Assembly: GCF_900116375.1 (NCBI RefSeq)
Contig: NZ_UETB01000010.1
Span: 1-64,000 of the forward strand
Direction: 5' to 3'
Length of the DNA: 64,000 nucleotides
DNA from: Georgenia satyanarayanai
GTDB taxonomy: Bacteria; Actinomycetota; Actinomycetes; Actinomycetales; Actinomycetaceae
In this document: piece by piece, positions 1 to 64,000 of the stretch
How positions within the stretch are numbered: position 1 is the stretch's first letter
Layout of the letters: each line of letters starts with the position of its first letter
Position numbers and translations under genes: made by a program
Notes under the pieces: generated by a model
What the model was told of the DNA's origin: nothing
The model's database searches: none
What the model saw: the letters and a program-made list of their open reading frames with translations, nothing else

Positions 1-223
1 TGGTCCCGACGCGGGTGTCCAGGTCGCGGTGGCGGTAGCCGTTGCGCTGGGCGACACGGCTCGGGGTCTGGCGCCCGTACTCGGCGCCCACGACCGCGTC
101 GGCATCGGCAGAGAGCAGCGCGTTGATCACGGTCTGCAGCAGTGAGCGCATCAGATCGGGGCTGGCCTCGGCCAGGGCTTCACCGAGCAGGCCGGCAGGG
201 TCGACAATGTGAGGAGCGGTCAT
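1..223 (-). CDS. IS256/mutator-type transposase, N-terminal part (partial)
   Basis: Only the first 74 codons are inside the window. They begin MTAPHIVDPAGLLGEALAEA and contain the N-terminal family pattern SPDLMRSLLQT, then QRNGYRHRDLDTRVGT. The last stretch is almost the same as in the IS1081 transposase (QRNGYRHRDFDTR). The family uses a DDE catalytic triad, which lies beyond the edge, so it cannot be judged whether this copy is active. The ATG at 221-223 follows closely inside the terminal repeat. No frameshift or stop is seen in the visible part. Confidence 0.85.
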   Translation of the reverse strand, partial: MTAPHIVDPAGLLGEALAEASPDLMRSLLQTVINALLSADADAVVGAEYGRQTPSRVAQRNGYRHRDLDTRVGT

Positions 224-277
224 CGTGATGACTCCGTTCGAGGGTGCTGTGAGAGGTTCACTCGAAGGATCACGCGG
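1..277 (-). mobile_element. IS1081-like (IS256 family) insertion sequence, 5' end
   Basis: The left edge holds the start of an IS256-family element running leftward out of the window. The sequence at 263-277 (CGAAGGATCACGCGG) matches, as I recall it, 14 of 15 bases of the terminal inverted repeat of mycobacterial IS1081 read in reverse, so 277 is the probable outer end of the element. The transposase starts about 40 bases inside that end, as in IS1081. The other end and any target duplication lie outside the window. Confidence 0.75.
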
Positions 278-392
278 TGGCCGCGTCTACGTCTACAACG
301 ACGACGAGCTCGACGACCGCGCTACACCACTATCGGGGACTCAACTCTGGGTCATGATGTGGTAACGACGACACAGCGCAATCCTGCTGGGT

Positions 393-809
393 TTGATCGT
401 GCTCTCGGGATGCACCTCAAGCAGTGATGCAGAGGATGACCGAATACCGACGACCGTCGAGTGCGTGCTCTCCTATCGCGCAGACGCGGGCGATGCGGCC
501 AGCGAGGAACAGGACACGGTTGAGGTGGAGCGTGTCAGCGGCCCAGAAGGTACTACTGGATCTGTCACCTTCCGCGAGGGCACCCCCGAGGAGCTCACCT
601 TTGAGGTCACCTACCGATCCACCACCTCCGACGCCCAGGTGTGGACCACAGTGAGCGGTGAGGACGACCTCGTCCGGCAGTACATCACCGAGTTCGGCGA
701 ATCCACCAACCTCCATATCGACCCGTATGGCGAGGAGGGATTCACAGGGATCGAGGAAACGACCCACCGGGGAGCTCTTCTCCGGCACTACTGCCAAGGA
801 GCGGCATAA
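393..809 (+). CDS. Putative lipoprotein with a damaged start
   Basis: The frame encodes a secreted-lipoprotein type product: a hydrophobic run ending in the lipobox LSGC, then a Ser/Asp/Glu-rich linker and about 115 soluble residues with two further Cys. I do not recognise the family. The start is a problem. Reading upstream in frame gives RRHSAILLGLIVLSGC, a good signal peptide, but it is cut off from the in-frame ATG ATG TGG at 354-362 by a TAA at 363-365. The only starts after that stop are CTG 384, CTG 387 and TTG 393, and all of them remove the Arg pair. The gene is therefore either started at a weak codon or inactivated by a nonsense change. It lies just outside the IS end. The boundaries given use TTG. 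Confidence 0.5.
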   Translation: MIVLSGCTSSSDAEDDRIPTTVECVLSYRADAGDAASEEQDTVEVERVSGPEGTTGSVTFREGTPEELTFEVTYRSTTSDAQVWTTVSGEDDLVRQYITEFGESTNLHIDPYGEEGFTGIEETTHRGALLRHYCQGAA

Positions 810-853
810 GGCGATGCGTCATCGGGCGATTGGCTTACGGGACGCTTCGTCAC

Positions 854-896
854 GGTGCTGTCGGCGCTAGGTCACGTGCTGATCGGCGACAGCGCC
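854..896. terminator. Possible bidirectional hairpin between convergent genes
   Basis: GGTGCTGTCG (854-863) pairs with CGACAGCGCC (887-896) with one mismatch and a 23-base loop. A second short hairpin follows (GGCACC-GAC-GGTGCC, 901-915). Both lie between the lipoprotein gene and the convergent membrane-protein gene. There is no T-run, so this is only a candidate terminator. Confidence 0.3.
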
Positions 897-949
897 GTAC
901 GGCACCGACGGTGCCCGCCCTTACGGCAACTATGGTGGCAGACTCGACC

Positions 950-1324
950 TTATGCCGAGGCTTCACTCCGGCTCCGGGCCACCCGATCTTCGTCTGCTTC
1001 TAGCAAGTCGCCTAACGTCCACATCAAGAGCGCCCCCACCGCACCCATGACTAGTGCTGTGGGGACAAGGGAGCCATCGAAGATGAAAACTGACACCATC
1101 GTGGCAATCCCCGACGCTGCATAGGTACCAACCAGGCGAGTCGGCGAGACTGCTGCGCGCCGCCGTCGATCGCTGAGCCAGACCATCAGTGGAAGCACCG
1201 CAAGGACCACTGCGGCAACCACAACCAGTGCGGCCAGAAGCAGTCCCTCCCCTGGCCCGCTCAGGGCCACGGTAAGTGCCGCCCCGGTAGCGACGACATA
1301 CAGGGTGACGATCGCCTGCCTCAT
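950..1324 (-). CDS. Small four-helix membrane protein, unknown function
   Basis: The 124-residue product starts MRQAIVTLYVVATGAALTVA. It has about four hydrophobic segments (residues 5-20, 26-50, 68-85, 90-108), a basic loop WLSDRRRRAA between the second and third, and an acidic/basic cytosolic tail. The ATG at 1324 is preferred over longer in-frame starts because the upstream frame is Arg-rich, shows no coding character, and AAGG lies just before this ATG. I do not recognise the family. The gene faces the lipoprotein gene and lies in the accessory left end of the window. Confidence 0.6.
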   Translation of the reverse strand: MRQAIVTLYVVATGAALTVALSGPGEGLLLAALVVVAAVVLAVLPLMVWLSDRRRRAAVSPTRLVGTYAASGIATMVSVFIFDGSLVPTALVMGAVGALLMWTLGDLLEADEDRVARSRSEASA

Positions 1325-1517
1325 CCTTGGAACCTGCCCGCCTCGGATTGCTTCACGGCTCTCACGTCGCAGGGTAAGGCCCCGATTCCGCACCCAGCGG
1401 CGTTGCATCGTTCTCTGGGACCCTACCCAGAGGGTTGTGAGGTACGCAACAGGTGTAGCGCTACGGTCCACCGCAGGATCCGTCCGCGGGACTCCGTCAC
1501 AGCGCTTCGGCAGCCGC

Positions 1518-1976
1518 GCGGTGGCTGTCACCCGGGCGGCGCTCCCCCGGGATTCGCGCCGCCGGCGGCCGGATCGTCTTCATCTCCTCGACGGGCGCCC
1601 GGGCCCCGGTGACGAGGAGGGCGCCTCCGCCTCCTGCGCGTCCACGGCCACCCTCGAGGCACTGGCGGACGTGCTCAGGGTCGAGCTCCGGCCCTGGCAC
1701 ATCGCTGTGTCCGTCGTCGAAGCGGGCCCGACCGACACGGCCCGTGGCGCGAGATCCAGTCGATGCTCGCCGCCATGGAGGACGGCATGACGGGCGCCTA
1801 CCGCGAGCTGTACGCCCAGCACATCAGCGGCATGCTCAAGCTCGTGGGCGCGCTCCAGACCCGCACCGTCCAGCCCGACGTCGGCGCCCATGAACGCGGC
1901 CCTGCCCACGCGGGTCAACGACGCCGTCGGCGCACGCCTCCTCGGCCTGCGATGGCCGTGGCCGGACGCGGACTGA
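1518..1976 (+). pseudogene. Short-chain dehydrogenase (SDR) remnant with several frameshifts
   Basis: Fragments of one SDR are readable in order but in changing frames: VAVTRAALPR, then GGRIVFISSTGARAPV, then STATLEALADVLRVELRPWH and IAVSVVEAGPTDT, then WREIQSMLAAMEDGMTGAYR and ELYAQHISGMLKLVGALQTR, and finally ARLLGLRWPWPDAD followed by TGA. This corresponds to the middle and C-terminal part of a classical SDR (the IVFISS strand, the substituted YxxxK helix, and the PGPxxT-like VEAGPTDT). The N-terminal Rossmann half with TGxxxGxG is missing. The active-site Tyr and Lys are not in the residue (STATLE where SxYxASKAALE is expected). At least three frame changes separate the pieces, so no full product can be made. 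Confidence 0.75.
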
Positions 1977-1999
1977 TCCCCTCGCCGTGAGCGGGGCAT

Positions 2000-2155
2000 T
2001 CGGCCGTGGCGGCCGCGCAGCTCCTCGAGCAGCGTGGCGACGTCCGGGCTCCACCGGACGCTGGTCGATGCTGCGCTCGGGGCGCACGGCGGACCGCTCG
2101 AGGCCGAGCACGGCCACTCTCGGGTCGTCCCCGCCGATACCGTCGCGGTGGCGCG
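2000..2155 (-). pseudogene. Truncated, internally deleted copy of dop
   Basis: Two blocks match the intact dop gene about 2.5 kb to the right, in the same orientation. Bases 2003-2046 match the extreme 3' end (protein LLEELRGRHG against LLEELRRRHG). Bases 2058-2155 match an internal stretch that in the intact gene lies near 4826-4920 (RVAVLGLERSAVRPERSIDQ against RLAALDLQWSDVRPERSIYQ). About 270 bases between the two blocks are missing, as is the whole 5' two thirds. The former stop codon has changed (CGA at the place of TGA). The many third-position differences indicate an old duplication, or a copy from a related dop, rather than a recent event. Confidence 0.8.
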
Positions 2156-2164
2156 TCGGCAGCT

Positions 2165-3523
2165 CTACTCCCGACGCCGCCCCGGGCGTCGGTCCGTGCC
2201 TCGCCGCAGGGCGAGGCGGGCGGTTCGCGAGACGTGGGCAGGGCGGGCGGCGAGCGAGCGAAGGCGGTCGGCCGACTGCGCCATGAGGATGTCGCGGGTG
2301 AGCACACTGCCTGGGCGGGATGCGCGTGCCTTGCGCGACTGACGCTGCATCCGGAGCCGGGCACGGTCCTCCAGCCTCATCGGGTCCAGCACCTGGTCGA
2401 CCGCAGAGAGGATCGAGCCGCGCAGCAGCCAGAGGTCGGTCTCCTCACGCGGGTCGACCAGGAGCAGCTCGGTGAGGACCGCCCGCGCCTCGCCCGCGAC
2501 GCCCAGCGTCTCGGCCAGCTGCCGCTCGACCTCTGCCTCCGAGTTCTCGGCCTCGGCCTCGATGAGCGCGCCGAAGGCGTCGAGGCAGTCCGCGACGTGA
2601 CCGAGCAGGACAGCGAACGCGGGGCGGACCTGCTCGCCATAGCCGTCGTCGGGCGTCTCATGCTCGGGAGCCTCGGTGAACATGGTCGCGAAGAGGGCAC
2701 GGATCGCGAGCAAGGAGCGATCGAGGGAGCTCAGGCCCGCCCGCAGGACCGGTTCCACCTCAGGGGCGCCGATCGCCCGGGGGTTGAGCCGGCGCAGGTC
2801 GGTGACCGCGTTGATCGCTGCCTCCGTGCGCTCCACGGTCTGAGCGATGACGCGTGCCTCGTCAAGCCAAGCTCCCACCGCGCCCTTGGTGACCGGGCTC
2901 TGGGTCATCGACGAGGCCGCTGCCCGCAGGCAGGCAGCCTGCCTGCCCGCGACGTTGCGCACGTCGGTCACCGCGGCCCGGACGGGAACCGGCGGCGGCA
3001 GGAGCACGTTGAACGTCATCCCCACGCCCGCACCGATGAGGGTCGTGAGCACGCGGGTCTCCGCCGCGATCTCCTGTCCGCCCGTGCCCAGGATGAGCAT
3101 CGCGCTGATCGCTGTCTCGAGTCTCTGGTCGCCGAGACGCAGGACCGCAGCCAGCAGCAGCGCCAGGGCGACCGCCGCGCCAAGGGTCCACCAGCTCAGG
3201 CCCACCCACGAGGTCAGCGTGACCGCGATCAGCACACCGGTCAGGACGGCCCCCACCCGGACCACGCCCATCTGCAGACTCGCCGCCGCAGACGCCTGCA
3301 CCACCAGGAGAGCGGTGAGCGCACCCGTCAGGTCGACAGGACCCTCGATGAGCCACACCGTCAGCAGATAGGCGACGACCGAGGCGGTCGTCAGCCGGGC
3401 CACCCACACCAGCAGCGGGCGCACCGGCCGGGGCAGAAACCGGGACGCCGCGAGCAGACCGGGACGGAACCGGCGCAGCGTCACGCGCCGCTTGCGGGCA
3501 GACTCGGGCAAGGCAACTCCCAC
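2165..3523 (-). CDS. FUSC/aromatic acid exporter (ArAE)-type membrane protein
   Basis: The 452-aa protein begins with a basic segment. About six hydrophobic helices follow in residues 35-185, including LLVVQASAAASLQMGVVRVG and the end of the bundle at TRVLTTLIGAGVGMTFNVLL. A long soluble C-terminal half is rich in Ala, Glu and Arg. This half-FUSC plan is that of the PF06081/PF13515 families, inner-membrane proteins tied to efflux of aromatic acids; the substrate here is unknown. The start is GTG at 3523. The gene stands alone: the decayed region lies downstream and a divergent methyltransferase upstream. The basic C-terminal 60 residues end close to the dop remnant, so the tail could have been extended by rearrangement. 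Confidence 0.75.
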   Translation of the reverse strand: MGVALPESARKRRVTLRRFRPGLLAASRFLPRPVRPLLVWVARLTTASVVAYLLTVWLIEGPVDLTGALTALLVVQASAAASLQMGVVRVGAVLTGVLIAVTLTSWVGLSWWTLGAAVALALLLAAVLRLGDQRLETAISAMLILGTGGQEIAAETRVLTTLIGAGVGMTFNVLLPPPVPVRAAVTDVRNVAGRQAACLRAAASSMTQSPVTKGAVGAWLDEARVIAQTVERTEAAINAVTDLRRLNPRAIGAPEVEPVLRAGLSSLDRSLLAIRALFATMFTEAPEHETPDDGYGEQVRPAFAVLLGHVADCLDAFGALIEAEAENSEAEVERQLAETLGVAGEARAVLTELLLVDPREETDLWLLRGSILSAVDQVLDPMRLEDRARLRMQRQSRKARASRPGSVLTRDILMAQSADRLRSLAARPAHVSRTARLALRRGTDRRPGRRRE

Positions 3524-3644
3524 GACGCTGGTCGGAGGGTGCCAGCCTATACAAGCCGACGGTCACCTGGCGCGGCGTGCTCGAGCTCGTGTCCACGCCG
3601 ACAAGCAGGCGTGTCGTGAGACAGCAGGACTCGGCGAAGCCGGG

Positions 3645-4490
3645 ATGATCATCGATGTGACTGCCCGAGACCGAGCTCGCGTCCGTGACTACTACGACCG
3701 GTTCGCGGACGGCGAGCACGACCGTCTGTCGGTCGACATCGCGGGGCGGGTCAGCGTCGAGGTGCACCGCCGTTTCCTGGCACGCTTCGTCACCCACGGG
3801 CAACGGGTCCTCGAGATCGGCGCCGGGCCCGGCCGGTTCACCACGGAGCTCGCCGACCACGGCTGCTCGGTGGTCGTCACCGACATCTCTCCCGTGCAGC
3901 TCGAGCTCAACCGCGCGCACCTCGCCGGGACGCGGTCGGAGTCGGCGGTGCAACGCCGCGAGCTCCTCGACGTCTGCGACACCAGCAGGTACGCCGACGG
4001 TGAGTTCGACGTCGTCCTCGCGTTCGGTGGCCCGCTCTCCTACGCGTTCGAGGACACCGAGGCGGCCCTGCGTGGCCTGCTCCGGATCACCAGGCCGGGT
4101 GGCACCGTCGTCGCCTCCGTCATGTCGATGCTCGGCACCTGGCGCCACCAGCTTCCCGGGGTCGTGCAGCTGGCCGCTGCCGTCGGCGAGGACGTCAACG
4201 ACGCGGTCCTTCGCACGGGCGACCTCAGGCACGTTCCGGGCGCCGACCACGTCTGCCAGATGTTCCGAGCCCGGGACATCGACCGGCTCGCCGTCGCAGC
4301 GGGCGGCAGGCTCCTCGCCATGAGTGCGAGCAACTGGGCGTCGTTGGGCAACGACGACGTGCTGGGCCCCGTGGAAGCCGACCCGGACCGGTGGTCGCGC
4401 TTCCTGCGACACGAGGTCGACGCGTGCTCCGAGCCCGGCGCCGCGGACGGTGGCACGCACATCCTCTTCGCCCTCACCCACGAACGCTGA
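3645..4490 (+). CDS. Class I SAM-dependent methyltransferase
   Basis: The 281-aa product has the seven-strand methyltransferase core. Motif I is VLEIGAGPGRFTTELADHG (residues about 55-73), an acidic end to strand 2 is seen in VVVTDISPVQLEL, and a later strand reads FDVVLAFGGPLSYAFED, followed by LLRITRPGGTVVASVMS. It resembles small-molecule (Methyltransf_11/25) enzymes; the acceptor is unknown. The chosen ATG starts MIIDVTARDRARVRDYYDRF, a normal N-terminal helix with FxxYDRFAxxYD-like character. The upstream in-frame extension is non-coding in character. Its 3' end faces the dop 3' end at 28 bases, so it occupies the place where pup usually stands. Confidence 0.85.
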   Translation: MIIDVTARDRARVRDYYDRFADGEHDRLSVDIAGRVSVEVHRRFLARFVTHGQRVLEIGAGPGRFTTELADHGCSVVVTDISPVQLELNRAHLAGTRSESAVQRRELLDVCDTSRYADGEFDVVLAFGGPLSYAFEDTEAALRGLLRITRPGGTVVASVMSMLGTWRHQLPGVVQLAAAVGEDVNDAVLRTGDLRHVPGADHVCQMFRARDIDRLAVAAGGRLLAMSASNWASLGNDDVLGPVEADPDRWSRFLRHEVDACSEPGAADGGTHILFALTHER

Positions 4491-4518
4491 GCCACGCCAG
4501 GAGCATGCGTGAGAGCGT

Positions 4519-6096
4519 TCAGCCGTGGCGGCGGCGCAGCTCCTCGAGAAGCGTGGTGACGTCGGCGCTGGCGTCCAGCGCCTCCCCCACGTGCTCGCGG
4601 CTCCCACGCGCGGGCTCGGCCATGGGCAGGCGCACGAGGTGCTCCTCGCCGGGGACGTCGAGGACCACCGACTCCCACCCGGCAGCGGCCACGCCGGCGC
4701 CGTAGCGACGGATCGTCTCCCCGCGGAACCACGCCCGCGTGTCGGTGGGCGCGGCGTGCACCGCCTCGGCGACCTCCTCCGGGCTGACGACGAGCTCGAC
4801 GGCGCCGGACGCGGCGAGGCGCTGGTAGATGCTGCGCTCGGGGCGCACGTCGGACCACTGGAGGTCGAGCGCGGCCAGCCGCGGGTCGTCCCAGCCGATG
4901 CCGTCGCGCCGGCGCATGCCCTCGAGCAGTCGGATCTTGGCCACCCACTCCACCTCGGCGGCGCAGGACATCGGGTCCTCGCCCAGCCGGGTGAGCAGGG
5001 ACTCCCAGCGGTCCAGGACGTCGCGCGTCTCGCCGTCGACGTCCTCGCCGAGGGCGTCGCGGATGACGTCGAGGTAGACCCGCTGGATCTCCAGCGCCGT
5101 CATCTGCCGCCCGTCCGCGAGGGTCAGCCGGTGGGTGAGCGTCGTGTCGTGGCTGACAAGCCGCGTCTCGGCCACGGCGTCGTCCAGTGCCATCGCGTCC
5201 AGGGCCAGCGGCACCGCGTCCTGCTCGAGCAGCCACAGCACGAGGGAGGTCGTGGCGAGCTTGAGCCAGGTCGCCACCTCGAGGAGGTTGGCGTCCCCGA
5301 CGATGACGTGCAGCCGCCGGTAGCGTGACGCGTCGGCGTGCGGCTCGTCGCGGGTGTTGATGATGGGCCGGTTGAAGGTCGTCTCGAGGCCGACGTCGTT
5401 CTCGATGTAGTCGGCCCGCTGGGACAGCTGGAAACCCGGCACCTCCGAGCGCTGCCCCAGGCCCACCCGGCCGGCGCCCGTGAACACCTGCCGGGTGACG
5501 AGGAAGGGCGTGAGGTAGCGGACGACGTCCCCGAAGGGCACCTCCCGGTCCATGAGGTAGTTCTCGTGGGTCCCGTAGGACTGGCCCTTGCCGTCGACGT
5601 TGTTCTTGTACAGCGCCACGTCCGGCATGGCGGGCTCGGCGGCCAGCGCGGCGGCCGCGCGGCGCATGACCTCCTCCCCCGCCCGGTCCCACCGCACCGC
5701 GTCGCGCGGGCCGGTGACCTCGGGGCTGGAGTACTCGGGGTGGGCGTGGTCGACGTACAGCCGCGCGCCGTTGGTCAGGACGAGCGACGTCGCCGCGGAG
5801 GCCGGCTCGTCCGCGCCCGGGCGACGGCGGTGGAAGCGTCCCAGCGCCGCGGCCCGCTCGGCCGGGGAGTCGGTGAGCTGGTCGGGGTGCGCGGCGGCGC
5901 GGTCGAGCCGGAAGCCGCGGGCGTCGGCCAGCGGGTCCTCCCCCTCGTAGTCCCACCGCGCCGTCGCGCCCTCGCCCAGCGTCTGCGCGTAGGCGACGAC
6001 GACGGCGGCCGACAGCGCCATCGGGTTGGCCATCGGCTGCCCGGGCTGCAGGACCCCGTACTCGGTCTCGATGCCCATCATCCGGTGCACGGTCAT
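4519..6096 (-). CDS. dop: Depupylase/deamidase of Pup (Dop)
   Basis: Dop deamidates the C-terminal Gln of Pup and removes Pup from tagged proteins. The 525-aa sequence has the carboxylate-amine ligase fold shared with PafA: GIETEYG at residues 8-14 (nucleotide and Mg binding), the Dop-specific loop region at roughly 50-105, and TNGARLYVDHAHPEYSSPEV, in which Asp116 is the likely catalytic nucleophile. The ending RRHG is normal. The gene starts 13 bases after the ARC gene, so the two are co-transcribed. Unusually, pup, prcB, prcA and pafA do not follow. Dop rather than PafA is chosen because of the insertion loop and the position after ARC. Confidence 0.95.
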   Translation of the reverse strand: MTVHRMMGIETEYGVLQPGQPMANPMALSAAVVVAYAQTLGEGATARWDYEGEDPLADARGFRLDRAAAHPDQLTDSPAERAAALGRFHRRRPGADEPASAATSLVLTNGARLYVDHAHPEYSSPEVTGPRDAVRWDRAGEEVMRRAAAALAAEPAMPDVALYKNNVDGKGQSYGTHENYLMDREVPFGDVVRYLTPFLVTRQVFTGAGRVGLGQRSEVPGFQLSQRADYIENDVGLETTFNRPIINTRDEPHADASRYRRLHVIVGDANLLEVATWLKLATTSLVLWLLEQDAVPLALDAMALDDAVAETRLVSHDTTLTHRLTLADGRQMTALEIQRVYLDVIRDALGEDVDGETRDVLDRWESLLTRLGEDPMSCAAEVEWVAKIRLLEGMRRRDGIGWDDPRLAALDLQWSDVRPERSIYQRLAASGAVELVVSPEEVAEAVHAAPTDTRAWFRGETIRRYGAGVAAAGWESVVLDVPGEEHLVRLPMAEPARGSREHVGEALDASADVTTLLEELRRRHG

Positions 6097-6109
6097 CGGC
6101 CCGCTCCGC

Positions 6110-7747
6110 TCACAGGTAGTCGCGGGTCTCCACGACCCGCGTCGGCTCGGCGCCCTCGGCCGCGCCCGAACCGCCGAGGGTGCGCATGAAGACGATGCGC
6201 TCGCCCTTCTTGCCGGCCACCCGGGCCCAGTCGTCGGGGTTGGTCGTCGAGGGCAGGTCCTCGTTCTCGCGCATCTCGGCGGCGTACCCGGCGAGCAGGT
6301 GCGCGGTGCGCAGGCCGCGCTCGCCGGTGGCGATGAGGTCCTTGATCGCCGCCTTCTTCGCGCGGTCGACGATGTTCGCCATCATCGCCCCGGAGGCGAA
6401 GTCCTTGAAGTACAGGACCTCCTTGTCGCCGCTGGCGTAGGTGACCTCGAGGAAGCGGTTGTCGTGGGTGGTCGAGTAGAGGCGCTCGACGACGGCCTCG
6501 CCCATCGCGGCCACCGCGCCGGCGGCGTCGCCGTGGCGCTCGACCTCCTCGGGGTGGATGGGGAGGTCGGGGGTGAGGTACTTGGCGAGGATCTGGCGGG
6601 CACCGTCGGCGTCGGGACGCTCGATCTTGATCTTCACGTCGAGTCGGCCGGGGCGCAGGATCGCCGGGTCGATCATGTCCTCGCGGTTGGAGGCGCCGAT
6701 GATGACGACGTTCTCGAGCTTCTCCACGCCGTCGATCTCGCTGAGCAGCTGCGGCACGATCGTCGTCTCGACGTCGCTGGACACGCCGGTGCCGCGGGTG
6801 CGGAACAGGGAGTCCATCTCGTCGAAGAAGACGACGACGGGCAGCCCGAGGGCCGCCTTCTCCCGGGCACGCGCGAAGATGACGCGGATCTGGCGCTCGG
6901 TCTCCCCGACGTACTTGTTGAGGAGCTCGGGGCCCTTGACGTTGATGAAGTAGCTGCCGGGACGGTGCCCGTCACCCTGGCCCGCGGCAGTGGCCAGCGA
7001 GGTGGCCACCGCCTTGGCGATGAGGGTCTTGCCGCAGCCGGGCGGGCCGTACAGCAGGACGCCCTTGGGCGGCTTGAGGCCGTGCTCGCGGTACAGCTCG
7101 GGGTGGAGGAACGGCAGCTCGACGGCGTCACGGATCTGCTCGATCTGGGTGCCGAGCCCGCCGATGTCGCCGTAGTCGACGTCCGGTGTCTCCTCCAGGA
7201 GGAGGTCCTCGACCTCCGAGCGCTCGACGTGCTCGAGCGCGAAGCCGCTGCGCAGGTCCGCCAGCACGGTGTCCCCCACCCGCACGCCGGCAGCGGCGAG
7301 GGGCGCCGACAGACGCAGCACGCGCTCGTCGTCGGAACGGGCGACGACGAGCACGCGGGCATCGTCGACGACCTCCTTGACGGCGACGAGCTCGCCGGTG
7401 TCCTCGAAGCCGCCCGGCTGGACGGCGACGAGGGACTCGTTGAGGCGCACGTGCTGGCCGGCGCGCAGCGTGCCCAGCGGCAGCGACGGCGCGACGGCCA
7501 CGCGCAGCCGGCGTCCGGAGGACAGCACCTCGAGCTCGCGCTCGGCGACGTGGACCGACAGGACGGTGGCGATGCTGGCGGGCGGGCGGGAGAGGGCGTC
7601 GAGCTGCTCCTGCAGGGTGGCGAGCTGGTCGCGGGCGCCCTGGAGCGCGGTGGCGAGCCGTTCGTTCTTTGTCGCCAGGCTGATCGCCTGCTGCTCCAGC
7701 TCGCGCACGCGGTTCGCGCGGAAGTCGTCCATCCCAGCCTCGGCCAT
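6110..7747 (-). CDS. arc: Proteasome-associated AAA+ ATPase (ARC/Mpa)
   Basis: This ring ATPase recognises pupylated proteins through its N-terminal coiled coils and unfolds them for the 20S proteasome. The 545 residues show a coiled coil (about 12-52), the double OB region (60-180) and an AAA module with Walker A GPPGCGKT (234-241), Walker [11 protein letters not shown], and a sensor region [20 protein letters not shown] followed by GRLD. The C-terminus is TRDYL, keeping the penultimate Tyr used to dock into the 20S alpha ring. That suggests it once worked, or still works, with a proteasome, although no prcBA is in this window. The start MAEAGMDDF follows GGAAGGGG at good spacing. Confidence 0.95.
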
Positions 7748-7815
7748 GTCGGCCCCTTCCCTGCTCGGCACCGCCCCCACGGTAGGTCACCCACCGTGGG
7801 GACCGCAGGCGCGGG

Positions 7816-8877
7816 TCAGAGGGTGGGCGGCTCGGCCTCGTCCCGGCCGTCGTCCTCGGCCCGGGGGGCGTCCCCGCCGTGTCCGGTGGCGCGCAGCTGC
7901 TCGGCGCGGTCCTGGTCGCGGCGCACGCGGCGCAGCTTCTTGTCCGAGACGGTGCGCTCACCGAGGTCCTCGGCCCAGTCCTCCTCCACCGGGTAGGCAC
8001 CCTTGGCGGGGCGACGCTTGCGCAGCGGCGGCGTGACACCCGGGGCCATGCGCCGTGTGGTGACGAGGAAGCCGGTGTGGCCGACCATGCGGTGGTCCGG
8101 ACGCACCGCCAGGCCCTCGAGGTGCCAGCCGCGCAGGAGCGTCTCCCACGCGCGCGGCTCGGTGAACTGCTCGGTGGCCTTGGCGTCCTCGACGAAGCGG
8201 GAGAGCTGGGTGGTCGAGGCGACGTAGGCGATGAGGACGCCGCCGGGGGCGAGCGCGTCGGCCGCGACGGCGAGGTTCTCCCAGGGGGCGAGCATGTCGA
8301 GGACGATGCGGTCCACGGACCCGGGTTCGACGGCGGTCGGCAGCACCTCGGCCAGGTCGCCCACGACGACCTCCCACGCGGGGTGGTCCTCGCCGAACCA
8401 GGCACGGGCGTTGGACCGCGCGATCTCGGCGAAGTCTGCACGGCGCTCCACGGAGAGCAGCCGGCCCTGCGGTCCGACGGCCTGGAGCAGCGACATGCTC
8501 AGCGCGCCGGACCCGACTCCCGCCTCGACCACTCGCGCGCCGGGGAAGATGTCGGCCATCGCGACGATCTGCGAGGCGTCCTTGGGATAGATGACGGCGG
8601 CGCCGCGCGGCATCGACAGGACGTGGTCGGCCAGCAGCGGGCGCAGCACGAGGTACTCGACCCCGCCGGTGGTGGCGGCGACGACGCCCTCGTCGCCGCC
8701 GATGATCGCGTCGTGTCGCAGGTAGCCGCGGTGCGTCTGGAAGGTGGCCTGCGGGTCGAGGGTGATGGTGTGCAGGCGCCCCTTCGGGTCGGTCAGCTGC
8801 ACCCGCTCCCCGATCATCAGAGGGCCGCGGCGGCGGGCGGGGCCGAGCGGGAGGTCGGTGGCGGGTTCGGAAGTCAC
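7816..8877 (-). CDS. trmI: tRNA (adenine(58)-N1)-methyltransferase TrmI
   Basis: TrmI makes m1A58 in the T-loop of tRNAs. The 353-aa product has the small N-terminal beta domain (GERVQLTDPKGRLHTITLDP) and a Rossmann methyltransferase with the family signature SMPRGAAVIYPKDASQIVAM, then DIFPGARVVEAGVGSGALSM (motif I). The catalytic strand is IVLDMLAPWENL. A charged C-terminal tail of about 50 residues (DKKLRRVRRDQDRAEQLR) is typical of actinobacterial members. The GTG at 8877 is chosen because RRRGPLMIGERVQL should start within about 15 residues of it; the shadowed region further upstream belongs to the DUF2277 gene. trmI directly upstream of arc and dop is the standard actinobacterial order. 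Confidence 0.92.
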   Translation of the reverse strand: MTSEPATDLPLGPARRRGPLMIGERVQLTDPKGRLHTITLDPQATFQTHRGYLRHDAIIGGDEGVVAATTGGVEYLVLRPLLADHVLSMPRGAAVIYPKDASQIVAMADIFPGARVVEAGVGSGALSMSLLQAVGPQGRLLSVERRADFAEIARSNARAWFGEDHPAWEVVVGDLAEVLPTAVEPGSVDRIVLDMLAPWENLAVAADALAPGGVLIAYVASTTQLSRFVEDAKATEQFTEPRAWETLLRGWHLEGLAVRPDHRMVGHTGFLVTTRRMAPGVTPPLRKRRPAKGAYPVEEDWAEDLGERTVSDKKLRRVRRDQDRAEQLRATGHGGDAPRAEDDGRDEAEPPTL

Positions 8878-8933
8878 GGTCGACGAGTCTACGGGCCCTA
8901 CTTTCTCCCGCCGTCCGGCCCCGCGCCCGGCCG

Positions 8934-9215
8934 TCAGGCGGGCTGCTGCTCGGCGAAGCGGCGCCGGCTGCGCTCGCGCGCCTTGGCGGCCTCGACCTCG
9001 CGGTCCTTGGGCGGGGCGTGGGTGACGAGCGAGTCGAGCAGCTCGCGGGTGGCGGCGGCGACGTGCTCGACAGCGTGCTCGAAAGCCTCGGCGTTGGCCT
9101 GCGAGGGCTTGGTCATGCCGGCGACCTTGCGCACGTACTGCAGCGCAGCGGCGTGGACCTCGTCGTCCGCCGCGGGCGGCGCGAAGTTGTGCAGGGGACG
9201 GATGTTGCGGCACAT
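8934..9215 (-). CDS. DUF2277 family protein
   Basis: The 93-aa protein begins MCRNIRPLHNFAPPAADDEV and contains AALQYVRKVAGMTKPSQANA and LLDSLVTHAPPKDREVEAAK, the conserved blocks of DUF2277. The function is unknown. Members are small helical proteins common in Actinobacteria, and the N-terminal MCRNI is nearly invariant. The gene lies in the leftward row with YjbR and TrmI, 40 and 56 bases from them, and is probably transcribed with them. Confidence 0.9.
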   Translation of the reverse strand: MCRNIRPLHNFAPPAADDEVHAAALQYVRKVAGMTKPSQANAEAFEHAVEHVAAATRELLDSLVTHAPPKDREVEAAKARERSRRRFAEQQPA

Positions 9216-9254
9216 GTCTCCAGGGTGGCACCGCGCGGGGCCGGCGGGAAGACC

Positions 9255-9692
9255 TCAGGCGCCCCCTCTCCCGGCCGGTCCGCCGTCCTCGTCCAGGCGC
9301 CGCACGAGACGCGGGCCGGCCACCTGCCGGTAGGAGCCGTCGAGGAGCTCGGCGACCTCCTGCCAGTCGACCTCCTCCGGGGCGACGGCGGCGAGGTCGA
9401 GGCCCACCCAGCCGAAAGGCCCGTAGTACGCGGGGACGAAGGCGCGCGGGTCCTCCTGGAGCGCGGCGAGCTCCTCCTCCCCGTCGGGGAGGACGATGAG
9501 CCCGTGGTCGTAGCGCCGCCGTGTGTCCTGCGGCCCCTTCGTGCCCCCGCCGTAGATCGCGAACATCTTGCGCGCCCGGAAGGTGGGGCGCCCGAAGGTC
9601 TCGACCTCCGTCGCGGCAGGGAAGCCGAGCGCGAGGGGGCGCAGGCGGGCCAGGTAGGGATCGTCGTCGTCGTACATCCGCGGGTGCGGCAC
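9255..9692 (-). CDS. MmcQ/YjbR family DNA-binding-like protein
   Basis: The product, about 145 aa, has the double-wing fold sequence pattern of MmcQ/YjbR: LALGFPAATEVETFGRPTFR, then KMFAIYGG, then AYYGPFGWVGLDLA and the C-terminal helix ELLDGSYRQVAGPRLVRRLD. The family is thought to bind nucleic acid from its fold; no biochemical role is established. Three GTG codons compete at 9690-9701. AGGAGG ends 8 bases before the last of them, which is used here; starting at 9701 would add three residues. Confidence 0.8.
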   Translation of the reverse strand: MPHPRMYDDDDPYLARLRPLALGFPAATEVETFGRPTFRARKMFAIYGGGTKGPQDTRRRYDHGLIVLPDGEEELAALQEDPRAFVPAYYGPFGWVGLDLAAVAPEEVDWQEVAELLDGSYRQVAGPRLVRRLDEDGGPAGRGGA

Positions 9693-9749
9693 TGTCACCA
9701 CCTCCTCATGACGGGAGGGTAGGACCGGGCACCGACATCGCGGGCCGGT

Positions 9750-10874
9750 TCACCGCGACGCGCGGCGCAGTGCCTCCTCGAGGCGGTCGATGGACAGCAG
9801 CCCGACGACCCCGGCCGGCCCGTCGACGAGGACGACGAGGGGGCTCGTGCGGGCGGCGCGGGCGGCCGCGCCCACGCCGTCGGCGCCCGTGAGCTCGGTG
9901 ACGACGCTCTCGGCCGGCAGCACCGAGGCGACGGCGGACAGCGGCGTGGTGGGACGGGCGTGCGACGGGACCTGGGCGAGGACCGAGGGGTCGACGAGGC
10001 CGCTCACCCGGCCGCCGTCGTCGAGGAGGACGACGCGCTGCTGCCCCACCGTGTCGGCCGCCGCGACGGGGGCGGAGGCGGGCAGCGCGAGGGCGGGCTC
10101 GGCGATGAGCCGCAGGTCGATGTGGGCGGCGTTGCGGCGGGCGCGGGCGAGGTTGACGGCCTGGCTCGAGGCGGTCCACAGGTAGCCGGCGAGCAGCGCC
10201 ACCCACAGGACGGTGAAGATCGTCGGGCGCACGCCGACCATGAGGGGCCTGCCGATCCCGACGACGACGACGAGGACGGCGACGACGCGCCCGCCCCACC
10301 CGGCGACGCTCGTCCCGGTGAGCCGGTCCCCCGTCACCTTCCAGACGACGGCCTCGAGGATGCGGCCGCCGTCGAGCGGGTAGCCGGGGAGCAGGTTGAA
10401 GACGGCGACGACGGTGTTGCTCAGTGCGGCGATCTGCCACACGACCGAGGCGAGCGGCGAGTCGACCAGTCCGATCGCGCCCCAGGAGAGCAGCGCGAGG
10501 ACGGCGTTGGCGAGGGGGCCGACGACGGAGACGAGCGCGGACGCGCCGGGGCTGCGCATGTCGGAGGTGAACTGGGTGTGCCCGCCCCACAGGGTGAGGA
10601 CGTACTCGCGCGGCGGGGACCCGACGGCGTGGCCCGCCATGCCGTGGGCGAGCTCGTGGGCAAGCACGCCGATGAGCAGCATGAGCGGGACGCTCGCCGC
10701 GGCCAGGACGGTGGCGGCGGTCCCGGCGCCGGGCACCACCCGCGTGATCGTCGGTGCCACGAGGACCCCGAGGACCACGGCCATGACGAACCAGGACGGG
10801 GCGAAGACGACGGGGACTCCCCTGACGTGCCCGATCACCCAGCCCGAGGAGGTGCGCTCACCCAGCCGTGCCAT
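9750..10874 (-). CDS. Site-2 type zinc metalloprotease (M50) with CBS-like tail
   Basis: This intramembrane protease cleaves membrane-anchored substrates inside the bilayer. The 374 residues show the M50 zinc site HELAH (in LIGVLAHELAHGMAGHAVG, about residues 70-80), the third-ligand motif NLLPGYPLDGGRILE, and about six membrane segments. The C-terminal 120 residues resemble a CBS pair (QRVVLLDDGGRVSGLVDPSV and SPLVVLVDGPAGVVGLLSID). This is the Rip3 or SpoIVFB-like B2 subgroup. The substrate is unknown; no anti-sigma factor is adjacent. It heads the leftward row that ends with Dop and is divergent from the RecB-like nuclease gene over an 87-base intergenic region. Confidence 0.9.
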   Translation of the reverse strand: MARLGERTSSGWVIGHVRGVPVVFAPSWFVMAVVLGVLVAPTITRVVPGAGTAATVLAAASVPLMLLIGVLAHELAHGMAGHAVGSPPREYVLTLWGGHTQFTSDMRSPGASALVSVVGPLANAVLALLSWGAIGLVDSPLASVVWQIAALSNTVVAVFNLLPGYPLDGGRILEAVVWKVTGDRLTGTSVAGWGGRVVAVLVVVVGIGRPLMVGVRPTIFTVLWVALLAGYLWTASSQAVNLARARRNAAHIDLRLIAEPALALPASAPVAAADTVGQQRVVLLDDGGRVSGLVDPSVLAQVPSHARPTTPLSAVASVLPAESVVTELTGADGVGAAARAARTSPLVVLVDGPAGVVGLLSIDRLEEALRRASR

Positions 10875-10961
10875 TCCTGCACCTTATGTCCCCGCGCGAC
10901 GTTGCCCACAGCGTGCGCGGGCCTCCCCGGCCGTGTCGGACCCCCGGCATACAGTGGCGGC

Positions 10962-11879
10962 ATGGCAGTGAGCAGCACCGAGTCCCCCGCCCAGGCCGCC
11001 CCCGCGGCGGAGCCGGCGGAGCTGCGCCCGGTGGCCCTGTCGCCCTCGCGCGCCAAGGACTTCATGCAGTGCCCGCTGCTGTTCCGCTTCCGTCTCGTCG
11101 ACCGGCTTCCCGAGCCGCCGAGTCCCGCCGCGGTCAAGGGCACCCTCGTGCACAGCGTGCTCGAGCGGCTCTACGACCTGCCCGCCGCGCGCCGGGACCC
11201 GGCCGCTGGCGTCGGGCTGCTCGCCCCCGCGTGGGAGGAGCTGCGCACCGAGCGGCCCGAGGTCGAGGAGATGTTCGGGACCCCGGAGGAGCTGCAGGCG
11301 TGGCTCGTGTCCGCGCGCGAGCTCGTCGAGCGGTACTTCCAGGTGGAGAACCCGCAGCGGCTGGAGCCGGCGGAGCGGGAGAAGCTGCTCGAGGTCGAGC
11401 TGGGCTCGGGCATCATGCTGCGCGGCTTCGTCGACCGGATGGACGTCGCACCGAACGGTGCCGTGCGGGTGGTCGACTACAAGACCGGCCGCTCCCCACG
11501 GCCGCAGTACGCCGCGGACGCCCTGTTCCAGATGCGCTTCTACGGCCTCATGCTGTGGCGCCTCACCGGCACCCCGCCGCGCCGCCTCCAGCTCGTCTAC
11601 CTGGCCGACGGTCAGGTCCTTTCGCTCGACCCCACGGAGAACGAGCTGCTCGCCACGGAGGACCAGGTGGAGTCGATCTGGGCCGCCATCACCCGCGCCG
11701 CGCAGACCGGGGACTTCCGCCCGCGCGTGTCGCGGCTGTGCGACTGGTGCAGCTTCCGCGACCTGTGCCCCTCCTTCGGCGGCACGCCGCCGCAGCCGCC
11801 GCAGGAGGGCATGGACCGGCTCCTCGCCGCCGTCGGGCGCACGGCCGGGGCGGTTCCCACGGGGGTGGCGACGGCGTAG
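10962..11879 (+). CDS. RecB-family nuclease (PD-(D/E)XK, Fe-S type)
   Basis: The 305-aa protein is a Cas4/AddB-type exonuclease module. It contains SPSRAKDFMQCPLLFRFRLV near the N-terminus (first Cys of the iron-sulfur cluster), VKGTLVHSVLERLYDL (His of the nuclease core), LRGFVDRMDV and VRVVDYKTG (the D...D/ExK active site), and SRLCDWCSFRDLCPSF at the C-terminus (three more Cys). The four Cys fit a 4Fe-4S cluster. Freestanding members next to trmI, the M50 protease and the Pup genes are usual in Actinobacteria; their role in repair is presumed. There is no helicase domain. Confidence 0.9.
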   Translation: MAVSSTESPAQAAPAAEPAELRPVALSPSRAKDFMQCPLLFRFRLVDRLPEPPSPAAVKGTLVHSVLERLYDLPAARRDPAAGVGLLAPAWEELRTERPEVEEMFGTPEELQAWLVSARELVERYFQVENPQRLEPAEREKLLEVELGSGIMLRGFVDRMDVAPNGAVRVVDYKTGRSPRPQYAADALFQMRFYGLMLWRLTGTPPRRLQLVYLADGQVLSLDPTENELLATEDQVESIWAAITRAAQTGDFRPRVSRLCDWCSFRDLCPSFGGTPPQPPQEGMDRLLAAVGRTAGAVPTGVATA

Positions 11880-11900
11880 CGCCGCCTCCACGCTCGCCGG

Positions 11901-12722
11901 TCAGCTGACGGTCGCGGGGTCCCCGCCGATGCGCTCACCGGCGTCGAGGGCGTCGATGGCGGCGAGCTGGTCCTCGTCGAGCTCGAACCCGAAGAGGTCG
12001 ATGTTCTCGCGCACCCGCTCGGGCGTGACCGACTTGGGGATGACGATGCGCCCGCGCTGCACGTGCCACCGCAGGACGACCTGGGCCGGGGTGACACCGA
12101 GCGCCGCGGCGGTCCGGGTGACCTCCGCCTTGTCCAGCGCCGCACCCTGACCGAGCGGCGAGTAGGCCTCGACGGCGATCCCGGCGCGCTCGGACGCCTC
12201 GCTCACGGCGCGGTTCTGGAAGCCGGGGTGCACCTCGACCTGGTTGACCGCCGGGACGACGTCGGCCTCCGCACGCAGGCGGTCCAGGTGCTCGGGCAGG
12301 AAGTTCGACACGCCGATGGCCCGTACCGCGCCGTCGGCCTGCAGCTTCTCCAGCACCTTCCAGGCCTCGACGTAGCGGTCCCTGCTCGGCAGCGGCCAGT
12401 GGACGAGGTAGAGGTCGACGACGTCGAGGCGCAGCGCCCGGCTGGAGGCGGCGAAGGCGGCAAGGGTCTCTCCCCGGCCGTGGTCGTCGTTGCTGAGCTT
12501 CGTCGTGACGAACACCTCCTCGCGCGGCAGGCCGACAGCACGCAGCGCGGCGCCCACGCCCTCCTCATTGCGGTACGCGGCCGCGGTGTCGATGTGCCGG
12601 TAGCCCGCCTCGAGGGCAGTCTCGACGGCGCGCTGGGTCTCCTCGACCGGCACCTGGAACACGCCGAAGCCGAGCTGCGGGATGCGGACGCCGCTGTTGA
12701 GGGTGACGACGGGAACGGTCAT
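11901..12722 (-). CDS. Aldo/keto reductase
   Basis: The 273-aa NADPH-dependent carbonyl reductase belongs to the AKR5-like, 2,5-diketo-gluconate reductase type. The tetrad is visible: Asp and Tyr in GYRHIDTAAAYRNEEGVG, Lys in FVTTKLSND and His in LYLVHWPLP. IGVSNFLPEHL and the NADP-binding IPKSVTPERVRENIDLFGFE are also present. The ATG follows AGGGGG at normal spacing. It lies between the RecB-like gene and the first low-G+C insert and has no obvious partner, so the substrate cannot be told. Confidence 0.9.
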   Translation of the reverse strand: MTVPVVTLNSGVRIPQLGFGVFQVPVEETQRAVETALEAGYRHIDTAAAYRNEEGVGAALRAVGLPREEVFVTTKLSNDDHGRGETLAAFAASSRALRLDVVDLYLVHWPLPSRDRYVEAWKVLEKLQADGAVRAIGVSNFLPEHLDRLRAEADVVPAVNQVEVHPGFQNRAVSEASERAGIAVEAYSPLGQGAALDKAEVTRTAAALGVTPAQVVLRWHVQRGRIVIPKSVTPERVRENIDLFGFELDEDQLAAIDALDAGERIGGDPATVS

Positions 12723-12920
12723 GGGTCCCCCTGGACTGTCGGGCGCGCGGCTCTCCGGCCGCGACGTGGCACGTCCGTCAGTGTCAGCCCGGCGAGCCTT
12801 TTCGGCATGCCGGGCCCGAATCGTGGCGCGATCCCGCCATAGAGCACCGGACATCAGCCCTGACACCCTGACCGACACGCACACCTTCCAAGCCGGTCCA
12901 CCACGGATGTCGACGGGCAG

Positions 12921-14420
12921 TCAACGCCTCACATCTGCGCTCAAGATTCGGCGAAGCCGCTCTGGATTGTCGAGTACGTCGAGAAGGTACAGCCACCCGA
13001 GTAGCCCAAGATCGTGCGGCACTGCCCCGTCGTGAATCGCCACCATCCTTGAAACCTCGCTCCGCTGGGCCGCGCCTCCCCGGACCGTAGTGAACCCGTG
13101 AGTGGCGTCGCGCAACATATCCACATACTTTGCGGTGGCTGGGACGATACCCATAGCGGTGCCGTCTTGCCTTAACCGCACTTTTCCGTCAGCTTCGCGC
13201 AGGAAGAATCCATCTTGCAGCTTCCGAAGCGCTTCAACCCCGCGCCGCGCTGCAGGGAGCAGGAGTTCCTGTGCTGCCTGCGGGATCGACGACTGGAGTT
13301 TCCTTAATACCGCTTGCGCGTGGTCATAGTCCGCCATCTTCGAGAGAATCCACCGATTCAGGGTGGTAAGCGTATCCATCACGGTAAAGAAAGCTGGGCG
13401 GCGCGCATGCGTGTCATGATGGGCCAGGAGGATCGAGTTCACCCTTCGAAAAACCTGTTCCACACTTAGTAGGTTCTGCAAGGCAGCGATCGGCTCATAC
13501 TCCCCGCCGGGCCCCTCGAACACCTGGGGGTCTGTTAGCACCGCAAATAGCGCGTCCAACCTCTCCGCCCACCAGGAAATGGCGGCGGCTGGCACTTCAG
13601 GCGATCCAAACGGGCGGAGTGCCGTAGGCGCGTCTGGCCCTACGCTTGAGAGCATCCGGAGCAGTTCATTGGGCACAGGCGCCGTTCCTGGGAGATGCTG
13701 CCCGAAAGATACAATCAACGTGCCATGCATCCGGGTGACCGTGAACCCCCATACGGCGGGACTAATCGCAGCCATCAATGGCGCAATGTATGCATCCATA
13801 CCATAGACACCGTCGCCCAAGCCGCCGGACGAAGAGAAAATTCTTCGACCACTCTCGTGGTCGGCTAGAGCTTCACTTACATCACCAGCCGCGAGCCGCT
13901 CGTCGTGGCGTAATCTGACAAGTACTGATATGAGTTTCACACGGTGAACGAGCCGCCTAGATCGACTGATCGTATGCACGGCCGCATGCGGGATCGCTTC
14001 GACATAGCCAGAGCTCACGGCAGGATCGCGCAAGTTAGCGACCGCGGCCTCGCACGCAGCCGGCAATCCATCCGCTCTGGCGAGCGTGAGGTCGAGCCGG
14101 AGAAGCTGCAGGAACGTTGGCAGGTCAATCGGCTCCACGCGCTCCGGCACGAGGCCACTTTCCATCAGTTCACGGAGGATGGGCTCTTCTAACTTAGGGT
14201 CAGCGACATCGGCTAAGGAATGGAATCCCGCCTGCTTGCGACCTCGCCAATCTATAACCTCGGCCTCATTAACTAGGGAAGCACGACGACGGCGTAGATA
14301 GGCCTCTTCCGTTTGAATACGGAGGCCTTGTCCGCCGTCTCGTGCCCGCAGTCCGGCAATCTTCAAGAACTCAAGGGGCTCGCCGCCCCACAGCCACTGC
14401 GGAAGCACTGTGGTCACCAT
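12921..14420 (-). CDS. Unrecognised 499-residue protein on a low-G+C insert
   Basis: I do not recognise this family. The protein looks soluble and mainly helical and has no signal peptide or clear membrane span. Notable stretches are the Trp-rich start TTVLPQWLWGGEPLEFLK, VIDWRGRKQAGFHSLADVAD (about 55-75), a central Gly-rich strand region FSSSGGLGDGVYGMDAYIAP, GFTVTRMHGTLIVSFGQHLP, and a C-terminal WLYLLDVLDNPERLRRILSA. No Walker, nuclease or protease motif is seen. The ATG is preceded by AAGGTGGT. Base composition differs from the host (35 G+C of 60 at 13801-13860 against 44 of 60 in the core) and codon use is more relaxed, which suggests horizontal transfer. The gene has no operon partner. 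Confidence 0.75.
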   Translation of the reverse strand: MVTTVLPQWLWGGEPLEFLKIAGLRARDGGQGLRIQTEEAYLRRRRASLVNEAEVIDWRGRKQAGFHSLADVADPKLEEPILRELMESGLVPERVEPIDLPTFLQLLRLDLTLARADGLPAACEAAVANLRDPAVSSGYVEAIPHAAVHTISRSRRLVHRVKLISVLVRLRHDERLAAGDVSEALADHESGRRIFSSSGGLGDGVYGMDAYIAPLMAAISPAVWGFTVTRMHGTLIVSFGQHLPGTAPVPNELLRMLSSVGPDAPTALRPFGSPEVPAAAISWWAERLDALFAVLTDPQVFEGPGGEYEPIAALQNLLSVEQVFRRVNSILLAHHDTHARRPAFFTVMDTLTTLNRWILSKMADYDHAQAVLRKLQSSIPQAAQELLLPAARRGVEALRKLQDGFFLREADGKVRLRQDGTAMGIVPATAKYVDMLRDATHGFTTVRGGAAQRSEVSRMVAIHDGAVPHDLGLLGWLYLLDVLDNPERLRRILSADVRR

Positions 14421-14464
14421 AGGACCACCTTGGCACAGGGCCGCTCCTCAAGCCCCAGTTAGCC

Positions 14465-14569
14465 ATGGCGCGAAGGCCAGCGTGGACGGAGTGCGCGCGA
14501 TGCCGCGGGCAGATCCCGACCCTTGTCGAATTCGTGCCACCTTCCTCGCCTACGGGAAGTAGGAGGTAG
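14465..14569 (+). CDS. Possible 34-residue Cys-pair peptide (doubtful)
   Basis: A short frame encodes MARRPAWTECARCRGQIPTL and ends SPTGSRR. It has one CxxC pair, like a fragment of a zinc ribbon. Its last codons form an AGGAGG that would serve a second start, ATG 14574 (MGTIPGLSREYRAKKWNYLM). That second frame runs straight into the antisense of the HAD hydrolase gene, so it can only be a truncated beginning. The arrangement looks like the broken edge of the insert. It may equally be chance. Confidence 0.25.
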   Translation: MARRPAWTECARCRGQIPTLVEFVPPSSPTGSRR

Positions 14570-14623
14570 ACAGATGGGGACTATTCCTGGACTCAGTAGG
14601 GAGTACCGCGCGAAGAAATGGAA

Positions 14624-15349
14624 CTACCTGATGAGCGGCTCACCGACCGCGATGGTCGCGATCTCGTCCAGGGTGAGGCCTTCGAGCGTGCTCAGCATGC
14701 TGAGCCCGGACGTCGGCGCGATCTCGACCATGAGCGGTACGGCGATCGTCGCGGCGCCCGAGGCCTGCGCAGAGGCGACGCCCGGCACGGAGTCCTCGAC
14801 GGCGACGCACTCGCGGATGTCGACGCCGAGCATCTCCGCCGCCTTCAGGTAGGGCTCGGGGTGGGGCTTGCTGTGGGTGACCTCGTCACCGGTGACGACG
14901 GCAGAGAAGGTGCCGGCGGGCAGGGTCTCGATGACGGCCTCGGCCATCGACCGGTAGGACATCGTGACGAGCGCGCACGGCACGCCGGCCTCGACGAGAG
15001 CAGTGAGGACCTCCCGGGCACCGGGCCGCCACGGCGGCCCGTCGGTGCGGATGTGCTGGGTGACGCGGCGGACGAGCTCCTCCGCGACCTCGTCGTCCGT
15101 GCCGGGCACACCCAGCTCCCGCAGCTTGGCCGCCGTGTGAGTGATTGGCTTGCCGACCATCGCCAGCCCCTGCTCGTGGGTCCACGTGCCGCCGTGCTCG
15201 GACGCCAGCGCGGTCTCGGTGGCGATCCAGTACGGCTCGGTGTCCACGAGGGTCCCGTCCATGTCCCACAGAACGGCGGCGGGGAGCCGCAGCGCCTTCC
15301 AGGGGCGAGCGGACGTGGCTGAGTTCGCGAGGGTCAAGCAGGTCTCCAT
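14624..15349 (-). CDS. HAD-superfamily hydrolase (beta-phosphoglucomutase-like phosphatase)
   Basis: The 241-aa enzyme has HAD motif I AVLWDMDGTLVDTEPYWIAT (nucleophile and acid/base Asp pair), motif II in CALVTMSY, motif III Lys in VTHSKPHPEPYLKAAEMLGV, and motif IV CVAVEDSVPGVASAQASGAA. The cap is of the small helical type. Such phosphatases act on sugar phosphates or similar small molecules; the substrate here is unknown. G+C returns to the host level, so this is core sequence between two inserts. Confidence 0.9.
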   Translation of the reverse strand: METCLTLANSATSARPWKALRLPAAVLWDMDGTLVDTEPYWIATETALASEHGGTWTHEQGLAMVGKPITHTAAKLRELGVPGTDDEVAEELVRRVTQHIRTDGPPWRPGAREVLTALVEAGVPCALVTMSYRSMAEAVIETLPAGTFSAVVTGDEVTHSKPHPEPYLKAAEMLGVDIRECVAVEDSVPGVASAQASGAATIAVPLMVEIAPTSGLSMLSTLEGLTLDEIATIAVGEPLIR

Positions 15350-15502
15350 CGGTCAGCGACGGCGCCACGTCCGACCGGTCGTCGGCGCTGCGTCGCACGG
15401 CAAATACGCGTCCAGGCTACCCGGGAGGGTGCGGTGTCCTGCCGGGGTTCGCAGACGGCCGAGCGGGCGTACGGTGAGGCCAGGACCAGCGAAGAGGCAC
15501 CA

Positions 15503-16221
15503 ATGTCCCGTTTCATCGCGGACCAGACCGTGGCCGAGCTCGGCGGGTGGGTGAGCGTCCTCACCCGCCAGAAGAAGGACCACGTCACCCTCGACCGCCT
15601 GCTCCACGACCTCCACCGCACGAGCGGGGAGGAGCAGGCCGCCGTCATCCAGCGGATCTACCGCCTCGTGTTCCCGCACGCCTTCGCCGAGGAGTCCGTC
15701 CTGTGGCCGACCCTGCGCCGGGTGCTGCCCGACGGTCACGAGCTGAGCCTTGAGGTCGAGCAGGAGCACCAGGAGGTCAACGAGCTCGTCACTCGTCTCG
15801 AGGGCATGGGCCACGGCGACCCCGAGCGCGGCGCGGTCCTCGACCGCGTCACCGTCGTCCTGCGCGACGACGTCCGCGACGAGGAGGACGTCCTCCTCCC
15901 CCGCCTGCAGCAGGCGGTGAGCGCCCGCGACCTGCGCCGGCCCGGTGTGCTGTGGGAGGTCGTGCGGCGCGTCTCCCGACCCGCGCCCACCCCGTCGTCG
16001 CGCGCCGTCCCCCGGGGAGCGTCGTCGCGGCCGTTCCGCTGTCCGTGCTCGACCGGTTGCGCGACCTCCTCGACGCCGGCGCCCGCAAGGGCCCGGAGCG
16101 CCTCGGCCCCGGGGTGCGCACGGCCGGCCGCGGGCTCACGCGCGCCGCGCACACCGTCGAGCACCTTCCGCTCATGCGCCACGGTGAGGACCCGAGCACC
16201 CGCCGCGACAGCGCCGCGTAA
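15503..16221 (+). pseudogene. Hemerythrin-like HHE domain protein, frameshifted
   Basis: The N-terminal part has the HHE helical bundle ligands: LTRQKKDHVTLDRLLHDLHR, FPHAFAEESVLWPTLRRVL, LEVEQEHQEVNELVTRL and DDVRDEEDVLLPRLQ. Such proteins bind a di-iron centre. After SRPAP the frame changes. The natural continuation, RAHPVVARRPPGSVVAAVPL and DRLRDLLDAGARKGPERLGP, is one frame away and ends at TAA 16219-16221. Restoring one C in the C-rich stretch at 15980-15989 joins the two parts into a normal protein of about 239 residues. This is either a true frameshift or a sequencing error. In the uncorrected frame translation runs on to 16291 with junk sequence. The HHE core itself is intact. Confidence 0.8.
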
Positions 16222-16381
16222 GGGTGCAACCCTCACGCCATCCGCCGACTCAAAGCCCGGCGTCGCGCTACGGACGGAGTGGGACCGCTAGGGCATCTCG
16301 ACTCCCACTTCTAGCCCGAACGGCAGACTGAACGCCACGAACCCACCCCGGGAGCCACCAACTAGTCCTAGGCTCTCAAAC

Positions 16382-17695
16382 ATGCCGATTACATGGAGCA
16401 GACTCCACGAGTTGCTCGGCATTGATGCGAGGCCGCTTACTGCGGACGACATCGCCCGGGCAGTAGCCGCCGACCTCGAAGAGGACGAGGCCCTCGATTT
16501 CAAGGCCCAGTTGCGCTCGGATGAGCACGCCAGGGCCGAACTCGCGAAGGACGTCGCCGCGATGGCCAACAGCGGCGGCGGACTCATCGTCTTCGGGATA
16601 GGCGAGGAGGGTGCCGAAAAGCATCTGGCCGCCGCTCCTTTCGAACTCACCCCCGAGCCCGAGCAATCCATACATCAGATCCTTGCCACGCGGGTTCGAC
16701 CTCTGGTTCGGCCAATAGTCGAAGCGGTTCATGTGGGCAACCAACAGGAGGGGTACCTCCTCGTCCAGGTACCAGACTCCACAAACGCCCCCCATTTCTA
16801 TGAGCACAAGTCAGACCTCCGGAACGCTCCCGCCGCACCATTCCGGCACGGTTCAGGCACCGAGATCATGCGGGAGCGGGAAATCGAACGCGCGTACCTC
16901 GCGCGTTTCGCACGGCAGGGGGACCTCAACACCCGACTATCTAACCTTCTCGCCAGATCCTCCCGCAGAGCATCACCTACCTCACCACTGGGCGAAACGA
17001 ACACGCGGTGGATTGCGATCGCCGTCGCACCCTATGGATCCGTGCCGCTCGCCATCGGGGACCCCGACTCGCGCATAGCGAGAGATGTGATTTTCGAAAC
17101 GTCCATCATAGAGAACTCACTACAGAGCGCGGACCTGCCGTCACTCTTGGATCCCATAGCGAACGACTGCCGGAGCGGCCTCAGACGCTGGACATTCCAG
17201 TACCACCCGCCTGGGGCTAGCGCCTTCGACTCAGCCCTCCAGTTCGCCGACCTTCACTACGATGGAAGAATGCTCCTAGCCAATCCTGTGGCCCTGCCTC
17301 GCGATGGACAACCGGGCGATAGCGTTAGGGTAAGCTTGCTACAAGCCGAGAGGACAATCGGAGCGGGTGTACTTCTGGCACGGGCATGGATGCAGGCGCG
17401 CCGCATCACCGATGGTGCAGCCGTACGCGTCACGATGTGGAAGCCGGGAAATCCTGAGGCGATGACCAGTCTGCATGTCAGCGACCACAGCATGAACGGG
17501 CTGACACACGGGAATAATCCCTTGCTGGAACTCGAGGAGATCGACGCGTCCGTCCCGGCATCCAAGTCGGACGACGACCTACTGGCGACCGCGACCGAAT
17601 TAGCGCTGGGATTCGCTCATCAGTTCGGCCAGCAGAAGCTCCACACACTTCGCGCCCGGACGCAGGAACTGAGCGATCGGCCTCTGCGCCCGTAG
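16382..17695 (+). CDS. AlbA_2 (Schlafen-type) domain protein
   Basis: The first 160 residues of the 437 form an AlbA_2 domain (PF04326): EDEALDFKAQLRSDEHARAE (the E-x-x-x-FK motif), LAKDVAAMANSGGGLIVFGI and, after a linker, VNQ-like YLLVQVPDSTNAPHFY with a closing FRHGSGTEIMREREIERAYL. Such domains occur in putative regulators and in defence-associated proteins and may bind nucleic acid or nucleotides. The remaining 270 residues have no motif I recognise. A hand count of 17101-17160 gives 33 G+C of 60, well below the core. No helicase or HTH tail of the common Schlafen-like regulators is seen. Confidence 0.75.
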   Translation: MPITWSRLHELLGIDARPLTADDIARAVAADLEEDEALDFKAQLRSDEHARAELAKDVAAMANSGGGLIVFGIGEEGAEKHLAAAPFELTPEPEQSIHQILATRVRPLVRPIVEAVHVGNQQEGYLLVQVPDSTNAPHFYEHKSDLRNAPAAPFRHGSGTEIMREREIERAYLARFARQGDLNTRLSNLLARSSRRASPTSPLGETNTRWIAIAVAPYGSVPLAIGDPDSRIARDVIFETSIIENSLQSADLPSLLDPIANDCRSGLRRWTFQYHPPGASAFDSALQFADLHYDGRMLLANPVALPRDGQPGDSVRVSLLQAERTIGAGVLLARAWMQARRITDGAAVRVTMWKPGNPEAMTSLHVSDHSMNGLTHGNNPLLELEEIDASVPASKSDDDLLATATELALGFAHQFGQQKLHTLRARTQELSDRPLRP

Positions 17696-17812
17696 CAGCC
17701 GAGCGCCAGGCGGCCATCGGTGGCGGACGCTCGATGACCCAGCGCGCACCTCAGTTGACGAGAGCCGCGCAAAGCTCCTCGGAGCGTGCGCTCCGCGAGA
17801 TAGGCTGGCTGG

Positions 17813-18535
17813 GTGGCCGCAGACAATGAAGACTCGCTCCCCCTCCACGAACTCTACACGTGGCAGCGCATCGTCTCAGGACTCGTCGCACTGCTGGTCG
17901 CACTAGCAGCCGCGGGGTACGTTGTATGGCCTCGCACCGCGCGCGTGGTCGCACCGCAATGCGTCGAGGGCGGCGATTGCGCCGTCACAGTCAGCGCTCC
18001 TGTTGACAGCATAATCGTGTCGGCGCTGATAATTTCGGTCGCCCTTTTTGCCCTGATGGGAATTACGGGATTCGCATGGACGCCGTCGTTTGGGAACGGC
18101 ACAGGCCTGTCCGCAGTCCGCGCGCCGCAGGCGGAGAGCGTGGCGGCCATCCCCGAAGGGGTGCCAGCCAGAGCTTCCGAATTGGACGACTTTCTCCTCA
18201 ATGGCGAGTCGGCTTCCGAAAGCGAGGCGGGCCCAAGACCCGGGCGAAGCGTCGACACTGACAGGGTGCACAGTCTCCTACGTACTCTCAACTCGACATC
18301 CCTCTGGAACGAAGTACCCGAGGATATGCAGAAAGTAGCCGTAGACTTCGCTGCCGAGCGGTGGGGCATTAGCGAAGCTGAGCTCCGGCAGTCACTTGTC
18401 GAGGTCGCTCACGAGGGCGGACAAGGAAACAAGCCCTATTACGTGAAGTTCGATATCGGCGAGGGGCCAAATGTAATCAAGTTGACGAAGGGTGGACGGG
18501 GTAAGTCGGGGCCGACACCGTCAGAGCACCGGTAG
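17813..18535 (+). CDS. Two-helix membrane protein of unknown function
   Basis: The 240-aa protein has two transmembrane segments (residues about 18-40, VSGLVALLVALAAAGYVVW, and 64-85, SIIVSALIISVALFALMGIT) separated by a short loop with two Cys (QCVEGGDCAV). A soluble domain of about 150 residues follows. Its folded end contains EDMQKVAVDFAAERWGISEA and YYVKFDIGEGPNVIKL. The first codon is GTG. It follows the AlbA_2 gene by 117 bases on the same strand in the same low-G+C insert and may be its partner. I do not recognise the family. Confidence 0.65.
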   Translation: MAADNEDSLPLHELYTWQRIVSGLVALLVALAAAGYVVWPRTARVVAPQCVEGGDCAVTVSAPVDSIIVSALIISVALFALMGITGFAWTPSFGNGTGLSAVRAPQAESVAAIPEGVPARASELDDFLLNGESASESEAGPRPGRSVDTDRVHSLLRTLNSTSLWNEVPEDMQKVAVDFAAERWGISEAELRQSLVEVAHEGGQGNKPYYVKFDIGEGPNVIKLTKGGRGKSGPTPSEHR

Positions 18536-18693
18536 GCTGCACCTGGCGTACCGGAGGAATGCCGAGTTGCGCTATCTAGATTTGCGTGTGTGAGTTCTTC
18601 CTCTCTTGCTTAGCGCCCTACCGAGGCGAGGGCGAGTCCGCCATCTACTTGGTCGGAACCACCTCCATGGCGCCGCGCGCATAGGCTGAGGGG

Positions 18694-19590
18694 ATGACCG
18701 AGCAGCCCGACCCCAGCACGGCACCCGACGAGGGCACCGAGCGCACCCCTGCCATCCTCCTCGCCGCCTTCGAGGGCTGGAACGACGCCGGCTCCTCCGC
18801 GAGCCAGACGCTGCAGGTGGTCGCCGAGGCGTGGGGCGCGCACGACGTGCACGACCTGGACCCGCAGGACTTCCACGACTTCCAGGTCAACCGCCCGATG
18901 AGCGTGCGTGACGAGGACGGCGTGCGCGTGCTCAAGTGGCCGACGACGACGATCTCGGTGGCGCGCACGCCCGTCGCCGGCCGCACGGTGGTCCTCGTCC
19001 AGGGCATCGAGCCGTCCTTCCGCTGGCTCGACTTCTGCGAGGAGATCCTCGACGTGGCCGAGGAGTGGGAGGTGGGCAGCGTCGTGAGCATCGGCGCGCT
19101 CCTCGCCGACGTCCCCCACACGCGGCCGGTGCCGTGCCAGGTGACGAGCGACGACCCCGGCGTCCAGGCGCTCCTCGGGGTGGAGAGCTCGGAGTACGAG
19201 GGGGCTGCCGGGATTGTCAGCGTCCTCGCCCAGCTCGCCCAGGAGCGCGGGATGCACGCGATGTCGCTGTGGGCCGCGGTGCCCCACTACGTCGCCCAGC
19301 CGCCCTCCCCCAAGGCCACGCTCGCCCTCCTCGGGGCCCTGGAGGAGCTCGTCGGTGAGCCCCTGCCCCTCGGCGACCTCGTCGAGGAGGCGCGCGCCTG
19401 GCAGGCGGGCGTCGACGAGCTGGCCGAGCAGGACCCCGAGGTGGCCGAGTACGTGCGCCAGCTCGAGGAGGCCAAGGACACCGCCGAGCTGCCCGAGGCC
19501 ACCGGCGAGGCGATCGCCCGCGAGTTCGAGCGCTACCTGCGCCGCCGGGACAAGGGTGGGGGCACCCCTCCCCCGCCGCCCGTGCGCTGA
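18694..19590 (+). CDS. PAC2 family protein
   Basis: The 298-aa protein carries the PAC2 fold: ILLAAFEGWNDAGSSASQTL near the N-terminus, VLVQGIEPSFRWLDFCEEIL, VVSIGALLADVPHTRPVPCQ and a long acidic C-terminal helix region (VDELAEQDPEVAEYVRQLEE). PAC2 is named after a eukaryotic proteasome assembly chaperone; actinobacterial members have no proven role. It is common near mshC in this phylum. The 3' end overlaps the convergent YihY gene by 58 bases. Confidence 0.9.
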   Translation: MTEQPDPSTAPDEGTERTPAILLAAFEGWNDAGSSASQTLQVVAEAWGAHDVHDLDPQDFHDFQVNRPMSVRDEDGVRVLKWPTTTISVARTPVAGRTVVLVQGIEPSFRWLDFCEEILDVAEEWEVGSVVSIGALLADVPHTRPVPCQVTSDDPGVQALLGVESSEYEGAAGIVSVLAQLAQERGMHAMSLWAAVPHYVAQPPSPKATLALLGALEELVGEPLPLGDLVEEARAWQAGVDELAEQDPEVAEYVRQLEEAKDTAELPEATGEAIAREFERYLRRRDKGGGTPPPPPVR

Positions 19591-20792
19591 ACCTCCGCCA
19601 GCTCGGCGTTGACCACCCCGCCGGTCAGCGTGACGATGCTGCTCAGCCACAGCCACACCACCCCGGCGAGCACGAGCCCGATCGTCTGGGCCGCCGCCGT
19701 CACCGCCGCGCCCTCGACGTTCTCGCCGCCCGGCGCGCCCGGCCCCGCCACCCGCAGGTAGGCGCTGAAGCCGACCGACACGAGCACAAGGCCCACCGTG
19801 CCGACGGCCGCGCCGGGCAGGCAGCGGCGCCACGTCGTCGTGACGTTGGGCCCGTAGCGGTAGAGCACGGTGAGGTACGTCGTCGTCACCACCGCAAGGG
19901 CCGGCCACCGCAGCACCGACCACGACACCTGGAAGACGGCACCGAGCCCGAGCTGGTCGGCGATCTCCTGCCCGTCGCCCAGCAACGGACCGACGACGAC
20001 GAGCGCGAGGATGACGAGCAGGGTGATGACGGCACCCAGCGCCAGGGCGATGCCCAGCGCGTACTGGCCGACGAGGCCGCGCCGCTCCGGTACCCGGTAG
20101 GCGTCGTCCAGCGCCCGGATCGCGGCCCGGAACATCCGGCTCGCGAGCCACAGCGCGACGAGCACGCTACCGACGGCGATGCCGGCGCGCTCCTCGCGGA
20201 GCAGGCCCTCGATGAGCGGGGCGAGCACGTCCGCGGCGACCTGCTCGGCGAAGACGGTGGACACGGCGTCGACGAGGGACTCCTCGATCCGCGTCACCGC
20301 CTCCGCCCCGACCAGCCGCTCGAGGAACCCGAGGCTCGCGCCGAGGGCGGTGAGGAGCGGCACGAGCGAGATGAGCCCGTAGTAGGTCATCTCCGCCGCG
20401 AGCCCCGTCACCCGGACGTCCACCGCCCGCCGCCACGACCCGACGACGACGGCGAGCAGGTTGGTCCCGCGCGGCCCGACGTGGTGCCCCTCGGCCCACT
20501 CCTCCACGCGCTCGGACACCGTGGGCCCCTCGGCCGAGCGTTCCCGCAGCCGCGTGAGCACCCGCTCGTTGACGACGGCGCCGAGCGCGACGAGGGCCGC
20601 CGTGCCGGCCGCTGCCGGGACGAGCACCCACCACCCGCCTCCGGCGATGACCAGCGGCAGACCCGCCAGCGCCGCACCGAGGAGCGCGAGGATCGTCGTC
20701 GCCGCCGTGCTCAGCCGTGCCTGGACGGCGGGGACCTGCCGTGCGAGCACCGCGCCGCCCAGCCCGACGAGGAGGACGGCGACGGGGAGCAC
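19533..20792 (-). CDS. YihY/BrkB-family inner membrane protein
   Basis: The product of about 419 aa has seven to eight membrane segments. Two helices come first (residues 1-60), then the family core: VRVTGLAAEMTYYGLISLVP, VALWLASRMFRAAIRALDDA, RGLVGQYALGIALALGAVIT, YRYGPNVTTTWRRCLPGAAV and SSIVTLTGGVVNAELAEVQR. The family (PF03631) was once mis-annotated as RNase BN; its transport role is unproven. GTG 20792 begins 4 bases after the mshC stop, which suggests translational coupling. The last 20 codons are antisense to the end of the PAC2 gene. Confidence 0.85.
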   Translation of the reverse strand: MLPVAVLLVGLGGAVLARQVPAVQARLSTAATTILALLGAALAGLPLVIAGGGWWVLVPAAAGTAALVALGAVVNERVLTRLRERSAEGPTVSERVEEWAEGHHVGPRGTNLLAVVVGSWRRAVDVRVTGLAAEMTYYGLISLVPLLTALGASLGFLERLVGAEAVTRIEESLVDAVSTVFAEQVAADVLAPLIEGLLREERAGIAVGSVLVALWLASRMFRAAIRALDDAYRVPERRGLVGQYALGIALALGAVITLLVILALVVVGPLLGDGQEIADQLGLGAVFQVSWSVLRWPALAVVTTTYLTVLYRYGPNVTTTWRRCLPGAAVGTVGLVLVSVGFSAYLRVAGPGAPGGENVEGAAVTAAAQTIGLVLAGVVWLWLSSIVTLTGGVVNAELAEVQRTGGGGGVPPPLSRRRR

Positions 20793-20796
20793 GGGA

Positions 20797-22071
20797 TCAG
20801 GGGTGGACGGCCACGCCGAGGAGGGCGTCAACCGTCCGGGCGGCGAGCACGGGGCCGCGCTCGGGCTCGGTCCGCGCGGCACCGTCGTCGTGCTCGGAGG
20901 CCGCCACCCACGCGTCGACGGCGTGGAGGGCGCTGGGGGCGTCGAGGTCGCCTGCGAGGGCAGTGCGGACCTGCTCGAGCATGCCGGTGGCGTCGAAGCC
21001 GCGCTCGGCGGTCATCGCGCGGCGCCACAGCGCCAGGCGCTCAGTGGCGGTCTCGAGCTGGGCGGGGGTGTACTCCCAGTCCTCGCGGTAGTGGTGGGAG
21101 AGCATGACCAGGCGCACGGCCATCGGGTCGACGCCCGAGGCGACGAGCTGGGAGACGAGCACGAGGTTGCCCAGCGACTTGCTGATCTTGGCGCCGTCGT
21201 AGGCCACCATGCCACCGTGCGCGTGGACGCCCACGGCGCTGTCGCGGCCGGTGAGCATGCGCAGGTGGGACTCGCTGCAGGCGTGGTGCGGGAAGACGAG
21301 GTCGCTGCCGCCGGCCTGGACCTCGACGGGCACGCCGAGGAACTCCCGGACGATGCTCGCGCACTCGATGTGCCAGCCGGGGCGCCCGGACCCGAGGCTC
21401 CCGCCGTCCCACTGCGGCTCACCCGGGCGGGCGGTGCGCCACAGCAGCGGGTCGAGGGCCTGGCGCTTGCCGGCGCGGTCGGGGTCACCGCCGCGCTCGG
21501 CGAAGAACTCGGCCATCTCGGCCGCGCCCAGGCCGCTCTCGGTGGCGAAGTGCGGGTCCGCGGCGGTGTCGGCGTAGACGTCCCCGACGCCGTGGCCCTG
21601 GGCGTCGGGCTCCTCCACGCGGTAGGCGGCGCCGCTCGCGAGCAGCTCCTCCACGGCGTCGACGACGAGCGGGATCGTCTCGACCGCCCCCACGTAGTGC
21701 GCCGGGGGCACGACGCGCAGCGCCGTCATGTCCCCGCGGAAGAGCTCGGTCTGCTCGGCGGCCAGGTCGCGCCAGTCGACGCCGGTGAGGGTCGCCCGCT
21801 CGAGCAGGGGGTCGTCGACATCGGTGACGTTCTGGACGTACTGCACCTCGCGGCCGGAGTCGCGCCAGGCGCGGACGAGCAGGTCGAAGGCGAGGTAGGT
21901 GTTGGCGTGCCCCAGGTGGGTGGAGTCGTAGGGGGTGATCCCGCAGACGTAGAGGCTTGCGGGACCTTCCGCGGCCGTCGCGACGAGCCCGCCGCTGCCG
22001 GAGTCGGTGAGGTGGACCTGGTGGCCACGTCCGGGGAGCTGGGGAAGGTCAGGGGCGGGCCAGGAGTGCAC
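20797..22071 (-). CDS. mshC: L-cysteine:1D-myo-inositol 2-amino-2-deoxy-glucopyranoside ligase (MshC)
   Basis: MshC joins cysteine to GlcN-Ins with ATP in the fourth step of mycothiol synthesis. The 424-aa protein is a cysteinyl-tRNA synthetase relative without the anticodon domain. It has VCGITPYDSTHLGHANTYLA (zinc Cys and HIGH-like site), YVQNVTDVDDPLLERA, GRPGWHIECASI (second zinc Cys), GGSDLVFPHHACSESH, and KISKSLGNLVLVS (the KMSKS equivalent). GTG 22071 gives VHSWPAPDLPQLPGRG, aligned with MQSW of mycobacterial MshC as I recall it. The gene follows the VOC gene by 17 bases. Confidence 0.95.
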   Translation of the reverse strand: MHSWPAPDLPQLPGRGHQVHLTDSGSGGLVATAAEGPASLYVCGITPYDSTHLGHANTYLAFDLLVRAWRDSGREVQYVQNVTDVDDPLLERATLTGVDWRDLAAEQTELFRGDMTALRVVPPAHYVGAVETIPLVVDAVEELLASGAAYRVEEPDAQGHGVGDVYADTAADPHFATESGLGAAEMAEFFAERGGDPDRAGKRQALDPLLWRTARPGEPQWDGGSLGSGRPGWHIECASIVREFLGVPVEVQAGGSDLVFPHHACSESHLRMLTGRDSAVGVHAHGGMVAYDGAKISKSLGNLVLVSQLVASGVDPMAVRLVMLSHHYREDWEYTPAQLETATERLALWRRAMTAERGFDATGMLEQVRTALAGDLDAPSALHAVDAWVAASEHDDGAARTEPERGPVLAARTVDALLGVAVHP

Positions 22072-22088
22072 GAGGGGCAGCCTAACCG

Positions 22089-23003
22089 TCAGCGCGCGGC
22101 GGCCACGACTCGGACGAGGTTGCGCCACGGGTCCTCGACCTCGAGGGTGCGACCGTCGTCACGGAACGCCCACCCGCGGGTGCGCAGCCGGTCGGTGAGG
22201 GCGCCGATCTCCTCGGCGTCGGGCACGACGATGTCGACGACGCCGAGCCCCAGTGCGGGCACGCGCGGGCCGGCGCCCGCGCTGTTCCACGTGTTCATCG
22301 CCATGTGGTGGTGGTAGCCGCCGGCGGAGACGAACAGCGCGCTCGGCATCTCGAAGGTCGCCTCGAAGCCGAGGGTGTCGACGTAGAACCGGCGCGCCGT
22401 CGTCGTGTCCCCCACCTGGAGGTGCACGTGCCCCACGACGGCGGGGTCGGTCGTCGCCGTGGCCAGGCGGCCCGTGTCGAGGTGCTCGCCGAGGTAGGCG
22501 TTGGGGTCCAGGCCGATCGTGTCCATCGCCACCTGGCCGTCGGTCCAGCGCCACGTGTCGCGGGGGCGGTCGAGGTAGAGCTCGATGCCGTTGCCCTCGG
22601 GGTCGGTGAAGTAGAAGGCCTCGGACACGAGGTGGTCCGAGCTCCCGACGAAGCTCTGCGGCGCCAGGCGCGCGAGGGAGGCGACGGCGGAGGCCAGGGC
22701 CGCGGCGTCCTCGAAGAGGATCGCGGTGTGGAACAGGCCGGCGTCGCGCCGGCTGCCGCGCGGCAGGCTCGGGTCGTGGCGCAGCACGACGAGGGGGCGA
22801 GAGCCGCGGCCGAGCACGGTCTCGTCGCCCTCGGCGCTCAGCACCGTCAGGGCCAGGCCCTCGACGTAGTAGCGGGTGAGCAGGTCGAGGTCACCCACGA
22901 GGAGGGTGACCGGCCCCATCTCGGTGTCGGCGGCGAGCAGGTCGCGGTTGGCGGCGGCACGCGTGTTGGTGCCGGGAAGGGAGGGCGTCGCGGTGTTCGT
23001 CAT
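22089..23003 (-). CDS. Two-domain VOC dioxygenase-like protein (CatE type)
   Basis: The 304-aa protein has two glyoxalase/dioxygenase modules. The first is MGPVTLLVGDLDLLTRYYVE through SEAFYFTDPEGNGIELYLDR; the second is VVGHVHLQVGDTTTARRFYV through VEDPWRNLVRVV. The domain plan and the metal-ligand His/Glu positions (GHVHLQV, YHHHMAMNTW, and DPEGNGIELY with Glu) match catechol-2,3-dioxygenases such as Bacillus CatE, which clear quinone or catechol stress. A strong inverted repeat lies just upstream of the ATG. The regulator is not adjacent. It is upstream of mshC and possibly co-transcribed, which would link electrophile detoxification to thiol synthesis. Confidence 0.8.
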   Translation of the reverse strand: MTNTATPSLPGTNTRAAANRDLLAADTEMGPVTLLVGDLDLLTRYYVEGLALTVLSAEGDETVLGRGSRPLVVLRHDPSLPRGSRRDAGLFHTAILFEDAAALASAVASLARLAPQSFVGSSDHLVSEAFYFTDPEGNGIELYLDRPRDTWRWTDGQVAMDTIGLDPNAYLGEHLDTGRLATATTDPAVVGHVHLQVGDTTTARRFYVDTLGFEATFEMPSALFVSAGGYHHHMAMNTWNSAGAGPRVPALGLGVVDIVVPDAEEIGALTDRLRTRGWAFRDDGRTLEVEDPWRNLVRVVAAAR

Positions 23004-23012
23004 GCCCCCATC

Positions 23013-23032
23013 ATAGTTGATGCGTCAACTAT
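23013..23032. promoter_or_regulatory. Inverted-repeat operator upstream of the VOC gene
   Basis: ATAGTTGA-TGCG-TCAACTAT is an 8-base perfect inverted repeat with a 4-base centre, 10 bases before the ATG. Read on the minus strand it runs into TATGAT, a good -10-like hexamer, so a bound repressor would block the promoter. The TTGAnnnnTCAA form is typical of MarR-family sites; no MarR gene is present nearby. Confidence 0.7.
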
Positions 23033-23068
23033 GGGCGGGAGAGCTCGATCACGTCGCCGTCCGAGCCC

Positions 23069-23932
23069 CTACTCGGCGCCGGCCGCAGCCCCCAGCGGGT
23101 CGAGGACGCCGGCGGCCACGCCCGCGACGACGAGCACCGCCAGGACGATCCGGTAGATCACGAAGGGCATGTAGGAGTACGTCGAGACGATCTTGAGGAA
23201 GGCGATGATGACGAGGAAGCCGACACCGAAGGCGACGACGGTCGCGATCGCCGTCGCCCCCGCGCCGGGTGCGTCCGGGGCGGGGTCCGCGCCCAGCAGC
23301 TGGTAGAAGCCCGAGCCGAAGACGGCGGGGATCGCCAGGAGGAAGGAGTACCGCGCCGCCGCCTCACGCGTGTATCCGAGCAGCAGTCCCATGGTGATCG
23401 TCCCTCCGGAGCGCGAGACGCCAGGGACGAGGGCGAGGGACTGGGCGAGGCCGAAGAGGAGGCCGTCGCGCAGCGTGAGCTCGCGCAGCTCCTTGCGCTT
23501 GCGGCCCAGGCGGTCCGCGACGCCGAGGAGGATCGCGAAGCCGGCGAGCATCGCGGCGGTGATGTACAGGTGGCGCAGCGAGGTCTCGATCGCGTCCTGG
23601 AAGAGCAGGCCGAAGACGACGATCGGCACCGAGCCGATGATGATGTACCAGCCCATCCGGGCGTCGGGGTCCTCCTTCGGCACCGTGCCCCGCCACGGCC
23701 CCACCGGCAGGGCTCCGAACCAGGCGCGGATGATGCGCCAGATGTCCTTGCGGAAGTAGATGAGCACCGCCGTCTCGGTGCCGAGCTGGGTGATCGCCGT
23801 GAAGGCCGCCCCGGGGTCACCCCCACCGGGCAGCAGGTCCCCCACGATGCGCAGGTGCGCACTGGAGGAGATCGGGAGGAACTCCGTGAGTCCCTGGACC
23901 ACGCCGAGCACGATTGCTTCCCACCACGTCAC
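23069..23932 (-). CDS. uppP: Undecaprenyl-diphosphatase UppP (BacA)
   Basis: UppP dephosphorylates undecaprenyl pyrophosphate so the lipid carrier for cell-wall synthesis can be reused; loss sensitises to bacitracin. The 287-aa integral membrane protein has both family signatures, [20 protein letters not shown] with the catalytic Glu, and [20 protein letters not shown]. About eight hydrophobic helices end at the GVLDPLG region. The start is [10 protein letters not shown]. It is divergent from the aldo/keto reductase gene. Confidence 0.95.
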
Positions 23933-23976
23933 GAGGGATCACCTTACGTGGCGCGCCCGCCGGTAGCGTGAGCGCC

Positions 23977-24915
23977 ATGGAACTTCGCAGGGCCGGGCGC
24001 AGCGGGCTGCTCGTGTCGTCACTCGGGCTGGGCACGATGACCTGGGGGCGGGACACCGACGAGCACGAGGCGGCCGAGCAGCTCTCGCTCTTCCTCGACG
24101 CCGGCGGCACCCTCGTCGACACGGCCGCCTCCTACGGCGACGGCGCGGCCGAGGCCCTGCTCGGCAGCCTCCTCGCCGAGGTGGACCGCCGCGACGTCGT
24201 GCTCTGCTCCAAGGCGGGCGTGCGCCGCACCTCCAGCGGCCACCGGCTGGACGCCTCGCGTGCCACGCTCCTCGACACCCTCGACGAGTCGCTCGCCGCC
24301 CTCGGCACCGACCACCTCGACCTGTGGCTCGTCCAGTCCCACGACCCCGAGGTCCCGCCGGAGGAGACGCTCTCGGCGCTGCGGCACGCCGTGGCGACCG
24401 GGCGTACGCGGTACGCCGGCCTGTCCAACCACCCGGCCTGGTACCTCGGGTACGCCGCGGCGAACCTCGACGCGGACGCGACCGGCCTGACCGCCGTCGA
24501 GGTCGAGTACTCGCTGCTCGAGCGCAGCATCGAGCACGAGGTGCTGCCGGGCGCGCAGGCGCTGGGCGCGGGCGTCCTCGCGTGGTCGCCGCTGGGCCGC
24601 GGTGTGCTCACCGGCAAGTACCGCAGCACCGTCCCGGCGGACTCCCGGGCGGCGTCGCCCCACCTGCGCGGCTTCGTCGAGCCCTACCTCACCGACCGCT
24701 CGCGCGGAGTCGTCGAGGCGGTCGCGACGGCGGCCGACGGGCTCGGCCGCACCCCGTTGGAGGTCGCCCTCGCCTGGGTGCGTGACGCGCCGGGCGTGAG
24801 CTCGGCGATCGTCGGGGCCCGCACGGCCACGCAGCTGCGCGGCGTGCTCGCGGGCAGCGACCTCGAGCTGCCCGGCGCGATCCGCCGGGCGCTGGACGAC
24901 GTCAGCGCCGAGTGA
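23977..24915 (+). CDS. Aldo/keto reductase (YajO/AKR11-like)
   Basis: The 312-aa enzyme starts MELRRAGRSGLLVSSLGLGT. The tetrad residues are in GTLVDTAASYGDGAAEALLG (Asp, Tyr), VLCSKAGVRR (Lys) and LWLVQSHDP (His). The phosphate-binding end is GVSSAIVGARTATQLRGVLA. This is the subgroup of general oxidoreductases that act on aldehydes or quinones; the substrate is unknown. Its stop is 3 bases from the stop of the convergent acidic protein gene. It differs from the aldo/keto reductase near 12 kb, which is of the shorter AKR5 type. Confidence 0.9.
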   Translation: MELRRAGRSGLLVSSLGLGTMTWGRDTDEHEAAEQLSLFLDAGGTLVDTAASYGDGAAEALLGSLLAEVDRRDVVLCSKAGVRRTSSGHRLDASRATLLDTLDESLAALGTDHLDLWLVQSHDPEVPPEETLSALRHAVATGRTRYAGLSNHPAWYLGYAAANLDADATGLTAVEVEYSLLERSIEHEVLPGAQALGAGVLAWSPLGRGVLTGKYRSTVPADSRAASPHLRGFVEPYLTDRSRGVVEAVATAADGLGRTPLEVALAWVRDAPGVSSAIVGARTATQLRGVLAGSDLELPGAIRRALDDVSAE

Positions 24916-24918
24916 GGC

Positions 24919-25185
24919 CTACTCCTCCTCCTCGTCGAGGCTGAAGTCCTCGAGGTCGTCGTCCTCGTCGAGATCGTCGTCGTCGTCGCCGTAGGCCTCG
25001 AGGGGCACCTCGACCTGGTAGGCGGTGTAGAGGGCGTCGTCGTAGGTGAAGAACGCGTCCTCCACCGTGGCGGCGGCGTCGTCGATGGCGGGGGACTCGG
25101 GGTCCTGCGCACTGCTGGCGAGCTCGAAGTGCGCTTCGAGCGCGGCGATGAAGCGATCCAGAGCGGCGCGCGGGTCGATTGACAT
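24919..25185 (-). CDS. Small acidic-tailed conserved protein
   Basis: The 88-residue protein has a helical front (PRAALDRFIAALEAHFELAS) and VEDAFFTYDDALYTAYQVEV. Its tail of about 25 residues is almost only Asp and Glu (DDDDDLDEDDDLEDFSLDEE). Database entries of this kind in related actinomycetes are sometimes labelled primosomal protein, without proof. The acidic tail could mimic nucleic acid. It is divergent from the DUF5703 gene. Confidence 0.75.
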   Translation of the reverse strand: MSIDPRAALDRFIAALEAHFELASSAQDPESPAIDDAAATVEDAFFTYDDALYTAYQVEVPLEAYGDDDDDLDEDDDLEDFSLDEEEE

Positions 25186-25253
25186 GGGATGACCGTATCG
25201 CGCCTGGTAGGAATGGGCACAGCCCGTCCGGGCAGCGGTGGCGATGGGAGACA

Positions 25254-25499
25254 ATGGGTCACGACATGGTCTGGTACACCCCTGAAACTTCGCCCCGTCC
25301 CGATGTCCGCAGCTCCTCCCAGTACGAGTTCCGCGTGCTGTCGCTGCCGCCGACGGCCAGCCGCTCGCAGGTGCGGCAGCTCCTCACCGAGGAGGCCGAG
25401 TACGGCCGCTGGGAGCTGGCTCGCACCCGTCTCTACATGGGGGGCAGCCGCAAGGTATGGCTGCGCCGCAAGATCATCAAGGTCCGTAGCACCCTGTAG
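25254..25499 (+). CDS. DUF5703 family protein
   Basis: The 81-aa protein ends with the DUF5703 block: YEFRVLSLPPTASRSQVRQL, then EEAEYGRWELARTRLYMGGS and RKVWLRRKIIKVRSTL. The function is unknown. The family is restricted to Actinobacteria and is often found next to M20 peptidase and uppP genes, as here. The ATG at 25254 gives MGHDMVWYTPE before the conserved part; GGGAG precedes it. Confidence 0.85.
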   Translation: MGHDMVWYTPETSPRPDVRSSSQYEFRVLSLPPTASRSQVRQLLTEEAEYGRWELARTRLYMGGSRKVWLRRKIIKVRSTL

Positions 25500-25505
25500 A
25501 CCGGG

Positions 25506-26837
25506 TCAGGCGGTGCGCAGCAGCCGCTCGAGCACGCGCACCCCGAAGCGCAGGGCGTCCACCGGCACGCGCTCGTCGACGCCGTGGAACATGCCCGCGA
25601 AGTCGAGCTCGGCCGGGAGCTGCAGCGGTGCGAAACCGTAGCCGGTGATGCCCAGGCGCGCGAGGGACTTGTTGTCGGTGCCGCCGGAGAGCATGTAGGG
25701 CAGGACGACGGCGCCCGGGTCCTCGGCGTCGATCGCGGCGACCATGTGGTCCACGAGCTCGCCCTCGAAGGGCACCTCCAGGGCACGGTCGGTGTGGATC
25801 GGCTCGATCCGCACGCCCGGCCCGGCGAGCCCGTCGAGCGTGGCGCGGACCGACTCCTCCTCCCCCGGCAGGAAGCGCACGTCGAGGGCGGCCTCCGCGC
25901 TGCCGGGGATGACGTTGGCCTTGTACCCGGCGCTCAGCTGGGTGGGGTTCGCACCGGTGCGCAGGGTGGCCCCGACGAACTTCTGCGCCGGCCGCAGGGC
26001 GCGGACGAGGCGGTCGATGCCCTCGGGGTCCTGCGGGTCGAAGGTGGTGCCGGTGAGGTCGGCGACTCCGCTGAGCAGCTGGCGCACGGTGCCGGTGAGG
26101 TGCAGCGGCCAGGAGTGCGCGCCGATCCGCGCGACGGCCCCGGCGAGCCGGGTGACGGCGTTGTCGGTGTTGACCTGGGAGCCGTGCCCGGCGGTGCCCT
26201 CGGCGAGCAGCCGCAGCCAGGCGATCCCCTTCTCGGCAGTCTGGAGGAGGTAGACGCGGCGGCCGTCGACCTCCACCGAGTAACCGCCGACCTCGCTGAT
26301 CGCCTCGGTGGCCCCCTCGAAGAGCTCGGGGCGGTGGTCGACGAGCCAACGGGCGCCCTTGGCACCGCCCGCCTCCTCGTCGGCGAAGAGGGCGACGACG
26401 ACGTCGCGCCGCGGCCGCCAGCCGGTGCGGGCCATGTCGCGGACGACCGCGAGGATCATCGCGTCCATGTCCTTCATGTCCACCGCGCCGCGGCCCCAGA
26501 TCATGCCGTCGCGCACCTCGGCGCCGAAGGGGTCCACCTGCCAGTCCTCGGCCTGCGCCGGGACGACGTCGGTGTGGCCGTGGAGGACGAGCGCCGGCAG
26601 GGAGGGGTCGGTGCCCGCGATGCGCAGCACCACCGAGGCACGGCCGGGCTCGGACTCGATGAGCTCCGGCTCCCAGCCGACCTCGGCGAGCAGCTCCGCG
26701 ACGTACTCCGCGGCCTTGCGCTCCCCCGGGCCCGAGCCGTCGCCGTAGTTGGACGTGTCGATCCGGATGAGCTGCCGGCAGATCTCGACGACCTCGTCAG
26801 TGGGAGCGGACGTGGGCTGCGAAGCGGGATGGGCCAT
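25506..26837 (-). CDS. M20-family metallopeptidase (dipeptidase/deacylase type)
   Basis: The 443-aa enzyme has the di-zinc site of the M20A peptidases: LVLHGHTDVVP (His, Asp), WGRGAVDMKDMDAMIL (bridging Asp), LFADEEAGGAKGARWLVD (general-base Glu) and a C-terminal GMFHGVDERVPVDALRFG (His). The dimerisation domain lies between about 200 and 330. Such enzymes hydrolyse dipeptides or N-acyl amino acids; the substrate cannot be told. It converges on the DUF5703 gene with 6 bases between stops. Confidence 0.92.
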   Translation of the reverse strand: MAHPASQPTSAPTDEVVEICRQLIRIDTSNYGDGSGPGERKAAEYVAELLAEVGWEPELIESEPGRASVVLRIAGTDPSLPALVLHGHTDVVPAQAEDWQVDPFGAEVRDGMIWGRGAVDMKDMDAMILAVVRDMARTGWRPRRDVVVALFADEEAGGAKGARWLVDHRPELFEGATEAISEVGGYSVEVDGRRVYLLQTAEKGIAWLRLLAEGTAGHGSQVNTDNAVTRLAGAVARIGAHSWPLHLTGTVRQLLSGVADLTGTTFDPQDPEGIDRLVRALRPAQKFVGATLRTGANPTQLSAGYKANVIPGSAEAALDVRFLPGEEESVRATLDGLAGPGVRIEPIHTDRALEVPFEGELVDHMVAAIDAEDPGAVVLPYMLSGGTDNKSLARLGITGYGFAPLQLPAELDFAGMFHGVDERVPVDALRFGVRVLERLLRTA

Positions 26838-26877
26838 GCACGCGACCCTAGCGCGGGCTCCCGAACCCTCCCCTCTC

Positions 26878-26923
26878 GCGCCGACAGCTGAGTTGTTACG
26901 GGGAAGAACTCAGCTGTCGGCGC
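26878..26923. repeat. 17-bp-arm palindrome, member of a short repeat family
   Basis: GCGCCGACAGCTGAGTT (26878-26894) and its exact complement (26907-26923) enclose a 12-base loop. It lies between the M20 peptidase promoter and the 3' end of the hydrolase gene, where it can act as a terminator. One arm plus the loop edge, GCCGACAGCTGAGTTGTTAC, recurs with 18 of 20 matches inside dnaE2 (60126-60145), which points to a mobile or repetitive element rather than a plain terminator. Confidence 0.75.
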
Positions 26924-27026
26924 AGGAGGGGCACGTCAGCTCGACAGCCCCCTGCCCGCGTGGTGCGCCGCGCACCGCGAAGCAGCGGGCCGACCGCGCC
27001 GAGCTCCCGCTCGACGCCTCGTTCAC
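26910..27026 (-). CDS. Possible 38-residue peptide with CxxC end (doubtful)
   Basis: A GTG overlaps the TGA of the hydrolase gene (GTGA) and opens a frame of 38 codons. It begins VNEASSGSSARSARCFAVRG and ends LTCPSCADS, where the stop TGA lies inside the palindrome. The CxxC at the end and one more Cys could bind metal. The overlap suggests coupling, but the length and Arg/Ser/Gly bias make chance possible. Confidence 0.3.
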   Translation of the reverse strand: MNEASSGSSARSARCFAVRGAPRGQGAVELTCPSCADS

Positions 27027-27928
27027 GTGGTGTTGATGTCGTAGGCGCTGCCGGCGGTCTCGGCCTCGTCCTCGAGAGCTGCCCAGGGACCGGCCTCCCG
27101 GTCGAGGACGTCGAGAAGGTAGGCGGAGACGGCGTCCGCGACGAACGCCACGCGCGCGGGATCCTCGTCCGTGGTCTCGGCGACCTTCTCGCCCGCGACG
27201 CCGCCGAACGTGTGCTCGGCCTCGGCGATGGTGAGCAGCCTCTTGGGTGCGGGGCTCAGGTGGTAGGCATCGGTGAACCAGTCGGGCCCGCGCGTGGACA
27301 TGGCGGACTGGTCCCTGCCTCCTGCGACGATGAGCGCGGGGGTGGTCATGGTCGAGTAGTCCGGGCGCATGAAGGGCAGGTGCTCCCGCGCGAACGCGGT
27401 GAGCGAGTCCCCGGTCCCGGTCGTCCCGATCAGCACACCCGCCGCAGCCGCCGGGTGGATGAAGCTCTCCCCGGGGTTGCCGTCGGCGTCGAGCACGCCG
27501 GCACCGAGAATGGCCCCCGCGGTCTGTCCGCCCCACGAGTGCCCGACGACGGCGACCCGATCGCGGTCGACGCGGGCGGTGACGGGGGCGGCTCGGTCGA
27601 GGACGTCGTCGAGGCCGTCCAGGACGGCGTGCAGGTCGGCGATCCGGGTCCGCCAGATGCTGGCGAAGCGTGGGTCGTCGATGCCGATGCCGTGGCGCCG
27701 CGAGTCGAGGTGCGTGGGCTGCACGACGATGAACCCGGCCGCCGCCCATCGGTCGACGAGCGGGCCGTACCCGTCGAGCGACCACGCGTTCCCGTGCGAG
27801 AAGACGATCACCGGGAGCTGTCCGCCGGAGACCGGTGCGGTGACCTTGACCTCGAGGTCGACGCCTCGCCCGGTGGTCGGCACGGGGACGGGCTTGACGG
27901 AGACGATCTGTACGGGCTGGTCGGGCAT
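27023..27928 (-). CDS. Alpha/beta hydrolase (dienelactone hydrolase/PAF-acetylhydrolase-like)
   Basis: The 301-aa protein has an oxyanion region VIVFSHGNAWSLDGYGPLVD, the nucleophile elbow VAVVGHSWGGQTAGAILGAG (Ser in GHSWG), an acid in ALIVAGGRDQSAM and a His in IAEAEHTFGG. No signal peptide is present with the start MPDQPVQIV, which follows AGGGAAGG. It is divergent from the TetR gene and shares the two operators in the 94-base intergenic region, so it is probably the regulated target. The natural ester substrate is unknown. Confidence 0.85.
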   Translation of the reverse strand: MPDQPVQIVSVKPVPVPTTGRGVDLEVKVTAPVSGGQLPVIVFSHGNAWSLDGYGPLVDRWAAAGFIVVQPTHLDSRRHGIGIDDPRFASIWRTRIADLHAVLDGLDDVLDRAAPVTARVDRDRVAVVGHSWGGQTAGAILGAGVLDADGNPGESFIHPAAAAGVLIGTTGTGDSLTAFAREHLPFMRPDYSTMTTPALIVAGGRDQSAMSTRGPDWFTDAYHLSPAPKRLLTIAEAEHTFGGVAGEKVAETTDEDPARVAFVADAVSAYLLDVLDREAGPWAALEDEAETAGSAYDINTT

Positions 27929-27967
27929 GGTGCGGCTTCCTTCCCTGGAGGCATCTGCCATAATTGG

Positions 27968-27982
27968 CGGAACGCTGTTCCG
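27968..27982. promoter_or_regulatory. TetR-type operator 1
   Basis: CGGAACGCTGTTCCG is an inverted repeat (CGGAAC/GTTCCG, 3-base centre) about 40 bases upstream of the hydrolase ATG. It shares its half-site with the second operator, so both are probably bound by the adjacent regulator. Confidence 0.75.
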
Positions 27983-27990
27983 TCACTGTA

Positions 27991-28007
27991 GCGGAACATT
28001 GTTCCGC
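27991..28007. promoter_or_regulatory. TetR-type operator 2
   Basis: GCGGAACATTGTTCCGC repeats the CGGAACnnTGTTCCG pattern 23 bases after the first site and 15 bases before the regulator's ATG. Binding here would give autorepression. The centre-to-centre distance of 24 bases is suited to two dimers on nearly the same face of the helix. Confidence 0.78.
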
Positions 28008-28022
28008 GAACAAGGAGGACGT

Positions 28023-28643
28023 ATGGCGGAGCCGATCGGAGCGCGCCAGGCCGCCATGGAGCGCAACCGCGCCGCGCTGCTGAGCGCGGCGTCGGCCGTG
28101 TTCCTGGAGCAGGGGGTGCAGGCACCCATCCGCGACATCGCGCGGCGTGCCGACGTCGGCGTGGGGACTGTCTACCGGCACTTCCCCACGCGGGCCGAGC
28201 TGGTCACCGCCGTCTACCGTCACCAGCTCGACGAGTGCGCGGCACTCGCCCCGACGCTCCTGGAGGAGCCGGTCGCTCCGACGGAAGCGCTGGCGCGATG
28301 GATCGACGCATTCGTGGAGTTCCTCGTCACCAAGCACGGGCTCGGCGTCGCGCTGCAGTCCGAGGACCCGAGCCTCCTCAGCCTGCACACCCTGATGCTC
28401 GACACGCTCGTGCCCGCCTGCACCTCGCTCCTCGATGCGGGCGTGGCCGCCGGCGAGATCGACCCCGGCGTCACCGCCCACACGCTGATGCGCGCCGTCG
28501 GCAACCTGTGCATCCTCGGACCGAGCTACCGCCGCGCCGAGGCCCAGGACATGGTCGCCCGCCTGCTGATTGGCTGCCGTGCACGCGTGGACGATCGGAC
28601 CGACGCACCGCTGTCCCGTCAGGGAGCACCGCAGGACGCGTGA
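28023..28643 (+). CDS. TetR/AcrR family transcriptional repressor
   Basis: The 206-aa protein has the TetR DNA-binding domain at residues 13-60: NRAALLSAASAVFLEQGVQA, then IRDIARRADVGVGTVYRHFP. A helical ligand-binding part of about 140 residues follows. AGGAGG lies 4 bases before the ATG. The divergent hydrolase gene and the two palindromes between them make local autoregulation and control of the hydrolase likely. The inducer is unknown. Confidence 0.92.
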   Translation: MAEPIGARQAAMERNRAALLSAASAVFLEQGVQAPIRDIARRADVGVGTVYRHFPTRAELVTAVYRHQLDECAALAPTLLEEPVAPTEALARWIDAFVEFLVTKHGLGVALQSEDPSLLSLHTLMLDTLVPACTSLLDAGVAAGEIDPGVTAHTLMRAVGNLCILGPSYRRAEAQDMVARLLIGCRARVDDRTDAPLSRQGAPQDA

Positions 28644-28688
28644 CCGGGCCGGCTGAGCCACATCGACGTGTGGACGGTCGGCCGCGCT

Positions 28689-28728
28689 CCCGGCGGTGCC
28701 GCCCTCGACGCGAGGGCGCACCGCCGGG
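28689..28728. terminator. Strong bidirectional hairpin
   Basis: CCCGGCGGTGCCGCCCTCG pairs with CGAGGGCGCACCGCCGGG over 18 pairs with one bulged base and a 3-base loop. It lies between the convergent TetR and M3 peptidase genes. No T-run follows. Confidence 0.7.
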
Positions 28729-28742
28729 CCGAGGGGTCGGGG

Positions 28743-30806
28743 TTACCCGGCGGTGAGGCCGCGGCGTTCCAGCAGGGGCTGGATGTCGGAGTCGCGGCCG
28801 CGGAGCTCGCGGTAGAAGCTCAACGGATCGGCGCTGTGGCCGCGCGAGAGGAGCACCTCGCGGAACCGCTGCCCGGCGGCGCGACCCGGCCGGCCGTCGT
28901 CGTCCGTCGGTGCGTCCGTCTCGAACCACCGGACCGTGTCGGCGTCGAGGACCTCGCTCCAGATGTAGGAGTAGTAGCCCGCGTCGTAGCCGCCGCCGAA
29001 GGTGTGGTTGAAGTACGTCGAGCGGTAGCGCGGCGGTACGAGGCGCACCGACGCGCCGGCACGCTCCAGCGCCCGGGCGGAGAAGGCCTCGACCTCCTCG
29101 CGGTCGGTGGGGACCTCCTCGGGGGTCACCTGGTGCCAGGCCTGGTCCAGGAGCGCGGCGCCGAGGTACTCGGTGGTCGCGAAGCCCTCGCCGTACTGGG
29201 CGGAGGCGAGCAGCGCGTCGAGCAGCTCGGTGGGCATGGGCTCGCCGGTCTGGTGGTGGCGGGCGTAGCGGGCGAGGACCTCGGGGTCGCGTGCCCACAT
29301 CTCGTTGACCTGCGAGGGGTACTCGACGAAGTCGCGGGGCACGTTGGCGCCGGACAGGGAGGGGTGGTGGACGTTCGAGAACAGGCCGTGCAGGGCGTGG
29401 CCGAACTCGTGGAACGCCGTGATGACCTCGTCCCAGGTGAGCAGGGTGGGCTCCCCCGGCGCGGGGCGGGTGATGTTGAGGTTGTTGACGACGACGGGAC
29501 GCTGGCCGAGCAGGTGGGACTGGTCGACGAGGTTGTGCATCCACGCCCCGCCGCGCTTGCCCTCGCGGGCGTAGTAGTCACCGACGAACAGGCCGAGCGG
29601 GCTGCCGTCCTCCTCGCTGACCTCCCACACGCGCACGCCGTCGGCGTAGCCGGCCAGCTCGGGCCGCTCGGTGAGCGTGATGCCGAAGAGCCGGTGCGCA
29701 GCGTGGAAGACGCCGTCGCGCAGGACGCGCTCGAGCTCGAGGTAGGGACGGAGGACGGAGTCGTCGAGGCTGAAGCGCTCCTGGCGGACCTTCTCCGCGA
29801 GGAACGACCAGTCCCACGGCTCGACGGGGGCGCCGTGCGCCTCGGCCAGGTCCTCGGCCTCGGCCGCGGCGTTGGCGACGGCGGGCGGGGCGAGGCGCCC
29901 GAGCATCTCGTTGACGGCGGCGGTGGTACCGGCGGTGCCGTCCTCGGCGACGTAGGCGGCGTGGTGCTCGTAGCCGAGCAGCCGGGCGCGCTCGGCCCGG
30001 AGGCGGGCGATCTCCAGGAGCGTGGCGCGGGTGTCGCTGGCCTCGTCGCCGCCGGTCCCCCGCTGCACGGAGGCGGTGAGGAGCTCCTCCCGCAGCGTGC
30101 GGTCCTCGAGCTGGGCGAGGAGCGCCTGCTGGGTCGGCAGCTGGAGGGTGATGAGGTGACCGTCGCGGCCGCGGTCGGCGGCGGCCTGGGCGAGCCCGGC
30201 GACGGTGCCCTCGTCCAGCCCGGCGAGCCGGGTGGCGTCGGTGACGTGGACGGCGCCCGCGTCCATCGCCTTGACCACGCGCTGGGAGAACTCCGTCTCC
30301 AGGGTGGTGAGGCGGGAGTTGAGCTCGCGCAGCCGAGCCTGGCTCTCGTCGTCGAGCTGGACGCCGGCGCGGACGAAGTCCTTGCGGTAGGTGCGCAGCA
30401 GCCAGGCGGTCTCGGGGTCGAGGTCCTGCCCGGCGAGCGCCTCGAGCCGGTCGAAGATCCGGCGGTCGAGGTACAGGGCGTCCCAGTGCGCCGACTGGAG
30501 CGGGGCGAGCTCGGCCTCGAGCTCGCGCAACTCGTCGTCCGCGCAGGAGGAGACGAGGGTGCTGAGGACCGGTCCCACCCGGCGCAGCAGGGAGCCGGAG
30601 CGCTCGAGCGCCTCGAGGGTGTTGGCGACGTCCGGCTCGGCCGGGTCCGTGGCGATGGCCTCCCACTCGGCCCGCTGCTCCGCGAGGCCGGCGAGCGTGG
30701 CGGGGCGCAGGTGCTCGTGGCGGACGGCGGAGAAGTCCGGGAGCTCGTAGGGCAGGTGCGAGGGGCGCGCGAAGGGGTTGTCCGCGGCGAGGGTGGTGTC
30801 GGTCAT
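28743..30806 (-). CDS. M3-family zinc oligopeptidase (peptidyl-dipeptidase Dcp/OpdA-like)
   Basis: The 687-aa cytosolic metallopeptidase has the thimet-family zinc site HEFGHALHGLFS with the third-ligand Glu in ANVPRDFVEYPSQVNEMWAR, and YYSYIWSEVLDADTVRWF near the C-terminus. It degrades oligopeptides of limited size. The start MTDTTLAADNPFARPSHLPY is normal for this group; the first ATG base overlaps the stop of the upstream gene (ATGA), which indicates coupled translation. The long N-terminal helical domain (residues 1-330) is complete. Confidence 0.93.
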   Translation of the reverse strand: MTDTTLAADNPFARPSHLPYELPDFSAVRHEHLRPATLAGLAEQRAEWEAIATDPAEPDVANTLEALERSGSLLRRVGPVLSTLVSSCADDELRELEAELAPLQSAHWDALYLDRRIFDRLEALAGQDLDPETAWLLRTYRKDFVRAGVQLDDESQARLRELNSRLTTLETEFSQRVVKAMDAGAVHVTDATRLAGLDEGTVAGLAQAAADRGRDGHLITLQLPTQQALLAQLEDRTLREELLTASVQRGTGGDEASDTRATLLEIARLRAERARLLGYEHHAAYVAEDGTAGTTAAVNEMLGRLAPPAVANAAAEAEDLAEAHGAPVEPWDWSFLAEKVRQERFSLDDSVLRPYLELERVLRDGVFHAAHRLFGITLTERPELAGYADGVRVWEVSEEDGSPLGLFVGDYYAREGKRGGAWMHNLVDQSHLLGQRPVVVNNLNITRPAPGEPTLLTWDEVITAFHEFGHALHGLFSNVHHPSLSGANVPRDFVEYPSQVNEMWARDPEVLARYARHHQTGEPMPTELLDALLASAQYGEGFATTEYLGAALLDQAWHQVTPEEVPTDREEVEAFSARALERAGASVRLVPPRYRSTYFNHTFGGGYDAGYYSYIWSEVLDADTVRWFETDAPTDDDGRPGRAAGQRFREVLLSRGHSADPLSFYRELRGRDSDIQPLLERRGLTAG

Positions 30807-31447
30807 GGGGTCATTGTCTCCCTGCCCGCAGGCCCCGTGGGCTGCAGGAGGAAGTCGCAGCGACCGGCGCCGGTCGCCAGGGTGCCGGACCGGGAGAAGC
30901 GCACGCTGCGCGGCATCTGCTCGTAGACCACCTGATCGCCGTAGCAGAAGACTCCCGTCAGCTCGGGGGCGCCGTAGTGACGCAGCACCCGCAGGTAGAA
31001 GCAGGTGGTGACGTCGAACCGCAGGCCGTGGGCGTCGTCCTGGCTCCATCCGATGGTGAAGCCCGCCGGCGGGAACGCGCGCGGGACCAGCCACCGCGTC
31101 AGGCGGCGCATCCGCGCGAAGGGCACGCCCACCCGGTCGAGGACACCGACGACGCGCAGGACCGGGAGCAGCTGCGCCGTCATGAGGTCCCGGACCTCGG
31201 CCCTGGCCACCGCAGCGTCACCGTGCTCACGGCTCAGCACCCGGTAGGCCGCCAGGTCCGGGAGGATCGCCTGGCGGACGTGGAAGCGCAGCGCCCGGTT
31301 CTCCTCGCCCCACGGTGGGCGCGCGGCGACGAGAACGGAGTACTCGGCGTCGACCGCGCGGGCGAGGTCGCGTCCCCGCGCGCCGTACCGGGAGACGAGG
31401 GCGCGGCGCCACCAACGGCGTCGTGGCACATGGCCGGGTGCGGGCAC
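30803..31447 (-). CDS. L-2-amino-thiazoline-4-carboxylic acid hydrolase (ATC hydrolase) family protein
   Basis: The 214-aa protein ends with the PF14196 pattern: FDVTTCFYLRVLRHYGAPEL, then TGVFCYGDQVVYEQMPRSVR and SRSGTLATGAGRCDFLLQP. Three conserved Cys are in place. ATC hydrolase opens the thiazoline ring on the way to L-cysteine, but most family members are not characterised. A basic start (GTG, MPAPGHVPRRRWWRR) precedes it. The four-base ATGA overlap with the M3 peptidase gene makes an operon. Confidence 0.7.
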   Translation of the reverse strand: MPAPGHVPRRRWWRRALVSRYGARGRDLARAVDAEYSVLVAARPPWGEENRALRFHVRQAILPDLAAYRVLSREHGDAAVARAEVRDLMTAQLLPVLRVVGVLDRVGVPFARMRRLTRWLVPRAFPPAGFTIGWSQDDAHGLRFDVTTCFYLRVLRHYGAPELTGVFCYGDQVVYEQMPRSVRFSRSGTLATGAGRCDFLLQPTGPAGRETMTP

Positions 31448-31596
31448 CGGGACACTCCCCCCGACCGAAGGGACGCCGGCCGCGGACAGTGCGGCCGTCT
31501 GCGGACCAGGCTACGCACCGCCGGCGGATCCCGGTACTGCCGGCGGGCGGGCCGTGATCGGGGCGGGGCGCAGCGTCCGCGCCCGGGACCCGCCGG

Positions 31597-32655
31597 TCAC
31601 GGGGTCGCCGCGCCCCCACCCGCAGTGCCGTCCGCCGCCCACCGCGCGAGGACACCGGCCACGTCCGGGGGCCGGTAGCCGGGCGCCTTGAGGACCTTGC
31701 CGTCCTCGCGGAGCAGCGGCCGGCCGTCGGCACCGAGCTTGGACAGGTTGGCCGCGTGCACCTCGGCGAGCACCTCCGGCAGCGGGACCGCGCACTCCTG
31801 CGCCATGCCGTACAGGACGTAGACGAGGTCGGCCAGGGCGTCGGCAGCCGCCACGGTGTCGCGGGCGCCGTCGTCGGCGGCGACGGCGCGGGTGAAGGCT
31901 CCCTCCATCTCCTGCCCCGCCGCGGCGCCGTAGACCGCGGTGACGAGCTCCGCGAGCTCCTCGGCGACGAGCGCCATGCGCAGGTGGACGCGGTCGCGGT
32001 CGACCGACGGTGCGTCCTTGGCCACCGGGACACCGAAGTGCTCGTGGAACTGGCGCACGAGGGCCTCCGGGTCGCGCGCGTCGGCGGGCACGACGCCGGC
32101 GACCGGCCCGTCCCACGGGTGGGCCGGCTCGCGCGGGTCCTCACGCAGGAGCGTGCCGATCCACTGGTCCACACGGCGCTCACCGTGCACGCCCATCCCC
32201 CGCACCTGTCCCTCGCGGCGGAAGCCGTGGCGCCACGCGACCCGCCAGGACGCCCAGTTGCCGACGTCGGCGCGCCACTCCACGCGCTCCATCCCGAGCG
32301 GGCCGAAGGCGGTGTCGAGCACGAGCCCGACGGCGCGGTGCATGAGCCCCAGACCACGGGCCTCCGGGGCGAGCCAGTAGCCGATCTCCCCCGACCCGTC
32401 GGCCCGCGAGACACCGACCATCCCCACCAGTCGCCCGCCCTGGCGCAGCGCCCAGGTGAGGTTGTCCCCGCGCTCCCACCCGTCGGCGACGAAGCTGCCG
32501 ATGAAGCCCACCGCGTGCTCGCGCCGGTAGGGCGAGGGCACGGTGGTCCAGCGCTGGACCACCGGGTCCTGGCAGACCTCGGTGACGCGGTCGACGTCGG
32601 CGAGGGTGGGGCTCTCGAGGACGAGGTCACCGTCGTCCAGGGCGAAGGGTTCCAT
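31597..32655 (-). CDS. Fusion of GNAT acetyltransferase and MazG-like NTP pyrophosphohydrolase
   Basis: One uninterrupted 352-codon frame holds two enzymes. Residues 1-165 are a RimJ/RimL-type N-acetyltransferase: VCQDPVVQRWTTVPSPYRRE, LVGMVGVSRADGSGEIGYWL, GLGLMHRAVGLVLDTAFGPL, ERVEWRADVGNWASWRVAWR with GF. Residues 196-340 are an all-alpha NTP pyrophosphatase-like domain: VRQFHEHFGVPV, metal motif EELAE at 232-236, DALAD at 272-276, then LSKLGADGRPLLREDGKVLK. A loop of 25-30 residues rich in Pro and Asp joins them. MazG-like members clear non-canonical nucleotides; the acetyl acceptor is unknown. No internal stop or start separates the two halves. Confidence 0.85.
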   Translation of the reverse strand: MEPFALDDGDLVLESPTLADVDRVTEVCQDPVVQRWTTVPSPYRREHAVGFIGSFVADGWERGDNLTWALRQGGRLVGMVGVSRADGSGEIGYWLAPEARGLGLMHRAVGLVLDTAFGPLGMERVEWRADVGNWASWRVAWRHGFRREGQVRGMGVHGERRVDQWIGTLLREDPREPAHPWDGPVAGVVPADARDPEALVRQFHEHFGVPVAKDAPSVDRDRVHLRMALVAEELAELVTAVYGAAAGQEMEGAFTRAVAADDGARDTVAAADALADLVYVLYGMAQECAVPLPEVLAEVHAANLSKLGADGRPLLREDGKVLKAPGYRPPDVAGVLARWAADGTAGGGAATP

Positions 32656-32706
32656 GACACCGCACGTTACCGACCGGGTGTCGGTGCCGAGGTCTACCGT
32701 CCGGAC

Positions 32707-33060
32707 ATGAGCAGACACCACCGCATCGACTACATCGAGATCCCGGTCCACGACCTCGCCGTGGCGCAGAGGTTCTACGGCGCGGCCTTCGGCTGGGAGT
32801 TCACCGACTACGGCCCCGCGTACAGCGGCATCCGCGGCGGGGAGGGCCGGGAGATGGGCGGTCTCGTGCTGTCCGAGGACGTCCGCCCGGGTGGGCCGCT
32901 CGTCATCCTCTACAGCGAGGACCTCGAGGCGAGCGTCGCGGCGGTGGAGCACGCCGGCGGGCGCGTCGTCGCGTCGCCGTACACCTTCCCGGGCGGACGC
33001 CGTTTCGAGCTGGAGGACCCGAGCGGGCACCGCCTCGCGGTGTGGACCCCCGCCGACTGA
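32707..33060 (+). CDS. VOC family protein (glyoxalase-like)
   Basis: The 117-aa protein is a single VOC module: RIDYIEIPVHDLAVAQRFYG, AAFGWEFTDYGPAYSGIRGG and a closing RRFELEDPSGHRLAVWTPAD. This is the short lactoylglutathione-lyase-like type often found in bleomycin-resistance-like annotations. The Glu of IEIPV and the C-terminal strand keep the fold; the metal site and substrate are uncertain. It is divergent from the GNAT-MazG gene with 51 bases between them. Confidence 0.85.
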   Translation: MSRHHRIDYIEIPVHDLAVAQRFYGAAFGWEFTDYGPAYSGIRGGEGREMGGLVLSEDVRPGGPLVILYSEDLEASVAAVEHAGGRVVASPYTFPGGRRFELEDPSGHRLAVWTPAD

Positions 33061-33115
33061 GTCGGGACCGGCCGCACCGGATGCGACCCGGCAGCGCTGG
33101 CCGAAGGATGGGGGC

Positions 33116-33982
33116 ATGGACATCGACACCCAGGCAATGAAGGACTTCCCGGAGCAGAGCCAGCCCTGGCCGGGCCGGACCGACCGGCTCGACCCCGTGC
33201 CCGACCACGGCGAGACCAGCTACGTGGGTCGCGGCCGCCTCGAGGGCAAGCGTGCCCTCATCACCGGCGGCGACTCCGGCATCGGCCGGGCCACCGCGAT
33301 CGCCTTCGCCAAGGAGGGCGCCGACGTCGCGATCTCCTACCTCGAGGTCGAGCAGGAGGACGCCGAGGAGACGAGGAAGCACGTCGAGGCCGCCGGCCGC
33401 CGCTGCCTCCTCCTCCCCACCGACCAGCGCACCGAGGAGGCGAACATCGCCCTGGCCCGGGCCGCCGTCGAGGGGCTCGGCGGGATCGACGTCCTCGTCA
33501 ACAACGCTGGCTACCAGATGGCCCAGGACTCCCTCGCGGACATCAGCGACGAGCAGCTGCGCCAGACCTACGAGACGAACATCTTCTCGATCTTCTGGCT
33601 GACCAAGGCGCTGCTCGACGACCTCGAGCCGGGCGCGAGCGTCATCAACTGCACCTCGATCCAGGCCTTCCAGCCCTCGGAGACGCTGCTCGACTACGCC
33701 TCGACGAAGGCCGCGATCAACAACTTCACCGTCAACCTCGCCGCCGAGCTCGGCCCCCGGGGCATCCGCGTCAACGCCGTGGCGCCCGGCCCGATCTGGA
33801 CGCCGCTCCAGCCGGCCACCAAGCCCGCGGAGTCCCTGCCGGAGTTCGGCAAGAACGCCCCGCTCGGCCGGGCCGGCCACCCGATCGAGGTCGCCACGGC
33901 CTTCGTCTACCTCGCCACCGACGACGCGAGCTACGTCTCCGGGACCGTCCTGGGCGTCACGGGCGGCAAGCCCGTCTTCTGA
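33116..33982 (+). CDS. SDR family oxidoreductase (YghA/general stress type)
   Basis: The 288-aa protein has an N-terminal extension PEQSQPWPGRTDRLDPVPDH typical of the glucose-dehydrogenase-like stress SDRs. Then come the cofactor motif ALITGGDSGIGRATAIAFAK, VLVNNAGYQMAQDSLADISD, and the catalytic Ser-Tyr-Lys set in INCTSIQAF and LLDYASTKAAINNFTVNLAA. GIRVNAVAPGPIWTPLQPAT and VSGTVLGVTGGKPVF close the fold. The stop is one base before the next gene, so the two are probably co-transcribed. Confidence 0.93.
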   Translation: MDIDTQAMKDFPEQSQPWPGRTDRLDPVPDHGETSYVGRGRLEGKRALITGGDSGIGRATAIAFAKEGADVAISYLEVEQEDAEETRKHVEAAGRRCLLLPTDQRTEEANIALARAAVEGLGGIDVLVNNAGYQMAQDSLADISDEQLRQTYETNIFSIFWLTKALLDDLEPGASVINCTSIQAFQPSETLLDYASTKAAINNFTVNLAAELGPRGIRVNAVAPGPIWTPLQPATKPAESLPEFGKNAPLGRAGHPIEVATAFVYLATDDASYVSGTVLGVTGGKPVF

Positions 33983-33983
33983 G

Positions 33984-35123
33984 ATGACCCGCACCGCGAG
34001 GACGACGACGGCGGGCCTGCTCGCCGTCGTCGTCCTCACCGCGTGCGGGGGTGGCGAGGAGGCCAAGGAGCAGGCGTCCGTCCCGAGCCCGACGACGACG
34101 GCGCCCGCTCCCGAGCCGACGACGACGACGACCGAGCCCGTCCCTCAGGAGCCGGAGGTGCTGGCCACCGGCCTCGACGTCCCGTGGGGCGTGGCGTTCC
34201 TGCCCGACGGCACGGCCCTGGTGACCGAACGCGACACCGCCCGGGTGCTCGAGCTCGTCCCGGGCGAGGAGCCGCGCGAGCTCGCGACCGTGCCCGGGGT
34301 GGCCGCGGAGAACGAGACGGGGCTGCTGGGGATCGCCGTCTCGCCGGACTTCGCCGACAACGGCCGCGTCTTCGTCTACCTCACCACCGGGTCGGACAAC
34401 CGGGTGCTGCGGATGGTGCACGACGGCGAGCGGCTCGTGCCCGACGCCGTCGTCCTCGAGGGCATCCCGCGCGAGACCTACCACTCGGGCGGGCGCATCC
34501 ACTTCGGCCCGGACGGCTACCTCTACGTCGCCACCGGGGACGCCGCCGTCCCGTCGACGTCGCAGGACCCGGACTCGCTCGGCGGGAAGATCCTGCGGGT
34601 CGACGAGGACGGCGCGCCGGCCCCCGGCAACCCGGACGCGGGCTCGCCGGTGTGGTCGCTGGGGCACCGCAACGTCCAGGGCCTGGGCTGGGACGCCGAG
34701 GGGCGGATGTTCGCCTCGGAGTTCGGGCAGGACACGTGGGACGAGCTCAACCTCGTCGAGGCGGGTGCCAACTACGGATGGCCCGAGGTGGAGGGCACCG
34801 CCGAGACCGCCGACTACGCGGACCCGCTCGTCACCTGGCGCCCGGCGGACGCCTCCCCCAGCGGCATCGCCGTGACCGACGACGCCGTGTACGTGGCGGC
34901 GCTGCGCGGACAGTCCCTGTGGCGGGTGGCGCTGGCGCCGGACGGCGGCACCGGCGAGCCGCAGCGCCTCCTCGAGGGAGAGTACGGACGCCTGCGGACG
35001 GTGACGGTCGCGCCGGACGGGCGGCTGTGGCTGGTCACGTCCAACACCTTCCGCGGGGAGCCGGGCGCGCAGGACGACCGCGTCGTCGCCGTCGCCGAGG
35101 AGTGGCTGGCGTCCCGGGGGTGA
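33984..35123 (+). CDS. PQQ-dependent sugar dehydrogenase family lipoprotein (Hhip/YliI-like)
   Basis: The 379-aa protein has a lipoprotein signal (TAGLLAVVVLTACGGGEE) and a Thr/Pro linker. A six-bladed soluble-glucose-dehydrogenase propeller follows: LDVPWGVAFLPDGTALVTER, ENETGLLGIAVSPDFADNGR, YHSGGRIHFGPDGYLYVATG, WSLGHRNVQGLGWDAEGRMF and EFGQDTWDELNLVEAGANYG. The calcium/PQQ-binding positions appear present, but many of these proteins bind no PQQ. It acts outside the membrane. No PQQ synthesis genes are in the window. Confidence 0.9.
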   Translation: MTRTARTTTAGLLAVVVLTACGGGEEAKEQASVPSPTTTAPAPEPTTTTTEPVPQEPEVLATGLDVPWGVAFLPDGTALVTERDTARVLELVPGEEPRELATVPGVAAENETGLLGIAVSPDFADNGRVFVYLTTGSDNRVLRMVHDGERLVPDAVVLEGIPRETYHSGGRIHFGPDGYLYVATGDAAVPSTSQDPDSLGGKILRVDEDGAPAPGNPDAGSPVWSLGHRNVQGLGWDAEGRMFASEFGQDTWDELNLVEAGANYGWPEVEGTAETADYADPLVTWRPADASPSGIAVTDDAVYVAALRGQSLWRVALAPDGGTGEPQRLLEGEYGRLRTVTVAPDGRLWLVTSNTFRGEPGAQDDRVVAVAEEWLASRG

Positions 35124-35136
35124 CTATGGTGGCGCG

Positions 35137-35847
35137 GTGGACCGGCACCTGGCGCAGGCGCGCAGCGACCTCGAGCGGCTCGTCGCGAGGGGCGCCGCCG
35201 GTGAGCTGGCACAGCCGCCGGAGGTGCACCGGGTCGACGCCCAGGCGCGCGCGGAGTACCGGCCGGCGGCCGTGCTCCTCCTCCTCACCCCGACCGCCGC
35301 GCGGCCGGACGTCTTCCCCGGCCTCGACCTCTACCTCGTGCAGCGCTCCCCGCTGCTGCGCCACCACCCCGGGCAGATCGCGCTGCCCGGTGGGCGCGCC
35401 GACGCGGGCGACACCGGGCCTGCCGCCACCGCGCTGCGCGAGGCGCACGAGGAGATCGGCCTGGTGCCCGGGCGCGTCGACGTCATCGGCACGCTGCCCG
35501 AGGTGGCCGTGCCGATCAGCCGCTTCCTCGTCACGCCCGTGGTCGGCTGGGCGGCCGACCCGGGCGACCTCGCGCGCGTGGAGGCGGGCGAGGTGCTTCA
35601 CACGCTGCGGCTGCCGGTCAGCGACCTCCTCGACCCCGCCGGGCGCTCCACGGTGACGATCCACGGCCACGGCAGCGCCGGCTTCGCGGTGCAGGGCGGC
35701 TGGGTGTGGGGCTTCACCGGGAACCTGCTCGACGGCGTCTTCGACGAGCTCGGGTGGACGCGTCCGTGGGACCGCTCGCGGGAGTACGCCATGTCGATGG
35801 CCGAGGCGCGGGGCGACACCCTGCCGCCGGCGACGCCGGAGGGCTGA
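35137..35847 (+). CDS. NUDIX hydrolase, CoA pyrophosphatase (NudL) type
   Basis: The 236-aa protein has the CoA-diphosphatase extension before the box, LVQRSPLLRHHPGQIALPGG. The NUDIX box itself is GGRADAGDTGPAATALREAH, followed by EEIGL. It would split CoA into phosphopantetheine and adenosine 3',5'-bisphosphate. GTG 35137 gives MDRHLAQARSDLERLVARGA. It is 13 bases after the dehydrogenase gene, and its stop is 2 bases from the convergent second NUDIX gene. Confidence 0.9.
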   Translation: MDRHLAQARSDLERLVARGAAGELAQPPEVHRVDAQARAEYRPAAVLLLLTPTAARPDVFPGLDLYLVQRSPLLRHHPGQIALPGGRADAGDTGPAATALREAHEEIGLVPGRVDVIGTLPEVAVPISRFLVTPVVGWAADPGDLARVEAGEVLHTLRLPVSDLLDPAGRSTVTIHGHGSAGFAVQGGWVWGFTGNLLDGVFDELGWTRPWDRSREYAMSMAEARGDTLPPATPEG

Positions 35848-35849
35848 GC

Positions 35850-36332
35850 TCAGCGCACGAACCGCGGACCGGCGGCCGGGTCCGCGCGGGCGGCGAGGGC
35901 GTCGGCGATGCGCGTGGCCGACGACGGCGCGAGCGCCTGCGGCAGCGTGTCCAGGGGGAACCAGCCCACCTCGAGGGACTCGTCGTCGGCGACGCGCGCC
36001 TGCCCGGACACGTACTCGCACAGGAAGGCGAGCGAGAGGTACTGCGCCTGGTCCCCGTTGGGATAGGTGACGACGTCGCCGCTGTCGACCGACGCGAGCG
36101 CGAGGACGCGGGCGACGACGCCCGTCTCCTCGAGCACCTCGCGCACGGCGGCGCGGGCGGGCTGCTCGCCGGGGTCGAGGATGCCGCTGATCGCCGCCCA
36201 CATCCCGTTGTCGGCGCGGCGGCCGAGGAGCACCTGGTCGCCGTCGAGGACGACGGCGGTCACGCCGGAGAGCCACAGCGGCGCCGTCCCGACGTGGGCA
36301 CGCAGGGCGGTGACGAACTCCGGGACCGGCAT
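35850..36332 (-). CDS. NUDIX hydrolase
   Basis: The 160-aa protein has a NUDIX box reading GILDPGEQPARAAVREVLEE then TGVVA, after WLSGVTAVVLDGDQVLLGRR. The downstream QYLSLAFLCEYVSGQARVAD and ESLEVGWFPLDTLP are usual for ADP-ribose/8-oxo-dGTP type members; the substrate is not certain. Start ATG 36332 follows the stop of the radical SAM gene by 19 bases on the same strand. Confidence 0.9.
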   Translation of the reverse strand: MPVPEFVTALRAHVGTAPLWLSGVTAVVLDGDQVLLGRRADNGMWAAISGILDPGEQPARAAVREVLEETGVVARVLALASVDSGDVVTYPNGDQAQYLSLAFLCEYVSGQARVADDESLEVGWFPLDTLPQALAPSSATRIADALAARADPAAGPRFVR

Positions 36333-36351
36333 CAGGCCAGTGTGCCAGCCC

Positions 36352-37383
36352 TCAGAACAGGGCCGCCTGCATGACGGCGTCCGGGGCCTGGGCGGGTGCC
36401 TCCGGCTCCCGCTCCGGAGCCCGCAGCCGGGAGCCGCGGGCCAGGCCGTGGCGGCGCAGCAGCGGCCGCACCCGCTCGGCGAGCCACGTGCGGTACGCGT
36501 CCGGCGCGTAGGAGCCGCGGCCGTACAGGCGCCGGTACTCGGGCACGAGCGCGGGCCGGTGCATCTCCAGCCACTGCAGGTACCAGTCCTTGACGCCCGG
36601 GCGCAGGTGCGCGGCCATGACCGAGGCCGAGGTGGCACCGGCCTCGGCGATGGCGGCGAGAAGGGCGTCGAGGTGCTCACGGGAGTCGGTGACCCACGGC
36701 AGGACCGGGGCGACCATGACGTGGCAGTCCAGGCCGGTCTCGCGGATCGCGCGCACGAGGTCGAGGCGGGCGCGCGGGCTGGGTGTCCCCGGCTCGAGGA
36801 GGTGCTGGAGGTCGGCGTCGAGGACGGCGAGGGAGATGCCGAGCGACACGGGCACGTGCGCGGCGGCCTCACCGAGCAGCGGCAGGTCACGGCGCAGGAG
36901 GGTGCCCTTGGTGAGGACCGACAGCGGCGTGCCGGACGCGACGAGCGCGCCGATGATGCCGGGCATGAGCCGGTAGCGGCCCTCGGCGCGCTGGTACGGG
37001 TCGGTGTTCGTCCCGAGCGCCACCTGCTCGCGCGTCCAGGAGGGCTTGGCCAGGTCTCGGGCGAGCACCTCGGGAGCGTTGACCTTGACGACGATCTGGC
37101 TGTCGAAGTCGGCGCCGACGTCCATGTCGAGGTACGTGTGGGTGGAACGGGCGTAGCAGTACACGCAGGCGTGGCTGCAGCCCCGGAAGGGGTTGACGGT
37201 CCAGCGGAAGGGCATGCGCGAGGCGGCCGGCACCCGGTTGAGCACCGAGCGCGCCGTCACCTCGTGGAAGACGATGCCCGCGAACTCGGGCGTGCGGACG
37301 GTCCGGACCAGGCCCGCCATCTTCCGCAGCCCCGGCAGCGCGGCGTCGTCCTCGGCCGTGATCTCCTGCCCGTCCCACCGCAT
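36352..37383 (-). CDS. Radical SAM protein, Rv2578c family
   Basis: The 343-aa protein begins MRWDGQEITAEDDAALPGLR, characteristic for the Rv2578c family. It carries the iron-sulfur motif NPFRGCSHACVYCYARSTHT (CxxxCxxC) and the SPL-like continuation PEVLARDLAKPSWTREQVAL, GTNTDPYQRAEGRYRLMPGI. The reaction is unknown; the family resembles spore photoproduct lyase-like SPASM-lacking enzymes and often stands alone. The tail APERE-PEAPAQAPD is a disordered end. It is divergent from the ArsR gene. Confidence 0.9.
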   Translation of the reverse strand: MRWDGQEITAEDDAALPGLRKMAGLVRTVRTPEFAGIVFHEVTARSVLNRVPAASRMPFRWTVNPFRGCSHACVYCYARSTHTYLDMDVGADFDSQIVVKVNAPEVLARDLAKPSWTREQVALGTNTDPYQRAEGRYRLMPGIIGALVASGTPLSVLTKGTLLRRDLPLLGEAAAHVPVSLGISLAVLDADLQHLLEPGTPSPRARLDLVRAIRETGLDCHVMVAPVLPWVTDSREHLDALLAAIAEAGATSASVMAAHLRPGVKDWYLQWLEMHRPALVPEYRRLYGRGSYAPDAYRTWLAERVRPLLRRHGLARGSRLRAPEREPEAPAQAPDAVMQAALF

Positions 37384-37441
37384 GACGGCAGTCGAACACA
37401 TGTACGAGCAGACGTCAACCACTCCTCAGGCGCGGCTTGGC

Positions 37442-37463
37442 GACTTGATATAGTCGTCAAGTC
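37442..37463. promoter_or_regulatory. Inverted repeat, probable ArsR operator
   Basis: GACTTGA and TCAAGTC frame an 8-base centre (TATAGTCG) 26 bases before the regulator's GTG. The AT-rich centre is unusual in this genome. A dimeric ArsR binding here would repress both its own operon and possibly the divergent radical SAM gene. Confidence 0.6.
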
Positions 37464-37489
37464 ATCTGTTGCCTCGTCCTGGAGGACCC

Positions 37490-37834
37490 GTGCCCGACCG
37501 CGCCATCGACACGCCCGTCTACGTCATGAAGGCGGAGCTCTTCAAGGCACTCGGGCACCCGGTCCGGATCAGGGCCCTCGAGCTCCTGCGCGACGGCGAC
37601 CGGCCGGTGAGCACCCTCCTCACGGAGATCGGCATCGAGGCCTCCCACCTGTCGCAGCACCTGGCCGTCCTGCGCCGCGCCGGGGTGGTGGCCAAGTCCC
37701 GGCAGGGCAACACCGTCACCTACACGCTCGTCGACGACTCTCTCGCGACCATGCTCGACGCCGCGCGCACCTTCCTCCTCGGCTCGCACGGCCGGACCAG
37801 AGAGGCTCTGGGCAGCGACGGGCAGGCACGATGA
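37490..37834 (+). CDS. ArsR-family winged-helix repressor
   Basis: The 114-aa protein has the ArsR HTH: MKAELFKALGHPVRIRALEL and IEASHLSQHLAVLRRAGVVA, then QGNTVTYTLVDDSLATMLDA. The metal-binding ELCVCDL motif is absent (VSTLLTEIGI stands there), so it probably senses something other than arsenite. GTG 37490 has GGAGG 4-5 bases upstream. The 3' end overlaps the next ATG (ATGA), so it is co-translated with the SulP transporter and most likely regulates it. Confidence 0.9.
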   Translation: MPDRAIDTPVYVMKAELFKALGHPVRIRALELLRDGDRPVSTLLTEIGIEASHLSQHLAVLRRAGVVAKSRQGNTVTYTLVDDSLATMLDAARTFLLGSHGRTREALGSDGQAR

Positions 37835-39576
37835 GCGGCCCCACTCCCCTCGCCCCACGCCCGACCTGGCGCTCGGCCCTCCGCCACGTCGCCTCGCTCA
37901 CGCTTCCCCGCCGCTCGGACTACACGGGCCTGTCGCGCTCCTGGCGCGGAGACCTCGTCGCCGGCGTCACGGTCGGCGTCGTCGCGCTCCCGCTGGCCCT
38001 GGGCTTCGGCGTCGCGTCCGGCGTGGGTCCGGCGGCCGGGCTCATCACCGCCATCGTCGCAGGCCTCGTCGCCGCCGTGCTCGGCGGCTCGCACCTGCAG
38101 GTGTCGGGACCGACCGGCGCCATGACCGTCGTGCTCATCCCCGTGGTGGCGCGCTACGGGACGGAGGCGGTCTTCGCGCTGTCGATCCTCGCCGGTGTCC
38201 TCGTCGTCATCATGGGGCTCGTGGGGATGGGACGACTCGTCTCCGTCATCCCGTGGCCGGTGGTCGAGGGGTTCACTCTCGGCATCGGCGTCATCATCCT
38301 CCTCCAGCAGGTCCCCCTCGCCCTCGACACCGAGCGCCCCCAGGTGGAGAACGCCGGGTCCGCCGCCGTGGAGACGCTGCGCGTCACCGACTGGGAGCGT
38401 GCGGTGGCCCCGCTGGCGGTGACCGTCGGCGTCGTCGTCCTCATGGTCGTGCTCTCCCGGTTGCGCCGGTCGCTGCCGGCCTCGCTCGTCGCCGTCGCCG
38501 TCGCCACCGTCGTCGTCGAGCTCACGTCGCTCGACGTCGACCGGATCGGCGCCCTGCCCGACGCGTTGCCCTCCCTCCAGGTGCCCGCCTGGGACTCCTC
38601 CGCACTCGCGGCCATGCTCCCGTCGGCCATGGCGATCGCGGCCCTCGCGGCGCTGGAGAGTCTGCTCTCGGCGCGGGTGGCGGACGGCATGGTCGAGACC
38701 GTGCCGGACACCGACGCCAACCGCGAGCTCGTCGGCCAGGGCATGGCCAACGTCGCCAGCGGGCTCTTCGGCGGCATGCCGGCGACCGGTGCGATCGCCC
38801 GCACCGCCGTCAACGTCCGCGCCGGCGCGCGCACCCGTGTGGCCGCCGCGAGCCACGCCGTCGTGCTCGTCCTCATCGTCCTGGCTCTCACGCCGGTCGT
38901 CGCGCTCATCCCGATGTCGGCCCTCGCCGGTGTCCTCGTCGTCACCGCGTTCCGGATGATCGACCTGCGCACCGGACGCGCGATCCTGCGCGCCACCCGG
39001 GCCGACGCCGTCGTCTACCTCTCCACCGTCGTCGTGACAATCGTCTTCGACCTCGTCGTCGCGGTCCAGGTCGGCGTCGCGGTCGCCGCGCTCCTCGCAC
39101 TACGGGCGATGGCGCGCGTCTCGGGCCTCACCCGGCGCGACCTCCCGCCGGAGCTCGCCCCCGAGGAGGAGGACGCGCTCCTCGACGAGCACGTCGCCGT
39201 CTACCACTTCCGCGGCGCGCTCTTCTTCGGCGGGACCAAGCGCTTCCTCGACGAGATGACGGCGGTCAAGGACGTGCGCGTCGTCGTCCTCGCCCTGCGC
39301 GAGGTGCGCGTCATGGACGCCTCCGGAGCCCACGCGCTCGGCGAGATCATCACCGACCTGCGCCGGCGCGGGATCACCGTGCTCCTCAAGGGGCTGGACG
39401 CGCAGCAGCTGAGGATGTCGGCCGCCGTCGGGGTCCTCGACGCCCTCGGGGACGAGCACCACTACTTCGACGACCTGCTGGCCGCCGTCGCCCACGCGCG
39501 CCACCACGTGCGCTTCGAGGTGCGCGGCGGCGCCGTGCCGGGATGCAGCACGGCCGCCGTCGCGCCGGCTCGCTAG
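37831..39576 (+). CDS. SulP family anion transporter with STAS domain
   Basis: The 581-aa protein has a membrane domain of 10-14 helices: [82 protein letters not shown]-terminal STAS domain follows: [40 protein letters not shown]. SulP proteins carry sulfate, bicarbonate or other anions; the ion here is unknown. Control by the ArsR in the same operon is likely. Its stop overlaps that of chdC: the bases CTAG hold both TAG codons. Confidence 0.92.
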
Positions 39577-40256
39577 CCGCGGGGCAGCTTCTCCACGATC
39601 TCACCGAGCTCGCGGCGCGGGCCCGTGAAGAAGGGGACCTCCTCGCGGACGTGGCGGCGGGCCTCGGTGGCGCGCAGGTCACGCATGAGGTCGACGATGC
39701 GGCCGAGGTCGTCGGCCTCGAAGCCGAGCAGCCACTCGTAGTCACCCAGCGCGAAGGCCGCGATCGTGTTGGCGCGCACGTCGCCGTAGTCGCGGGCCGC
39801 CAGGCCGTGGTCGCGGAGCATGGTGCTGCGCTCCTCCGGGGGCAGCAGGTACCACTCGTAGCTGCGGACGAAGGGGTAGACGCAGAGGAAGCCGCGCGGC
39901 TCCTCGCCCATGATGAAGGAGGGCAGGTGCCCGCGGTTGAACTCCGCGGGGCGGTGGGTGCCCACCTGGGACCACACCGGCTCCAGGGCGCCGCCGAGGT
40001 TGCTGGCGAGGAGCCGGTGGTAGGCCTCCTGCACCGCCTCGACGTCCTCGGCCCACCACCACACCATGAGGTCGGCGTCGGCCCGGAAGCCCGCGACGTC
40101 GTACCAGCCGCGCACGGTGAGGCCAGGGACGTCCGCCAGGTCCGCGAGGACGTCGCGGACGAGGCCGGCGCGCACGTCGTCCTCCTCGGGCAGCGGCTGG
40201 ATCGCCCGGAACACGGAGTACATGACGTAGGCGGACTGGGGCTGGGCGGAGCTCAC
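39573..40256 (-). CDS. chdC: Coproheme decarboxylase ChdC (HemQ)
   Basis: ChdC turns iron-coproporphyrin III into haem b with hydrogen peroxide, the last step of the coproporphyrin-dependent pathway. The 227-aa sequence carries [60 protein letters not shown] (proximal His), and [23 protein letters not shown] 40256 has AGGAGG at 8 bases. It is the partner of the ferrochelatase gene 31 bases upstream. Confidence 0.95.
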
Positions 40257-40287
40257 GGGCTCTTCCTCCTGGTGTGGTGGGACGGGG

Positions 40288-41385
40288 TCAGTCGGCGGTG
40301 CCGGCGAGGACCGGGATGCCGGTGACCTCACCGTGGCGCATCCGGCAGCTGCCGGGCGGGGCGACGTCGGGGAAGGCCGGCAGCTGCCCGCGCACGGTCA
40401 CCTGCGGCTCCTCGCCCCGCTCGCGGGCGGCGCGCTCGAGGACGAGGTCGACGAGCCCGGAGACGAAGACCGGCGCGATGCCCGCCGTCGCGGCGCGGGC
40501 CGCGTCCATGCCGAGCTCGCGGGCCGTCTCCATCGCCTCGGTGTCCAGGTCCCAGGCCACCTCCATGTGGTCGGAGATGAAGCCGATCGGGGCGATGACG
40601 ACGCGCGTGACGCCGTCCTCGGCGAGCTGGGCGAGGTGGTCGTTGACGTCCGGCTCGAGCCACGGCGTACGCGGGTCGCCCGAGCGCGAGCAGTAGGACA
40701 GCGACGAGGTGACGGTCAGGCCGCGCTCGCGCAGGGTGGCGTCGATGGCGGCCCGGACGTCCTCGTGCTGCTCGCGGTAGCCGGGGCCGGTGGCGGCCGA
40801 CGCGTCCTGCATGGTGTCGGGGATCGAGTGGGTGACGTAGGCGATGTGGACGCCCTCGCCCGCGGGCAGCTGCTCCACGGCCGCGAGGACGGCATCGGTG
40901 TTGGCGTCGACGAAGCCCGGGTCGTTGAAGAAGGGGCGCAGGACGTCGATCTCGAGGCCCTCGGCGTCGACGCCGAGCTCGCTCACGGCCGCCGCGAGGT
41001 GCTCGCGGTACTGGCGGCTGCCGGAGTAGGAGGCGTAGGCGCTCGTGACGAGGACGAGGATGCGACGGGCACCGAAGGCGACGGCGTCCCGGAGGGTGTC
41101 GACCGTGTAGGGGTGCCAGTTGCGGTTGCCCCACAGGACCGGGAGCTCGACGCCCCGCTCGCGCAGCTCGGCCGCGAGGGCGGCGCGCAGGGCGAGGTTC
41201 TGCTCGTTGATCGGGCTCTTGCCGTCGAAGGCGAAGTAGTGCTCACCGACCTCCTCGAGCCGCTCGTCGGGGATCCCCTTGCCGCGCACGACGTTGCGCA
41301 GGAAGGGCACGACGTCCTCCGTCCTGTTCGGACCACCGAAGGAGCACAGCAGGAGGGCGTCGTAGGGCGCAGCGGGGTGGGACAT
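40288..41385 (-). CDS. cpfC: Coproporphyrin III ferrochelatase CpfC (HemH)
   Basis: CpfC inserts ferrous iron into coproporphyrin III. The 365-aa protein has [60 protein letters not shown], the active-site His in [15 protein letters not shown], and [20 protein letters not shown] with the acidic pocket residues. The start [13 protein letters not shown] fits. A C-terminal extension with two Cys ([15 protein letters not shown]) is modest. chdC follows on the same strand. Confidence 0.93.
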
Positions 41386-41562
41386 GGTGGCGGGCTCCTC
41401 GGGACGGCGTCGCAAACGGGCTCACCGTAACATCAGATGAAGTCGCACCACGGTGGCCGAGCACACCGACCGCGGAGTCCGACGCAGCGTGCGCCGTGGA
41501 GGGGCGCGACCGGTGCGCCGCGGCTCGCCAGCTGAGCGGTCACCCCTTCCTATACTCGCGGG

Positions 41563-42336
41563 ATGGTCACCAGCAGCGGCACCGAGCGCGCCCGGAACAC
41601 GCTGGCCTACCTGCGCCGGCAGATCACCACCGGCGCGTGGGAGGTCGGCTCGCGCATCCCGATCGAGCCGGAGCTCGCCGAGACCCTCGGCGTGGGCCGC
41701 TCGACGATTCGCGAGGCCGTCCGCTCGCTCGCGAGCATCGGCATGCTCGAGACGCTGCCGGGACGCGGCACCTTCGTCCGCTCCAGCGCCCCGACGAGTG
41801 CGGTGCTCTCGGAGTTCCTCACGGCCTACACGCTCGAGGAGCTGCTCAGCTACCGCCGCGCGCTGGAGGTAGAGGCCGCGCAGCAGGCGGCGCTGCACCG
41901 GACGCCCGAGGACATCGCGGCGCTCGAGGCCTCGGTCGCGCAGTCGCTGCGCGGCGGGCAGTGCCCGGCCGTCGGACCGCGGGACACGAGCGTGGAGCTC
42001 GCCTCCCGCTTCCACTACCTGCTCTTCGACGCCGCGAAGAACCGGCTGCTCGCCTCGCTGTACGCCGGGATCACCGAGAAGCTCTCGGCGCCGGGGCACG
42101 TCGACCGCCTCACCCACGGGAGTGACGCGCAGACCATGCAGGTGGAGCACGAGCGCATCGTCGACGCCGTCCGGCGCGGTGACTTCATCGACGCGGTGCA
42201 CGCCATGGCCGACCACATGGACAACGACCTCGTCATCATCACGCCCGACGACGAGATCATCCCGCCGCTGCAGCGCTCGGCGGTGGACGTCGAGCGGATC
42301 GCAGCGGCTCGCGCCCAGGAGCGCGAACGCGCCTGA
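41563..42336 (+). CDS. FadR-type GntR-family regulator
   Basis: The 257-aa protein has the winged helix RNTLAYLRRQITTGAWEVGS, IPIEPELAETLGVGRSTIRE, AVRSLASIGMLETLPGRGTF. Next is an FCD-like helical domain with FHYLLFDAAKNRLLASLYAG and QVEHERIVDAVRRGDFIDAV, containing the His positions of metal-dependent effector binding. The effector and targets are unknown; no metabolic operon is adjacent. It converges on the next gene with 6 bases between stops. Confidence 0.9.
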   Translation: MVTSSGTERARNTLAYLRRQITTGAWEVGSRIPIEPELAETLGVGRSTIREAVRSLASIGMLETLPGRGTFVRSSAPTSAVLSEFLTAYTLEELLSYRRALEVEAAQQAALHRTPEDIAALEASVAQSLRGGQCPAVGPRDTSVELASRFHYLLFDAAKNRLLASLYAGITEKLSAPGHVDRLTHGSDAQTMQVEHERIVDAVRRGDFIDAVHAMADHMDNDLVIITPDDEIIPPLQRSAVDVERIAAARAQERERA

Positions 42337-42342
42337 CGTCCC

Positions 42343-43146
42343 TCAGTCAGCGGCGGTGAAGAAGACGGTGTTGCCGCCCCAGCCGGTGCTGAGCGTCCAC
42401 AGACCGTCGGCGCCCTCGGGGACGGCGACGCAGATGTTGCCCTCGGCGACGCCGCCCTCGTAGAGCTCGTCGACGTCCATGAGGTCACCGGGGATGACGC
42501 CGCAGCTGTCGGTGTAGGTGCGGGCGTCGCTCCCGACGAACTGGACGGACAGGTCCATCCACGGCAGCCCGGTCTCGTCGCCGAGGTAGGTGGCGGTCAC
42601 CGGGACAAGGTAGAACTCGGTGCCCTCGGCCGGCGCCTCGTTGAACTGGTTCTCCGCCTCGATCTCCGACCAGCCCTCGCGGGGCCCGCCGAGCGTCACC
42701 TCCCACTCGCCGTCGGTCACGGGGGTGCCGACGGGGTAGGGGTTCGAGCGGGTGCCCTCCTCCTCGTCCGCAGGGGCTCCCTCGGCGGCCTCGTCGTCCG
42801 CGGCCTCGGTCGCGTCGTCCTCGGCCGGCTCGGCGCTCGGCTCCTCGGTCCGGGCGATGGGGGTGGGGGCCGCAGCCGGGGCGTCGTCGTCGCCCGCGCT
42901 CCCGATGCCGATGCCAACGGCGAGGCCGAGCACGCCGGTGGTCGTGGCGATCGCCGCGACCTGCCAGCCCTTGAGGCCGCGCCGCGGCGGCTGCGGGGCA
43001 CCTGGGAAGGACGGCTGGTACCCGGGGCCGCCGACCGGGTCCCCGTACGACGGGACCGGTGCGGCACCGTAGGGAGGGGGCACCGAACCCGGCGGCGGGA
43101 CCGGGGCGTAAGGGTTGGTCGGGTGGCCCTCGGGGGGTGTGGTCAC
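42343..43146 (-). CDS. Membrane-anchored protein with Pro-rich front and DUF4352-like domain
   Basis: The 267-aa protein has a Pro/Gly/Tyr-rich cytosolic start (NPYAPVPPPGSVPPPYGAAP) and a single membrane helix (WQVAAIATTTGVLGLAVGIG). A long acidic Ala/Glu/Asp linker then leads to a beta domain. That domain reads TDGEWEVTLGG, EFYLVPVTATYLGDETGLPW and VQFVGSDARTYTDSCGVIPG, resembling the immunoglobulin-like DUF4352/telomeric-repeat-binding-like extracellular domain. Two Cys (DSCGVI, GNICVAV) could pair outside the cell. The GTG start follows AGGAGA. Function unknown. Confidence 0.75.
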   Translation of the reverse strand: MTTPPEGHPTNPYAPVPPPGSVPPPYGAAPVPSYGDPVGGPGYQPSFPGAPQPPRRGLKGWQVAAIATTTGVLGLAVGIGIGSAGDDDAPAAAPTPIARTEEPSAEPAEDDATEAADDEAAEGAPADEEEGTRSNPYPVGTPVTDGEWEVTLGGPREGWSEIEAENQFNEAPAEGTEFYLVPVTATYLGDETGLPWMDLSVQFVGSDARTYTDSCGVIPGDLMDVDELYEGGVAEGNICVAVPEGADGLWTLSTGWGGNTVFFTAAD

Positions 43147-43228
43147 GGTGTCTCCTCGCCGCTCGGTCGGTCTCCTCGGTCCGATCGACCCGACCAGACC
43201 GGATGTGAGGGATCGCTCAGTTCCAGGC

Positions 43229-44659
43229 TCAGGCGACACGGTGGAGATCGAGGAGGTAGCGCTCGGCGGCACTGTCCGGGTCGGTGTCCGCCGGCTCTCG
43301 CTCGTCCGGTGGGGGTTGGCCGGGGAGGGCCGGCGCCCTGGAGCGGTAGCGGTGCCCGGTGGGGCTGGTGGTCTCGACGACGTGGCCGTCCTCGCCCCCG
43401 GGTGGCCCGGCCCTCGCGCGCCAGCCCGGTGCCTGCTTGGCGTAGTTGCACGCCTCGCAGTAGCCCTCCAGGCCGTCCGCCTCCGTCCTCCCGCCCTCGC
43501 TCCAGGGGACGACGTGGTCGACGTGCCGGACCGGCGCGTCGCACCACGGGGTGCGGCACGTCTGGTCCCGGGCGGCGATGAAGCGCGCCAGGCCGGGTGG
43601 CACGGTGCGGCGGCGGGAGTCCATCCGCACCAGCTGGCCGGTGGTCGGGGAGGTGAAGAGCCGGCGCAGCCACACACTGGTCGTGCGGGTGACGCCACGC
43701 AGGTCCGGCGTGCCGAGCCGGCGGGCCACCAGGCGCCGCGCCCAGCCGCCCGGGACGGTCCCGTACCCGGGGATGTGGGCGGGCTCCTCGTCGCCGGCGA
43801 GGAGCGTGCGCTCGGTCATGACGAGCTGCACCTCGACCGGCACGGCGTCCGCCGCCTCCTGGCCGGTGACCCGCTCGACGAGGGTGTCGGCCATGACCTG
43901 CCCGCGGCTGCGTGCGTCCCCCTGTGCGCGGGCGGAGTCCGCGGCCCTGCTGAGCGCGGCGAGCACCGCCACGCCCTGCGCGACGGGCAGCAGCCCGGTG
44001 AGGTAGCTCATCGTGTCGGGGGCGGGCCGCAGACTCACGCAGCGCTCCCCCTCGGCCTTGCGTGCCCGGCGGACCACCGAGGCGGCGTCCAGGCGGTAGG
44101 CGACCTTCTTGGCACGGGCGACCAGCTGCCGGTCCCCCAGACCCTCGAGCTGCGCCGGGTCTGCCGCCAGCTCGGCGTCGAAGGCGGTGCGGTCCTCGAT
44201 GGACAGGCAGGCCGACTCGCGGACAAGGAGGGTGGCCCGCCACTCGCTCAGCAGCCCGTCCTGCAGCGCCCGGTAGGTGTGGGGCATCTCGACGACGAGC
44301 GCCTTGGCGAGGCCGAGCAGCCGCCCACCGCGGTGCGGGGACTCCCGCCGCGCGAGCGCAACCTGCGCCCCGACGCCCGCGCCCCGCCGCGACAGCGGGA
44401 CACCGGCCCGCGCCTGCTCCGCGCGCTGGGAGGCGTCCAGGTCCACCGAGAGCCGGGCCTGCGCGGCGCACGCGGCCGACTTCAGCTCCTCCAGCGCCCG
44501 CAGCATGTCGACGCGCTCGGCGTCGCTCACTGCCCGGTCGACCTCGCCGAGCATCACCCGCCACGACTCGAGCGCCGCCACGGTGAGCGGACCCGACGGC
44601 ACGCTGCCGGCGGCGGTGGCTCCCCTGCCACCGTCCGGTGCTGCGCCGTCGTCGTCCAT
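43229..44659 (-). CDS. DUF222 / HNH endonuclease domain protein
   Basis: The protein, about 476 aa, has the long helical DUF222 region followed by an HNH nuclease: LARFIAARDQTCRTPWCDAP, VRHVDHVVPWSEGGRTEADG, LEGYCEACNYAKQAPGW. These are the zinc Cys pairs and His-Asn/Asp-His core. Such proteins are multicopy and very common in actinomycetes, and part of them are thought to be linked to the 13E12 repeat element. No activity is known. A start 10 codons earlier (44689, MSDPVCNVAH) is also possible. It follows the DUF429 gene on the same strand. Confidence 0.88.
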   Translation of the reverse strand: MDDDGAAPDGGRGATAAGSVPSGPLTVAALESWRVMLGEVDRAVSDAERVDMLRALEELKSAACAAQARLSVDLDASQRAEQARAGVPLSRRGAGVGAQVALARRESPHRGGRLLGLAKALVVEMPHTYRALQDGLLSEWRATLLVRESACLSIEDRTAFDAELAADPAQLEGLGDRQLVARAKKVAYRLDAASVVRRARKAEGERCVSLRPAPDTMSYLTGLLPVAQGVAVLAALSRAADSARAQGDARSRGQVMADTLVERVTGQEAADAVPVEVQLVMTERTLLAGDEEPAHIPGYGTVPGGWARRLVARRLGTPDLRGVTRTTSVWLRRLFTSPTTGQLVRMDSRRRTVPPGLARFIAARDQTCRTPWCDAPVRHVDHVVPWSEGGRTEADGLEGYCEACNYAKQAPGWRARAGPPGGEDGHVVETTSPTGHRYRSRAPALPGQPPPDEREPADTDPDSAAERYLLDLHRVA

Positions 44660-44717
44660 GTGAGCGACGTTACAGACGGGGTCTGACATTCGGCCGCGAC
44701 GGGTGCACAGCCGCTGC

Positions 44718-45902
44718 TCACCATGCGTGCGGCGACACCCGTAGCGTGATCCACGCACCGGCGGGCTCCCCGTCGCGCACCGGCCGCTTCGACGCGACGA
44801 TACGGTCGACGCGCACGTCGTCCGCCTGTCGGCGGCGGAAGGCGCCCGGCCGGGCACCGAGAACGTCGTCCAGTGCGTCGACGGTGCTCTTGACCAGGTT
44901 GTCGAGGTCCGGCTCGTTCCGCCCTCGCTGGTCTGCCCCGAGCCGGAACTCCAGCTCGACGGCGAGACGCCAGGGAGCAGGGACGCGGTGCGGGGCGAGC
45001 GCGCGGCGGACCGCGTCCTTCCACGCCCTCTCCAGCGTTCCACCAGCCCAGGCCGTGGGGCGGCCGACGACGTCGACGACGGCGACGGGGTCGTCATCAC
45101 GAGGCGCGACCGTCGTCACCGGCGCCGGAGGGGTCGGCCCAGGGGCCGCCGACGCCGCCTTCGTTGCCGCCACCCGCGGCGTCGCCGGATGCGTCGGCGC
45201 CGGCGGCGCGACGATGTACCCGCTGTCCGCGTCACCGAAGACGTGCAGCGCCTGCGGCTCGTGGTGCCACAGCCACGCCAGGTGCGCGCACATGACGGCG
45301 TCGACCTCGTCCTCGACGCGGTCGAGGTGCATCGGCCGGGTGGCCTCCTCGACGGCCTGCCGGACCTCGCGCCACCGGTCGTTCGCCAGCAGGCAGAGGA
45401 CCCCGATCCCCTCCATCCGGTCCAGCAGCTCGACCAGCGCCGCCCGCCGCCCGAGCACCGGACCGCTCTTGTACTTGAGGATCCGGCCCAGCCCGAACAG
45501 CCCGACCATGGCGGCGTGCGGGTACACCTCCACCGCCGCCGGCGCCGCGACGCTCCCCTGGTGCGAGGGGTCGGTCGCCCACCCGTGCCGCGCGGCGAGC
45601 GTCCACGCGCGCGGCGGGTCGAAGTACGGGATCGAGCGGTTGCTCGCGTGACAGCTCGCGTCGTACCGGCCGTACGCCCGCCCCACCAGCCGCTCGCACT
45701 CGCGCATGCCCGTGGCGTTGGGGACGACGAGCGGCGCGTCGATCGCCACGGTGAGGACAGGAGCCGGCAGGGCGCCGAGCCAGTCGTCGATCTCCGCGTC
45801 GGAGACCGCGCTCCCGGACGCGACGAGCGCGCCGGCGTCGTCCACCGCCGCCAGGCCGGTCCGGCGTCGGGTGTTCCAGGCGAGGTCGATGCCGATGTGC
45901 AC
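44718..45902 (-). CDS. Fusion of DUF429 (RNase H-like) and RusA-like resolvase domain
   Basis: The 394-aa frame joins two nuclease-like folds. Residues 1-240 are DUF429: [75 protein letters not shown], with Asp residues suited to an RNase H-like site. After a Pro/Ala linker (240-265) the rest resembles RusA Holliday junction resolvases: [20 protein letters not shown] (Asp332, Asp334, Lys338) and [13 protein letters not shown] (Asp361, Asp362, Lys372). That is the D-x-D-N...K...DD arrangement of RusA. The start is GTG 45902, divergent from selO. Its function is inferred only. Confidence 0.8.
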
Positions 45903-45952
45903 GTGACGAACGGTACCGAGCGCCGGCCCCACCGCGGACGTATCGTCGAGCG

Positions 45953-47407
45953 ATGAGCACCACCGCTCCCGCCGGCCACCTCCTCGGTGACCGCTTCGCC
46001 CGCGAGCTCCCCGAGCTCGCCGTCCCGTGGCAGGCAGTAGGGGTCCCGACACCCACGCTGCTCCTCCTCAACGAGCCGCTCGCCACCGAGCTCGGCCTCG
46101 ACCCCGAGGAGCTGCGCAGCCCGGAGGGCGTCGGCCTGCTCGTCGGCACCACCGTGCCCGACGGCGCCACGCCCGTCGCCATGGGCTACGCGGGCCACCA
46201 GTTCGGCTCCTACTCCCCCCGCCTCGGCGACGGTCGCGCCCTCCTGCTCGGCGAGCTCACCGGCACGAGCGGCGAGGCGCGCGACCTCCACCTCAAGGGC
46301 TCCGGCCCCACACCCTTCGCCCGGGGCGGTGACGGGCTCGCCGCCGTCGGCCCGATGCTGCGCGAGTACGTCGTCAGCGAGGCGATGCACGCGCTTGGCG
46401 TGCCCACCACCCGCTCCCTCGCCGTCGTCGCCACCGGCGCCACCGTGCGACGCGAGACGCTCCTGCCCGGCGCGGTCCTCGCCCGCGTCGCCGCCAGCCA
46501 CCTGCGCGTGGGCACCTTCCAGTACGCGCGCGCCACCGGCGACCTCGACCTGCTGCGCCGTCTCGCCGACCACGCGATCGCCCGCCACCATCCCCACGCC
46601 GCTGCGGCGGACAACCCCTACCTCGCGCTCGTCGAGGCGGTCATGGACGCGCAGGCCTCCCTCGTCGCCCGGTGGATGCTCGTCGGTTTCGTCCACGGCG
46701 TGATGAACACCGACAACATGACGATCTCCGGGGAGACCATCGACTACGGACCCTGCGCCTTCATGGAGGCCGTCGACCCGGAGACCGTCTTCAGCTCGAT
46801 CGACGCCCGCGGCCGCTACGCCTACGGGAACCAGCCGGTCATCGCGCAGTGGAACCTCGCTCGCCTCGCCGAGGCGCTCCTCCCCCTCGTCGACACCGAC
46901 GAGGACGAGGCGGTCCGTGTCCTCACCGACCTCGTCAACACCTTCCCCGCCCGGTACAGCGCCGCGTGGACGGCCGGCATGCGCGCCAAGCTCGGTCTCA
47001 CCGAGGACGACGACGGCGCGGAGCGGCTGGTCACCGACCTCACCGCGCTCCTCGTCGCCGCGCGCCCCGACCACACGACCTTCTTCCGTGCCCTCACCTC
47101 GGCGGCGCACGGTGACCCGGCGCCGGTGCGTGAGCTGCCCGGCTTCGACGCCCGGCTCGGGCGCTGGCTCGAGCAGTGGCGGGCGACGACCCCGGACGCG
47201 ACGCTCATGGAGCGCCACAACCCCGTCTACATCCCCCGCAACCACCTCCTCGAGGAGGCGCTGGACGCCGCCACCGCCGGGGACCTGGGCCCGGTCCGTG
47301 AGCTGCTCGAGGCCGTCACGCGCCCCTACGAGGAGCGACCCGGCCTGGAGCGCTACACCCTCCCGGCCCCTCCGGAGACGGCGTTCGTCACCTACTGCGG
47401 CACCTGA
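45953..47407 (+). CDS. selO: Protein adenylyltransferase SelO (YdiU), Cys form
   Basis: SelO is a pseudokinase-fold enzyme that transfers AMP to Ser, Thr or Tyr of proteins in redox stress. The 484-aa protein has [80 protein letters not shown] and the [10 protein letters not shown] Mg site. The C-terminus is TYCGT: the position that is selenocysteine in animal SelO is encoded by TGC Cys. The length is normal for bacteria. It is divergent from the DUF429-RusA gene and is followed 15 bases later by the exporter gene. Confidence 0.95.
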
Positions 47408-47422
47408 GCACCGGCACGGGAC

Positions 47423-48166
47423 ATGGACGTCTGGGTGCTGGCCGCCGTGCTGGGCGCCGTCGTGCTCGGTGCCGTGCTCCAGCGCACGAGCGGGATGGGC
47501 ACCGGCCTGGTGGTCTCCCCCACCTTCGTGCTGCTCATCGGCCCGGTGGCCGGCGTCGTGCTCACGAACATCACGACGGTCGTCTCCGCGCTCGCCCTCA
47601 CGGTCGTCATGCGCCGTGACATCGACTGGCCGCGGTTCTGGCGCATCGCGCCGACGATCGTCGTCGGCTCGGTCCCGGCCGCGCTGCTCGTCGCCGCGGT
47701 GGACGCCGGCTGGCTCGAGGTGGTCATCGGCGCCGCGCTGCTGCTCGCCCTCGCCCCGATGGCGCTGGCCTGGCAGCTGCCCGACCTAGGCCGCGCCGCG
47801 GCGCCCGTCGCCGGGCTCACCGGTGGCTTCCTCAACACGGCGGTGGGCGTGGGCGGGCCGGCCGTCCTCCTCTACGCCCAGGCGACCCGCTGGCCGCAGC
47901 GCGCCTTCGCCGCCACGCTCCAGCCGATCTTCCTCACCATGGGGCTCGTCTCCCTGCTGACGAAGACGGCGACCGGCGCCGTCGCGGGCGCGTTGCCCGG
48001 GTGGCCCCTCGCCGCCGCCGCGGTGGCCGCCGTCCCGGCGGGCGTGATCGTGGGGGGCTCCGTGGCCCGCCGCGTCCCGCCGGCAACGGCGCGGCGCGTC
48101 GCCGTGGCCGTCGTCGTCCTCGGCGCCACGGCGACGCTGGTGCGCGGCGTCGTCACCGTCGCCTGA
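47423..48166 (+). CDS. TauE/SafE family sulfite exporter-like permease
   Basis: The 247-aa membrane protein has about seven to eight helices. It shows the repeated family pattern VLQRTSGMGTGLVVSPTFVL, LTNITTVVSALALTVVMRRD and FLNTAVGVGGPAVLLYAQAT (GxxxTxxGxGGP). Members export sulfite, sulfoacetate or related organosulfur anions; the substrate is unknown. It is the last gene before an apparent hairpin and seems to be transcribed with selO. Confidence 0.88.
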   Translation: MDVWVLAAVLGAVVLGAVLQRTSGMGTGLVVSPTFVLLIGPVAGVVLTNITTVVSALALTVVMRRDIDWPRFWRIAPTIVVGSVPAALLVAAVDAGWLEVVIGAALLLALAPMALAWQLPDLGRAAAPVAGLTGGFLNTAVGVGGPAVLLYAQATRWPQRAFAATLQPIFLTMGLVSLLTKTATGAVAGALPGWPLAAAAVAAVPAGVIVGGSVARRVPPATARRVAVAVVVLGATATLVRGVVTVA

Positions 48167-48189
48167 CGCAACTCGCCCGCGCGAGATCA

Positions 48190-48212
48190 CCACGGGTGTC
48201 TGTGACCCGTGG
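48190..48212. promoter_or_regulatory. Hairpin/inverted repeat upstream of the AGCS gene
   Basis: CCACGGGT-GTCTGTG-ACCCGTGG is an 8-base perfect inverted repeat 24 bases after the exporter stop and 45 bases before the symporter ATG. It could end the exporter transcript or be an operator for the symporter gene. Confidence 0.45.
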
Positions 48213-48256
48213 CACAGTAGCGGCCATCGCGCCGCACCGACGCCCGGGGAGCACAC

Positions 48257-49702
48257 ATGGACCAGCTGGTCGACGACCTCAACACGTTCTTCGGCGACGT
48301 GTCGGGGGTGGTGTGGGGGCCCTTCGTCCTCATCCCGCTGCTCTTCGGCGTCGGGCTGCTCCTCACGGTCCGGCTGCGCGGCCTGCAGTTCCGCAAGCTC
48401 GGGGCCGCCCTGCGGCTGGGCATCATCAAGCGCAAGGACGCCGGCGCCGAGGACGGCGACGTCTCCCAGTTCCAGGCCCTCACCACGGCCCTGTCGGCCA
48501 CCGTCGGCACCGGCAACATCGTCGGTGTCGCCACCGCGATCAGCATCGGCGGGCCGGGCGCGCTGTTCTGGATGTGGGTGACCGGTCTCGTCGGGATGGC
48601 CTCGAAGTACACCGAGGCCTTCCTCGGCGTCTACTACCGCCGCACCGACTCCGCCGGCGAGAAGTCCGGGGGTCCGCAGTACTACCTGGAACGCGGCATC
48701 AAGGGACCACTGGGCAAGGTGCTCGGACTGATGTTCACAGTCATGGCCATCATCGCCTCCTTCGGCATCGGCAACCTCGTCCAGGGCAACGCCGTCGCCG
48801 AGAACCTCGAGGGCTCCTTCGGCGTCGCCCGGTGGGTGACCGGTGCGGTGCTGGCCGTCGCCGCGTTCGTCGTGCTCGTCGGCGGGATCAAGTCGATCGG
48901 CCGGGTCACCGCGGGCTTCGTTCCCGTGATGATCGTCTTCTACGTCGTCGGGGCGCTGTTCATCCTCCTCGTCAACATCACCGACATCCCCGCGGCCATC
49001 GCCCTCGTCTTCACCGACGCGTTCAGCGGCACCGCGGCGACCGGTGGGTTCATCGGGTCGACGATCATCATCGCGGTCCAGATGGGCGCGGCCCGCGGCA
49101 TGTTCTCCAACGAGTCCGGGATGGGCTCGGCCGCCATCGCCGCCGCCGCGGCCAAGACCTCCCACCCGGTGCGGCAGGGCCTGGTGTCGATGACCCAGAC
49201 GTTCATCGACACGCTCGTCGTCGTCACGTTCACCGGTCTCGTCATCGTCACCACCGGCGCGTGGCGCACGGAGACGGAGGCCGGCACGATGACCGGTGCC
49301 GCGTTCAGCACCGGCCTGCCCGGTCAGTGGGGCCACTACATCGTCACGATCGCCCTGGCGATGTTCGCCTTCTCCACGGTGCTCGGCTGGTCCTACTACG
49401 GCGAGCGGTGCATCGAGCGCCTCGTCGGGCGCGGCGGGGTCATGCCCTACCGGGTCGTGTTCTCCCTCGCGGTCTACGTCGGTGCCACGGTGTCCCTGGA
49501 CGTCGTGTGGAGCTTCGCCGACGTCATGAACGGGCTCATGGCCATCCCCAACCTCATCGGCCTCGTCATCCTGTCGGGTCTCGTGGCGCGGGAGACGAGG
49601 AAGTACCTCGACAACGATCCCGGGCTGTCGGCCACCCTCGAGGAGGTGCGGGCCTTCTCCCCGCGCAGCTTCGCCGACGACGTCGGCCCCGCCACCCGCT
49701 GA
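48257..49702 (+). CDS. Alanine/glycine:cation symporter (AGCS) family transporter
   Basis: The 481-aa protein has about 10-11 helices. The family segments are VRLRGLQFRKLGAALRLGII, FQALTTALSATVGTGNIVGV, GGPGALFWMWVTGLVGMASK, MGAARGMFSNESGMGSAAIA, and FAFSTVLGWSYYGERCIERL. GTGNIVGVA and the SNESGMGSA motif mark sodium- or proton-coupled amino acid uptake of the AgcS/DagA type. It precedes the TPP riboswitch but lacks a relation to thiamine. Confidence 0.93.
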   Translation: MDQLVDDLNTFFGDVSGVVWGPFVLIPLLFGVGLLLTVRLRGLQFRKLGAALRLGIIKRKDAGAEDGDVSQFQALTTALSATVGTGNIVGVATAISIGGPGALFWMWVTGLVGMASKYTEAFLGVYYRRTDSAGEKSGGPQYYLERGIKGPLGKVLGLMFTVMAIIASFGIGNLVQGNAVAENLEGSFGVARWVTGAVLAVAAFVVLVGGIKSIGRVTAGFVPVMIVFYVVGALFILLVNITDIPAAIALVFTDAFSGTAATGGFIGSTIIIAVQMGAARGMFSNESGMGSAAIAAAAAKTSHPVRQGLVSMTQTFIDTLVVVTFTGLVIVTTGAWRTETEAGTMTGAAFSTGLPGQWGHYIVTIALAMFAFSTVLGWSYYGERCIERLVGRGGVMPYRVVFSLAVYVGATVSLDVVWSFADVMNGLMAIPNLIGLVILSGLVARETRKYLDNDPGLSATLEEVRAFSPRSFADDVGPATR

Positions 49703-49754
49703 GAGGTCCGTGGGACGGGGTGGACACCGCTGCGACGCCTGCCTAGGCTCGGGC

Positions 49755-49850
49755 CACACCCCCGGGGAGCGCCAGCAGGCGCTGAGAGTGCGGAAGGTCC
49801 GCAGACCCGTCAACCTGATCCGGTTCGTACCGGCGTAGGGAGCAGGGCAC
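49755..49850 (+). promoter_or_regulatory. TPP riboswitch (THI element)
   Basis: The thi-box blocks are present in order: CCCCGGGGAGC (P1/P2), GGCGCTGAGAGTG (with the invariant CUGAGA), a variable P3 hairpin GCGGAAGGTCCGC, GACCCGTCAACCTGATC, and CCGGTTCGTACCGGCGTAGG followed by GAGCAGG. Bound thiamine pyrophosphate should turn off the ykoFEDC operon that begins 58 bases downstream. Confidence 0.97.
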
Positions 49851-49872
49851 CCACCGACATGTCGTCGGTGGG
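49850..49872 (+). promoter_or_regulatory. Stem-loop in the riboswitch expression platform
   Basis: CCCACCGAC pairs with GTCGGTGGG around a 5-base loop directly after the aptamer. No T-run follows. A second small hairpin, GGGCC-TGAGAG-GGCCC, has the likely Shine-Dalgarno GAGAGG in its loop just before the ykoF ATG, so control could act on translation start rather than termination. Confidence 0.55.
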
Positions 49873-49907
49873 GCTTCGAGGTACCCCTGGGGCCTGAGAG
49901 GGCCCAG

Positions 49908-50570
49908 ATGAGCACCACCCAGAGCACGATCCAGCCGACCGCCGCGCCCGAGAAGCTCGGGATCGGCGCCCGCTTCAGCATCCACCCGCACTGCGACGAC
50001 TTCGTCCCGGTCATCCTCGGCGCGCTCGAGGACGTCGAGGCGGCCGGCCTCACCGACGGCCTCGTGCTGGAGACCGACGACGTGAGCACCTACGTCGGCG
50101 CCACCGGGGCGCCGGCCGAGGAGCGCCTGGCGCGCTACCTCACCGGCGTCATCGCCGCGGCCGCCCGCCGCAGCGACGGAGGGCACGTCGTCGCCCACGT
50201 CCTCCTCTCGCGCGGCTGCCCGGGCGAGCGGACCTGCGACCTCGCCGTCACCAGCCTGCCCACCCCGGAACCCGTGACCGTCGAGGCCACCGGCGTGGCG
50301 GCCACCGCGCACTGGTCGCTCTACCCGCTGCTCGACGGCGGCTCCGACGACGGCGACCACATGGCTCACATCGAGGCTGCCATCGCCGCCGCTCAGCGGC
50401 GCGGGACGGCGTCCGCCGCGGCCCACTACGCCACCCGGCTCAGCGGGGACGTCGCCGACGTGCTCGCCACCGCCGTCGACGCGTGGGCGCAGGTCGGTGC
50501 CCACGTGCCGCACGTCGTCTCGCACCTCACCGTGTCGATCGCCTCCCCGAGCGCGGGACCGGCCCAGTGA
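49908..50570 (+). CDS. ykoF: YkoF-type thiamine/HMP-binding protein
   Basis: The 220-aa cytosolic protein has two alpha-beta repeats of the YkoF fold: IGARFSIHPHCDDFVPVILG, ALEDVEAAGLTDGLVLETDD and a second VEATGVAATAHWSLYPLLDG. YkoF binds thiamine or its pyrimidine precursor and is coded with the YkoEDC transporter. The N-terminal 20 residues (STTQSTIQPTAAPEKL) look disordered. Its stop overlaps the next GTG by four bases (GTGA). Confidence 0.9.
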   Translation: MSTTQSTIQPTAAPEKLGIGARFSIHPHCDDFVPVILGALEDVEAAGLTDGLVLETDDVSTYVGATGAPAEERLARYLTGVIAAAARRSDGGHVVAHVLLSRGCPGERTCDLAVTSLPTPEPVTVEATGVAATAHWSLYPLLDGGSDDGDHMAHIEAAIAAAQRRGTASAAAHYATRLSGDVADVLATAVDAWAQVGAHVPHVVSHLTVSIASPSAGPAQ

Positions 50571-51175
50571 CCGGCGCGCTGCCGGGCCGTACCCGGGCTC
50601 CCTTCTGGGAGCTGAAGGACCTCATGCTCATGGTCGTGCTCGGGGTCGTCTTCGGCTTCGTGTACTGGGTGCTCGTGCAGGCGTGGAACGGGCTGGCGAT
50701 CCTCATGGGGCCGGCCGGTGACCTCGCTCAGCACGTGCTCCTCGGCGGCTGGTTGATCGTCGCGCCGATCGTCATCGCCATCGTGCGGCGTCCCTTCGCC
50801 GGGATCGCGGCCGAGATCATCGCCTCGGTGGTCGAGGTGGTCTTCCTCGGTTCGCCGGTGGGCCCGACCCTCGTCATCGCCGCAGCGATCCAGGGGCTGG
50901 GGAGCGAGCTCGCCTTCGCGGCGACCCGGTACCGCCGGTTCGGGTGGGCCGTCTTCGCGGTCTCCGGGCTGCTGGGCGCCGGGCTGGTGTTCTTCTACTC
51001 GGCGTTCCGCTCCGGCTGGTACGGCCAGGACATCTTCGCCCTGCGTCTCGTTCTCCAGCTGGTCTCCGGCGTGGTGCTCGGCGGGCTGCTCGCCAAGGTC
51101 GTCGTGGACGCCCTCGCGCGGACCGGCGTCGTCGACAACTTCGCCATCGGACGGGAGGCCACCGCCCGTGCCTGA
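50567..51175 (+). CDS. ykoE: ECF transporter substrate-binding membrane component YkoE
   Basis: The 202-aa membrane protein has five to six helices and is the S-component that binds thiamine precursor. It shows WELKDLMLMVVLGVVFGFVY at the start, GPAGDLAQHVLLGGWLIVAP and PFAGIAAEIIASVVEVVFLG, the PF09819 pattern. The GTG start overlaps ykoF; its end overlaps ykoD by eight bases, so the three are translationally coupled. Confidence 0.93.
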   Translation: MTGALPGRTRAPFWELKDLMLMVVLGVVFGFVYWVLVQAWNGLAILMGPAGDLAQHVLLGGWLIVAPIVIAIVRRPFAGIAAEIIASVVEVVFLGSPVGPTLVIAAAIQGLGSELAFAATRYRRFGWAVFAVSGLLGAGLVFFYSAFRSGWYGQDIFALRLVLQLVSGVVLGGLLAKVVVDALARTGVVDNFAIGREATARA

Positions 51176-52883
51176 GCACCCGACCGACCCGGTGGTGCTC
51201 GAGGGCGTGTCCGTCACCGTCCCGCGCCGCACGGATCCGGTGCTCGTCGGTGTCGACCTGCGGGTGCGGCCCGGCGAGCACGTCCTGCTGCTCGGCCCGT
51301 CCGGATCGGGCAAGTCGACCGTCCTGCACTGCATCACCGGCGTCGTGCCCCACACGGTGACGGCGCGGCTGGACGGTGAGGTGACCGTCGCCGGCACCCG
51401 CACGGCCGACGCAGCCGTGGTCGACCTGTCCCGCCACGTGGCGGTGGTCGCCCAGGACCCCGCGGCGGCGGTCTGCCTGCCCACGGTCGACCAGGAGGTC
51501 GCCCTGCCCCTGGAGAACCACGCCACCGACCCGTCGGACATCGGCCCACGGGTCGACTCCGTGCTCGCGACCGTGGGCGCGAGGCACCTGCGCGAACGCG
51601 TGACGGGTGAGCTCTCCGGCGGGGAGGCACAGCGGGTGGCGCTGGCGGCAGCCCTCGTCACCGCCCCCGACGTGCTGCTCCTCGACGAGCCGACCTCGAT
51701 GCTCGACCCGGAGGGCGTGGCCGACGTGCGCAGGGCCCTGGAAGGGGCATCGTCCCGGCCCGGGACGACCGTCGTCCTCGTCGAGCACCGCCTCGACGAC
51801 CTCGCCGGGGAGGGCGGGCCGGCCGTGCTGCCGGGGCGGGCCGTGGTGCTCGACGAGGGCGGGCGCGTCGTCGCCGACGGCGCCACGGATCAGGTCCTGC
51901 ACGACCACGCGGGCGCCCTGCTGCGAGCCGGGTGCTGGCTCCCGCTGGACGCCGAGCTGCGGACCCTCAGCGGCGGTGACGGCGGGCTGGTTTCCCCGGC
52001 GAGCCGGGACCTGCTCCGGCAGCTCGCGCAGGCACCCGACGCCGTGGCCACGGCCGGTCCCGCCACCGGGGAGGTCGCGCTCCGCACCCGCGGGCTGGCC
52101 GTCGCGCGACACGTCCCGGCACGCCGACGGCGGCGCACGGCCGGCCCGCTCGACCCACCGCCCCTGCTGGCCGGCGTCGACCTCGAGCTGCGCACCGGTG
52201 AGGTGGTCGCCCTGCTCGGCCGCAACGGGGTGGGCAAGACCTCCCTGCTCCTCACGCTCGCCGGCCTCCTCAGGCCGGCGGCCGGGACCGTGGAGGGTGA
52301 GCGCGCGGGGATGGTGTTCCAGAACGCCGAGCACCAGTTCGTCGCGCACACCGTCGCCGAGGAGATCGCCCACGGTCTCACCGGCCCGGTGGACGAGGTC
52401 GTCGAGAGGCAGCTGCGCGCGCACCGCCTCGAGCACCTCGCCGGGCAGAGCCCGTTCCGCCTCTCCGGCGGGGAGAAGCGCCGGCTCAGCCTCGCGGCGA
52501 TGCTCGCCCACGAGCGGCCCTGCCTCTTCGCCGACGAGCCGACGCTGGGCCTGGACCGCCGGGACACCATCGCGACCACGACGGCGCTGCGTGCGGCGGC
52601 CGACGCCGGACGCGCCGTCGTCGTCTCGAGCCACGACCTGCGGACCGTGGTGACGGTGGCGGACCGCGTCGTCGTGCTCGGCGAGGGCGGGGTGGTCGCC
52701 GACGGCCCCACGGTCCCGGTGCTGCGGGACGCCGAGGTGCGGCGCCGGGGCGGGCTCACCCTGCCGCCGCTGGTCGCCTGGCTGCTGGAGGAGGTCGGTG
52801 AGCCGGCGGCGGTACGCCGCGCACTGCTCGCCCTCGACGCAGCGGTGAGCACGCCGACGGCGCCCGTCGAGGCGGTGCGATGA
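51168..52883 (+). CDS. ykoD: ECF transporter double ATPase YkoD
   Basis: The 571-aa protein has two ABC modules. The first has Walker A GPSGSGKST, LSGGEAQRVALAAALVTAPD and VLLLDEPTSMLDPEG. The second (from about residue 330) has Walker A GRNGVGKTSLLLTLAGLL, FRLSGGEKRRLSLAAMLAHE and CLFADEPTLGLDRRD. The fused pair replaces the EcfA/EcfA' dimer and powers uptake. A linker rich in Arg and Pro joins the two. GTG start. Confidence 0.95.
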   Translation: MPEHPTDPVVLEGVSVTVPRRTDPVLVGVDLRVRPGEHVLLLGPSGSGKSTVLHCITGVVPHTVTARLDGEVTVAGTRTADAAVVDLSRHVAVVAQDPAAAVCLPTVDQEVALPLENHATDPSDIGPRVDSVLATVGARHLRERVTGELSGGEAQRVALAAALVTAPDVLLLDEPTSMLDPEGVADVRRALEGASSRPGTTVVLVEHRLDDLAGEGGPAVLPGRAVVLDEGGRVVADGATDQVLHDHAGALLRAGCWLPLDAELRTLSGGDGGLVSPASRDLLRQLAQAPDAVATAGPATGEVALRTRGLAVARHVPARRRRRTAGPLDPPPLLAGVDLELRTGEVVALLGRNGVGKTSLLLTLAGLLRPAAGTVEGERAGMVFQNAEHQFVAHTVAEEIAHGLTGPVDEVVERQLRAHRLEHLAGQSPFRLSGGEKRRLSLAAMLAHERPCLFADEPTLGLDRRDTIATTTALRAAADAGRAVVVSSHDLRTVVTVADRVVVLGEGGVVADGPTVPVLRDAEVRRRGGLTLPPLVAWLLEEVGEPAAVRRALLALDAAVSTPTAPVEAVR

Positions 52884-53665
52884 GCGCGGCCGCTCCCCCG
52901 CTCGACCGGCGCAACCCGACGGTCAAGCTCGGGATCGTCTTCGTCGTCTCGCTGGTGGTGATGTTCGTGCTGGACCCGCTCACTCCCGCCGTGCTCTACC
53001 TGCTGGCACTGGCGGGCGTCGCCACGGCGACCAGCGCGACACCGCGGACGCTGCTCCTGGCGCACGTGCCCTTCGCTGCCTTCGCGCTCGGGGTGCTCGT
53101 CGTCAACGTGCTCAGCCGGCCCGGTGAGGTGCTGTGGCAGGCGGGTGCGCTGCGGGTGACGGCCGAGGGCCTGTCGGTGGGCGGGGCGCTGGCGGTCCGC
53201 ACCCTGCTCATCGGGGTGCTCGCGACCGGCTTCCTCCTGTCGACCGACGCCGTGGCGCTCATGCACAGCCTGCGGCAGAACGCCCGGCTCAGCCCCCGGG
53301 TCGCCTACGCGGTGCTCGCCGGGTACCGGCTCCTCCAGGACATGCCCCGGGAGTGGACGACGATCCAGCACGCCCACGCCGTGCGGGCGCCACTCGGCCG
53401 CGGTGGCCGCCCGCCACGCGGCCCCCGCCACCTCGGCCGCGTGGTCTTCACGCTGCTCGTCGTCACCGTGCGTCGCGGGGAGCGGATGGCGCAGTCACTG
53501 GAGTCCCGCGGCCTCGGGCTCGGTCCCCGCACGACGTGGCGGCCGGTCGCCGTCACCCGCGCCGACTGGGCGCTGGCGGCCGGGGTGCTCGGCACCGTCG
53601 GCGCCGTCCTGCTCGCCAGCGCGTGGTTGGGGGTGCTGCGCGGCCCGGCCGCCCTGCTCGGCTGA
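52880..53665 (+). CDS. ykoC: ECF transporter transmembrane component YkoC (EcfT)
   Basis: The 261-aa protein has four to five helices and the two EcfT coupling motifs with Ala-Arg-Gly replaced by ARLSPRVAYAVLAGYRLLQD and the ESRGLGLG end of the second loop (MAQSLESRGLGLGPRTTWRP). It joins YkoE to the ATPase. The ATG overlaps the ykoD stop (ATGA). Its stop is 2 bases from the stop of the convergent amidase gene. Confidence 0.92.
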   Translation: MSAAAPPLDRRNPTVKLGIVFVVSLVVMFVLDPLTPAVLYLLALAGVATATSATPRTLLLAHVPFAAFALGVLVVNVLSRPGEVLWQAGALRVTAEGLSVGGALAVRTLLIGVLATGFLLSTDAVALMHSLRQNARLSPRVAYAVLAGYRLLQDMPREWTTIQHAHAVRAPLGRGGRPPRGPRHLGRVVFTLLVVTVRRGERMAQSLESRGLGLGPRTTWRPVAVTRADWALAAGVLGTVGAVLLASAWLGVLRGPAALLG

Positions 53666-53667
53666 GC

Positions 53668-54237
53668 TCAGGGTCGGTGGACCCCGAGCGTGTCGGTGCC
53701 GTCGCCGTTCCAGTCACCCACGAGGACGACGTCGTTGCGCCGCCCGTAGTTGAGGACGAGGTCCGCCGGCCCGCCGGAGATGCGGTTCTTCACGTGGTAG
53801 GCGATGCCGCGCCGCACGGCGAAGGTGTCGACGCCGTTGCCGTCCCAGTCCCCCACGAGGACGCGGTCGTCGGCGCGGCCGTAGGTGATGACCGTGTCCG
53901 CCGGCCCGCCGGAGATGCGGTTCTTCACGTGGAAGACGTTGCGGCGGCGCACCGCGAAGGTGTCCTCGCCGTCGGTGTCCCAGTCCCCCACGAGCACCTC
54001 GTCACCCGTGCGTCCGTAGACGAAGACGTGGTCGGCGTCGCCGGAGGAGATCGTGTTCTTCACGTAGAAGGTCTTGCCACGCCGGACCGCGAAGGTGTCG
54101 GTACCGTCCCCGTCCCAGTCGCCCACGAGCACCTCGTCGGTCGCGCGGCCGTACCGGACCACCGACTGGAGCGCGCCGGCCGCGTTGCGCCCGTGGACGT
54201 AGAAGGTGTTGCCCTTGCGGATGGCGAGCGTGTCGGT
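53668..54237 (-). repeat. Four tandem 135-bp (45-residue) FG-GAP-like units
   Basis: Each unit codes TDTFAVRRG-x-x-YHVKN-x-ISGG-x-ADxVxxYGRx and ends VLVGDWDGDG. The last is followed by the cap TDTLGVHRP. Units differ by a few residues; the second half-conserved unit upstream (VFVGDWDGDG) begins the array. Closely similar units end the gene at the right edge of the window. Confidence 0.9.
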
Positions 54238-55734
54238 GCCGTCCCCGTCCCAGTCACCGACGAAGACCTCCGAGCGCGTGTCCCCGAACGGGAAGTGGAC
54301 GCTCGACCACGGGGTCCAGTCGTTGTTGAGGTAGACCATGCCGGTGTGCGTGAGCGGGTCCGCGATGGGCGCGGGCGCCGCGGGCTTGGGCGGCGTCGTC
54401 GGCGCGGGTGCCGGTGCGGGCGCCGAGGTGGCCGAGCCGACCCGCTGGTCGGTGGCACGGGCGAGCCAGCCCATCCGGGAGTAGATGTCGTCCCCGGGGC
54501 AGGCGGTGGCGGAGACGTCGCGGTGGGCGAAGACTCGGCCCAGGTTCTGTCCCTTGGGTCGGGCGTAGGTGCCCGGCGAGACCATGCCGGAGCTCGCCGT
54601 CGCCGTGAGGCCCGCGCGTCCGAACTGCCAGGCGAGGATGTCGGCCATGGCGTTCATCGCGGCGCTCGGGACGCCGACCTTCGTGTAGTCGCCCATGATG
54701 CTCAGGCCCACGGTCCCGGTGTTGAACGGCGCCGCGTGCGCGCCGACCGGCATCTTCCCGGTGGGTGAGGCGAGGGAGCCGCTGCGGCCCTCGTAGATCC
54801 GTCCCCACTTGTCGACGAGGAAGTTGTAGCCGATGTCGCCCCACCCGCGGGTGATGGCGTGGTAGCTGTAGATGCCCCGCACGATGCTCGGGCTCTGGGC
54901 CCGGGTGTAGGTGTTGGACCCGGCCGTGTGGTGGATGACGGTGGCGCGCAGGGTCGCGTAGGACGGGCGCCACTTCATCTGCGACTCGTTGGCGCCCCAT
55001 CCGGCGCGGCTGGTGATCGAGGGGCGCGGGACCGACACGGCGGCGCGGGTGGCCGTCGCGGCCTGCGTGGTGGCCTCGGCTGCCGGGGCCGCAGCGGCGC
55101 GCGTGGCCTGCTGCTGGAAGGGCAGTGCAGCCGGGGGCATTGGCGCGAGCGGGTCGGTGGCCGGGGCGGCCGCGGCAGCGGGGGCGTCCTCCTCGAGCAC
55201 GACCTCCTCCTCGCCCGGCCACTCCGGGGTGAGGCTGAGCCGGACGTTCGCGGGCAGCCGCTCCGCGTCCCCGGTGATCTGCACCTGGACGGCTTCGGCG
55301 CCCGCCGCGATGTAGGGCTCGGTGCCGCCGGTGGTGCCCGGCTGGTCGGCCCCGCTCTCGACCTCGAGCTGTGCCCAGTCCTGCCACGCACCGCCCTCCA
55401 TCACGCGGATGGAGACGGCGGCATCCTGCGGGAAGGCGTCCGCACCGTCCCAGGTGACGCCCGCGACGTAGAACTCCTCGGTGGCGATGGGGGCGGTGAG
55501 GACGGCGACGTCATCGGTGTCGGGGACCGACTGCGCGCTCATGGAGCGCGCGCTCTGCTGCAGCGGCGCCAGCCCCTCGTCGGCGAGCCCGGTGAGGCTG
55601 CCGTCCGCAGAGGTGAGGGCGACGACGGTGACCGGCTCCTCCTGGGTGGTGGCGCCGGCCGCGGCGGGGATCGTGCCCGCGAGGACCAGTGAGGTGACGA
55701 CGAGCGTGGGGCGAACAGCCCTGAACAGTGGCAT
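53668..55734 (-). CDS. Secreted PGRP/N-acetylmuramoyl-L-alanine amidase with FG-GAP-like repeats
   Basis: The 688-aa exported protein has a signal peptide (RPTLVVTSLVLAGTIPAAAG) and an N-terminal beta region with an Ala/Pro linker. Its amidase_2/PGRP catalytic domain comes next: SRAGWGANESQMKWRPSYAT, VIHHTAGSNTYTRAQS, YHAITRGWGDIGYNFLVDKW, VGAHAAPFNTGTVGLSIMGD, VFAHRDVSATACPGD. The zinc His/Cys positions are present. Four 45-residue repeats with DxDGDGTDT-type calcium-like motifs end the protein. It would act at the cell wall, as autolysin or scaffold; which one cannot be told. A long 212-base upstream region separates it from the divergent gene. Confidence 0.93.
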   Translation of the reverse strand: MPLFRAVRPTLVVTSLVLAGTIPAAAGATTQEEPVTVVALTSADGSLTGLADEGLAPLQQSARSMSAQSVPDTDDVAVLTAPIATEEFYVAGVTWDGADAFPQDAAVSIRVMEGGAWQDWAQLEVESGADQPGTTGGTEPYIAAGAEAVQVQITGDAERLPANVRLSLTPEWPGEEEVVLEEDAPAAAAAPATDPLAPMPPAALPFQQQATRAAAAPAAEATTQAATATRAAVSVPRPSITSRAGWGANESQMKWRPSYATLRATVIHHTAGSNTYTRAQSPSIVRGIYSYHAITRGWGDIGYNFLVDKWGRIYEGRSGSLASPTGKMPVGAHAAPFNTGTVGLSIMGDYTKVGVPSAAMNAMADILAWQFGRAGLTATASSGMVSPGTYARPKGQNLGRVFAHRDVSATACPGDDIYSRMGWLARATDQRVGSATSAPAPAPAPTTPPKPAAPAPIADPLTHTGMVYLNNDWTPWSSVHFPFGDTRSEVFVGDWDGDGTDTLAIRKGNTFYVHGRNAAGALQSVVRYGRATDEVLVGDWDGDGTDTFAVRRGKTFYVKNTISSGDADHVFVYGRTGDEVLVGDWDTDGEDTFAVRRRNVFHVKNRISGGPADTVITYGRADDRVLVGDWDGNGVDTFAVRRGIAYHVKNRISGGPADLVLNYGRRNDVVLVGDWNGDGTDTLGVHRP

Positions 55735-55946
55735 GGAAAGGCGAACTTCCGGGTTGCGGGCGGTGGTGAGCGCACGGGGCGTCCCCAGAAGTATCGGCAG
55801 GTGTCGAGCAAGGTTGAACGGTTCTCGGTTGTCACATCCGTCACATCAGTCACAGGTGCGCCTCCATCGGAAGATCTCATCGCCGGCCTCGTGAGGGGGC
55901 GCTACTCTCCCGGCAGGACGCTCACCGACCAGACGAGGACACCGCC

Positions 55947-56798
55947 ATGAGTGACCGGACCGCCGTGCTGCGTGACGCCACGGACCACGTCGTGTGCGCG
56001 ACCTGCGCCGTCGAGTACGGGCGCGAACCGCTGCCGCCGGTGTGCGCCATCTGCGACGACGAGCGGCAGTGGGTGCCGCGCAGCGGACAGGTCTGGACGA
56101 CGGTGGGTGAGCTGGCCGGGGCCGGTCACCGCACCGTCGTGGAGGAGATCGAGCCGGGCCTCGTCGGGATCGGGACCGCACCGTCCGTCGGCATCGGGCA
56201 GACCGGCAAGCTCGTCGTCACGGACCGCGGCAACGTCCTGTTCGACGTCCCGGGCCTCATCGACGACGCCGCCGTCGCGGCGATCGAGTCCCGTGGCGGG
56301 CTCGCGGCGATCGTCGCCAGCCACCCGCACATGTACGGCGTGCAGTCGCTGTACAGCCGGACCTTCGACGACGCGCCCGTCCTCGTCGCCCGCGCGGACG
56401 CCTCCTTCCTCCCGCTCCACACGCCGGCGGTGCGACTGTGGGACCAGACGCACGAGATCGTGCCGGGCGTCCGGCTCGAGCAGATCGGCGGCCACTTCCC
56501 CGGCAGCACCGTCGCGCTCGTCACGGGCGCCGACGGGCGGGGCGTGCTCCTCGCGGGGGACGGCATCTTCCCCGGCCCGCAGGGACGGACCGTCAGCTTC
56601 CTGCGCAGCTACCCCAACCGCATCCCGCTCTCCGCGGCCGTCGTCCGGCGCATCGCCGACCAGGTGGCCCGGCTGGAGTTCGAGCGGCTCTACAACAACT
56701 TCCGTGACGTCGTGCCCGCCGGTGCCGGTGAGGTCGTCGAGCGCTCCGCGCAGCGGTACATCGAGTGGGTCAGCGGCGAGCACGACCACCTCACCTGA
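55947..56798 (+). CDS. Metallo-beta-lactamase-fold protein with degenerate metal site and Cys4 front
   Basis: The 283-aa protein starts with a zinc-ribbon-like pair VVCATCAVEYG and VCAICDDERQWVPRSGQVWT. An MBL-type core follows: GQTGKLVVTDRGNVLFDVPG, AAIVASHPHMYGVQSL (where HxHxDH is expected), EQIGGHFPGSTVALVTGADG, GVLLAGDGIFPGPQGRTVSF. One His of the first metal set is present, the Asp-His pair is replaced by Met-Tyr, and later His and Asp remain, so catalysis may be altered or lost. The substrate is unknown. Confidence 0.75.
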   Translation: MSDRTAVLRDATDHVVCATCAVEYGREPLPPVCAICDDERQWVPRSGQVWTTVGELAGAGHRTVVEEIEPGLVGIGTAPSVGIGQTGKLVVTDRGNVLFDVPGLIDDAAVAAIESRGGLAAIVASHPHMYGVQSLYSRTFDDAPVLVARADASFLPLHTPAVRLWDQTHEIVPGVRLEQIGGHFPGSTVALVTGADGRGVLLAGDGIFPGPQGRTVSFLRSYPNRIPLSAAVVRRIADQVARLEFERLYNNFRDVVPAGAGEVVERSAQRYIEWVSGEHDHLT

Positions 56799-56851
56799 GC
56801 GCCGCGCGCAAATCCGTTGACCCGTCACCCACCGCGGGCGAGCCTGCGTCC

Positions 56852-57667
56852 ATGAGGTCCTTCGAGGAGCTGGTCGCCGAGGCCGAGGCAGCCGACACCA
56901 CGGGGTGGCGCTTCGAGTGGCTCGCCGGTCGTGCCACCGAGGAACGGCCACCGTGGGGGTACAGCCGTCTGCTGGCCGCCCGGCTGGGCGAGGTCACCTC
57001 CGCCCTCGACATCGACACCGGCGGAGGGGAGGTGCTCGCCGAGGTGCCGACCTTCCCGCCGACGATGGTCGCGACCGAGAGCTGGCCGCCGAACGCCGAG
57101 CGGGCGCGTGCCCTCCTCGGCCCTCGCGGCGTTCGCGTCGTCGAGACCGACGACGGCGCACCACTCCCGTTCCCTGACGGCACCTTCGAGCTCGTCACCG
57201 CGCGGCACCCCGTCCGCCCGGACTGGAGGGAGATCAGGCGTGTCCTCGTCCCCGGTGGGCACTACGTCGCCCAGCACGTCGGTCCCGGGTCGGCCTTCGA
57301 GCTCATCGAGCGCTTCGTGGGCCCGCTCCCCGGCGGCGTGCGGAGCCGCGACCCGCGGCTGGAGGTCGCGGAGGCGGAGGCGGCCGGCCTGGAGGTGGTG
57401 GCGCTCGAACGGGCCGTGTGCCGCATGGCGTTCCACGACGTGGGCGCCGTCGTGTGGATCCTGCGCAAGTGCGTCTGGTGGGTGCCCGACTTCTCGGTGT
57501 CGAGGGACGAGCGGACGCTGCGAGGGCTCGACGCGCAGATGCGAGCGGGCCGTCCCCTCGTCGCCCACTCGACCCGTCATCTCGTCGTTGCGCGGCGGCC
57601 CTCACGACGGGCGGCACCCGGCGGGCTGATGAACGAGGAAGACCCGCCGATCCCGGCTCTCGCCTGA
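56852..57667 (+). CDS. SAM-dependent methyltransferase-like protein
   Basis: The 271-aa protein has a type 11 methyltransferase plan with an irregular motif I, SALDIDTGGGEVLAEVPTFP. It continues ATESWPPNAERARALLGPRG, PLPFPDGTFELVTARHPVRP and WREIRRVLVPGGHYVAQHVG. The glycine-rich loop is nearly normal (DIDTGGGE). It is related to rRNA/small molecule enzymes seen in many actinomycetes; the acceptor is unknown. The C-terminal tail after HLVVARRP is basic and Gly/Pro-rich. It follows the MBL-like gene on the same strand. Confidence 0.8.
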   Translation: MRSFEELVAEAEAADTTGWRFEWLAGRATEERPPWGYSRLLAARLGEVTSALDIDTGGGEVLAEVPTFPPTMVATESWPPNAERARALLGPRGVRVVETDDGAPLPFPDGTFELVTARHPVRPDWREIRRVLVPGGHYVAQHVGPGSAFELIERFVGPLPGGVRSRDPRLEVAEAEAAGLEVVALERAVCRMAFHDVGAVVWILRKCVWWVPDFSVSRDERTLRGLDAQMRAGRPLVAHSTRHLVVARRPSRRAAPGGLMNEEDPPIPALA

Positions 57668-57688
57668 GATCGTACGGGTCCTCGTCTG

Positions 57689-57774
57689 TGTCCGAGGGGG
57701 GACTTGAACCCCCACGCCCTAATACGGGCACTAGCACCTCAAGCTAGCGCGTCTACCTATTCCGCCACCCGGAC
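57689..57774 (-). tRNA. tRNA-Leu (anticodon GAG)
   Basis: The minus strand reads GTCCGGGTGGCGGAATAGGT at the 5' end and ends with CTCGGAC plus discriminator A; the acceptor stem pairs 7 of 7 with one G-T. The anticodon stem GCTAG/CTAGC (loop CTTGAGG) gives GAG for CUC codons. A long variable arm (TGCCCGTATTAGGGCG) is that of a class II tRNA. The T-arm is GGGGGTTCAAGTCCCCC. CCA is not encoded. Confidence 0.97.
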
Positions 57775-57991
57775 GAGTGGTGTCTCCGGCAGCCTGGGCC
57801 GCTGGCGACGTCCCAAAATGTAGCACGGCCGCGAGGCCCGTTTCGAACCCGGACAGCCCTTCGGCGCCGAGTGTGGCGAGCGCCACGAACGGCCGCTGCG
57901 ATGCGCCGGTGCGGGGTCGGCCGTGTCGTCGGGCTACGAGGCGCGCGGTGCGCCACACTGGGCACGTCCAGCACACGAGGAGGCCGCCCGG

Positions 57992-59371
57992 ATGAGGCTT
58001 TTCGGCAAGGTCCGCACCCGCCGACCGCAGCCAGGTGGCCCGCCCGCGGACGGCAGCGCGCCGTCGCCGTCCTCCACGCCCGACCGGAGCCTGGCGCGAG
58101 CGGCGCGCATGCCGCGGGCGTCGTCGTCGGCGGGGCGGGTGTCGGTGAGGCGCATGCCGGAGCGCGCGAAGCACGCCGAGCGCGACCCCTTCGACGTGCC
58201 GCGGTGGCTGCGCCGCTACGGGCTCATGGCCTGGCTGCTCATCGGGATCGTCATCGTCGTGGCGATGGTCGTCTTCGCGACGACGCGTATCCAGGCCGTG
58301 TTCATCGCCGTCTTCCTCGCGCTCGTCATCACCTCCGTCCTGTACCCGGTGGTGAGCGCCCTCGCGCGCGTGATGCCACGTGCCCTGGCCACGGCCGTGG
58401 CCATGCTCGGTTCGCTGGCCGTCGTCGCGGGGATCCTCACCTACGTCATCAGCTCCGTCGCCGGGCAGTGGGAGGACCTGGCCGACCAGTTCGGCCAGGG
58501 CATCGACGACATCTTCGAGTTCCTCGAGACCGGACCGCTGCCCGTCCACTTCACCCAGGCCGAGATCTACGACTGGATCAACGGGCTCGTCGCGGAGGCC
58601 CAGGAGTACGTGTCGCAGAACGCCGGGACGCTCGCCGGCCAGGTGCTGAGCAACGCCGGCGCCGTCGCCCTCATCTTCACCGTCCTCGCGCTGAGCATCT
58701 TCGTCACGGTGTTCTTCCTCCTGCGCGGCGGGGACATGTGGCGCTGGTTCATCAACCAGCTGCCGGCCCGCTCCCGGGAGAGTGTCCACCGCGCCGCCAG
58801 CTCGGGCTGGTACACCTTCGCCGGCTACGCCCGCGGCACGGTCATCATCGCCACCGCCGACGGCGCGCTCGCCTTCATCCTCCTCGCCATCGTCGGGGTG
58901 CCGCTCGCCGCCCCCCTCGCGGTGCTCGTCTTCATCGGTGCCTTCATCCCGCTCATCGGCGCTCCGGCCGCGATGGTCATCGCAGCCGTCGTCGCGCTGG
59001 CCGCCGGCGGCATCGTCGACGCCCTCGTCGTGACGATCGGCATCGCCCTCATCGGTCAGATCGAGGGGCACCTCCTCCAGCCGCTCGTCATGGGCCGGCA
59101 GGTCTCGCTCCACCCGGTCGTCGTCGCCCTCGGCGTCACCGCGGGCACCTTCCTCGCCGGGCTGCTCGGCGCGATCATCGCAATCCCGCTCCTCGCCGTC
59201 GTCTGGGCCGTGTACTCGGCCCTCCACGTGCCCGACCCGCCCGTCGAGGGCGAGCTGCCCGACCCACGCGGCATCGCCGAAGGGGTGCAGCGGCGACGGC
59301 AGCGGCACAACGAGAGCGCCGACGCCGCGGCTACCGAGGACAGCGCCTCGGTCGGCGGCGTGCGGGGCTGA
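57992..59371 (+). CDS. AI-2E family transporter
   Basis: The 459-aa membrane protein begins with about 60 polar residues. Seven to eight helices in the PF01594 pattern follow: LMAWLLIGIVIVVAMVVFAT, RIQAVFIAVFLALVITSVLY, WYTFAGYARGTVIIATADGA, LVFIGAFIPLIGAPAAMVIA, IEGHLLQPLVMGRQVSLHPV. Members include exporters of AI-2 and of sodium; the substrate is open. ATG 57992 has AGGAGG 9 bases upstream. The tail after HVPDPPVE is disordered. The stop is 1 base from the dnaE2 stop. Confidence 0.92.
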   Translation: MRLFGKVRTRRPQPGGPPADGSAPSPSSTPDRSLARAARMPRASSSAGRVSVRRMPERAKHAERDPFDVPRWLRRYGLMAWLLIGIVIVVAMVVFATTRIQAVFIAVFLALVITSVLYPVVSALARVMPRALATAVAMLGSLAVVAGILTYVISSVAGQWEDLADQFGQGIDDIFEFLETGPLPVHFTQAEIYDWINGLVAEAQEYVSQNAGTLAGQVLSNAGAVALIFTVLALSIFVTVFFLLRGGDMWRWFINQLPARSRESVHRAASSGWYTFAGYARGTVIIATADGALAFILLAIVGVPLAAPLAVLVFIGAFIPLIGAPAAMVIAAVVALAAGGIVDALVVTIGIALIGQIEGHLLQPLVMGRQVSLHPVVVALGVTAGTFLAGLLGAIIAIPLLAVVWAVYSALHVPDPPVEGELPDPRGIAEGVQRRRQRHNESADAAATEDSASVGGVRG

Positions 59372-59372
59372 C

Positions 59373-62627
<3,255 letters not shown>

Positions 62628-62639
62628 CCCAGCCTCCGG

Positions 62640-62655
62640 TCGTACATGTGTTCGA
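62640..62655. promoter_or_regulatory. LexA (SOS) box of dnaE2
   Basis: On the minus strand TCGAACACATGTACGA matches the actinobacterial SOS box TCGAACnnnnGTTCGA with a single change in the second half. It lies 12 bases before the GTG and predicts DNA-damage control by LexA. Confidence 0.9.
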
Positions 62656-62721
62656 GTGTAGGCCTCACGCGCGGGTGCCCCAACCCGTGCCCCGTGGCGT
62701 CCCCCGGAGTACCGTCGCCTC

Positions 62722-62931
62722 ATGAGCACCGACGACGTCGTCGACCGCGACCAGGCACGCCTCGCCGAGGCCGACAGGGACACACCGCTCTCCCCGGAGA
62801 TGGAGATGCTTCGCTTCGCCGGTCCTGCCGGCAGCGGCATCGACGTGCCGGTCCTCGAGACGTGGCAGGAGGTGCCGGTGCCGGGCAGCACGCCGCCGGA
62901 CTGGTTCGCCCCGCCCGACGGCGACGACTGA
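62722..62931 (+). CDS. Small acidic protein, unknown function
   Basis: The 69-residue protein MSTDDVVDRDQARLAEADRD ... DDWFAPPDGDD is Asp/Glu/Pro-rich with one hydrophobic stretch (MEMLRFAGPAGSGIDVPVLE). I see no known family. It is divergent from dnaE2, and the region between holds the LexA box, so it might share SOS control. The start is chosen at the only ATG. Confidence 0.5.
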   Translation: MSTDDVVDRDQARLAEADRDTPLSPEMEMLRFAGPAGSGIDVPVLETWQEVPVPGSTPPDWFAPPDGDD

Positions 62932-62963
62932 CCGACCGGGCCGGACACGCGCGAGGACCGGAG

Positions 62964-63542
62964 ATGACCGACGACGTCGACCCGCGGGTCCGGGAGGCGA
63001 TGACCGCCGTCGACCGGCGCACGTTCCTCCCTCCGGACCAGCACCGCTTCGCCGACGCCGACCAGCCGCTGGCGATCGGCCACGGCGCCACCTGCTCACA
63101 GCCGAGCACCGTGGCGCGGATGCTCACCCTGCTCGACGCCCGACCTGGTCACCGCGTGCTCGACGTCGGCTCGGGGTCCGGGTGGACGACGGCGATCCTC
63201 GCCCGGCTCGTCGCGCCGGACGGTGAGGTGCTCGGTGTCGAGCTCGAGCCGCCACTCGTCGAGGCGGGACGCGCCAACCTCGCGGCCGCCCGCGCCTCCG
63301 CCCGGATAGAGCCCGCCGTTCCCGGCGAGCTCGGCCTGCCCGGGGACGCGCCCTTCGACCGGGTGCTCGTCTCCGCCGAGGCACGCCGTCTCCCCCGGGC
63401 CCTGGTCGACCAGCTCGCCGACGGCGGCCGCATGGTCATCCCGGTCCGCGGCGAGCTCGTCGTCGCGGACCTCGCCGGTGGGGAGCTGACGACCCGCGCC
63501 TTCGGCAGCTATCGCTTCGTACCGCTGCGGGAACGGACGTAG
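62964..63542 (+). CDS. Protein-L-isoaspartate O-methyltransferase-like protein
   Basis: The 192-aa protein is short for PCMT (about 210-220). It has DPRVREAMTAVDRRTFLPPD near the start, QPLAIGHGATCSQPSTVARM (PCMT motif GxxISxP replaced by GATCSQP), HRVLDVGSGSGWTTAILARL (motif I) and RVLVSAEARRLPRALVDQLA. The repair of isoaspartyl proteins is likely but unproven. The start ATG follows GGAG. The partner 3' gene is the convergent repeat protein gene. Confidence 0.85.
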   Translation: MTDDVDPRVREAMTAVDRRTFLPPDQHRFADADQPLAIGHGATCSQPSTVARMLTLLDARPGHRVLDVGSGSGWTTAILARLVAPDGEVLGVELEPPLVEAGRANLAAARASARIEPAVPGELGLPGDAPFDRVLVSAEARRLPRALVDQLADGGRMVIPVRGELVVADLAGGELTTRAFGSYRFVPLRERT

Positions 63543-63579
63543 CGAGGCCCGCACCCCGGCGGGCGGGGTGCGGGCCTCG
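63543..63579. terminator. 15-bp-stem bidirectional terminator
   Basis: CGAGGCCCGCACCCC and GGGGTGCGGGCCTCG pair perfectly over 15 bases with a 7-base loop (GGCGGGC). It starts directly after the methyltransferase stop and ends 10 bases before the convergent repeat-gene stop. It is rich in GC and lacks a T-run. Confidence 0.8.
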
Positions 63580-63589
63580 GCGCGCCCGG

Positions 63590-64000
63590 TCAGGGGGTGC
63601 GGCGCACACCCAGGGTGTCGGTGCCGTTGCCGTCCCAGTCACCGACGAGGACAGCGTCACCAGAGCGCCCGTAGGTGAGGACCCGGTCGGCGTCCCCGCC
63701 CGCGAGCGTGTTCTTCACGTGGTACGTCGCACCGCGCCGGACGGCGAAGGTGTCGCGGCCGTCCCCGTCCCAGTCACCGGCCAGGGTGGTGTCACCCGGG
63801 CGGCCGTAGCTGAGCACGACGTCGGCGTCGCCACCGGCGATGGCGTTCTTCACGTGGTAGCGGGACCCACGGCGGACCGCGAACGTGTCCGCGCCGTCAC
63901 CGTCCCAGTCGGCCACGACGACCGCGTCGCCCGCGCGGCCGTACTGCACGACGACGTCCGCAGGACCCGACGCCATGGTGTCGCGGACGTGGTACTCCGC
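63590..64000 (-). CDS. FG-GAP-like repeat protein, C-terminal part (partial)
   Basis: The frame is open at the right edge and ends with two full 45-residue units and a cap: ADTFAVRRGSRYHVKNAIAG, GDADVVLSYGRPGDTTLAGD WDGDG, RDTFAVRRGATYHVKNTLAG and the end TDTLGVRRTP. These are the same units as in the amidase gene 10 kb away. The visible start of the fragment reads AEYHVRDTMASGPADVVVQY, another unit. The enzymatic domain, if any, lies outside. Internal ATG at 63976 is not a real start. Confidence 0.85.
   Translation of the reverse strand, partial: AEYHVRDTMASGPADVVVQYGRAGDAVVVADWDGDGADTFAVRRGSRYHVKNAIAGGDADVVLSYGRPGDTTLAGDWDGDGRDTFAVRRGATYHVKNTLAGGDADRVLTYGRSGDAVLVGDWDGNGTDTLGVRRTP

Follow-up and report, generated by a model that had tools for sequence, protein, structure and literature searches.

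As a resolvase, RusA is familiar chiefly from phages and prophages; it cleaves Holliday junctions as a dimer, and its active site combines an acidic triad (D70, D72 and D91) with a lysine (K76). DUF429 has been assigned to the RNase H-like superfamily, within the RuvC/RuvX resolvase clade, and carries conserved potential active-site residues (PMC3985635). Its published fusion partners are NUDIX, RelA/SpoT and phosphomethylpyrimidine kinase (PMC3985635, PMC3153485). The closest systems include RelZ from Mycobacterium smegmatis, whose DUF429 head has been reported to act as an RNase HII and to clear R-loops (PMC4429107, PMC7591505). Here, we describe a chromosomal protein that carries a RusA-family domain behind DUF429.

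The window, i.e., the whole stretch of DNA that was analyzed, comprises 64,000 nucleotides of a Georgenia satyanarayanai contig (NZ_UETB01000010.1). The fusion gene forms an uninterrupted frame of 394 residues that runs from 45902 down to 44718, and it is present as a single copy in the genome. A preceding sequence-only reading had located a DUF429 domain fused to a RusA-like domain at 44718-45902, beside a DUF222-HNH gene and selO. These coordinates are correct and the strand is the minus strand; a plus-strand reading of the same interval is ruled out by a stop codon within its first residues. Both neighbors were recovered by Pfam as claimed. The third-position GC content (GC3) is of the coding type in both halves of the gene, with 0.97 for DUF429 and 0.86 for the tail. 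The features are as follows:

44718..45902, minus strand: duf429-rusA fusion gene, 394 aa, GTG start and TGA stop; open frame, with five further genomes of the sample holding full-length relatives.
45207..45902, minus strand: DUF429 (RNase H-like) domain, residues 1-232; Pfam PF04250, PADLOC PDC-S44 and invariant acidic residues.
45093..45206, minus strand: Pro/Ala-rich linker, residues 233-270; predicted to be disordered at 247-263, where the full-length model falls to pLDDT <50.
44721..45092, minus strand: RusA-family tail, residues 271-394; Pfam and PHROG RusA matches, and a model whose best PDB matches are 1q8r and 2h8c (E. coli RusA).
44889..44909, minus strand: DLDNLVK motif (D332, D334, N335, K338); profile alignment to 1q8r, kept in 6/6 fusions.
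44817..44822, minus strand: D361-D362, putative second pair of acidic residues in a RusA-type active site; unchanged in all tails aligned as well as in two RusA-like proteins from phages.
43229..44689 (start inferred from alignment), minus strand: DUF222 + HNH protein, the next gene downstream, 28 bp past the fusion stop; Pfam, common to the sister genomes.
45953..47407, plus strand: selO, divergent neighbor; Pfam PF02696 with E=5e-105, same neighbor in the sister locus L004.

With the whole protein as query, the Pfam RusA profile (PF05866) matched residues 293-347 with E=8e-4, and the C-terminal part alone yielded E=1.6e-4, 0.1 bit below the gathering score. When whole genomes were searched, RusA exceeded the Pfam cut-off in G000 (the window's genome), G002, G275 and G196, and it also did so in copies of the tail that occur free of DUF429 (see below). 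The PHROG family of RusA-like resolvases, phrog_140, matched with E=4e-5. A profile built from six tails found two matches only in the PDB, both of them E. coli RusA (E=0.018 and 0.16). NCBIfam returned no match for the fusion protein, and neither did the PDB when searched with its full sequence. The AlphaFold2 model of the tail, obtained from eleven sequences, reached a mean pLDDT of 89. In Foldseek, its best seven PDB matches were all E. coli RusA (prob 1.00, best TM 0.61/0.72), while a search against viral models gave 60 matches at E<=0.001; many of these carry the name RusA, with E-values down to 1e-7. The full-length model (mean pLDDT 90) consists of two folded domains and a disordered linker at 247-263. 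The RusA-like structure of the tail, for which the sequence-only reading had suggested structure prediction and a fold search as a check, is thus borne out by both. Its claim of two such domains in one protein is likewise upheld by Pfam, PHROG, the structure match and the same fusion in other families; because the same residues also recur in those genomes, the match lies far above chance.

In the profile alignment to 1q8r, D332, D334 and K338 line up with D70, D72 and K76 of E. coli RusA (D70-x-D72-N-x-x-K76), and we infer that D361-D362 are the equivalent of RusA D91. D332, D334, N335, K338, D361 and D362 are all present as previously numbered. Among the aligned fused and free tails, D332, D334, N335 and D361-D362 do not vary. 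Two distant RusA-like proteins from viral contigs (33-34% identity) were added for alignment and served as the outgroup of the tail tree. All six fusions retain K338, and so do the free copies with the sole exception of the one in G274, where it is exchanged for glutamate. A loss of the acidic residues in orthologues had been named as an outcome that would speak against a RusA assignment; instead, every aligned relative with the domain keeps them. Judged by these alignments, the presumed RusA active site is intact. This bears on the idea that the tail, as a degenerate relative of RusA or one with a structural role only, binds branched DNA to target the DUF429 nuclease and does no cutting of its own. 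The lower GC3 of the tail (0.86 against 0.97) could mean relaxed constraint or recent arrival, sister species manage without a tail, and the G274 free copy has lost the lysine. However, the fused tails are mostly ~40-55% identical to each other and nevertheless share all catalytic positions without exception, which is unexpected for a non-catalytic domain, and we consider a non-cutting tail improbable.

A second RusA-like family of ~240 aa was also observed (L060:1405-2169(-), L061:1411-2130(-), L063:1105-1824(+) and L085:8765-9295(-)). These proteins apparently comprise two RusA-like halves, with the D-x-D motif altered in one of them. The L085 copy has 176 aa and adjoins a PLD-SNF2 helicase gene, a kind known from defence loci, and the L063 copy adjoins a short gene that looks by eye like a PD-(D/E)XK nuclease.

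The N-terminal half matches DUF429 (Pfam PF04250, E=2.7e-19) over residues 4-221, corresponding to profile positions 1-208 of 214, and the PADLOC candidate-defence model PDC-S44 over residues 2-240 (E=7.8e-80). D6, D55, E125, E197, D198 and D201 are invariant across 28 aligned DUF429 homologues with different tails, RelZ-type proteins included. Clade D of the RNase H-like superfamily is marked by acidic residues in the first and fourth strands. According to alignment and model, the invariant D6 ends the first strand (residues 2-6) and the likewise invariant E125 lies within the strand 122-126. A PDB fold search with the DUF429 half returned a weak similarity to RuvX (E about 0.2). As far as conservation tells, the presumed DUF429 active site is intact as well. 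Among the sampled genomes, DUF429 without a RusA tail is far commoner than the fusion, and the other partners found were RelA/SpoT (13 heads), a FitA-like ribbon-helix-helix domain and a MazG-like domain. In the DUF429 tree, the 13 RelA/SpoT-bearing heads form one clade, and the sister of this clade is the head of the G196 RusA fusion. The FitA-like domain was above cut-off in L027 (G438; E=9e-7) and weak in L026 (G311), and the MazG-like domain in L031 (G405; E=0.003) was below cut-off. In terms of its domain architectures, DUF429 is thus an exchangeable head with varying C-terminal partners.

Our sample comprised >1000 actinobacterial genomes in all, some of them sampled more than once. The full fusion was found in six: the window's genome and G002 (family f1), G275 and G236 (f14), G196 (f15) and G681 (f38), i.e., in four families. 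The G681 fusion belongs to another order, and the fusions therefore span at least two orders. Free tails, which lack DUF429, occur in G274, G571, G892, G1324 and G1287. The free tails of G1287 and G892 are 79% identical although they come from different classes, which suggests horizontal transfer of the free tail between classes. The G274 copy (L047:5955-7025(-)) joins the RusA-like tail, with its lysine-to-glutamate exchange, to ~190 aa of unknown sequence and adjoins a gene that appears by eye to be alpha/beta-hydrolase-like. We found no description of a DUF429-RusA fusion in the surveyed papers on DUF429, as judged by titles and the beginnings of abstracts, and RusA would be the first nuclease partner of DUF429 of which we are aware. 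From the sequences at hand, DUF429-RusA is a real and recurring architecture that we did not find described.

The window's own locus is ordinary chromosome with a conserved gene order (selO, hemH, hemQ-like) and no defence island. As the sequence-only reading had stated, the fusion lies outside a prophage: the gene order is shared with sister species and a tblastn search with the tail against 50,697 phage records returned no match, which together rule out a prophage origin at this locus. Plasmid homologues were of DUF429 only, with none of the free tail. In sister species, DUF429 proteins of 86% identity in this domain occupy the same site between selO and the DUF222-HNH gene and end without a tail; the fusion is thus patchy and not strictly conserved. 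The sister protein at L003 ends in VRVSPDAR and the window's tail in LRVSPHAW, with 21/24 nucleotides matching up to the same stop codon. This in-frame remnant of 24 bp was equaled by 0/500 shuffles, whereas the corresponding signal was weak in L004 (31/500) and in L002 (11/500, not at the corresponding place). Within the stretch matched by L003 lies the terminal part of the final RusA strand. Loss of the tail is therefore the simpler reading, and the L003 sister has probably lost it, while the lower GC3 of the tail (0.86) could instead point to its late arrival.

In the DUF429 tree, the RusA label is scattered and needs five changes, and the tail tree intermixes free with fused copies on weak branches. 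A single clade of fused tails was rejected (AU test, p about 1e-5), as was a sister relationship of the window's and G002 tails (p 0.009), in tests that employed 121 columns with long branches and no strongly supported branches, and groupings picked after viewing the sequences. Subject to these 121 columns and weak branches, the AU tests reject a single vertical origin of the tail. Read from both trees, the module is one that was gained, lost or exchanged several times. The same data speak to a fortuitous origin, in which adjoining genes merged by loss of a stop codon and share no joint function. Such a merger would fit with the existence of the tail as a free gene, but the order and a similar spacing of the two domains recur in six genomes of four families, and the fused tails do not form one clade. 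We consider it highly improbable: being recurrent across families with tails that are not one clade, the DUF429-RusA pairing was made more than once or has long been kept.

The company of the tail in other genomes gives a different picture from the own locus. In G571, the free tail is part of one minus-strand run in the order hsdM, hsdS, a NucS-like nuclease gene, the rusA-like gene and hsdR, and the NucS-like nuclease matches the candidate-defence model PDC-S11. The order in G1324 is hsdM, hsdS, Mrr, rusA-like and hsdR. These type I restriction operons lie at L065:4358-11926 (G571) and L082:6611-14093 (G1324). Between the two, HsdR is 95% and HsdM 89% identical, compared with 30% for HsdS and 63% for the RusA-like protein, and the extra nucleases are unrelated, so that the RusA-like protein adjoins a different nuclease in each operon. 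The piece from hsdS through the nuclease to rusA looks like an exchanged nuclease cassette inside a type I system. In G1287, the neighborhood of the free tail includes a GmrSD gene and, at a distance of a few kb, an integrase. In G196, the fusion is followed 4 bp on by a gene for a DUF7669-DUF6884-GIY-YIG protein; next come genes for an unknown protein of 332 aa, an SMC-like ATPase and a small protein that appears HEPN-like by eye. This cluster (L050:9337-14777) resembles an undescribed defence operon. Such defence-type contexts are few, namely two related restriction operons, one GmrSD island and the G196 cluster. Nevertheless, the element-control role that had been suggested from the sequence gains indirect support from this adjacency to type I restriction, GmrSD and integrase, and the G196 nuclease and SMC-ATPase genes.

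For the catalysis, substrates and biological role of the fusion, we infer the following. On balance, and by a small lean only, we favor an accessory bifunctional nuclease for hybrid or branched nucleic acid that is probably tied to conflict with foreign DNA. The DUF429 head, presumably RNase-H-like in fold and of the same kind as that of RelZ, would cut the RNA in RNA:DNA hybrids and R-loops. A flexible linker would connect it to the RusA-family domain, which would cut branched DNA such as four-way junctions through the acidic site of D332, D334 and D361-362. The enzyme would most likely bind structures that combine a hybrid and a branch, e.g. R-loops, stalled or reversed forks, and replication or recombination intermediates of invading DNA, where the RNA of the hybrid would be removed and the branched DNA cut at the same place. 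Still, two separate active sites need not share one substrate. RuvC is encoded in all genomes tested and RNase HII in 9/10, and the window's genome has both. A stand-in for a missing RuvC or RNase HII is thereby ruled out; the fusion is accessory, replaces neither and would act alongside both. Its main use would probably be the control of foreign or conflict-prone replication and not core recombination. This is the leading role because the distribution is patchy and the tail accompanies restriction systems, whereas the position of the gene among housekeeping genes and the absence of the tail from close sisters argue against it.

The main rival to a role against foreign DNA is a RelZ-like handling of replication-transcription conflicts. 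Here, the fusion would serve housekeeping repair as a RelZ analogue in which a resolvase replaces the alarmone synthetase: DUF429 would clear R-loop RNA and the RusA tail would cut the reversed fork or Holliday junction formed there, without mobile DNA as the target. Consistent with this, R-loops are a target of RelZ following UV stress (PMC7591505), the head of the G196 fusion is the sister of the RelZ clade, the own locus is syntenic and housekeeping, and the G002 fusion gene converges with a gene for a Mug-like uracil glycosylase, as named from its sequence. However, the occurrence is very patchy with close sisters that lost the tail, free tails occur in restriction operons, and RuvC and RNase HII are already present. 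We regard such a repair role as rather unlikely. A broader and tentative proposal, which we hold with less than even confidence, is that the chromosomal RusA subfamily represents a transferable junction-cutting effector of conflict systems. It would be partnered with various nucleases, either by fusion to DUF429 or within an operon (Mrr and NucS-like in the type I loci), and destroy branched intermediates of invading DNA. As the RusA half occurs elsewhere inside DNA-restriction operons, a role of the fusion in genome protection is possible, and the protein may represent a novel type of accessory enzyme for this purpose. If true, a chromosomal RusA joined to an R-loop-type nuclease and placed inside type I operons would make junction resolution a weapon or safeguard in host-element conflict. 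The fusion would also add a nuclease to the effectors borne by DUF429, and DUF429 as a general sensor or nuclease head becomes testable.

How does the protein compare with known systems? E. coli RusA (PF05866; PDB 1q8r and 2h8c) and the tail are alike in fold, in the D-x-D-N-x-x-K motif, in the second acidic pair and in domain size. In contrast to E. coli RusA, to which it is ~20% identical, the tail is fused behind DUF429 via a linker and is chromosomal, outside a prophage. It would represent a distinct RusA subfamily with a DD[11 protein letters not shown] signature. RelZ (MS_RHII-RSD, MSMEG_5849) shares with the fusion an N-terminal DUF429, a second enzymatic domain past a linker and an actinobacterial host, and the aligned RelZ-type proteins keep the same DUF429 acidic residues. 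It differs in that its second domain is a (p)ppGpp synthetase and not a nuclease, and in that RelZ-type heads form a clade of their own; Pfam finds no RelA/SpoT match in the fusion protein, whose tail is RusA. The DUF429 fusions to NUDIX and phosphomethylpyrimidine kinase (PMC3985635, PMC3153485) resemble it insofar as a DUF429 head takes differing C-terminal partners, but these partners act on nucleotides or metabolites, unlike RusA. Finally, the PADLOC phage-defence candidate PDC-S44 covers DUF429 only and marks DUF429 generally, without the RusA tail, under what is a candidate label.
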